A stretch of DNA of 33,823 bases. Source: Candidatus Intestinimonas pullistercoris. GTDB lineage: Bacteria; Bacillota; Clostridia; Oscillospirales; Oscillospiraceae. Shown piece after piece: positions 1 to 33,823 of this stretch. The notes beneath the pieces were generated by a model, which saw nothing but the letters and a program-made list of their open reading frames with translations, made no database searches and was not told the DNA's origin. The position numbers and the translations under genes are program-made. Position 1 is the stretch's first letter. Each line of letters starts with the position of its first letter. The stretch is taken from the NCBI GenBank assembly GCA_019119795.1, contig DWWJ01000072.1, positions 1 to 33,823 on the forward strand. Reading direction: 5' to 3'.

Positions 1-674
1 GCGGCAGAGGCGGCGGCGTCGCTGCCCATCTCCGCAGACGAGCGGAGGAAGTAGAGTAGGAAGGGGAGCGGGGAGAGACCGTAGAGCTTGATCCCCTGCT
101 TCTCGTACTCCTTTACCCCTTTCTCGATGGCCTTCCGGCCATAGCTCAGGCGGCTCTTGACGGTGTTTTCCGACACCCCCAGCAGCTCCGCGATTTCCTT
201 GACGCTCATTTCCGCGTTGTAATAGGACATGACAGCCACCCGCTGGGTCTCCGGCAGCTTGTCGATCAGCTCCCGGATCATGCGCCGGGTCTCCTCGCTG
301 TCCAGCGCCGCTTCCGGCATGGATTGCTGGTCCAGTTCCTCCAAATTATCCAGAATGGAGTTGCCCTCCTCGTCTTCGACAAACTGGAGATCCTTGGGGT
401 TGCGCATGCGTTCATTGATACACCGCCGGGTGGCGATGGTATTGGCCCAGCTGATAAAGCGCTCCGGTTCCCGCAGGGTCCCCAGAGTCTCATAGATTTT
501 TATGAGGACCTCCTGGGCCATGTCCTCCGCATCCTCCGAGTGCTTCATGATCCTCCGGCACTGAAATAGTACGTTTTTGTACGCCGTCTGCAGCAGCTGG
601 TTCATGGCCTCGCTGTCCCCAGTCTGCGCCTTTTGAACCAGCTCCGCAATCTGTATTTTGTCCATTTTTTTCAT
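1..674 (-). CDS. RNA polymerase sigma-70 family (ECF-like) factor; 3' end lies off the left window edge
   Basis: Minus strand translates as MKKMDKIQIAELVQKAQTGDSEAMNQLLQTAYKNVLFQCRRIMKHSEDAEDMAQEVLIKIYETLG...LDKLPETQRVAVMSYYNAEMSVKEIAELLGVSENTVKSRLSYGRKAIEKG, with typical sigma region 2 and region 4 motifs. AGGAGAGAGAGC precedes the ATG. Absent from the ORF track because it is open at the edge. Confidence 0.9.
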   Translation of the reverse strand, partial: MKKMDKIQIAELVQKAQTGDSEAMNQLLQTAYKNVLFQCRRIMKHSEDAEDMAQEVLIKIYETLGTLREPERFISWANTIATRRCINERMRNPKDLQFVEDEEGNSILDNLEELDQQSMPEAALDSEETRRMIRELIDKLPETQRVAVMSYYNAEMSVKEIAELLGVSENTVKSRLSYGRKAIEKGVKEYEKQGIKLYGLSPLPFLLYFLRSSAEMGSDAAASA

Positions 675-834
675 GCTCTCTCTCCTCTACTTTTTTGATA
701 ACAGTAGGGTTATCCGGGATGATCTGCATCGCTTCACGGAAAAAGCACTCCTGAATCCATCTAAAAAAGGTCATGTCATAAAATCCCTCCTCTTTGGTCT
801 TCACCGACTTAGACACAAAAACTGAGGGCGAGGT

Positions 835-1004
835 TTTAGGGCTTGTTTGAAAATTGGCGATGTGCCCAGCGGCGAGGGATTTTGGGCCACTGGCAAGCAA
901 TTTTGACGCAGGAATCCTGACGGATTGCAAGGAAAAATTAAGCCGCCCAGGGGCCAAAAGACCCGCCGGTTGGGTATGTCGACATTTTTCAAGCAAGTCC
1001 TAAA
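835..1004. repeat. MITE-like / palindromic insertion element: 170-bp near-palindrome with imperfect terminal inverted repeats
   Basis: TTTAGGGCTTGTTTGAAAAttGgCGA...TCGacATttTTCAAGCAAGTCCTAAA. The arms pair in register about a centre at 919.5, with AATCC-tgac-GGATT at the apex. 39 of the outer 54 positions match. Confidence 0.75.
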
Positions 1005-1532
1005 GGGAGAATTTTTATTTTCCGTCGCAGATGGGGGCACGGCCGGACATCTCTATGAAGAAGCCGTATTCCACTCCCATCCCAGAAGTATTTTGCCGAA
1101 AGCACAAAAAGCGGCACTGAGAGCAATACTCAGCACCGCATAAAACACTTGGCACACAATATAATAGGCCCTATCCTCTATTTCTGCTGCTGTAAAAACA
1201 CAGTGATAAGGCTGCGGTGCAGTTGTAAGACTGCTGGGTTTAATGGTACAAACACTCACCATAGATCTGCGTGGTATTTCGTATTAAGGAAGCCCGAGAC
1301 TGCACGGCCTACGTTTCTATGTCATTTTTTACATTATATCACAGAAGCGGAACCATCACAATAGCTGTAGGACTACAATAGATGTTGGACGACTCAACAT
1401 CTCTGATCTTCACGGTTTGGAACAAGGCTAATTTGTCTATTTTGAATATTAACTGTTAGGGTTCCCAAAGAAGCTCATATTCGCAGTCGAAGCTATCGTA
1501 TCTAATGGAAACGGATGGCTATCTAATAGCAC

Positions 1533-2444
1533 CTATTTGGCAGCATGCTTTTTTCTGGCCTGTACCTTTTCAAAAGTCTCTTTGTCGATGATAGCCTCAT
1601 GGGCATCCTCGATGAAGTACATGTCCAGGTCTCCCTGATTTCGAATCTGCTTTCCAGTCAGGAAGTCTGATGTATAGGTTTTCTGCATCAGGATCTGTCC
1701 GATGTACTTTTCGTTGCTCAGCATTCGGTCAATCGTGGATGTACTCCATTCGGATTTCCCGGATACCGTCTTGATCCCATGTTCCTCCAGATATCGTTTG
1801 ATTTTACGGACTCCATTGCCCTGAAGATAGAGCGCAAAAATCTTTCGCACGATCTCCGCTTCTTCAGGTACAACACGCAGCACTCCATCTGTGCCCTTAG
1901 TATAGCCAAGAAATTGTGAATGGTTTAGAAGCACTTTTCCACTGCGCATACGTTGACGAATTCCAAACTTGATGTTGTCACTGCGTTCCTGACTTTCTGC
2001 CTGGTCGAATGCGGCGTACATATCAATAATGCTGTCCGGTGTCGTTAGCGTGTTGAGCCCACCCAGTTCCACATAAACTCCGATCCCCATTGCTTTTAAC
2101 CTCCTGATGGTACGGATGGTTTCCTGTGCGTCCCGGCCGAAGCGGCTGAGGGATTTTACAAGGATCAAATCAATTTTCTTTCTTCTACAATCTTTCAGTA
2201 ACTGCTGATATCCTGGCCTGTTTTTTGTGTGGAGGCCAGAAGAACGATCTGCATAGACAGAGACCAGTTTCCAATAAGGATTCCGCTTTACATAATTGGT
2301 GTAGAAGGCGACTTGGTTTTCTAAGCTCTGTTCCTGGTCTTCATGATCCGTGCTGATGCGACAGTAAGCAGCGACCTTTAATCTTTGCTCCCAAATGGAT
2401 GCCTTGCCCTTTGTCTGCGGAATTTCGATGATATGTCCAGACAT
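1533..2444 (-). CDS. Serine recombinase (resolvase N-terminal plus recombinase domain), C-terminally short
   Basis: 303 aa with AYCRISTDHEDQEQSLENQ (catalytic Ser context), LVKSLSRFGRDAQETI and a recombinase domain (GVRKIKRYLEEHGIKT...STIDRMLSNEKYIG). GGAGG lies upstream of the ATG. It stops at QARKKHAAK, before the zinc-ribbon/coiled-coil part usual in large serine recombinases. Confidence 0.9.
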   Translation of the reverse strand: MSGHIIEIPQTKGKASIWEQRLKVAAYCRISTDHEDQEQSLENQVAFYTNYVKRNPYWKLVSVYADRSSGLHTKNRPGYQQLLKDCRRKKIDLILVKSLSRFGRDAQETIRTIRRLKAMGIGVYVELGGLNTLTTPDSIIDMYAAFDQAESQERSDNIKFGIRQRMRSGKVLLNHSQFLGYTKGTDGVLRVVPEEAEIVRKIFALYLQGNGVRKIKRYLEEHGIKTVSGKSEWSTSTIDRMLSNEKYIGQILMQKTYTSDFLTGKQIRNQGDLDMYFIEDAHEAIIDKETFEKVQARKKHAAK

Positions 2445-2447
2445 AAA

Positions 2448-2493
2448 AATACCTCCATGACATTCCTGAACATCAGTATATCATGGAGGTATT
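2448..2493. promoter_or_regulatory. 13-bp perfect inverted repeat overlapping the recombinase Shine-Dalgarno
   Basis: AATACCTCCATGA (2448-2460) / TCATGGAGGTATT (2481-2493), with CTGA-aca-TCAG inside the 20-nt spacer. On the minus strand the proximal arm carries the GGAGG of the recombinase. Confidence 0.75.
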
Positions 2494-2496
2494 AAA

Positions 2497-2545
2497 AAAT
2501 TAAAAGCCACACCTTAGCCCTAATGGGCTAAAATGTAGCTTTTAA
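2497..2545 (-). terminator. Rho-independent-type terminator of tRNA-Leu, 21-bp stem plus T-tract
   Basis: Arms 2500-2520 and 2525-2545, 4-nt loop. On the minus strand all 21 positions pair (three as U-G), followed by ATTTTTTAAT. Confidence 0.75.
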
Positions 2546-2547
2546 CT

Positions 2548-2634
2548 TGGTGCGGCTGGCGGGAGTCGAACCCGCACGCCCATACGGACACAAGCACCTC
2601 AAGCTTGCCAGTCTACCAGTTCCAGCACAGCCGC
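2548..2634 (-). tRNA. tRNA-Leu, anticodon GAG, CCA encoded
   Basis: Minus strand GCGGCTGTGCTGGAACTGGTAGACTGGCAAGCTTGAGGTGCTTGTGTCCGTATGGGCGTGCGGGTTCGACTCCCGCCAGCCGCACCA: 7-bp acceptor stem, anticodon arm CAAGC-TTGAGGT-GCTTG, long variable arm, T arm GCGGG-TTCGACT-CCCGC. Confidence 0.95.
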
Positions 2635-2746
2635 AAAGTGCGGTCTCTCGCAGACCGCTTATTTATTATAGTGGCCAGAAGGCGATTTGTCAACTTCTTT
2701 TTCGCTGAATTTGGAAAAGAAGCGTCCCCGCCCCCAAAGCAGCCGG

Positions 2747-3133
2747 TCAACCCTTGGTGGTGAGCTCCTCCACCAGGGCCACAGCGGTGCAGACCATGCG
2801 GTCGCAGTGGGGCTTTTGGGCCTCCCCGTTTTCCTTGGCCGCCCGCAGCAATTCGGAGCAGTCCAGGGCGCCGGCCTGCTCCCGGAATCGGCGCTGGAAC
2901 TCCACCGCTGTCTGGTTATCTGCCCCCAGCAGGCCCAGGGCCATCAGGCCGCCGGTGACCGCCCCGCAGACGGAGCCCCGGCGCATCCCGCTGCCGAACT
3001 GCCCGCCCACCCGGTAGAAGGCCTCCCGGTCCAGCCCCAGAGACTCGGCGAAGGGGACGATGACCGCCTGACAGCAGTTATAGTGGGGCTTCTCTACATG
3101 GTGGAGCTCCAATGCGCGTTCCACACGATCCAT
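2747..3133 (-). CDS. C-GCAxxG-C-C family protein
   Basis: MDRVERALELHHVEKPHYNCCQAVIVPFAESLGL...GSVCGAVTGGLMALGLLG...HCDRMVCTAVALVEE; Cys and GxVCGAxxGG pattern of the family. AAAGGATGGTCCCAT precedes this ATG, so it is preferred over the 3208 start in the track. Confidence 0.8.
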   Translation of the reverse strand: MDRVERALELHHVEKPHYNCCQAVIVPFAESLGLDREAFYRVGGQFGSGMRRGSVCGAVTGGLMALGLLGADNQTAVEFQRRFREQAGALDCSELLRAAKENGEAQKPHCDRMVCTAVALVEELTTKG

Positions 3134-3179
3134 ATGGGACCATCCTTTCCCTCGGTTGCTCCGCCGGCGGCGGGCGCGT

Positions 3180-5270
3180 TCAATTAAAACGGTCCGGGTC
3201 CTGGTCAAAGAGCCGGCGGACCCGCTCCAGCAGGGGGCGGTGCTCCGGCCGGGAGAGGTCCGGGTCCTCCGCCAGCAGCCCGGCGGCGGCCTCCTGGGCC
3301 TCCTTGAGGACCCGGGTATCGGTGTTCAGGTCGGCCACCCGCAGGGCGGGCAGGCCGTGCTGCCGGGCCCCGAAAAAGTCGCCGGGGCCCCGGAGCTTCA
3401 AGTCCTCTTCCGCTATCTTAAACCCGTCCGTGGTCTCCGTCAAGACCTTCAGGCGGGCCCGGGTGTCGGGACTCCGGTTGTCGCTGACCAGGATACACCA
3501 GGACTGGTGCTGCCCCCGGCCCACCCGGCCCCGGAGCTGGTGGAGCTGGGAGAGGCCGTAGCGGTCGGCGTTCTCGATGACGATGAGGCTGGCGTTGGGC
3601 ACGTCCACCCCCACCTCGATGACGGTGGTGGAGACCAGGACGTCGGTCTCTCCGGCGGTGAAGGCGGCCATGGCGGCCTCCTTGTCCCGGGCCTTCAGCT
3701 TGCCGTGGACCAGGCCCACCCGCAGGTCGGGGAAGACCTCCTCCCGGAGGACCCGGGCGTACTCGTTCACCGCCTTCAGGTCCCAGGCCCCATCCGGGTT
3801 TTCCTCCACGGCGGGGCAGACCAGATAGACCTGCCGGCCCTCCTGGACCTGGGCGCGGACAAAGCCGTAGAGCCGCTGCCGCTTGGACTCGCCGATGAGG
3901 AAGGTCTGCACCGGCTTGCGCCCCGGGGGGAGCTCGTCGATGACCGACACATCCAGGTCGCCGTAGATGATGAGGGCCAGGGTCCGGGGGATGGGGGTGG
4001 CCGACATCACCAGCACGTTGGGGGAGAAGTTCTCTTCCGGAGCGGCGTCCGCCGGGTCCCCTGGCGTGTTTGCCTTGGCCGCCAGAGCGGCCCTCTGCTC
4101 CACGCCGAAGCGGTGCTGCTCGTCGGTGATGACCAGGCCCAGCCGCCGAAACTCCACCCCCTGGGACAGCAGGGCGTGGGTGCCCACCACCAGGTGGATG
4201 TCCCCGCTCTGGAGGGCGGAGAGGACCTTCCGCTTCTCAGCGGCCCGCATGGAGCCGGTGAGGAGGCCCACCGTCATATGGGCGGGCTCCAGCAGGGCGG
4301 TGAGGGTGTGGAAGTGCTGCTGGGCCAGGAGCTCGGTGGGGGCCATCATGGCGCTCTGCCACCCGGCCTGACGGGCCATCCAGGCGCAGGCGGCGGCCAC
4401 CGCCGTCTTGCCGGAGCCCACATCCCCCTGGACCAGCCGGTTCATGGGCCGGGGGGAGCGCAGGTCGGCGGCGGCCTCCTCCGTGGCCCGGCGCTGGGCG
4501 GCGGTGAGGGAGAAGGGCAGAAGGCCGTAAAAGCCCGTCGGGTCGGCCTCCGGGAAGGAGGGACCCGCCCCGCGGCTCCGCCGCTCCCGCAGCAGGGCCA
4601 GGCCCAGGGAGAGGTAGAAGAGCTCCTCAAAGGCGAAGCGCCGCCGGGCGGCCTCCAGGGCCTCTTCATCCTCGGGGAAGTGGATGGCTCGGTAGCTCTC
4701 GGCGGCCCCCGCCAGCCGGTGCCGGGCCCGGAAGGCCTCCGGCAGGGACTCCTCCACGGGGGGGAGCTCCTCCAGGGCCCGCTCCACCAGTCCCGCCAGC
4801 AGGTGGTTGGTGATGCCCGCCGTCAGGGGGTAGACCGGCATGATGCGCCCGGTGAACCGGGGCCGGGCGGCGGGCTCGAAGTGGGGGTTGGTCATCTGCC
4901 GGTGGTTCCCCACCAGCTCCACCTTGCCGTAGAGGATGTACTCCTCTCCCCGGTGGAGGGCCTGCCGGAGGTAGCCCTGGTTGAAGAAGCTCACCAGCAT
5001 GGCGGAGGTGTGGTCCACCACCTTCATCCGGGTGACGTCCAGGCCCCGGCGGATGTTCATGAGCCGGGGCTCCTCGGCCAGCATGACCTCCACACAGACT
5101 GGCTGGTCCAGGGGGGCCCCGGCGATGGTGCAGCGCTCCCGGCGGTCCTCGTAGCTCCGGGGGAAGTAGCCCACCAGGTCTCCGGCGGTGTGGAGGCCCA
5201 GCCGGGCCAGAGCCTTGGCCCGGACCTCCCCCACGCCGGGAAAGTCGGTGAGGGGCGTGCTCACATCCAT
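3180..5270 (-). CDS. recG: ATP-dependent DNA helicase RecG
   Basis: 696 aa with MNRLVQGDVGSGKTAVAAACAW, ITDEQHRFGVEQR, VMSATPIPRTLALIIYGDLDVS, QLHQLRGRVGRG and the wedge/OB N-terminal region. Confidence 0.97.
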   Translation of the reverse strand: MDVSTPLTDFPGVGEVRAKALARLGLHTAGDLVGYFPRSYEDRRERCTIAGAPLDQPVCVEVMLAEEPRLMNIRRGLDVTRMKVVDHTSAMLVSFFNQGYLRQALHRGEEYILYGKVELVGNHRQMTNPHFEPAARPRFTGRIMPVYPLTAGITNHLLAGLVERALEELPPVEESLPEAFRARHRLAGAAESYRAIHFPEDEEALEAARRRFAFEELFYLSLGLALLRERRSRGAGPSFPEADPTGFYGLLPFSLTAAQRRATEEAAADLRSPRPMNRLVQGDVGSGKTAVAAACAWMARQAGWQSAMMAPTELLAQQHFHTLTALLEPAHMTVGLLTGSMRAAEKRKVLSALQSGDIHLVVGTHALLSQGVEFRRLGLVITDEQHRFGVEQRAALAAKANTPGDPADAAPEENFSPNVLVMSATPIPRTLALIIYGDLDVSVIDELPPGRKPVQTFLIGESKRQRLYGFVRAQVQEGRQVYLVCPAVEENPDGAWDLKAVNEYARVLREEVFPDLRVGLVHGKLKARDKEAAMAAFTAGETDVLVSTTVIEVGVDVPNASLIVIENADRYGLSQLHQLRGRVGRGQHQSWCILVSDNRSPDTRARLKVLTETTDGFKIAEEDLKLRGPGDFFGARQHGLPALRVADLNTDTRVLKEAQEAAAGLLAEDPDLSRPEHRPLLERVRRLFDQDPDRFN

Positions 5271-5857
5271 GTGCCGGCCTCCTTCAGAAAGGCCTCCCGG
5301 TCATAGAGGGCGTTGAGCACCGGCAGGAGGGCGTTGGGACTCATGTGCTCGGGCAGGTCCAGGCGGCGGAGAAGGTCGGCCCGCCGACGGGCGGCGTCAG
5401 GCCCCCCGGAGAGGCCCAGGGCGTAGAGGTCGGCCTTGGTGATGGGGGACCGTGGGGCGGCGGGGGAGGCGCCCTCCCCCAGGAAGGTGGCCCCCGCCCG
5501 GCGGAGGGCCTCCTCCAGCACGGCGGGGGACATGCCCTCCACCCCCAGCTTGCCCTCCTTGCCGGGGGCGCGCTTGCGCCGCTCCTTGCCGGCGATGTCG
5601 GGGATATAGGCGTGCTTCACCCGGTCTTGGGGCAGGGCCCCCTTGAGGTGGTTCCGGATGAGAAAGCCCGCCCCGTCGGAGTCGGTGAGGATAATGAGCC
5701 CCTGGCGCTCCGCCAGGCGGCGGAGCAGGGCCAGAAGCTCGTCATTGTGGAAGACGCCGAAGCCGGCGGTCTCCAAAATCACCGTGTCCACCACCTGGGA
5801 CAGGGTATTTTTGTCATAGCGGCCCTCCACCACGATGGCCTCTCGGATGCGGAGCAT
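5261..5857 (-). CDS. rnmV: Ribonuclease M5-like TOPRIM domain protein (DUF4093)
   Basis: MLRIREAIVVEGRYDKNTLSQVVDTVILETAGFGVF...LIILTDSDGAGFLIRNHLKG...KHAYIPDIAGKERRK; TOPRIM E and DxD motifs. AGGAGGGAAACC precedes the ATG. Gene symbol is by family resemblance. Confidence 0.8.
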   Translation of the reverse strand: MLRIREAIVVEGRYDKNTLSQVVDTVILETAGFGVFHNDELLALLRRLAERQGLIILTDSDGAGFLIRNHLKGALPQDRVKHAYIPDIAGKERRKRAPGKEGKLGVEGMSPAVLEEALRRAGATFLGEGASPAAPRSPITKADLYALGLSGGPDAARRRADLLRRLDLPEHMSPNALLPVLNALYDREAFLKEAGTWM

Positions 5858-5870
5858 GGTTTCCCTCCTG

Positions 5871-6479
5871 TTACAGCAGCTTTTGATTTTCCCCGTCCAC
5901 CGCCTCGACGAGGGTCCCGTGGTCAAAGACCGCCAGGGTCCCCGGGGGAAAGGGCAGCAGGGAGAGCCCCTGGGGGCAGATGTCCAGGAGCTGGTAGGTA
6001 TAGAGCCGGGTGTAGTCCTTGGGGTCATCGCTGCGGGGCTCCCCCAGCGGCCCCAGATACCAGCCGGAGTCTGGCGGGCGGACGGCAGTCAGGCGCTGGA
6101 GGTAGACCAAGGGGGCCTGGAGGGCGCTCCAGCGGACCACCAGGGTGTCCTGGAAGGAGACGTCCACCACCGGGGGCCGCCCCGCCCGGCGTAGGGCGGA
6201 CATCTGGCCGCCAAAGACCTCCAGGGCCTGGGAGAGGTCCGTAGTGGTGTCGGTGAAGGGATTTTTCCGGTAGTCCGGGGACAGGAGCTCCAGGCCGCCC
6301 TCCGTCTCTACCACCTGAAAGAAGTTCCATCCCACCTGGATACGGTTCCCGGGGGTCAGGATGGGGGCCCGGGCGGCCTCCTGCCGCAAAACCGCGGCCA
6401 GGAAATTGGCTGTCCCGGCCTGCTCCGCCCCACAGGTCAGGGCCACCCGCTGGCCGGCGATGTCATAGGTGCGTTTCAT
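5871..6479 (-). CDS. Conserved hypothetical protein
   Basis: 202-aa ORF in the recG-holA gene string, same strand and tight spacing: MKRTYDIAGQRVALTCGAEQAGTANFLAAVLRQEAARAPIL... Confidence 0.75.
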   Translation of the reverse strand: MKRTYDIAGQRVALTCGAEQAGTANFLAAVLRQEAARAPILTPGNRIQVGWNFFQVVETEGGLELLSPDYRKNPFTDTTTDLSQALEVFGGQMSALRRAGRPPVVDVSFQDTLVVRWSALQAPLVYLQRLTAVRPPDSGWYLGPLGEPRSDDPKDYTRLYTYQLLDICPQGLSLLPFPPGTLAVFDHGTLVEAVDGENQKLL

Positions 6480-6501
6480 GCCGCCTCACTCCTTTTCCTG
6501 C

Positions 6502-7566
6502 TCAGGCGATGCCCGCCTTGGGCGGGCGGTTGGCCAGCTCCAGCAGCAGGTCGATGAGAAGCTCCTCCCCATCCGCCCCGGACTGGGACTTCATGGCCAG
6601 ATCAGCCTGGGCGGCGGCCGTGACAGCGGCGCGGCACCAGGCCAGGTCGAAGCGCCGGGCGGCGTCCAGGAGCTTCCGGGCCGGGTAGTCCGACTTCATG
6701 CCCCAGAGCTCCATGAGGTAGCCGGTCCCCTTCCGGGCCTCCAGGGCCAGCCGGGCGGAGTAGAGCTGCCGGAGCTGCCGCCCCAGCACCGACAGGAGCT
6801 TGATGGGGGCCTCCCCCATGTGGAGCAGGTCGGCCAGGACGGCGGCCGACTGGTCAAAGCGTCCGGCGGTGATGGCGTCAGTGAGCTGAAAGACCACTGC
6901 ATCCAGCTGGGGGGTGGCCACGGCGTCGATGTCCTCCCGGGTCACCACCCGGTGCTTGGCGTAGGCCCCGATCTTGCCGATCTCTGAGATGAGTCCCGTC
7001 ATCAGGTCCCCACACTGGAAGATGAGGTAGCGGGAGAGCTCGGAGTCGATGTCGTGGTCCAGGGCCCGGAAGCGGCGGCGGATCCAGTCCACCAGGTCCC
7101 CCTGCTCCTGGCGGGTGAACTTCACAACAGAGCCGCTGCGCTTGAGGGCGGCGGCCAGCTTGGTCCGGGCGTCAGGCTTGTACTCGATGAGGTCGTAGAC
7201 AAAGACCAGACACACATACTCCGGCAGGTCGTCGAAGAGGGCGGCCAGGGCCTCCCGGTCGGGGGCCGGGGCCTTGAAGAGGTCGTAGTCAGACACGACC
7301 ACCATGGTCCGCTGGCTCATCATGGGCAGGCAGTCCACCACCTGCCCCAGGGCCCTGGGGTCGCACTCCTTGGCGGGGAGGGTGTGGAGGTTGAACTCCT
7401 CCAGCCCCCCCGAGAGGAGGGCCTTCTTCATCTCCCCCAGGTAGAAGTCCCGGAGGTAGGCCTCCTCTCCGTGAAAGACATAGAGCCGCCCCAGGGTGCC
7501 GGCCTTCAGGTCCTGTTTGAGCTGTTTCAGCGCCGCGGCGTCCGCGGCGGAGGTCTTGGCCGCCAT
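6502..7566 (-). CDS. holA: DNA polymerase III subunit delta
   Basis: 354 aa: LKQLKQDLKAGTLGRLYVFHGEEAYLRDFYLGEMKKALL...AYAKHRVVTREDIDAVATPQLDAVVFQLTDAITAGRFDQSAAVLADLLHMGEAPIKLLSVLGRQLRQLY; HolA architecture. Confidence 0.93.
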   Translation of the reverse strand: MAAKTSAADAAALKQLKQDLKAGTLGRLYVFHGEEAYLRDFYLGEMKKALLSGGLEEFNLHTLPAKECDPRALGQVVDCLPMMSQRTMVVVSDYDLFKAPAPDREALAALFDDLPEYVCLVFVYDLIEYKPDARTKLAAALKRSGSVVKFTRQEQGDLVDWIRRRFRALDHDIDSELSRYLIFQCGDLMTGLISEIGKIGAYAKHRVVTREDIDAVATPQLDAVVFQLTDAITAGRFDQSAAVLADLLHMGEAPIKLLSVLGRQLRQLYSARLALEARKGTGYLMELWGMKSDYPARKLLDAARRFDLAWCRAAVTAAAQADLAMKSQSGADGEELLIDLLLELANRPPKAGIA

Positions 7567-7583
7567 AGAGGGGCCTCCTTCCT

Positions 7584-9845
7584 TTAAGATGTCCCCCGCA
7601 CGGTGACGGTGAGGTTGCCCTGCTGGTCGGTGCGGTAGACGGCGCAGCCCGCCTCCGCCAGCCGCAGCAGGGTCTCGGGGGCGGGGTGGCCGTAGTTGTT
7701 GTAGCCGCAGGAGATGAGGACAGTCTCTGGCGTCACGGTCTCCAGCAGGAGCTGGGAGGTGGCCGAGCGGGAGCCGTGGTGCCCCGCCACCAGCAGGTCG
7801 ATGTCGGGGAGGTCCCCGTACTTTACCAGCCGCTTTTCGATGTCCGAGCCCATGTCCCCGGTGAGGAGGGCGGAGAAGCCCGCCCCCTGGAAGAGCAGGC
7901 TCAGGCCCTCCTCGTTGGCGTCTCCGGCCCCCAGCGGGGCGTAGAGGGTGAGCTCCGCCGGGCCGAAGGAGAGGCGCTGGTCATCGGTGACGAACCAGAC
8001 CTGGGTCCCGTGGGCCTCAGCCGCCGCCAAAAGCTCCTGGCGGAAGGGGTCCTCCCGGTCCACGTCGGGGACGGCCAGGGCGGAGACCTCCATGCGCTCC
8101 AGGAGCTCCAGGACCCCGTTGGCGTGGTCGGCGTGGTAGTGGGTGAGCACCAGCAGGTCGATCCGGTCCACCCCCACGGTGCTCAGATAGTCGGCGGCCA
8201 GGTCTCCGGCGTTCCGCCGGGCGCTGCCGCCGCAGTCCACCAGGGCTACACGGTCCCCGGCCCGGAGGGCCACGCACTGGCCCTGGCCCACGTCCAGGGC
8301 GGTGAGGGTCAGGGGGCCCATGCGGTAGGCCGCGTGGTGGAGCACCAGCGCCGAGCCGAGCACTATGATCGAGCAGCACAGGGGGACCAGGGGGCGCCTG
8401 GGCCCCCGGAGGGCGAGGAAGCACAGCCACAGCAGGTAGAGCACCGCCAGGCCGCCCAGGAGGTAGGGCCCGTCCACCGCCAGGGCGGCATAGGGGACCC
8501 GGGCAAGGCCCCGGGCCAGAAAGAGCACCAGCCGGGGGAGGACTGCCAGCAGGCTCCCCAGGAGCTGGGCCGGTCCCGGCAGCGCCAGGGCCAGCAGGGC
8601 GGTGAGGAGCCCGGCCTGGAAGGTGAGCTGGATGAGGAAGAGGCACAAAAGGTTGGCCACCGGGGCGACCAGGGAGACGGTGCCGAAGTACCAGGCCCCC
8701 AGGGGCAGGGTGAAGGCGGTGGCCCCTACGGTGGTGCCTAGGGAGACGGCCGCCCCCCGGAGGAGCCCTAGCAGGCGGGGCCGGAGGCCCTTCCCCCGGC
8801 CCGCCTTGGGCAGGTGGGCGGTGAGGGCGCCGCTGATCCGGCCGGAGAAGGCCAGGATGCCCGCCACCGAGGCGAAGGAGAGCTGGAGCCCGACGCTCTG
8901 GCAGGCGTGGGGGTTCTGGAAGAGCAGCACCATCAGGGCAAAGGACAGGCTGGTGGGGGCGTCGCTCTCACGGTCCAGCAGGGGGCCCAGGAGCAGGAGG
9001 GCGTTCATGATGACGGAGCGGATCACCGAGGGGGTGCAGCCCGTGATCAGGGCGTAGACCGCCATCACCGGCAGGGCCAGCAGGGCCGCCCGGCGGCGGT
9101 AGCGGCTCCCGGCCAGGGCCACGGCCAGCTGGGCCAGGAAGCCGATATGGAGCCCCGACACCGCTACCGCGTGGGCAAGGCCGGTGCGCTGGAGGGCGGC
9201 GTATTCCGTCTCGGTGAGGCCGTCCTTGTCCCCGGTGAGAAGGGCGGTGACCAGCCCCGCCGCGTCCGCCGGGAAGGCGCCGGCCACCGCCTCCTTCAAG
9301 GCACGGGCCCAGTGGGCGGGGAGGTACCGCAGGGGGATGCGCTCCGGCCGCGTGAGCTCCGCGTCCCCCTGGGCGTAGGCCAGTAGGTAGATGCCCTGGG
9401 CGGTGTAGTCCCCGGAGACCTGCCCACGGACCACGCCGGAGGTCCGGCAGGAGGCGGTCACCGTGACACGGTCCCCGGGGGCGGCCGCCATCAGCTCCGG
9501 CTCCCCGTAGAGCCGGGCCAGGAAGGCGGGGCCCTCCTCCGGCTCCACCCGGATGTCCACCGCCCCACCGTAGGCCGTCTCGTAGGGCCAGTCCGCCACC
9601 GTGGCGGTGAGGGAGGCATAGGAGCCCTCCAGGGCCCGGGCGGGGGACAGGAAGAGGACGTCATAGGCCTGGCTCCACAGCAGTCCGGTTATAACTCCGG
9701 CGCACACCAGGGCACAGCGGAGCCGCCGGTCCTCCCGCCGCCGGAGGGCGGGGAGGGCCAGCAGGGCCAGAAGGGGGAGAGCCCCATAGGCCCAGGCAAA
9801 GACCGCCGCCGAAAAGGAGGCGGCAAAGGCGGCCAGCTTACGCAT
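7584..9845 (-). CDS. comEC: DNA internalization-related competence protein ComEC/Rec2
   Basis: 753 aa with multi-TM competence domain (GLAHAVAVSGLHIGFLAQL, GCTPSVIRSVIMN) and a C-terminal metallo-beta-lactamase domain (LTHYHADHANG, VAGHHGS). Confidence 0.95.
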   Translation of the reverse strand: MRKLAAFAASFSAAVFAWAYGALPLLALLALPALRRREDRRLRCALVCAGVITGLLWSQAYDVLFLSPARALEGSYASLTATVADWPYETAYGGAVDIRVEPEEGPAFLARLYGEPELMAAAPGDRVTVTASCRTSGVVRGQVSGDYTAQGIYLLAYAQGDAELTRPERIPLRYLPAHWARALKEAVAGAFPADAAGLVTALLTGDKDGLTETEYAALQRTGLAHAVAVSGLHIGFLAQLAVALAGSRYRRRAALLALPVMAVYALITGCTPSVIRSVIMNALLLLGPLLDRESDAPTSLSFALMVLLFQNPHACQSVGLQLSFASVAGILAFSGRISGALTAHLPKAGRGKGLRPRLLGLLRGAAVSLGTTVGATAFTLPLGAWYFGTVSLVAPVANLLCLFLIQLTFQAGLLTALLALALPGPAQLLGSLLAVLPRLVLFLARGLARVPYAALAVDGPYLLGGLAVLYLLWLCFLALRGPRRPLVPLCCSIIVLGSALVLHHAAYRMGPLTLTALDVGQGQCVALRAGDRVALVDCGGSARRNAGDLAADYLSTVGVDRIDLLVLTHYHADHANGVLELLERMEVSALAVPDVDREDPFRQELLAAAEAHGTQVWFVTDDQRLSFGPAELTLYAPLGAGDANEEGLSLLFQGAGFSALLTGDMGSDIEKRLVKYGDLPDIDLLVAGHHGSRSATSQLLLETVTPETVLISCGYNNYGHPAPETLLRLAEAGCAVYRTDQQGNLTVTVRGTS

Positions 9846-10056
9846 GGGGCGGGGAGGGATCGTCGGTGCGGCCCAGAAGATAGTCGGTGCTGGTCTGATA
9901 ATAGTCGGCCAGCGCGATGACTGCCCAGGTGGGGATTTCCCGGATGCCCTTTTCGTAACGGCGGTAGACCTCCGGACGCATCTTCAGCGCCGCCGCCACC
10001 TCTTTCTGCTTCAGGTCCCGGTCCACACGCATATCCGCAAGGCGTCTGAAAAACAT
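9838..10056 (-). CDS. Small XRE-family HTH transcriptional regulator
   Basis: 72 aa: LADMRVDRDLKQKEVAAALKMRPEVYRRYEKGIREIPTWAVIALADYYQTSTDYLLGRTD. Confidence 0.9.
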   Translation of the reverse strand: MFFRRLADMRVDRDLKQKEVAAALKMRPEVYRRYEKGIREIPTWAVIALADYYQTSTDYLLGRTDDPSPPHA

Positions 10057-10258
10057 ACTATCACCTAGTCAACACTACCATTTGGTAGGTTACCCATGGC
10101 GATTCAGGACCATACGGTAGTATTTTACCATTTTCAGTATGCTTTGAAAAGCAGTTTTTGAGAGACAACGGAGAGGGGCCGGCCCTGGCCCCTTTCTAAC
10201 TTTTTTCTAACATCTGCCCGAAGGGGGGCCAAACGACAGGTTTTGCCAAGGTCTGCCG

Positions 10259-10287
10259 TTTACAAAAAACGGGGGTTGTGGTAGGAT
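10259..10287 (+). promoter_or_regulatory. Candidate sigma-A promoter for the 10337 gene, overlapping an inverted repeat
   Basis: TTTACA (10259-10264), 17 nt, TAGGAT (10282-10287). GTGGTAGG (10278-10285) and CCTACCAC (10302-10309) flank or overlap the -10. Confidence 0.55.
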
Positions 10288-10336
10288 AACTAGTGATTTT
10301 ACCTACCACCCGCGTTGATTTTTCTGGAGGCACTAC

Positions 10337-13300
10337 ATGAAACGATTTGGCATCCGCGCCACGGCCCTGGCCCTGGCCGTTCTCATTGGACTCGCCCCCG
10401 CGGCCTCCGCCTCGGTGGCCCTGGGAGACGACCTACATAGCGGTACAGTGGAGCTGGCCCCAGGCACTGAACTCAACCAGCAGGTCTTCTGGAGCAACTC
10501 CCGCTCCGACCTGCGCCGGGAGAACTATCTGGTCTACTCCCCGACTGACGGGGTCTGCCCCGTGGTGGTCTACGGAGACAAGCTCCTGAGCAAGCAGGAC
10601 CTCTCCGCCATGGCCAGCTCCTTGGAAGCCCAGGGGCTCCGGGTGCTGGGCGGAGTCAACGGGGACTTCTTCGACCTCTCCACCGGCAACGCCCTGGGGG
10701 TCATCATCAGCGAGGGGGTCCTCCGGACCACCTCCGGGGGCTATTACGCCATCGGCTTCCTGGAGGACGGCACCGCCTTCATCGGCAAGCCGGATATTTC
10801 AGTCACCGCCACCTTCAGCGGGGCCACCATGCGGGTCACCGACGTGAACAAGACCCGCACCGCCGCCGACGGCACCCACGAGGGGGGGCTCTACCTCTAT
10901 ACCGACGAGTACAGCCGCACCACCCAGCACACCGCCCCCGGCTATGACGTCATCCTCACCCCGGTCACCGACGATCTGGGCTCCACTATAGATGTGGACC
11001 TGGACGTCACCGACCCCGAGGAGCAGGACCCGGACGCCCAGCAGGAGACGGAGGAGACCCAGGACCCGGATGCGGAGGAGGGCTCCGGCGGGGACACGAG
11101 GGACGACACAGAGGAGTCCGGCGAGGCGGACAGCTCCAACGGGGACGCGGAGGAGTCCGGCGAGGCGGACAGCTCCAACACGGACCCGGGGGAAGCGGAC
11201 CAGGCTACCGACTCCCAGGACCTGGAGGACACAGAAACCGTGGCAGAGGGGACCCAGGAGGTGGACGAGGTCACCGGCTCCCTGACCATCACCAACGAGC
11301 TGAAGGTGGGCGGCCGCCTGGTCTGCACTGTGGACCAGGTGCTGGAGTCCACCGGCTCCATCGAAATTCCCGCCGGGAAGCTGGTGCTCACCGTCAACCA
11401 GAACAACAACGAGTGGCTCCTGGGCCAGGTCCAGAGCCTGAAGGCCGGGGACCAGGTGACCATTGACGTCACCGCCGCTGACACCCGCTGGGAGGATGTG
11501 GTCACCGCCATCGGCGGCTTCTACAAGATCGTCACGGGGGGACAGGTGGGCCCCGACACCGACAGCACTGCCAACCCCCGCACCGCCATCGGCATCCGGG
11601 CCGACGGCAGCGTGGTCTTCTATACCATTGACGGCCGGCAGTCCGGCTACAGCGTGGGGGCCACCCTGACCCAGGTGGCCCAGCGGCTCATCGAGCTGGG
11701 CTGTGTGGAGGCCATCGGCCTGGACGGCGGCGGCTCCACCGTCATCGGGGCCACCCTGCCGGACGAGGAGACCATGTCCATCCTGAACCGGCCCTCGGAC
11801 GGCTCCCTCCGGGCGGTGACCAACGGCATCTTCCTGGTCTCCGAGCTGGAGCCCACGGAGGAGCTGGACCACTACTATGTCACCCCCTACAGCTCTCTGG
11901 TGCTCTCCGGGGCCCAGGTGGCCCTGACGGCCATCCCCGTGGACACCAACGGCTATACCTTCTCTGACGACAGCACCGTCCTCTGGTCCATCCAGAACGG
12001 AGACGGGGTGGTCAGCGTGGACGGCGTCTTCACTGCCGGCAGCGAGAGCGGCACCACCCAGGTCACCGCCGCCTCCAGCGCGGCGGAGGGCACCGCCTCC
12101 TTTACCGTGGTGAAGACCCCGGACACCATCGCCGTCTCCAACCAGGAGACGGGGGCCCCGGTGACCGCCCTGGCCCTGGACCCCATGGACACCGTGGACC
12201 TCACCGCCAACGCCACCTGGAAGAACATGATCCTGACCTCTCAGGACACCTGCTACACCTGGAGCGCCGACGAGGCCATCGGCACGGTGGACGAAAACGG
12301 CGTCTTTACTGCCTCCGACGTCAGCGGCACCGGCAACCTCACGGTCCGGGCCGGGGACCGGAGCCTCACCATCCCCGTCACTGTGGCCGGGCACATCCAG
12401 GAGCTGGAGTCCTTTGAGGGCGGGGAGGTCACCGTCTTCACCGGCACCGACACCACTGTGGTGAGCCTGGAGACCTCCGCCGACCTGGTGCGCTACGGCC
12501 GGCAGTCCCTCCGGCTGGACTACCAGGCCGGGACCACCGGCTCCGCCGCTGTGGGGGCCGCCCTGACCATCCCCGAGGGGGACCGCTATCTGAGCCTGTG
12601 GGTCTACGGGGACGGCTCCGGGAACACCCTCACCGCCACCGTCACCGACACCGCCGGGACGGCCTCCGACGTGGTCCTGGGGACCCTGGACTTCACCGGC
12701 TGGCAGCATCTTGCCACCCTCCTCCCGGAGAACGCCGCGTCGGTCACCGCCCTGAACGTGGTCTACGGCGGCGGCGAGAAGGCCGTGGGCACCCTCTACC
12801 TGGATCAGATCACCAGCGGCACCGAGTCGGCCGGGGATGAGACGCCCCCCACCGTCACTGTCAGCGTGGCTGACGGGGTCCTCACCGCCTATGTCTCCGA
12901 CAACATGGACAAGAGCTTTGCCAAGTCCGCCGTCACCCTGACCTGGGACGGCGCAAGCGTGGACTTCACCTGGGAGGAAGAGGCCGGGGCCCTGACCTGG
13001 ACCCTCCCGGCGGAGGACGGCCGGCTCCACCGGGCCACCGTCACCGCCTCCGACCAGAGCGGCAACACCGGCCGGGGTTCGGTCAACGTGACTCCCGCGG
13101 ACGGCACCTCCACCGCCCAGAATCCCTTCGTGGACATGACTGCCCACTGGGCCAGCCCCTACACCACCTACCTCTATGACAGCGGCGTGGTCCAGGGGGT
13201 GGACTCCGACGCGGGTCCCCTCTTCCAGCCCGACAAGAACATCACCCGGGGCGAGTTCGCCCTGATGGTGGCCCGCTGGATGGGCCTGGACCTGGATTCC

Positions 13301-13666
13301 TATGCCGATGTGGAGCTTCCCTTTGCCGATCTGGACACCGTTCCGTCCTGGTGCCTCAACGCCATGAAGGCCATGTACGCCGAGGGCATCCTCAAGGGCA
13401 GCCTGGAGGGCGGCGTCCTCATGGGGCGGGCCACCGCCTCCATCAGCCGGGCCGAGGCCATGACCATCCTGGGCCGCATCCAGGGCCAGGGCTATATCCG
13501 CCAGAGCCTCACCTTCTCTGACGCCGACCAGGTCCCCGCCTGGGCCCTGTCCTATGTGGAGACCCTGGTGGGCCAGGGCATCATCTCTGGCTACGACAAC
13601 CTCCTGCGCCCCAATGACTCGGTCACCCGGGCCGAGGTGGCCAAGATGCTCTTCTTCCTGCTGTAA
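10337..13666 (+). CDS. Secreted phosphodiester glycosidase (NAGPA/DUF2233-like) with Ig-like repeats and C-terminal SLH domains
   Basis: 1109 aa; signal peptide MKRFGIRATALALAVLIGLAPAASA; RVLGGVNGDFFDLSTGNALGVIISEG, NPRTAIGIRADGSVVFYTIDGRQ, EAIGLDGGGSTVI motifs; Big-type repeats; three SLH-like repeats ending RPNDSVTRAEVAKMLFFLL. Confidence 0.9.
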   Translation: MKRFGIRATALALAVLIGLAPAASASVALGDDLHSGTVELAPGTELNQQVFWSNSRSDLRRENYLVYSPTDGVCPVVVYGDKLLSKQDLSAMASSLEAQGLRVLGGVNGDFFDLSTGNALGVIISEGVLRTTSGGYYAIGFLEDGTAFIGKPDISVTATFSGATMRVTDVNKTRTAADGTHEGGLYLYTDEYSRTTQHTAPGYDVILTPVTDDLGSTIDVDLDVTDPEEQDPDAQQETEETQDPDAEEGSGGDTRDDTEESGEADSSNGDAEESGEADSSNTDPGEADQATDSQDLEDTETVAEGTQEVDEVTGSLTITNELKVGGRLVCTVDQVLESTGSIEIPAGKLVLTVNQNNNEWLLGQVQSLKAGDQVTIDVTAADTRWEDVVTAIGGFYKIVTGGQVGPDTDSTANPRTAIGIRADGSVVFYTIDGRQSGYSVGATLTQVAQRLIELGCVEAIGLDGGGSTVIGATLPDEETMSILNRPSDGSLRAVTNGIFLVSELEPTEELDHYYVTPYSSLVLSGAQVALTAIPVDTNGYTFSDDSTVLWSIQNGDGVVSVDGVFTAGSESGTTQVTAASSAAEGTASFTVVKTPDTIAVSNQETGAPVTALALDPMDTVDLTANATWKNMILTSQDTCYTWSADEAIGTVDENGVFTASDVSGTGNLTVRAGDRSLTIPVTVAGHIQELESFEGGEVTVFTGTDTTVVSLETSADLVRYGRQSLRLDYQAGTTGSAAVGAALTIPEGDRYLSLWVYGDGSGNTLTATVTDTAGTASDVVLGTLDFTGWQHLATLLPENAASVTALNVVYGGGEKAVGTLYLDQITSGTESAGDETPPTVTVSVADGVLTAYVSDNMDKSFAKSAVTLTWDGASVDFTWEEEAGALTWTLPAEDGRLHRATVTASDQSGNTGRGSVNVTPADGTSTAQNPFVDMTAHWASPYTTYLYDSGVVQGVDSDAGPLFQPDKNITRGEFALMVARWMGLDLDSYADVELPFADLDTVPSWCLNAMKAMYAEGILKGSLEGGVLMGRATASISRAEAMTILGRIQGQGYIRQSLTFSDADQVPAWALSYVETLVGQGIISGYDNLLRPNDSVTRAEVAKMLFFLL
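11111..11179 (+). repeat. Coding tandem duplication, 39-bp period, in an acidic linker
   Basis: GAGGAGTCCGGCGAGGCGGACAGCTCCAAC occurs at 11111-11140 and identically at 11150-11179; encodes EESGEADSSNGDA / EESGEADSSNTDP. Confidence 0.9.
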
Positions 13667-13671
13667 GCCTC

Positions 13672-13711
13672 CGGGCCGCACCATCTCTCTAATGGTGCGG
13701 CCCGTTTTTTT
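13672..13711 (+). terminator. Rho-independent terminator
   Basis: CGGGCCGCACCAT-ctctcta-ATGGTGCGGCCCG followed by TTTTTTT. Confidence 0.95.
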
Positions 13712-13804
13712 CCAGAAAGACTGGAACCATCTCCCGGCTTTTTCGTCTAAAAGCGTAAGAGACCCGTCCTGTCGTCAAATTTTGGAGTATTGGAGGTATG
13801 GAAG

Positions 13805-15979
13805 ATGAAAAAACTGCTCGCGCTGCTGCTCAGCGCCGCCCTGCTCACCGGGACGGCCCTCCCCGCCCTGGGGGCGGAGGAGGCGTCCGCCGACGCCAAG
13901 CTGGCCCAGGTGACCCAGGCGGTCAAGGAGCGGCTGGACCTGGACACCAGCGGATATGACGAGTTCCGCGGGGAGAGCTGGCAGCAGGAGCTGGCCACCG
14001 TCTGGCAGCTGGACTGGTCGGGAGAAGAGGGCTCCCTCTCGGTGCAGGCCCTGGAGGACGGTACCATCGTGTCCTATGTCCGCTCAGACGGAGAGGACGG
14101 CATTGCCGTCTGGGGGGAATCGGGGTCCCTCCCCGCCTTCCCGCAGGGGGACCCGGAGGTGGCGGCCGCCGCCGCGGAGGCATTCCTGGCCAAGGTGCTG
14201 GACCCTGCCCTGGAGACCGTCCGGCTGGAGGAGCCCCAGGGAGAGCGGCTGGGGGCGGACAGCTACCGCTTCTCCGGTAGCATCCTGCTCCACGGCATCC
14301 CCTCGCCCCTGTCCTACAGCGTCACCGTCCGGGCCACCGATAACCAGGTGACCCGCTTCTCCCGGGATGCCCTGGCCACCACCTGCCTGGGCGGGGTCCC
14401 CGGGCCGGAGACCGCCGTCACCGCCGCACAGGCGGGGGAGGCCCTCCGAGGGACCCTCTCCCTGCGGCTGGAGTACGTCCTGCCGGAGGCCGACAGCACC
14501 CAGGCCGTTCTCCGCTACCTGCCGGAGCGCGGCCATGAATACTATGTGGACGCCAAGACCGGGGAGCTGGTGGACCTCACCGCTCTGGAGGAGAAGATGT
14601 ACCAGGCGGGCGGCGGAGACGCCGCCGCGGGAGAGTCGGCCACTGACGAGGCCCTCAGCAACTCCGGCGCCCTGACGGAGGCCGAGCAGGAGGGCATCCG
14701 GAAGCTGGAGGGGGTCCAGGCCAGCGATGAGCTGGACACCGCCCTGCGGGCGGTGCCGGAATACGGCCTGGAGGACTACACCCTGGCCAACAGCCGCTAC
14801 CAGCTGGTGGAGGAGGACGGGGGAGAGGAGCAGGTCCTCTGCCATCTGACCTACAGCCGCTCTGACGGGGAGAACGTCTACCGCCGGACCTTCACCGTGG
14901 ACGCCCGCACCGGAGGGGTCCAGTCGGTCTGGTCCTCCGCCCCCTGGGACGAGGAGCGGACCCCCGCTTTCCCGGCAGAGGAGGCCCAGGCCCGGGCAGA
15001 GGCTTTCCTGGCGGCCTACTATGGGGACCACGCCGCCCATCTGGCCCTCTATGACACCACCGACCGCACGGCGGAGGGGGCGCCCTCCTTTACCTTTACC
15101 TTCACCCGCCAGGAGAACGGCATCTTCTTCCCGGAGGATTCCTACACGGTGGGCATCGACGCCGCGGACGGCTCCGTGAGCGGCCTGAACTTCCAGTATC
15201 ACGAGGATGTGACCTTCCAGAGCCCGGAGGGGATCGTGGACGCCGAAGCCGCCCTGGACGCCTGGATGGGGACCTATGAGGTGGCCCTCTCCTACCTCCT
15301 GGTCCCCCGCCCCCTGGTGGAGAGCGACCCCACCGAGGCCCGGCTCATCCAGCTGGGGCTGACCCACTTCTACGGCCTGGAGCTGGGCTACGGCCTGGAG
15401 CGCCGGGAGGGGAGCTGGATCGGCGTGGATGCCAAGACCGGCGAGGCCCTTCAGCGGGAGGCCACCCCTGCGGAGGGCCCATCCTATGACGACCTGGAGG
15501 GCCACTGGGCCCAGGCGGAGGTGGAGCGGCTGGCCCGGTATGGCGTGGGCTATGCCTCGGCCTCCTTCCAGCCCGGCAGGGCCCTGACCCAGGCCGACCT
15601 GGTCTGCCTCCTGGCCAGCACCCAGGGGAGCTGGCTCCTGCTGGACCCGGAGGCGGCCACGGAAGAGGAGCTGGACGAAGCCTACGCCGCGGTTTACCGC
15701 ATGGGGGCCCTGACCCGGCAGGAGCGGCAGGAAGACGCCCTCCTGACCCGGAGCGACGTGGTGCGGATGCTGCTGGACGCCGCCGGCTATGGCAGGGTGG
15801 CCCGGCTGGAGGGTATCTTCACCTGTGCCTTCTCGGACCGCGCGGAGATCCCAGACAGCGAGCTGGGCTACGCCGCCCTGGCCCAGGCCCTGGGGCTGGC
15901 CCAGGAGACCTATGCCGGGGCGCGCACCGCGACCCGGGCCGAAGCCGCTGTGATGCTCTGCCGCCTGCTGGAGGGCTGA
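13805..15979 (+). CDS. Secreted YcdB/YcdC (PepSY-like) repeat protein with SLH-like C-terminus
   Basis: MKKLLALLLSAALLTGTALPALGAEEA signal peptide; RGHEYYVDAKTGELVDLTAL, RRTFTVDARTGGVQSV repeats; C-terminal YDDLEGHWAQAEVERLARYGV and RATRAEAAVMLCRLLEG. GGAGG upstream of the ATG at 13805, preferred over the TTG at 13790. Confidence 0.85.
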   Translation: MKKLLALLLSAALLTGTALPALGAEEASADAKLAQVTQAVKERLDLDTSGYDEFRGESWQQELATVWQLDWSGEEGSLSVQALEDGTIVSYVRSDGEDGIAVWGESGSLPAFPQGDPEVAAAAAEAFLAKVLDPALETVRLEEPQGERLGADSYRFSGSILLHGIPSPLSYSVTVRATDNQVTRFSRDALATTCLGGVPGPETAVTAAQAGEALRGTLSLRLEYVLPEADSTQAVLRYLPERGHEYYVDAKTGELVDLTALEEKMYQAGGGDAAAGESATDEALSNSGALTEAEQEGIRKLEGVQASDELDTALRAVPEYGLEDYTLANSRYQLVEEDGGEEQVLCHLTYSRSDGENVYRRTFTVDARTGGVQSVWSSAPWDEERTPAFPAEEAQARAEAFLAAYYGDHAAHLALYDTTDRTAEGAPSFTFTFTRQENGIFFPEDSYTVGIDAADGSVSGLNFQYHEDVTFQSPEGIVDAEAALDAWMGTYEVALSYLLVPRPLVESDPTEARLIQLGLTHFYGLELGYGLERREGSWIGVDAKTGEALQREATPAEGPSYDDLEGHWAQAEVERLARYGVGYASASFQPGRALTQADLVCLLASTQGSWLLLDPEAATEEELDEAYAAVYRMGALTRQERQEDALLTRSDVVRMLLDAAGYGRVARLEGIFTCAFSDRAEIPDSELGYAALAQALGLAQETYAGARTATRAEAAVMLCRLLEG

Positions 15980-16011
15980 AGCCTCCGGCGGCACCGGACA
16001 AGAGAGAAAAC

Positions 16012-16052
16012 GAACACGCCCCCGGAGGCAGATGCCTTCCGGGGGCGTGTTC
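16012..16052 (-). terminator. Terminator of the rpsF-ssb-rpsR operon
   Basis: GAACACGCCCCCGGAaGGCA-tc-TGCCTCCGGGGGCGTGTTC followed on the minus strand by GTTTTCTCTCTTG. Confidence 0.8.
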
Positions 16053-16082
16053 GGCGTGGGGGAGTCCCAATATCTGATGTCC

Positions 16083-16322
16083 TTAGTCTGTGACGAAGGG
16101 CAGCAGTGCGATCTGACGGGCCTGCTTGATGGCCTGAGTCAGCTGACGCTGATGCATGGCGCAGGTGCCAGTGGTCCGGCGGGGCAGGATCTTGGACCGC
16201 TCGGAGAGGAACCGCCGCAGCTTGGCGGCGTCCTTATAGTCGATGTGCTCGACCTTGTCTACACAAAAGCTGCAAACCTTGCGGCGCTTCCGGCCGCGGG
16301 GACGCTCTCTATCCATAGGCAT
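16083..16322 (-). CDS. rpsR: 30S ribosomal protein S18
   Basis: 79 aa: [64 protein letters not shown]. Confidence 0.98.
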
Positions 16323-16365
16323 GGTAAGTGACCCTCCTTATCGTTAAAATGAAATCAAATGGTGC

Positions 16366-16473
16366 GCACAAGCGTTTTGGCCGAGGGCCAAAAGCTTGCC
16401 GCAGGGCGAATTCAGTTCACCCGAGGAAGGAAAAGATTCGGGGACCCATTTTGACGCCTTGCGTCAAAATGGG
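16366..16473 (-). repeat. Cluster of three hairpins in the ssb-rpsR spacer
   Basis: Plus-strand text CAAGCgTTTTGGCC-gag-GGCCAAAAGCTTG; GGGCGAA-ttcag-TTCACCC; CCCATTTTGACGC-ctt-GCGTCAAAATGGG. The last overlaps the ssb stop codon. Confidence 0.8.
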
Positions 16474-16949
16474 AGTTCGCCGTCGTCATCATCCAGCTCG
16501 GCAAACTGGCTCCCGCCGCCCATAGGGGCGGTATAGGCCGGAGGCGGAACAGGAGCACTGGCCGCGGGCGCCGGGGCGGAATAGCCGCCGCCGTAACCGC
16601 CGTAGCTCCCGCCCCCTTCGGCGTCCCGGCGGGAATCTCCGAAGTAGACGTTGTCGGCCACCACCTCAGCGGCGGTGCGCCGGTTGCCGTCCCGGTCGGT
16701 GTAATCCCGCATCTGGAGTCGGCCCTCTACCACGGCCATGCGGCCCTTGGTGAAGTAGCGGGAGACGAACTCCGCGGTGGCCCGCCAGGCCACCACGTTG
16801 ATGAAGTCGGCCTTCTTCTCGCCGGTCTCCCGGTCCTTGAAGTCCCGGTCTACCGCCAGACGGAAGGAGGCCACGGCCACCCCGTTGGGGGTGTGCCGCA
16901 TCTCAGGGTCGGCCACCAGCCGGCCCTGAAGGAAAATTTTGTTGAGCAT
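16464..16949 (-). CDS. ssb: Single-stranded DNA-binding protein
   Basis: 161 aa: MLNKIFLQGRLVADPEMRHTPNGVAVASFRLAVDRDFKDRETGEKKADFINVVAWRATAEFVSRYFTKGRMAVVEGRLQMRDYTDRDGNRR...; acidic tip DDDDGELPF. Confidence 0.98.
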   Translation of the reverse strand: MLNKIFLQGRLVADPEMRHTPNGVAVASFRLAVDRDFKDRETGEKKADFINVVAWRATAEFVSRYFTKGRMAVVEGRLQMRDYTDRDGNRRTAAEVVADNVYFGDSRRDAEGGGSYGGYGGGYSAPAPAASAPVPPPAYTAPMGGGSQFAELDDDDGELPF

Positions 16950-16962
16950 TCCGCCGCTCCTC

Positions 16963-17262
16963 TTACTGCTCGTCCTTGCAGACGATCATGGAACGCATCA
17001 CGCCGTCGGTGATCCGCAGGACACGGTCCAGCTCGGCGGGGAAGGCGGCGTCGGCCGTGAAGGTCATGAGCACGTAGTAGCCCTCGTTGAGGTCATTGAT
17101 GGGATAGGCCAGGCGGCGCTTGCCCCACTCGTCTACCTCGGCCACGGTGCCCCGGGCCTCAGCCATGGTCTTGAATTTCTCCACCATGGCGGCGGTGGCC
17201 TCCTCCCCCAGAGCGGGATCGAGGATATAGACCACCTCGTAGTTGCCGTTGATCTTTGCCAT
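16963..17262 (-). CDS. rpsF: 30S ribosomal protein S6
   Basis: 99 aa: NYEVVYILDPALGEEATAAMVEKFKTMAEARGTVAEVDEWGKRRLAYPINDLNEGYYVLMTF; canonical rpsF-ssb-rpsR order. Confidence 0.97.
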   Translation of the reverse strand: MAKINGNYEVVYILDPALGEEATAAMVEKFKTMAEARGTVAEVDEWGKRRLAYPINDLNEGYYVLMTFTADAAFPAELDRVLRITDGVMRSMIVCKDEQ

Positions 17263-17419
17263 GTGATTTGCACCTCCTTATGGACATATGGCCCCTGCTC
17301 TGCCGCAGGGGCAAGGATGATGCCTGTTTTAGAAACAAGCTTTATTATTATATACAAATTCAGGGATTTGTCAAGAGATTTTTTCCTGTTTTTCGGGAGA
17401 TACAGGGACAAAAGGGCTT

Positions 17420-17680
17420 TTATTGGGAAGCCTCCCCGGCGGAAGGGCCCTCCTCCAGCAGGCGGGCGGCCGCATCCAGGGCCTGGTCGGGGGTAAGGCC
17501 GGACAGGGTGCAGGTCCTGGCCAGCCGGAGCGCCTGGGCCCGGCCGCAGGAGAGCTCCAGCAGCAGGGCCCGGGCCTGCCAGCCCTCACCGGACCGCTCC
17601 TCGCATAGAAGGCCGAATTTCCCGCCCTCCGGCGCCCGGGAGACAGGGGAAGGCAGCTCGATCAGACGATACCGCATCAT
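17420..17680 (-). CDS. Small conserved protein, possibly DUF6514
   Basis: 86 aa: MMRYRLIELPSPVSRAPEGGKFGLLCEERSGEGWQARALLLELSCGRAQALRLARTCTLSGLTPDQALDAAARLLEE. Start overlaps the stop of the upstream HTH gene. Family assignment is from memory of pattern only. Confidence 0.65.
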   Translation of the reverse strand: MMRYRLIELPSPVSRAPEGGKFGLLCEERSGEGWQARALLLELSCGRAQALRLARTCTLSGLTPDQALDAAARLLEEGPSAGEASQ

Positions 17681-17997
17681 CTCCGCTCACCCCGCTTTCC
17701 GGCGGTCCGCTCTGCCTTCCGGGCCTGCTCCATCTGCTCCCTGCTGGCCCGCCGCTGCTCGCCGGCCCGCAGCACCAGGCCGTGCAGGGGGCGGAAATCC
17801 ATGCCGTATTCCTTCTCCAGCCGGACCATCAGCTGGAAGCCGGGGAGGTGCCGCCCCAGCTCCACCTGCTGATAGCCGTTCCGGCTGACGCCAAGCTGCT
17901 GGGCAAAGGTCTCCTGGGTCAGATGCCTGCTCCTTCGGAGTGTGCGGAGCATACTGCCCACGGTCCGATAAAGTTCCTGTTCACAAGATGTTTTCAC
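17677..17997 (-). CDS. XRE-family HTH regulator
   Basis: GTG start at 17997 with AGGAGG upstream: VKTSCEQELYRTVGSMLRTLRRSRHLTQETFAQQLGVSRNGYQQVELGRHLPGFQLMVRLEKEYGMDFRPL. The ATG at 18162 in the track gives an unconvincing N-terminus. Confidence 0.75.
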   Translation of the reverse strand: MKTSCEQELYRTVGSMLRTLRRSRHLTQETFAQQLGVSRNGYQQVELGRHLPGFQLMVRLEKEYGMDFRPLHGLVLRAGEQRRASREQMEQARKAERTAGKRGERR

Positions 17998-18155
17998 AGA
18001 GATATCCTCCTCTACAGTTGGTAAGAGGAAGAATAAACGGACTGTAGAACTTTGTCGGCCAACTATGGTGTGCATTTTGAAGATTTCTGCAATTTTTTTG
18101 ATATTTTGTCGAAAAAGCAAGAAAACGGGCCGCAGCCCGGAAGGAGGGGATCGGC

Positions 18156-18184
18156 TTGCCATTCCAGCCGGGACCTGCTATGAT
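18156..18184 (+). promoter_or_regulatory. Candidate sigma-A promoter of sfsA
   Basis: TTGCCA (18156-18161), 17 nt, TATGAT (18179-18184). Confidence 0.7.
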
Positions 18185-18245
18185 GGAGGGGCCGGGCGGA
18201 CCTTGCCTGTCCACCTGAGCAAGGTCCAAGTCGGGAGAGAACGAG

Positions 18246-18935
18246 ATGCGCTATGGAAAGATCCAGGCGGCACGGTTCCTGCGCCGGCCCAACCGCTTTG
18301 TGGCGGAGGTGGAGCTGGAGGGGCGGACCGAGGCCGTCCATGTGAAGAACACCGGCCGGTGCCGGGAGCTGCTGGTGCCGGGGGCCAGGGTCTATCTGAC
18401 GCCGGGGGAGAACCCCGCCCGCAAGACGGCCTGGGACCTGATCGCCGTGGAGAAGGGGCCCCTCCTCATCAACATGGACGCCCAGGCCCCCAACCGGGTC
18501 TTTGGAGAGTGGGCCGCCGCCGGGCATTTCGTGCCCGGCCTCACCCTGCTGCGGCCGGAGACCACCTGGGGGCGCTCCCGCTTTGACTTCTACTGGGAGG
18601 CCGGGCCGGAGCGCCGGGGCTTTGTGGAGGTCAAGGGGGTGACCCTGGAGCAAGACGGGGTGGCAGCCTTTCCAGATGCCCCCACCGAGCGCGGGGTCCG
18701 CCACCTGGAGGAGCTCTCCGCCGCCCGGCGGGAGGGGTACGAGTGCGCCGTCTGTTTTGTCATTCAGATGAAGGGCCCCACGCGGTTCCGGCCCAACGAG
18801 GCCACTCACCCCGCCTTCGGGGCGGCCCTCCGGGCGGCGGCGGAGGCCGGAGTGGATGTGCTGGCCTACGACTGCCGGGTGACCCCGGACCAGCTGTGGC
18901 TGGACGCCCCGGTGCCCATTGATCTGGGCGGCTGA
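18246..18935 (+). CDS. sfsA: DNA/RNA nuclease SfsA
   Basis: 229 aa: RRPNRFVAEVELEGRTEAVHVKNTGRCRELLVPGARVYL...GRSRFDFYWE...FVEVKGVTLEQDGVAAFPDAPTERGVRHLEEL. Confidence 0.97.
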   Translation: MRYGKIQAARFLRRPNRFVAEVELEGRTEAVHVKNTGRCRELLVPGARVYLTPGENPARKTAWDLIAVEKGPLLINMDAQAPNRVFGEWAAAGHFVPGLTLLRPETTWGRSRFDFYWEAGPERRGFVEVKGVTLEQDGVAAFPDAPTERGVRHLEELSAARREGYECAVCFVIQMKGPTRFRPNEATHPAFGAALRAAAEAGVDVLAYDCRVTPDQLWLDAPVPIDLGG

Positions 18936-18956
18936 GCATGTCGCCCCGTTCCGCCA

Positions 18957-18985
18957 TTGCGCGGCGGGGCCGGCTGTGATATGAT
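18957..18985 (+). promoter_or_regulatory. Candidate sigma-A promoter of the SGNH hydrolase gene
   Basis: TTGCGC (18957-18962), 17 nt, TATGAT (18980-18985). Confidence 0.6.
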
Positions 18986-19062
18986 GGAGCAGGACCATGA
19001 AACAACAAAAGCAGGAGATGGGGCCTCCGGCGGCCGGAGGCACGGCAGAAAGGGGAAGGAAG

Positions 19063-19659
19063 ATGTCCTATCAGATCGTCGCCTTCGGCGACTCCAACAC
19101 CCGCTATTATTTGGGAGACACCGGGACCCCCGGCCCCCTGGAGGACGCCTGGCCCGCCAAGCTGGAGGGACTGCTGCGGGCCCAGGGCGCGGATGTCCAG
19201 GTGGAGAACCAGGGCTACCCCGGCGTCCAGGCCGACTTCGCCATGGAGAAGTTTGCCTCCGTCACGGCGGGGGCCGACCTGTGCATCCTGGGCTTCGGCA
19301 CCAACGACGCCAAAAAGCTGGAGGTCCCCCTGGGGGAGTTCCTTTCGGAGATCTCCGCAGTGCTGGACCAGGCGGCTGAGGCGGGCCTGCCCCTGATCCT
19401 GCTGGGGATCCCCTGGTTTTCCCAGGAGGTGGCGGGGCCGGAGCTCCAGGCCCGGCTGCCGGTGTGGAACGAATCCCTCTCCAGCCTGTGCGACCAGCTG
19501 GGCATCCCCTTTGTGGACCTCTATACCCCCTTCCGGGATGACCCGGAGCGCTGGTTCAACGAGGAGACCACCCCCAAGCGCCACCTGTCCGCCCAGGCCC
19601 ACACCCGGGTGGCCGAGCTCCTGCTCCCCCTGGTGCTGAAGCAGATGGACAAGGGCTGA
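19063..19659 (+). CDS. SGNH/GDSL-type hydrolase
   Basis: MSYQIVAFGDSNTRYYLGDTG...LCILGFGTNDAKK...; GDSN block I and GTND. AGGGGAAGGAAG precedes the ATG at 19063. Confidence 0.88.
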   Translation: MSYQIVAFGDSNTRYYLGDTGTPGPLEDAWPAKLEGLLRAQGADVQVENQGYPGVQADFAMEKFASVTAGADLCILGFGTNDAKKLEVPLGEFLSEISAVLDQAAEAGLPLILLGIPWFSQEVAGPELQARLPVWNESLSSLCDQLGIPFVDLYTPFRDDPERWFNEETTPKRHLSAQAHTRVAELLLPLVLKQMDKG

Positions 19660-19666
19660 GGGGGAA

Positions 19667-19704
19667 GGGCCGCGTTCTCCCGCGGGGGAGGGCGCGGCCC
19701 TTTT
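19667..19704 (+). terminator. Rho-independent-type terminator
   Basis: GGGCCGCG...CGCGGCCC followed by TTTTA. Confidence 0.7.
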
Positions 19705-19867
19705 ACGGCTCCTCCGACGAATGCCCCTCCGGGGGCAGGACGATGAGGTCCGACTCCGGCTGGCCGATATAGAGTTCCTCACAGGTCCGTTGGGCGTCGA
19801 TTAGGGTGTTGATTGCCTGCTCGGTGGCCCGGAACAGGGTCAGATACATCTCTTTATAGTCCGGCAT
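19703..19867 (-). CDS. Small conserved-looking 54-aa protein, not in the supplied ORF track
   Basis: Minus strand ATG at 19867: MPDYKEMYLTLFRATEQAINTLIDAQRTCEELYIGQPESDLIVLPPEGHSSEEP*, preceded by AAGAGGTGATTTG. Confidence 0.75.
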   Translation of the reverse strand: MPDYKEMYLTLFRATEQAINTLIDAQRTCEELYIGQPESDLIVLPPEGHSSEEP

Positions 19868-19894
19868 CAAATCACCTCTTGTCGGTATAGTTTA

Positions 19895-19932
19895 GAACAA
19901 TATATTCAAAATGTCAATAGAATGAATTGTTC
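19895..19932. promoter_or_regulatory. Inverted repeat (candidate operator) between divergent genes
   Basis: GAACAATATATTC (19895-19907) and GAATGAATTGTTC (19920-19932); 11 of 13 positions match in inverted orientation, 12-nt spacer. Confidence 0.6.
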
Positions 19933-19958
19933 AGAATATACTGGCCTTGGTGATAACC

Positions 19959-20177
19959 ATGGAGCGATACAGGAGAATCCGCGATCTGCGGGAGGACCAC
20001 GATCTGACCCAGGCCCAGGTGGGGGCGGCCATCCAGGTGTCCCAGAGGACCTACGCCTACTATGAGAGCGGCCAGCGGATGATCCCGCCCCAGGTCCTCT
20101 GCGCCCTGGCGAATCTGTACCACGTCAGCGTGGACTACCTCCTGGAGCAGACGGACAAAAAAGAGAGAAATCTTTAA
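19959..20177 (+). CDS. Small XRE-family HTH regulator
   Basis: MERYRRIRDLREDHDLTQAQVGAAIQVSQRTYAYYESGQRMIPPQVLCALANLYHVSVDYLLEQTDKKERNL. Confidence 0.9.
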   Translation: MERYRRIRDLREDHDLTQAQVGAAIQVSQRTYAYYESGQRMIPPQVLCALANLYHVSVDYLLEQTDKKERNL

Positions 20178-20209
20178 GTGCCCGCCGGGGCCAGAAGAGC
20201 GCACAAAAT

Positions 20210-20258
20210 AAGCTGTGGAGCCCCCGTTTATGGGGCTCCACAGCTTGTTTTTATTTTT
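20210..20258 (+). terminator. Rho-independent terminator, likely bidirectional
   Basis: AAGCTGTGGAGCCCC-cgttta(t)-GGGGCTCCACAGCTT followed by gTTTTTATTTTT. Confidence 0.93.
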
Positions 20259-21363
20259 GGGGCTCCTGGTCCTCTTCTGGGGCAGGCGGGTCCTCCGGGC
20301 GGATAAAGCCGCTGTAGTAGCGGGAGGCCGGCGGCTCCTCCCTGGGCGGGGAGACGGTCCCCGGGGCGGCGGGAGGCCGGGGGGCCACATCCCGGCTCTG
20401 GTAGCGGTAGTGGGCAGGGGGCTCCGGGGCCGGCGGCGGGGCGGGCTGGGGATAGCCATAGCCGGCGGCGCAGTCGTAAAAGCCCACGGCGGCCACATTC
20501 AGATACGGCGTGAGCCAGAGGGTCAGGGGCAGGGTACACAGGGAGCCCAGGAGCAAAGCGCCGAGGAGGGCCAGAAGCAGGACCAGAGCCGCGGCCCCGA
20601 CACCGTAGTTCGGGAGCAGGGCCGTGGCCAGCAGGAAGGCCGCCCCAAATACCACCACCATCACCACCAGCAGGATGGCGGTGAGAAGGAGGTACCAGCC
20701 CAGGAAGGAGAGCTCCAGCACACAGAGGGACCAGCGGCGTCCCCGCATCAGGTCCTTGCTGGCGTTGAGGCAGTCCATGGCCCCCCAGCTGGGGTGGTCC
20801 AGCAGGATGTAATAGGCCAGAGCGTAGCGCAGGGTCCGGTTGAGGAGAAGGGCGAGGTAGGCGATGGTGCACAGGGTCAGGGCCGCATACAGCGCGGCCT
20901 CGCTCTCCAGCAGGAGGCCGACCGCCAGGGCGGGGAGGTAGACCACCATGAAGGCCAGACCCCAGAGGGCGCAGAAGACCCCCATGAGCAGATAGAGGGG
21001 GATGACCTTCCCCGCCAGGGAGAGGCCGTGGAAGAGGTCCTGGAAGTCGGTCCTCCGGCCCCGCCAGAGGTTCATGGCGTAATAGGCGTAGCCGGTGGAG
21101 AGCACCGCCGTCAGCAGGCCCACCAGGACGCTGGCGAAGAGGGAGATCAGCACCAGGGTCCCTTCGGCCGCGGCGGCGCCGTACCGCCCGGCGTAGGAGA
21201 GGCTGCCGGCCAGGGTCTGGGGGACGCTGGTGACAAAGGAGACCGCCACGCCGGGCAGGGTGGTCAGAAGGGTGTAGACCAGGGTCACCAGCCAGGGCCG
21301 GGGCCGGGCCCGCCGGAGGACCCCGCGGGCCATCTGTTTCACTCGGACGCGGTCATAGTCCAT
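20251..21363 (-). CDS. DUF975 family integral membrane protein
   Basis: 370 aa multi-TM; YAYYAMNLWRGRRTDFQDLFHGL, ILLDHPSWGAMDCLNASKDLMRGRR..., typical of DUF975. Confidence 0.85.
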   Translation of the reverse strand: MDYDRVRVKQMARGVLRRARPRPWLVTLVYTLLTTLPGVAVSFVTSVPQTLAGSLSYAGRYGAAAAEGTLVLISLFASVLVGLLTAVLSTGYAYYAMNLWRGRRTDFQDLFHGLSLAGKVIPLYLLMGVFCALWGLAFMVVYLPALAVGLLLESEAALYAALTLCTIAYLALLLNRTLRYALAYYILLDHPSWGAMDCLNASKDLMRGRRWSLCVLELSFLGWYLLLTAILLVVMVVVFGAAFLLATALLPNYGVGAAALVLLLALLGALLLGSLCTLPLTLWLTPYLNVAAVGFYDCAAGYGYPQPAPPPAPEPPAHYRYQSRDVAPRPPAAPGTVSPPREEPPASRYYSGFIRPEDPPAPEEDQEPQK

Positions 21364-21391
21364 TCCATACGCGCCCCCTTTCTTACCTCCA

Positions 21392-23062
21392 CTATATCAT
21401 GGAAGCACCGGAGTTGTAAAGGGGCAGCTCCACCCAGAACACCGGGCCGGAGGGGCCGTTTTCCGCCCCGCAGGTCCCGCCGTGGAGCCGGGCGGTCTCC
21501 CGGACCAGGGCCAGGCCCAGGCCGCTGCCCCCCTGGGCCCGGTCCCGGGCCTCGTCCACCCGGTAGAAGGGGTCGAAGACCCGCTCCAGGGCCTCCGGGG
21601 GGATGGGGTCCCCGTCGTTGCCCACCTGGAGGCGGACCCGGTCCCCCTTCCGGGCCAGGGAGACCCGGACCGCTCCGCCGGGACGGCAGTGCCGCAGGGC
21701 GTTGCCGCACAGCTCGGCGCACAGGGCCCGCAGCCGCTCCCGGTCCCCGGAAACGGTGCAGGGGGGCGTCTCCAGCGCCAGCCGGACCCCCTTCTCCGCC
21801 GCCGGACGGTCCAGAGGGCGGCAGACCTCCCCCACCAGTCCGGAGAGGTCCACGGCCTCGGCCCGCAAGGCCATTTTGCCCGAGGCCATGCGGCTGAAGT
21901 CCAGCAGGGAATTGACCAGGGCGGCCATGCGGTCGGACTCCTCCATGATGACGGCCAGATATTCCTCCCGCTTCTCCGGGGCGATGTCCTCCTGGAGCCC
22001 CTCGGCGTAGGAGCGCAGGAGGGCCAGGGGGGTCTTGAGCTCATGGGCCACGGCGTTGGTGAGCGCCCGCTCCCGCCGGAGGGAGCGGGTCTGGGACCGG
22101 GCGGTGTAGAAGGCCAGCAGCAGGGCCAGCAGGAGGGTCCCCACATAGACGGCTTCCAGGCCGTGGAGGGCCATGCGGGCGGGGCGGTAGGCCACGCCGC
22201 TGGCGGCGATGATCCCGTTCAGCGTGGCACTGGGGCCGACGTGGGCGGAGCCGCTGCGCCCTGACAGGGTGCTGGCCTGGTTGGTGGAGGGCGGCTGGTC
22301 GGCGGTCAGGCTGTCAACGCGGGCTTCGGCCTCCCGGAAGAGCTCCAGAGCCAGCTCGGGGCTGGTATCGCTCCAGATCAGGGGGGAGGATATCCGGGCG
22401 GCGTCAAAGGTCAGGGTGGTGAGCTCCTTCCCGTCGAAGAAATCGCTGTCGGTGTCCAGCAGGACCACCGGACCGTCCTCATAGTAGTAGACCAGCTTCT
22501 GGGGATACACCACGTTGGCCTCCACCACCCCTGTGACCTCCCCCCGGAGGCCCACACTGAAGTTGATCCCCTGGTCGCTCCCCAGATACTCCTCATAGAG
22601 GCCGCCATCCGTGCCGTAAAACTGGAGGAGCTGGCGCTCCTCCCGCAGACGGCGGACCAGGGCCAGGTGCTCCTCCTCGGTGAGGACAGGGTCAAAGCGG
22701 AGGTGATAGCTGTAGGTCCCGGTACCCGGGAGACAGAAGAGGCCGGAGGTGAGCTGGCTCCGGGCCAGCTCCTGTCCATCTACGTCATAGAGGCGGTAGA
22801 CCCCCATGGCCCCGTACATGGAGTAATAGGCACTCAGCCGGTCCTCCAGCTGGGCGGGCTTGATGGCGGGGTCATAGTCCCCCTCCAGCACCAGCTGGCA
22901 GTCGCGGAGGTTCCAGTCTTCCGACTCTGATAAGCCGCTGTTCAGTAGGCGCTCCTGGGTGTCCAGATTCCGCAGGGTCAGCACCCCCATCACGATCAGC
23001 CAGAAGAGGAGAAAGCGGGCGGCGGTGCGGAGGAAGAGGGGGAGAAACAGCTTGTCTTTCAT
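21392..23062 (-). CDS. Two-component sensor histidine kinase
   Basis: 556 aa; two TM segments; NAVAHELKTPLALLRSYAEGLQEDI (H box), N box CGNALRHC, DPFYRVDEARDRAQGGSGLGLALV (F/G box). Confidence 0.95.
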   Translation of the reverse strand: MKDKLFLPLFLRTAARFLLFWLIVMGVLTLRNLDTQERLLNSGLSESEDWNLRDCQLVLEGDYDPAIKPAQLEDRLSAYYSMYGAMGVYRLYDVDGQELARSQLTSGLFCLPGTGTYSYHLRFDPVLTEEEHLALVRRLREERQLLQFYGTDGGLYEEYLGSDQGINFSVGLRGEVTGVVEANVVYPQKLVYYYEDGPVVLLDTDSDFFDGKELTTLTFDAARISSPLIWSDTSPELALELFREAEARVDSLTADQPPSTNQASTLSGRSGSAHVGPSATLNGIIAASGVAYRPARMALHGLEAVYVGTLLLALLLAFYTARSQTRSLRRERALTNAVAHELKTPLALLRSYAEGLQEDIAPEKREEYLAVIMEESDRMAALVNSLLDFSRMASGKMALRAEAVDLSGLVGEVCRPLDRPAAEKGVRLALETPPCTVSGDRERLRALCAELCGNALRHCRPGGAVRVSLARKGDRVRLQVGNDGDPIPPEALERVFDPFYRVDEARDRAQGGSGLGLALVRETARLHGGTCGAENGPSGPVFWVELPLYNSGASMI

Positions 23063-23088
23063 GGGCGGCTCCTTTCCAGCGGGGCGGC

Positions 23089-23757
23089 CTATTCCGCCTC
23101 CAGCTTATACCCGGCCTTGAACACGGTCTTGATCTGGCCTCCGGCGCTCCCCAGGGCGGAGCGGAGGTTCTTCATCTGGACGTCCACCGCCCGGTCCTCC
23201 CCCTGGAAGTCCAGGCCCCACACCCGGTCCAGAAGCTGGGCCCGGCTGAGGACCCGGCCCCGGTTCCGCAGCAGGCAGAGGAGGAGATCATATTCCTTTG
23301 GGGATAATTTTACCGTTTGATTCCCCACTGTACAGGAATGGGCGCCGGGGGAGAGGCGGATGGCCCCGCAGGCCAGGGTCCCGTCGGGGGTCCCTCGGCT
23401 CCGGCGGATGAGGGCGGCCGTCTTGGCGAAGAGGAGGGCCAGGGAGAAGGGCTTGGTCACATAGTCGTCGCAGCCCAGGGCGTACCCCTGGAGGGCCTGG
23501 TCCTCCCCGCCCAGGGCGGTGAGGAAGAGGATGGGGACGGCGCTCTCCCGCCGGATGGCCCGGCAGACCCCGTAGCCGTCCAGCCCTGGCATCATCACGT
23601 CCAGCAAAACGGCGTCGAAGTCCCGCCGGGCGAAGACCTCCAGGGCGGTCTCCCCGTCTCCGGCCAGGACGGCCTCCACCCCGTGGGCGGTGAAGTAGTC
23701 GGCCAGGATGGTCCTCATGCGGGGCTCGTCCTCCACCACCAGGATGACATCAGACAT
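23089..23757 (-). CDS. OmpR/PhoB-family response regulator
   Basis: MSDVILVVEDEPRMRTILADYFTAHGVEAVLAGDGETALEVFARRDFDAVLLDVMMPGLDGYGV...VTKPFS...KLSPKEYDLLLCLLRNRGRVLSRAQLLDRVWG...VDVQMKNLR. Start set at 23757, not 24003 as in the track. Confidence 0.95.
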   Translation of the reverse strand: MSDVILVVEDEPRMRTILADYFTAHGVEAVLAGDGETALEVFARRDFDAVLLDVMMPGLDGYGVCRAIRRESAVPILFLTALGGEDQALQGYALGCDDYVTKPFSLALLFAKTAALIRRSRGTPDGTLACGAIRLSPGAHSCTVGNQTVKLSPKEYDLLLCLLRNRGRVLSRAQLLDRVWGLDFQGEDRAVDVQMKNLRSALGSAGGQIKTVFKAGYKLEAE

Positions 23758-23878
23758 GGAGACCCCCTCCTTTCCAAAACACAGCATACCAGACAGATGT
23801 GTAAAAATGATGTAGAAGGCAAAAAACATGGCCGCCCGGGTGGGACGGCCATGTTGATTCTGTTTGCGTATCCGGGCG

Positions 23879-24937
23879 TTACCGCCGGCCGCCGAAGCCG
23901 CCTCCGCGGCCGCCGCCGAACCCCCCGGACCGGCTGCCCCCGAAGCCGCCGCTCCGGGCCCCGCCGAAGCCCCCGCCCCGGGAGCCTCCAAAGGAGCCGC
24001 CAAAGCCGCCGGGCCTGCCGCCGCCGGAGGGACGGCCCCCGAAGGTGCCGCCGCCCCGGGGCCCCCGGTTCCCCGCGCCGCCGAAGCCGGAGGAGGGACC
24101 TCCGGGACGGGGTCCGCCGGGCCCGCCCGGCCCCCTGGGACCTCTGGGAGGCGGAGGGGGAGGCCGCCGCCAGCGGCGCTGGTACCAGCCGTACCCGGGC
24201 CCGTGCCAGAAGAAGATGGGCCGGAAGACCACCGGGGGATTGGGCACTCCGTAGTACATCCGCCGGTAGGCGTTGTACCGGGCGGAGTCGATGGCGGAGA
24301 GGATCACAAAGAGCACCAGGAGCAGGGCGATGAGGGAGACCAGCCAGCGGTAGCCGGAGAAGAAGACATAGCCGCCCCCCTGGGGGACCTCCTGGTTGCC
24401 CAGGCCGAAGTTGGCCTGATAGATGGTGTCCATGCCGGAGAAGAAGCTCAGCACGGCCGACTCATAGTTCGTGGCGCTGTTGAGCCGGGATTCCAGCTCG
24501 TCCACCGCCTGGTTGGTGAGGATGGTGGCAAAATCGGTGCCGGGGGCCACATAGTAGCTGTCCTCGGCCACGGCGATGAGGAGGACGGCGTCCCCCTCTC
24601 CCAGGCCCATGTCGGCCCCCTGGTCGTAGGCGGCGTCCTCCAGGGAGGAGGTCCCTACGCTCTCCAGGGTGACCACCGCCACCACGCTGTTATAGCGGTC
24701 GTCCCAGTTGGCGTTGTAGAGGAGGATGGTCTCCTCCGCCGAAGGGGAGAGCAGGTCGGCCTGATCGTAGAGGAAGCGGGTGTAGGAGCTGGTGTCCAGC
24801 GCGGTGTCCAGCGCGCCGGAGCCCTCCGCGGGGAGATCGGAGCCGCTCTGGGCCTTCATCAGGCCGAAGCAGATGGCAAGGCCGATGACCACCAGGGTGA
24901 TGACCACGGCCACCCAGCGTTTTTTCAGCATTTCCAT
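23879..24937 (-). CDS. TPM-domain membrane protein with long Pro- then Gly/Arg/Phe-rich C-terminal tail
   Basis: MEMLKKRWVAVVITLVVIGLAICFG...YTRFLYDQADLLSPSAEETILLYNANWDDRYNSVVAVVTLES...GEGDAVLLIAVAEDSYYVAPG...; tail RRPPPPPPRGPRGPGGPGG...FGGSRSGGFGGGRGGGFGGRR. Confidence 0.85.
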   Translation of the reverse strand: MEMLKKRWVAVVITLVVIGLAICFGLMKAQSGSDLPAEGSGALDTALDTSSYTRFLYDQADLLSPSAEETILLYNANWDDRYNSVVAVVTLESVGTSSLEDAAYDQGADMGLGEGDAVLLIAVAEDSYYVAPGTDFATILTNQAVDELESRLNSATNYESAVLSFFSGMDTIYQANFGLGNQEVPQGGGYVFFSGYRWLVSLIALLLVLFVILSAIDSARYNAYRRMYYGVPNPPVVFRPIFFWHGPGYGWYQRRWRRPPPPPPRGPRGPGGPGGPRPGGPSSGFGGAGNRGPRGGGTFGGRPSGGGRPGGFGGSFGGSRGGGFGGARSGGFGGSRSGGFGGGRGGGFGGRR

Positions 24938-24948
24938 CTCGTGCGCCC

Positions 24949-26160
24949 TCAGCCACGGAGCTCCAGGAGCTTCTGCTTGAGCTCGCCCTCGATCCGCCCC
25001 AGCTCCAGCTCGGCCTCCCGGCGCTTCTGGGCGCCCTCCTGCTGGATCTTCATGACCTCGTCCAGGGTGGAGATGAGCTGCTGGTTGGTGTGCTGGAGGG
25101 TCTGGATGTCCACCACGCTCCGCTCGGCCTCCTTGGCCGTCTCGATGGTGCCCATCTTGAGCATGTCGGCGTTTTTCTGGAGGAGCTCGTTGGTCATGTT
25201 GGTGACGGCGGCCTGGGCGGCGGTGGCCTGCCGGGAGTGCTCCAGGCCCAGGGAGAGGACCATCTGGCTCTTCCACAGGGGGATGGTGTTCACCAGGGAG
25301 GACTGGATCTTCTCCAGCATCAGGGCGTCGTTATTTTGGATGAGCCGGGTCTGGGGGCCCATTTGAATGGAGATCATCCGGGTGAGCTCCAGGTCGTGGA
25401 TCTTCTTCTCGAACCGGGAGCACATGTTGGCCAGGTCGTTGTAGGCCTGGGCGTCCTCCTGGGCGCCGGAGGCCGCCGCCTTCTTCCGCAGCTCCTCCAG
25501 CTCATTGGTCCGGACCTTCTGGAGCTTCTTCTTCCCGGCCAGGATATACATGGTGAGCTCCTTATAATATTTGGTGTTCAGGTCGTACATCTGGTCCAGC
25601 ATGGCGATGTCCTTCATCAGGGTCACCTGATGGCCCTCCAGGACCTGGACGATCTTGTTGACATTGGTCTCGGCCTTGGCGTACTGGGCCTTCATGGACT
25701 CCAGGTCGTTTTTCTTCTTCTGGAAAAAGCCGAAGATGCCGCTCTTCTCCTCCTGGCCGAAGTGCTGGAGCTCTCCCACCAGGCCGGCCAGGGACTGGCC
25801 GATCTCCCCCAGGTCCTTGGTGCGGACCGAGTTGAGGGTGTTTTCGGAGAAGGAGGCGATGTTCTTCTGGGCGGCGGCGCCGTACTGGAGGACCACATTG
25901 GAGTCGGTGATGTCGATCTTTTCGGAGAACTCGTCCACCATCTTCCGCTCGGCCTCGGTGAGCTGGCTCTCGTCCAGCTTTACGGCGTTGGCATCCCGGG
26001 CGGCCTGGGCGGCGGCTGCGTCCTCCGCCGTCAGGGAGGGCTCCAGAGTCAGGTTGGGGGCCTCCGGGGCCTTTGGGGCGGCCTGGGCCGCGGCGGCGGT
26101 GTTGGCGCTGAGGTCGGGAGTCAGGGTCAGCTCGGGAGTGAAGTCGGTTTGCTCAGACAT
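24949..26160 (-). CDS. Toxic anion resistance protein, TelA family
   Basis: LGEIGQSLAGLVGELQHFGQEEKSGIFGFFQKKKNDLESMKAQYAKAETNVNKIVQVLEGHQVTLMKDIAMLDQMYDLNTKYYKELTMYILAGKKKL...; AAAGGATGGTCCCC upstream of the ATG at 26160. Confidence 0.93.
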   Translation of the reverse strand: MSEQTDFTPELTLTPDLSANTAAAAQAAPKAPEAPNLTLEPSLTAEDAAAAQAARDANAVKLDESQLTEAERKMVDEFSEKIDITDSNVVLQYGAAAQKNIASFSENTLNSVRTKDLGEIGQSLAGLVGELQHFGQEEKSGIFGFFQKKKNDLESMKAQYAKAETNVNKIVQVLEGHQVTLMKDIAMLDQMYDLNTKYYKELTMYILAGKKKLQKVRTNELEELRKKAAASGAQEDAQAYNDLANMCSRFEKKIHDLELTRMISIQMGPQTRLIQNNDALMLEKIQSSLVNTIPLWKSQMVLSLGLEHSRQATAAQAAVTNMTNELLQKNADMLKMGTIETAKEAERSVVDIQTLQHTNQQLISTLDEVMKIQQEGAQKRREAELELGRIEGELKQKLLELRG

Positions 26161-26231
26161 GGGGACCATCCTTTCCTGTTCAGACATGGGCGGGCCGCCC
26201 GGCGGCCCTGTTCCGGGGCTGTTTTTTGCGC

Positions 26232-26945
26232 TCAGGACTGGCTTTTCAGCTGCTCGCCCGAGAGCCCCTCCTGGGCCAGCAGGTTTTCCATCACGGTGAT
26301 GTCGGTGGAGATGTCCAGGGCCTCGTCGGCAAAGAGGGCGTCCAGCTGCTTGTCGAAGGCCTTCACCACCGTGTCCATCATGGTCTCGATCTTGCCCATG
26401 GTGCCGTCGATGTTCTCGCCGGAGACCCCGGCGGAGCCCATCCGGTCATAGGCGTTGAGGAGCTTGAGGGTGGTGGGCAGGTAGTAGTTGAGGAGCTTGC
26501 GGATCTGGGGGAGCTTCTGGGGGTGCTCCACCACATGGGCGATGATCTTCTTGGTGGTGGCCTCCAGGTGGTCGATCTGGGCCGAAACCGTGGGGTCCTC
26601 GATGGCGTCGTTGAGGCGCTTCATCTCCGAGACCGCCCGGTCCCGCTCCAGGATGAGGGCGTCCAGCTCCGGGTCCCCGGTGGAGGCGGGCTTTTCCGGC
26701 TCACGGGCCTTGGGAGGCTCCTGGGGTTTTTCCTCGGGGGCGGCCTTCGCCTTTGCCTTGGGCTCCGGCGTCTCGTAGACCCGGTCGGGGCACAGGGCCC
26801 GCACCAGCACATAGGCCAGCACCGAGGTCAGGGCCGCCGCCACATAGTGGATGGGCCGGTACAGGGGGAGAAAGAGCCCAAAGACCAGCCACACCGCCGC
26901 CACGGCGTAGATGGGGGCCACAGAACGCTTTACCTTTTTTGCCAT
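26232..26945 (-). CDS. XpaC-like (5-bromo-4-chloroindolyl phosphate hydrolysis family) protein
   Basis: MAKKVKRSVAPIYAVAAVWLVFGLFLPLYRPIHYVAAALTSVLAYVL...DRAVSEMKRLNDAIEDPTVSAQIDHLEATTKKIIAHVVEHPQKLPQIRKLLNYYLPTTLKLLNAYDRM; adjacent to telA as is common. Confidence 0.88.
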   Translation of the reverse strand: MAKKVKRSVAPIYAVAAVWLVFGLFLPLYRPIHYVAAALTSVLAYVLVRALCPDRVYETPEPKAKAKAAPEEKPQEPPKAREPEKPASTGDPELDALILERDRAVSEMKRLNDAIEDPTVSAQIDHLEATTKKIIAHVVEHPQKLPQIRKLLNYYLPTTLKLLNAYDRMGSAGVSGENIDGTMGKIETMMDTVVKAFDKQLDALFADEALDISTDITVMENLLAQEGLSGEQLKSQS

Positions 26946-27027
26946 GACTGCCTCCTTGGGAGCGCCGCTTTCCGGCCGGCCGCCGGGGCCGCTGAGAGGT
27001 TCCGGAATCGCAGGGTAGGATAAATTT

Positions 27028-27056
27028 ATTGTACCCTCCTTCCCGGAGTGTGTCAA
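27028..27056 (-). promoter_or_regulatory. Sigma-A promoter for the XpaC/TelA/TPM gene string
   Basis: Minus strand TTGACA (27056-27051), 17 nt, TACAAT (27033-27028). Confidence 0.8.
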
Positions 27057-27067
27057 TGGCCGCAGCA

Positions 27068-27096
27068 TTGACAGGGAGGAGAAAAATCATTATGAT
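27068..27096 (+). promoter_or_regulatory. Sigma-A promoter for the threonine deaminase gene
   Basis: TTGACA (27068-27073), 17 nt, TATGAT (27091-27096). Confidence 0.85.
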
Positions 27097-27162
27097 ATAG
27101 AAAGCTATAATTTGTCCAGGCCATGTACAAACAGGGCCCGAAAGCAAGGGAGCGATGGTCCA

Positions 27163-28377
27163 ATGATGACATTAGAGGATTTCAAGGCCGCCCGCAGCGT
27201 GCTCTCCGGCGTGATCGCGGACACCCGCCTGGTCTACTCCCCGGCCTTCTCCAAGGCCACGGGGAACCAGGTCTACATCAAGCCGGAGAACATGCAGGTC
27301 ACCGGCGCCTACAAGATCCGGGGGGCCTACTATAAGATCAGCACCCTCTCCCCGGAGGAGAAGGAGCGGGGACTCATCACCGCCTCGGCCGGCAACCACG
27401 CCCAGGGCGTGGCCTACGCCGCCCAGGCCGCCGGGGTGAAGGCCACGGTGGTGATGCCCACCACCACCCCCCTGGTAAAGGTCAACAACACCAAGGACTA
27501 TGGGGCCCAGGTCATCCTCCGGGGGGCCGTCTTTGACGACGCCGCCGATCTGGCCTCCCAGCTCGCCCAGGCCGAGGGCTACACCTACGTCCACCCCTTC
27601 AACGACCCCGTCCTGGCCACCGGGCAGGGCACCATCGCCTACGAGATCTTCTCCGACCTGCCGGAGGTGGACATCATCCTGGTGCCCATCGGCGGGGGCG
27701 GCCTGGCCTCCGGCGTGGCCACCCTGGCCAAGCTCCTCAACCCCGGGGTGAAGGTCATCGGCGTGGAGCCCACTGGGGCGGCCTCCATGAAGGCCAGCCT
27801 GGAGGCCGGCCACGTGGTCACCCTGGACAAGGTGGAGACCATCGCCGACGGCGTGGCCGTCAAGACCCCGGGGGATAAAATTTTCCCCTACATCCAGCAG
27901 AACCTGGACGACATCATCACCATCGACGACAATGAGCTGGTGGACGCCTTCCTGGACATGATGGAAAAGCACAAGATGATCGTGGAGAACGCCGGGCTGC
28001 TGCCCATCGCAGCCCTGAACCATCTGGACTGCAAGGGGAAAAACGTGGTGCCCATCCTCTCCGGGGGCAACATGGACGTCATCACGGTCTCCTCCCTGGT
28101 CCAGCACGGGCTGGTGGGCCGGGGCCGGGTCTTCACCTTCTCGGTGCAGCTCCCCGACCGCCCCGGCGAGCTGGTGCGGGTGGCCGAGCTGGTGGCCGAG
28201 CGCAACGGCAACATCATCCGCCTGGACCACAACCAGTTTGTCAACATCAACCGCCAGAGCGGTGTGGAGCTCCGGGTGACCCTGGAGGCCTTCGGGCTCG
28301 TCCACAAAAAGGAGATCATGACCGCCCTGCGGGAGGCGGGCTACGACGCCCGGGAGGTCATGACCACCAGCGTGTGA
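27163..28377 (+). CDS. ilvA: Threonine ammonia-lyase (PLP-dependent, with C-terminal ACT domain)
   Basis: KPENMQVTGAYKIRGAYYKI (PLP Lys), SAGNHAQGVAYAA, VPIGGGGLASGVA, C-terminal ACT FSVQLPDRPGELVRVAELVAERNGNIIRLDHN. ilvA versus tdcB naming is not resolved. Confidence 0.93.
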   Translation: MMTLEDFKAARSVLSGVIADTRLVYSPAFSKATGNQVYIKPENMQVTGAYKIRGAYYKISTLSPEEKERGLITASAGNHAQGVAYAAQAAGVKATVVMPTTTPLVKVNNTKDYGAQVILRGAVFDDAADLASQLAQAEGYTYVHPFNDPVLATGQGTIAYEIFSDLPEVDIILVPIGGGGLASGVATLAKLLNPGVKVIGVEPTGAASMKASLEAGHVVTLDKVETIADGVAVKTPGDKIFPYIQQNLDDIITIDDNELVDAFLDMMEKHKMIVENAGLLPIAALNHLDCKGKNVVPILSGGNMDVITVSSLVQHGLVGRGRVFTFSVQLPDRPGELVRVAELVAERNGNIIRLDHNQFVNINRQSGVELRVTLEAFGLVHKKEIMTALREAGYDAREVMTTSV

Positions 28378-28392
28378 AGTCCCCTATGCTCT

Positions 28393-28434
28393 GCCGCCCG
28401 CCGGAGGCAGAGCTCCGGCGGGCGGCTATCTTTA
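28393..28434 (+). terminator. Rho-independent-type terminator
   Basis: GCCGCCCGCCGGA-ggcagagc-TCCGGCGGGCGGC then tatcttta. Confidence 0.8.
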
Positions 28435-28683
28435 TGCGGCGGGCCGCCGGGTCGTCGCCGCCGGACCGGGGGACGGCGTGGGGCCGCCGCTTCTGGGCGC
28501 GCGATGGCGCGCCCTGGGGAGGCCGGCGGCTGTCCCGGGACCAGGACCCGGCCGGAGGCCGGGTCACGTTCCGCTTGCCGTATCCTATGCCGCCGGGGCC
28601 CGGCCGGTGTTTCCGCCGTGTTCCGGTCACAGAGCCTATCATACCCCGTCCGGCTTAATTTTCCCGTTAGGAGGCATGAAAAA

Positions 28684-29334
28684 ATGATTAAAATCGCGCC
28701 CTCTATTCTCTCGGCCGATTTTTGCGACCTGGCCCGGGACATCCAGCGGGTCTCCTCCGCCGACTGGCTCCATGTGGATGTGATGGACGGCATGTTTGTC
28801 CCCAACCTCACCATCGGGGTGCCGGTGGTCCAGTCCATCCGCAGGCACACGGAAATGTTCCTGGATGTCCACCTGATGATCGAGAAGCCGGGGCGGTATG
28901 TGGAAGCCTTTGCCAGGGCGGGGGCCGACCTCCTGACGGTCCACCTGGAGGCCGACATGCCCCCGGCCCTCCACGCCGCCTTGGCTGAGATGGACCGCCT
29001 GGGGGTGAAGAAGGGCATCGCCCTCCGGCCCATCACCGCCGCCGAGGCCGTGATCCCCTACCTCCGGGAGGACGGGGTGGACCTCATCCTGGTGATGACG
29101 GTGGAGCCCGGCTTCGGGGGCCAGAGCTTCATGGCCGACCAGCTCCCCAAGATCCGGGCTGTTCGGCGGTATATCCAGCAGTACCGCCCGGAGTGCCGCC
29201 TGGAGGTGGACGGGGGCGTCAACGCCGAGACCGCCCGGCAGGTGGTGGAGGCCGGAGCCGACGTGCTGGTGGCGGGCTCCGCTGTCTACGGCGCCCCCGA
29301 TCCCGCCGCCGCCATCGCCGCCCTGCGGGGCTGA
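28684..29334 (+). CDS. rpe: Ribulose-phosphate 3-epimerase
   Basis: MIKIAPSILSADFCDLARDIQRV...WLHVDVMDGMFVPNLTIG...DVHLMIEKP...LVMTVEPGFGGQSFM...LEVDGGVNAETA; AGGAGG upstream. Confidence 0.97.
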   Translation: MIKIAPSILSADFCDLARDIQRVSSADWLHVDVMDGMFVPNLTIGVPVVQSIRRHTEMFLDVHLMIEKPGRYVEAFARAGADLLTVHLEADMPPALHAALAEMDRLGVKKGIALRPITAAEAVIPYLREDGVDLILVMTVEPGFGGQSFMADQLPKIRAVRRYIQQYRPECRLEVDGGVNAETARQVVEAGADVLVAGSAVYGAPDPAAAIAALRG

Positions 29335-29354
29335 GCCGGACGGAGGGATCGACC

Positions 29355-29957
29355 ATGGAGTATTTTCCTCCCGCCCTGGAGCGCCTCACCGAGCAGTTCG
29401 CCAAGCTGCCCGGGGTGGGGCGCAAGAGTGCCCAGCGGCTGGCCTTTTTCGTCCTCTCCCTGCCGGAGGAGGACGCCCGGGAGTTCGCCGACGCCATCGT
29501 GGCGGCCAAGACCTCCATCTCCCTTTGCCCGGTGTGCCGGAACTTCACCGAGGGGGAGGGCCCCTGCGCCATCTGCCGCAGTCCCAAGCGGGACCCGGGG
29601 GTGGTCTGTGTGGTGGCCGACCCCAAGGATGTCATCGCCCTGGAGCGCTCCCGGGAGTACGAGGGCCGCTACCACGTCCTCCACGGGGTGATCTCTCCCA
29701 TGAACCATGTGGGGCCCGACGACCTCCATGTGAAGGAGCTGGTGGAGCGGGTGGCCTCCGGGGAGGTCCGGGAGGTCATCATGGCCACCAACCCGGACAC
29801 CGAGGGGGAGGCCACCGCCATGTATCTGGCCCGGCTCCTCCGGCCCTTCGGAGTGAAGATCACCCGGCTGGCCTACGGCATCCCCGTGGGGGGGCATCTG
29901 GAGTACGCCGACGACGCCACCCTCATGCGGGCCCTGGAGGGACGGCGGGAGATGTGA
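29355..29957 (+). CDS. recR: Recombination protein RecR
   Basis: MEYFPPALERLTEQFAKLPGVGRKSAQRLAFFVLSLP...CPVCRNFTEGEGPCAICRSPKRD...VVADPKDVIALERSREYEGRYHVLHGVISPM...ATNPDTEGEATAMYLARLL. Confidence 0.97.
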   Translation: MEYFPPALERLTEQFAKLPGVGRKSAQRLAFFVLSLPEEDAREFADAIVAAKTSISLCPVCRNFTEGEGPCAICRSPKRDPGVVCVVADPKDVIALERSREYEGRYHVLHGVISPMNHVGPDDLHVKELVERVASGEVREVIMATNPDTEGEATAMYLARLLRPFGVKITRLAYGIPVGGHLEYADDATLMRALEGRREM

Positions 29958-30012
29958 GCCCGGCCTCCTTTCAAATGGCAAATCAAGTGGGGGACATCCC
30001 CAAAACATGCAC

Positions 30013-30052
30013 GGAACCGCGCCCCGAAGAGGGGCGCGGTTCCTGTCTTTTC
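30013..30052 (+). terminator. Terminator between convergent recR and asparaginase genes
   Basis: GGAACCGCGCCCC-gaaga-GGGGCGCGGTTCC then tgtctttt. Confidence 0.85.
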
Positions 30053-30063
30053 TGCCGGGCGGG

Positions 30064-31059
30064 CTACCGGCCCACCTCCCCGGCCAGATTCCGGGCGAAG
30101 AGGGCCTGGACCTCCGCAGGGTCCCGGGTCTGGCCCAGCACCCACATGAGCTTGGTGACGGCGGCCTCGGTGGTCATGTCGTAGCCCTGGATGACCCCCT
30201 GGGCCAGGGCCTTCTGCCCCGCCTGGTAGAGGGTAAAGTCGCTGCCCTCGTAGAGGCACTGGGAGCAGACCACCACCGTCATGCCTCCCTGGGCGGCCTT
30301 GTGGAGCCTGGAGATCAGGTCCCGGCGGATAAAGTGGAGCCCCCCGGCGCCGAAGGCTTCGATGACCACGCCCCGGTAGTGCATCTGGTGGAGGAGGTCG
30401 AAGAGCTCCGGGTTGAGCCCCGGGGTGAGCTTGATGAGAAAGACATCCCGGCACAGCTCGCTTCTGAGCACGCAGTCCCCGCCGGGGCGGGGCGGCAGGG
30501 CGGAGGGGTCGATGTGGAGCCCTCCGGCGTCCACCGAGCCCACCAGGGGCCAGTTGACGCTCTCGAAGGCGTCGAAGTCCCGGGTCCGGGTCTTCACCGC
30601 CCGGCAGCCCAGAATGACCTTCCGGTCGAAGGCCACGAAGACCCCCGGGGCCCCGGAGCAGGCCATGGCGAAGGCGATGCGCAGGTTTTCCAGGGCGTCG
30701 GTGAGGGGGTGCTCGATGGGGAGCTGGCTCCCGGTGAGCACCACCGGGATGGGGATGCCCCGGAGCATGAAGCTGAGCACCGAGGCGGTGTAGGCCATGG
30801 TGTCGGTGCCGTGGGTGATGACGATGCCGTCGTAGTCCCCCCGCTCGGCGTAGACGGCCTGGGCGATGAGCTGCCACTCCTCCGGCTGGATGTTGGAGGA
30901 GTCCAGGTGCAGGATGTCCCGGACGGCCACGGTGTAGCTGTCGGTGAGGAAGGGGATGCTCCGGGCCAGGTCCTCGCCGTCCAGGCCGGGGACCAGGCCC
31001 TCTTCGGTGGGGCGGGAGGCGATGGTCCCCCCGGTGGTGAGCAAAAGAATATGTTTCAC
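30064..31059 (-). CDS. Asparaginase
   Basis: GTG start at 31059 after GGGGAGGAG: MKHILLLTTGGTIASRPTEEGLVPGLDGEDL...GIVITHGTDTMAYTASVLSFML...; both catalytic Thr motifs. Confidence 0.94.
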   Translation of the reverse strand: MKHILLLTTGGTIASRPTEEGLVPGLDGEDLARSIPFLTDSYTVAVRDILHLDSSNIQPEEWQLIAQAVYAERGDYDGIVITHGTDTMAYTASVLSFMLRGIPIPVVLTGSQLPIEHPLTDALENLRIAFAMACSGAPGVFVAFDRKVILGCRAVKTRTRDFDAFESVNWPLVGSVDAGGLHIDPSALPPRPGGDCVLRSELCRDVFLIKLTPGLNPELFDLLHQMHYRGVVIEAFGAGGLHFIRRDLISRLHKAAQGGMTVVVCSQCLYEGSDFTLYQAGQKALAQGVIQGYDMTTEAAVTKLMWVLGQTRDPAEVQALFARNLAGEVGR

Positions 31060-31088
31060 TTGATTCTCCTCCCCGTTTCGATTATACT
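31060..31088 (+). promoter_or_regulatory. Candidate sigma-A promoter for the DUF4234/DUF2752 genes
   Basis: TTGATT (31060-31065), 17 nt, TATACT (31083-31088). Confidence 0.65.
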
Positions 31089-31118
31089 GGCCTCATAAGA
31101 GAGAAGGAGGTCATCCCT

Positions 31119-31475
31119 ATGAGACCACGCAGCGTCGGACTGTGCATCGTGCTGAGCATCATCACCTGCGGCATCTACGGATTTTATTGGCTCTACTGCC
31201 TCAATGAGGACGTCAATGAGATCACCGAGCGCCCCGGTACCTCCGGAGGGCTGGTGGTGGTGTTCAGCCTGATCACCTGCGGCATCTACAGCCTCTACTG
31301 GTATTACAAGATGGGCGACAAGCTGGACCGGGCCCGCCAGGAGCAGGGCATCCCCACGGGGAGCCTGGGCATTTTGTACCTGGTGCTGGGCATCTTCGGC
31401 CTGGGCATCGTCTCCCTGGCCCTGATGCAGAACGAGGTCAACCACTATATCCCCGGCGGCGACCTTGAAAACTAG
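31119..31475 (+). CDS. DUF4234-type small membrane protein with internal duplication
   Basis: 118 aa: SIITCGIYGFYWLYCLNEDVNEIT...SLITCGIYSLYWYYKMGDKLDRA; AGAAGGAGG upstream. Confidence 0.88.
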   Translation: MRPRSVGLCIVLSIITCGIYGFYWLYCLNEDVNEITERPGTSGGLVVVFSLITCGIYSLYWYYKMGDKLDRARQEQGIPTGSLGILYLVLGIFGLGIVSLALMQNEVNHYIPGGDLEN

Positions 31476-31902
31476 GGCCCGGCGGCTTCTGACCAAGCTG
31501 GGGCTCCTGGCGGCGGCGGGGCTGGCCTACGCCGCCTTTACCGCCGTCACCGGGGTAGGGCTGCCCTGTCCCTTCCACGCGGTGACGGGGCTGTGGTGCC
31601 CCGGCTGCGGGGTGTCCCGGATGTGTCTGGCCCTGCTGCGGCTGGACTTTGCCGAGGCCTGGAGCTGGAACCCGGGGCTGATGCTCCTGCTGCCCTTCCT
31701 GGCGGTGCTGGGCCTCCGGGCAGCCGTCCGGTATGTCCGCACCGGACGGGCCGGCCCCACCCGGGGAGAGCAGATCGTCATCGGGCTCATGGTGGCCTTC
31801 CTGGTGGTCTACGGGGTGGTCCGGAACCTGCCGGGCTTTGCCTGGCTGGCGCCGGGCCAGACCCCGCCGGAGCTCTTCCCTTTCCTGCGGGCCCTCCCTT
31901 AG
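31465..31902 (+). CDS. DUF2752 family membrane protein
   Basis: LPCPFHAVTGLWCPGCGVSRMCLALLRLDFAEAWSWNPGLMLLLPFL; TTG start overlapping the upstream gene. Confidence 0.88.
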   Translation: MKTRARRLLTKLGLLAAAGLAYAAFTAVTGVGLPCPFHAVTGLWCPGCGVSRMCLALLRLDFAEAWSWNPGLMLLLPFLAVLGLRAAVRYVRTGRAGPTRGEQIVIGLMVAFLVVYGVVRNLPGFAWLAPGQTPPELFPFLRALP

Positions 31903-32504
31903 AAGGACGGGGCCAGGGCCTCGGCCTCCTCCATGGCCTTGGCCAGAAGGGCCTCCTTGTCGTTGCGGATGTCGTCCAGGCCCTCGGCGCACAGGAGCTG
32001 GAAGTCCGGGATGCCGTACATGGCGCACAGGGCCTTCAGGTGCCGGGCCCCCGACTCCATCCAGGCCGTCTCCGGCAGGGAGAAATTCCCGCCCCGGGTG
32101 GTGATGAGGAGGAGCTTCTCCGCCCGGCACAGGCCCACCATCCGCCCCTGGTCGTCGTAGCCGAAGGTGAGGTCGGTCACCGAGATGCGCTCCAGGTAGA
32201 TCTTCAAAATGGCGGGATAGCTCAGGTCCCAGAAGGGGGCGGCAACCACGATTCGGTCAGCCCCGGCGAACTGCCGGGCGGGGGCGAACATGGGCTCCTC
32301 CAGCCGCCCGGCGGCCCACAGGGCATCCCGCTGCTCCAGCACCTCGGGGTACTGGGGCTCCAGGCGCTCCTCCATCAGATCCCGCTCAGTCACCCGGACC
32401 TCCGGGTGGCTTTTTTTGTAGGCATCCAGAAAACGCCGGGCCAAGGCCAGAGTGCGGGAGCGCTCTCCCCGGACGCAGGCGTTGACGAACAGCAGCTCGG
32501 ACAT
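31899..32504 (-). CDS. Flavodoxin-fold NAD(P)H oxidoreductase / FMN-dependent azoreductase-like
   Basis: MSELLFVNACVRGERSRTLALARRFLDAYKKSHPEVRVTERDLMEE...ADRIVVAAPFWDLSYPAILKIYLERISVTDLTFGYDDQGRMVGLCRAEKLLLITTRGG. Confidence 0.88.
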   Translation of the reverse strand: MSELLFVNACVRGERSRTLALARRFLDAYKKSHPEVRVTERDLMEERLEPQYPEVLEQRDALWAAGRLEEPMFAPARQFAGADRIVVAAPFWDLSYPAILKIYLERISVTDLTFGYDDQGRMVGLCRAEKLLLITTRGGNFSLPETAWMESGARHLKALCAMYGIPDFQLLCAEGLDDIRNDKEALLAKAMEEAEALAPSF

Positions 32505-32517
32505 GAAAGGTCCCTCC

Positions 32518-33597
32518 TTATGACAGTTCCAGTTGTGCCCATAGTATAGCGCGAATATCCGGGTCTGTCCAGTCCGCCGGGCCCTGGAGGAGCACCACCG
32601 TGTCCCCCTGCCGGAGCAGGAGGAAATGGTCTCCGCTCCAGCTCTGGTCAAAGCCCAGGCCGGCGGGCTGGATGCCCCAGCCGTCGTAGACGGCCAGGGT
32701 CCCCTGGACCATCCGGTCCGCCGCCCAGGAGGAGCAGCAGTCCCACCGGGTCTGGTCCAGCCAGCCGGACTCCGTCCTCTGTTCCAGCTCCAGCTCTGTG
32801 AGGAAGGGGGAGCTCCGGCGCCGGGCCCCCTCGGTCTCCGCCGGGCCCAGGCCCAGGTCCTCGGCCAGGACCAGGGGCTGGGACGCCAGCTCCTCCGGAG
32901 GGACCTGGGGCGGGAAGATCACCAGGCCCAGGTCCGCCAGGGGGAGCAGCAGAGCGATGCACCAATAGAGGACCGTCAGGCTCCAGAGGAGCCCCCGGAA
33001 CCGGGCCCCTTTGCGGGAGACCGGGGGCAGCCCGCCCCGGCCGCGGACCCAGAAGACCAGATTGTGGACCGCCCAATAGAGGAGGAAGCCGCTCATCACC
33101 ACCAGGGAAACCGCCCGCAGCAGCTCCCAGGTGGAGGGCAGGAGCCGCAGAAAGAACCTGGGGTCCAGGATGAGACGGGCGGCCAGGGCCAGCAGCACCG
33201 CCACCAGGAGGGCGGAAGCCAGGCTGGGGACCACCTCCCGGCCGAAGAACCGCCGCCGCACCAGCTCGGGGTCGGTCTGGATGGGGACGGGGTCCCGGCC
33301 GGGCTGGGACTGGTAGACGTCCAGGCCGCTCCGGGTGGTCCCCACCAGGGTCCAGCCGGAGTCCCGCACCAGCTGGTCGAAGCCGTCGGGGGCGAAGCTG
33401 GGGTCCCGGTAGCCCCGGGTCAGGTCCACGCAGTACCGGATGTCCTCCCGGGTCTTGGGGACCAGCCGGGCGGTGGGGAGCCAGTAGGAGAGGGACTGGA
33501 GCTCCCACCCCCGGCGGTCCTGCTCCTCCAGCCAGGCCTGGGCGGCCTGGTAGTCCGAGGCCAGAAAGGCGAAGAGGGCGTGTCTGCGCTGTTTCAT
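32518..33597 (-). CDS. DUF2812 domain-containing membrane protein
   Basis: MKQRRHALFAFLASDYQAAQAWLEEQDRRGWELQSLSYWLPTARLVPKTREDIRYCVDL followed by TM segments and GLGFDQSWSGDHFLLLRQGDTVVLLQGPADWTDPDIRAI. Confidence 0.85.
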   Translation of the reverse strand: MKQRRHALFAFLASDYQAAQAWLEEQDRRGWELQSLSYWLPTARLVPKTREDIRYCVDLTRGYRDPSFAPDGFDQLVRDSGWTLVGTTRSGLDVYQSQPGRDPVPIQTDPELVRRRFFGREVVPSLASALLVAVLLALAARLILDPRFFLRLLPSTWELLRAVSLVVMSGFLLYWAVHNLVFWVRGRGGLPPVSRKGARFRGLLWSLTVLYWCIALLLPLADLGLVIFPPQVPPEELASQPLVLAEDLGLGPAETEGARRRSSPFLTELELEQRTESGWLDQTRWDCCSSWAADRMVQGTLAVYDGWGIQPAGLGFDQSWSGDHFLLLRQGDTVVLLQGPADWTDPDIRAILWAQLELS

Positions 33598-33823
33598 AGG
33601 ACCGCCTCCCATCCAAGTCGTGCCCGGACCATCGCCAGGACAGCCGGGTCGGTGAAGTCCACGGGGCCCTCCACCACCGCCACCTCCCGGCCCTGCCGGG
33701 CCAGGAGGCACTGCCAGCCCGCCCCGTCGTCGTAGAGCCAGCTCTCGTCAAAGCCCAGGCCCTCCGCCGGGGACGGGGTGACGGGCGGGTGGAAGTGCAT
33801 GGCGTCGTCGTTTTCCTCCTCCC
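33594..33823 (-). CDS. C-terminal part of a paralogous DUF2812-like protein; 5' end off the right window edge
   Basis: Frame is open to the edge. AEGLGFDESWLYDDGAGWQCLLARQGREVAVVEGPVDFTDPAVLAMVRARL parallels the C-terminus of the 32518-33597 product. ATGA overlap with the next gene. Confidence 0.75.
   Translation of the reverse strand, partial: EEENDDAMHFHPPVTPSPAEGLGFDESWLYDDGAGWQCLLARQGREVAVVEGPVDFTDPAVLAMVRARLGWEAVL

Follow-up and report, generated by a model that had tools for sequence, protein, structure and literature searches.

A gene-less mobile element of the Oscillospirales with a conserved polar hairpin core beneath differing terminal repeats

A palindromic MITE upstream of a sigma factor gene

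The window, i.e. the whole stretch of DNA that was analysed, comprises 33,823 nucleotides of contig DWWJ01000072.1 from Candidatus Intestinimonas pullistercoris. An inverted-repeat palindrome at 835-1004, centred at 919.5, was confirmed by a position-by-position count of appositions, and is situated some 160 bp upstream of a gene for an ECF-type sigma factor, as a preliminary description of this DNA had stated. The sigma factor gene is on the minus strand, and relative to it the element's plus strand is antisense. A serine recombinase gene with Resolvase and Recombinase domains (1533-2444) is located directly beside a tRNA-Leu(gag) gene (2548-2634), the pair occupying 1533-2634 of the window; a recombinase next to a tRNA gene is an arrangement seen at the edges of integrated elements.

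Ungapped, 53 of the 85 appositions across 835-1004 are Watson-Crick pairs, compared to a mean of 23.7 over all 170-bp windows of the contig and a best value elsewhere of 44, making this the best palindrome of its length on the contig. Recounting the outer 36 positions in the 919.5 register gave exactly the eight mismatches that had been described, six of which are G.T appositions on the plus strand at precisely the positions listed before (841, 846, 861, 862, 864 and 869), and the remaining two are T.T at 854 and G.A at 857. The predicted RNA fold of the plus strand has a free energy of -90.8 kcal/mol (z-score -8.7) and that of the minus strand -65.9 kcal/mol (z-score -5.4). At the apex of the plus-strand fold, the fold and the covariation of the stem together define a hairpin tip at 914-925, ATCC-TGAC-GGAT, with a UNNC-type tetraloop closed by a C-G pair.

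Genome searches recovered multiple copies with conserved ends, both in the source genome and in its relatives. The source genome contains eight full-length copies, 83-93% identical to the query, and approximately seven partial ones, and a congener, the uncultured Intestinimonas sp. BRZ_F__bin67 (G008), yielded 51 scored matches among 204 first-look candidates. Furthermore, a search with the exact-end pattern found elements in, at least, Flavonifractor plautii ATCC 29863, Flavonifractor sp. An10, Neglectibacter, Acutalibacter and other Oscillospirales. The termini TAGGGCTTGTTTGAA and TTCAAACAAGCCCTA are present on more than 150 copies, mostly 163-168 bp long, and because the copies end in this way the limits of the element in the window are set at 837-1002. 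The preliminary description had placed the boundaries at 835 and 1004, which is 2 bp too far out on either side according to both the aligned copies and an empty site, but the element is otherwise as it was described; the TT at 835-836 and the AA at 1003-1004 are flanking sequence, i.e. a TTTAAA target.

The element is thus a miniature inverted-repeat transposable element (MITE) whose 166 bp, with the duplicated TA at either end counted in, are well within the usual limit of roughly 600 bp for such elements, and its plus strand is the one that folds best; its extent (837-1002) is supported by the aligned copies, the empty site and the covariance model match given below. The first copy of the target dinucleotide is at 837-838, in agreement with the empty site of another copy (L004) and with dimers that share one TA, and the second is at 1001-1002, as indicated by the aligned copies and the empty site. 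The left terminal inverted repeat (TIR), TAGGGCTTGTTTGAAAA, spans 837-853 on the plus strand and is identical to ends found on IS5-family (DUF4096/DDE) insertion sequences (ISs). The right TIR spans 986-1002 on the minus strand and reads TTTTCAAGCAAGTCCTA on the plus strand; its outer 15 positions contain two mismatches to the consensus. No gene is carried within the 166 bp, in keeping with the earlier account, since the sole listed ORF to overlap the element (490-996, minus strand) has no Pfam match.

The bases that flank the copies give a target site of YTAR. One copy in the source genome, L004, has an orthologous empty site in G008 that contains a single TA: the empty site reads CTCCCTTTAGACT and the filled site CCCTT-TAGGGC...CCCTA-GACT. 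Head-to-tail tandem dimers of the MITE share one TA and are common in G008 (L029, L062, L073, L093 and L099), and where copies are nested, taking the inner copy out of the sequence leaves an outer element of 166 bp that has a single TA. Insertion is at TA, which is duplicated in the process. A search of 10 congeners did not uncover the flanks that would reveal an empty site for the window copy itself. The dispersed copies with conserved ends and the single-TA empty allele show that the original reading of a non-autonomous MITE was correct, and its identity as a mobile element is secure. At L167 3051-3400 and L109 366-715, MITE variants of 186 bp have each inserted at a TA within a 166-bp member of the same superfamily.

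Partner insertion sequences

ISs of 850-851 bp with TAGGGCTTGTTTGAA or TAGGCCTTGTTTGAA ends are present in three genomes (G001, G002 and G018, the last being Flavonifractor An10), and an IS with matching ends in G008 is cut by a contig end. These partner ISs encode DUF4096 (PF13340) and DDE_Tnp_1 (PF01609) domains, either in a single frame of 267 aa (L201) or in two frames of 128 and 153 aa, and their copies have TA at both flanks. We take them to be IS427-like members of the IS5 family, a group in which the transposase is often split over two overlapping frames and a 2-bp TA target is duplicated. MITE copies with GGCC-type ends also exist and match GGCC-type ISs. Since autonomous ISs carry the same ends, and the ends are all that MITE and IS have in common, the MITE would be mobilised in trans by the transposase of the partner IS. 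The source genome contains only a weak DUF4096 fragment, so present-day mobility there is doubtful.

A second helper class is represented by a 1025-bp DUF4096 IS in the genome B59_59, which has perfect TAGAGTCTGTTTTAAAAC ends, i.e. the ends of core-bearing elements in the genome G343. The ends of the superfamily therefore match at least two transposases, and probably many; DUF4096 ISs with matching ends were also sought in 15 genomes, mostly with other TIR types, and most had none or had ones with non-matching ends. Two TIR types are matched to an IS and most others have no such match in the genomes covered; a switch of helper may be presumed for most types. An apparent autonomous element of 2.8 kb in B59_59 (G012:C13) turned out to consist of unrelated genes and nested MITEs.

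Duplication of TA is also the habit of IS630/Tc1-mariner transposases, as in the RUP elements discussed below, and for this reason IS630-type transposases were tried first. DDE_3 ORFs are indeed present in some of these genomes, but the DDE_3 loci lack the ends of the element, whereas the DUF4096 ISs have exactly those ends, and mobilisation by a transposase of this kind is highly improbable.

A conserved core beneath differing ends

A covariance model (R1) was built only from subfamilies of the Neglectibacter/Acutalibacter/B59_59 type, with the subfamily of the window left out, and matches the window copy at exactly 837-1002 with a score of 64.2 bits on the plus strand and 33.0 bits on the minus strand. 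Matches to R1 were found in 63 of the 394 genomes of the order and in 35 of its 168 genera. The matched relatives are approximately 150-168 bp long and have strongly different ends, amounting to about ten TIR types, for example TAGAGTCTGTTTTAAA, TAGGGTGTATCTGAGAA, TAGGCGCTATCTGAAA, TAGGGAACCTCTGAATAAA, TAGAACCTGTCTTCATAA, TATTGCTCCACCAATTAAA and TAAGGGATTGCCGCATAA. Beneath these ends they have a polar core in common, CAAGGC-stem-CGCAG-stem-C(UNNC)G-stem-CAAGG-stem-AACGCAG, which in the window occupies 892-952 of the plus strand and reads CAAGC..CGCAG-stem-CTGACG-stem-CAAGG.. there.

A model rich in base pairs can match any long hairpin, so a profile based on sequence alone and stripped of the ends was tested on 80 elements, together with 4000 decoys that had been shuffled or palindromised. 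The profile found 79 of the 80 elements, all on the same strand, and 64 of them score above the best of the 4000 decoys, which counters the suggestion that the model merely detects any hairpin of this length. In the window, the sequence-only core model (R2) matches 892-952 on the plus strand with 31.2-31.3 bits. Mean identity across 14 TIR types is 0.67 for the core and 0.50 for the ends, with random 18-mers at their best offset reaching 0.38. Beyond the Oscillospirales relatives, a genome from a different family of the phylum (G732) also has the core alone, within an element that bears TAGGGGCTATCAAG-type ends. Far from being filler, the interior forms a long, conserved hairpin, polar in its apical core, that is common to the superfamily in Oscillospirales relatives and in at least this one further genome. 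An asymmetric internal loop occurs twice in opposite senses, as CGCAG/CAAGG near the apex and as CAAGG/ACGCAG further out (alignment A4, columns 8-10/52-57 and 18-21/42-45). One core-bearing element, L346 (G051:C15), has a tmRNA gene nearby.

The usual definition of a MITE rests on the match between its ends and those of a parent transposon, with the interior assumed to be passive. The window element is like the MITEs of IS5-family (IS427 group) ISs in being short and non-coding, with TIRs identical to those of a co-resident IS, and in its TA duplication, high copy number, dimers and nested copies. In an ordinary MITE, however, the ends are the conserved part, and here the interior is conserved and the ends change, which is the opposite of the usual definition, and the element therefore resembles a satellite that switches helper.

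Small repeats with related properties have been reported in other bacteria. RUP and BOX of Streptococcus pneumoniae are base-paired, occur as clustered or nested copies and are proposed to be moved by ISs with similar TIRs, namely IS630 for RUP and ISSpn2 for BOX (PMC3049150), and in these respects they are like the window element. Each of them is tied to one TIR and helper (PMC3049150), whereas the family described here has many TIR types and would depend on a different transposase family; unlike RUP, it does not share its ends with an IS630-type transposon, the DDE_3 loci of the present genomes lacking them. A review of MITEs describes them by their ends and points to the processing of their transcripts by RNase III and to possible riboswitch- or terminator-like roles (PMC10969869). 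The Correia/NEMIS element of Neisseria is also a palindromic MITE and its transcript hairpin can be cleaved by RNase III (PMC10969869); no sequence relation between it and the window element was found in Rfam or in phage and plasmid records, and the review text consulted does not describe a conserved polar apical core for Correia/NEMIS. ERIC, YPAL and RPE are, like the window element, palindromic, able to form RNA hairpins and both intergenic and intragenic (PMC2229807), but a mobilising IS, a target duplication and TIR classes have been identified for the element reported here. Neither the element nor its relatives score above the gathering threshold of any Rfam family, and neither a published description of the element nor one of a conserved core that moves between end types was found in searches of open-licence papers.

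Strand polarity, covariation and their interpretation

Covariation was tested on MAFFT alignments of copies (A2, A4 and A5), in which kinship is only partly removed and in which pairing at the DNA level would covary too. A one-letter error in the loop of one A4 row (L142) has no bearing on any conclusion. Families A and B were handled separately or anchored on the apex; a global MAFFT alignment misplaces the interior. The arms co-vary: when the alignment is made independently of the fold, both sides have changed in 29 of the 60 predicted pairs, none of 500 shuffles comes up to the observed value on any of the five measures, and scores are far lower when the partners are slid. Among elements with many different ends, the apical seven-pair stem has a covariation of 0.627 compared to 0.151 after shuffling (0 of 500 shuffles), the absolute percentage paired being biased upward by the stem having been located partly via its pairing. 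All seven pairs of the lower stem covary.

The plus strand folds better in 156 of 159 copies and in 26 of 27 subfamilies (90% identity), and when the strand is fixed by sequence alone, RNA of the plus strand has the greater stability in 24 of 26 groups. Appositions of G.U (G.T) outnumber those of A.C in 20 groups versus 6 (p=0.009), albeit with counts that are not fully independent owing to shared ancestry; the groups with more A.C than G.T include G051, G119 and L305. The subfamilies are likewise not independent, because G.U positions are partly inherited. In young, near-identical copies the new changes that break Watson-Crick pairs produce G.U 15 times and A.C 13 times, indicating that the mutation supply is unbiased, and mutation bias was accordingly rejected as the source of the polarity. 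On the internal branches of the family trees the ratio is 20 to 8 (p=0.036), with the terminal branches intermediate at 61 to 46. Insertion orientation relative to genes is 33:30 within ORFs and 16:19 in tandem intergenic regions, and relative to GC skew it is 87:66 (p=0.11), i.e. there is no orientation bias with respect to genes or replication. The polarity is therefore a property of the element, not of the sites where it inserts, and no host-level use of one orientation is visible.

Selection for a folded RNA and transition-type decay of a perfect palindrome had both been put forward for the G.T positions. The co-varying arms, together with the balance in young copies and the excess of G.U on internal branches and across groups, favour selection over simple decay, but fall short of proving RNA to be the strand under selection. 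It is likely, though unproven, that a single-stranded fold of the plus strand is selected. The interpretation that we prefer, with a probability of roughly 60%, is that of a gene-less MITE moved in trans by IS5-family transposases, with a conserved polar hairpin core, ends that have changed to fit different transposases, and a plus-strand fold that is most probably formed by RNA. The IS5-family (IS427-like, DUF4096 plus DDE) transposase would recognise only the ends of about 17 bp. The plus strand would fold as a single strand, most probably RNA, and either a host factor would recognise the structure or the fold would otherwise aid the spread or tolerance of the element. RNA is preferred to single-stranded DNA because wobble polarity, a conserved loop and an asymmetric internal loop are typical of RNA and there is no replication-strand bias; this is a preference and not a demonstration, and we infer the recognising factor and the benefit in the same manner.

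Every hallmark of a MITE is present, and it could be argued that the element is an ordinary palindrome moved by IS5-family transposases, with an interior that is alike by common descent and a G.U polarity that stems from a founder effect followed by decay. The balance of new G.U and A.C changes (15:13) and the random genomic orientation would suit such an origin. However, the core has outlasted the transposase-binding ends across 14 TIR types, which is the reverse of what descent alone would lead one to expect, compensatory change is extensive, and 20 of 26 groups retain more G.U than A.C despite turnover of the arms, so that an ordinary MITE seems unlikely. Another possibility is a polar hairpin that acts as single-stranded DNA or as a cruciform arm during replication or transposition, bound by a host DNA protein or a transposase complex and with its G.T appositions serving as DNA wobbles. 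In DNA, G.T is a milder mismatch than A.C, and palindromes readily extrude; the specific loop and asymmetric internal loop of the conserved hairpin would suit DNA too, and a random orientation relative to genes requires no transcription. Against this, no replication-strand bias is apparent (87:66, p=0.11), the TA duplication speaks against single-strand transposition of the IS200/IS605 type, and IS5-family DDE transposition is not known to proceed via a single-stranded hairpin; a DNA-level role is distinctly unlikely.

A role selected by the host, e.g. as an RNase III site or terminator in neighbouring transcripts such as that of the ECF sigma factor gene, has a precedent in the Correia elements, bacterial MITE hairpins that are known RNase III substrates (PMC10969869). 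Many of the intergenic copies are near gene ends (median 24 bp), and the window copy is itself upstream of the sigma factor gene. The insertion sites, however, are not common to related genomes, orientation relative to genes is random, and the sigma factor transcript would contain the weaker-folding minus strand, all of which renders a regulatory origin improbable.

The preferred reading of a trans-mobilised MITE with a selected plus-strand fold can be extended to a structured nucleic-acid parasite that is untied to any one transposon. Its polar core of approximately 60-100 nt (CGCAG-stem-CUNNCG-stem-CAAGG) would be functional in its own right, either as RNA of the plus strand or as single-stranded DNA, and would have repeatedly acquired new terminal repeats, moving between IS transposases across genera of the Oscillospirales; we advance this extension tentatively, at a little under even odds. 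If the core is a functional RNA or single-stranded DNA hairpin, a mobile element without genes would be subject to a new kind of selection. Direct testing is possible, since the copies, the empty sites and the helper ISs have been defined and a covariance model has been built. Furthermore, comparing counts of G.U and A.C among new mutations with those among long-lived changes provides a general test for palindromic repeats that are maintained as a single-stranded fold.

A search of phage and plasmid records gave one weak partial match in phage and none in plasmids. In the viral catalogue IMG/VR, the core motif is located near the ends of three contigs (L347, L348 and L349), two of which end no further than about 20 bases from it, as would happen if assemblies were broken by the repeat. 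A class of elements of approximately 113 bp in B59_59 weakly matches the full-length model with 33-38 bits (L209 1203-1315, L167 3427-3539, L169 1434-1546 and L109 255-367), and the ends of those in L209 and L167 resemble TAGAGTCTGTTTGAAAAC or TAGAGTCTGTTTTAAAA.
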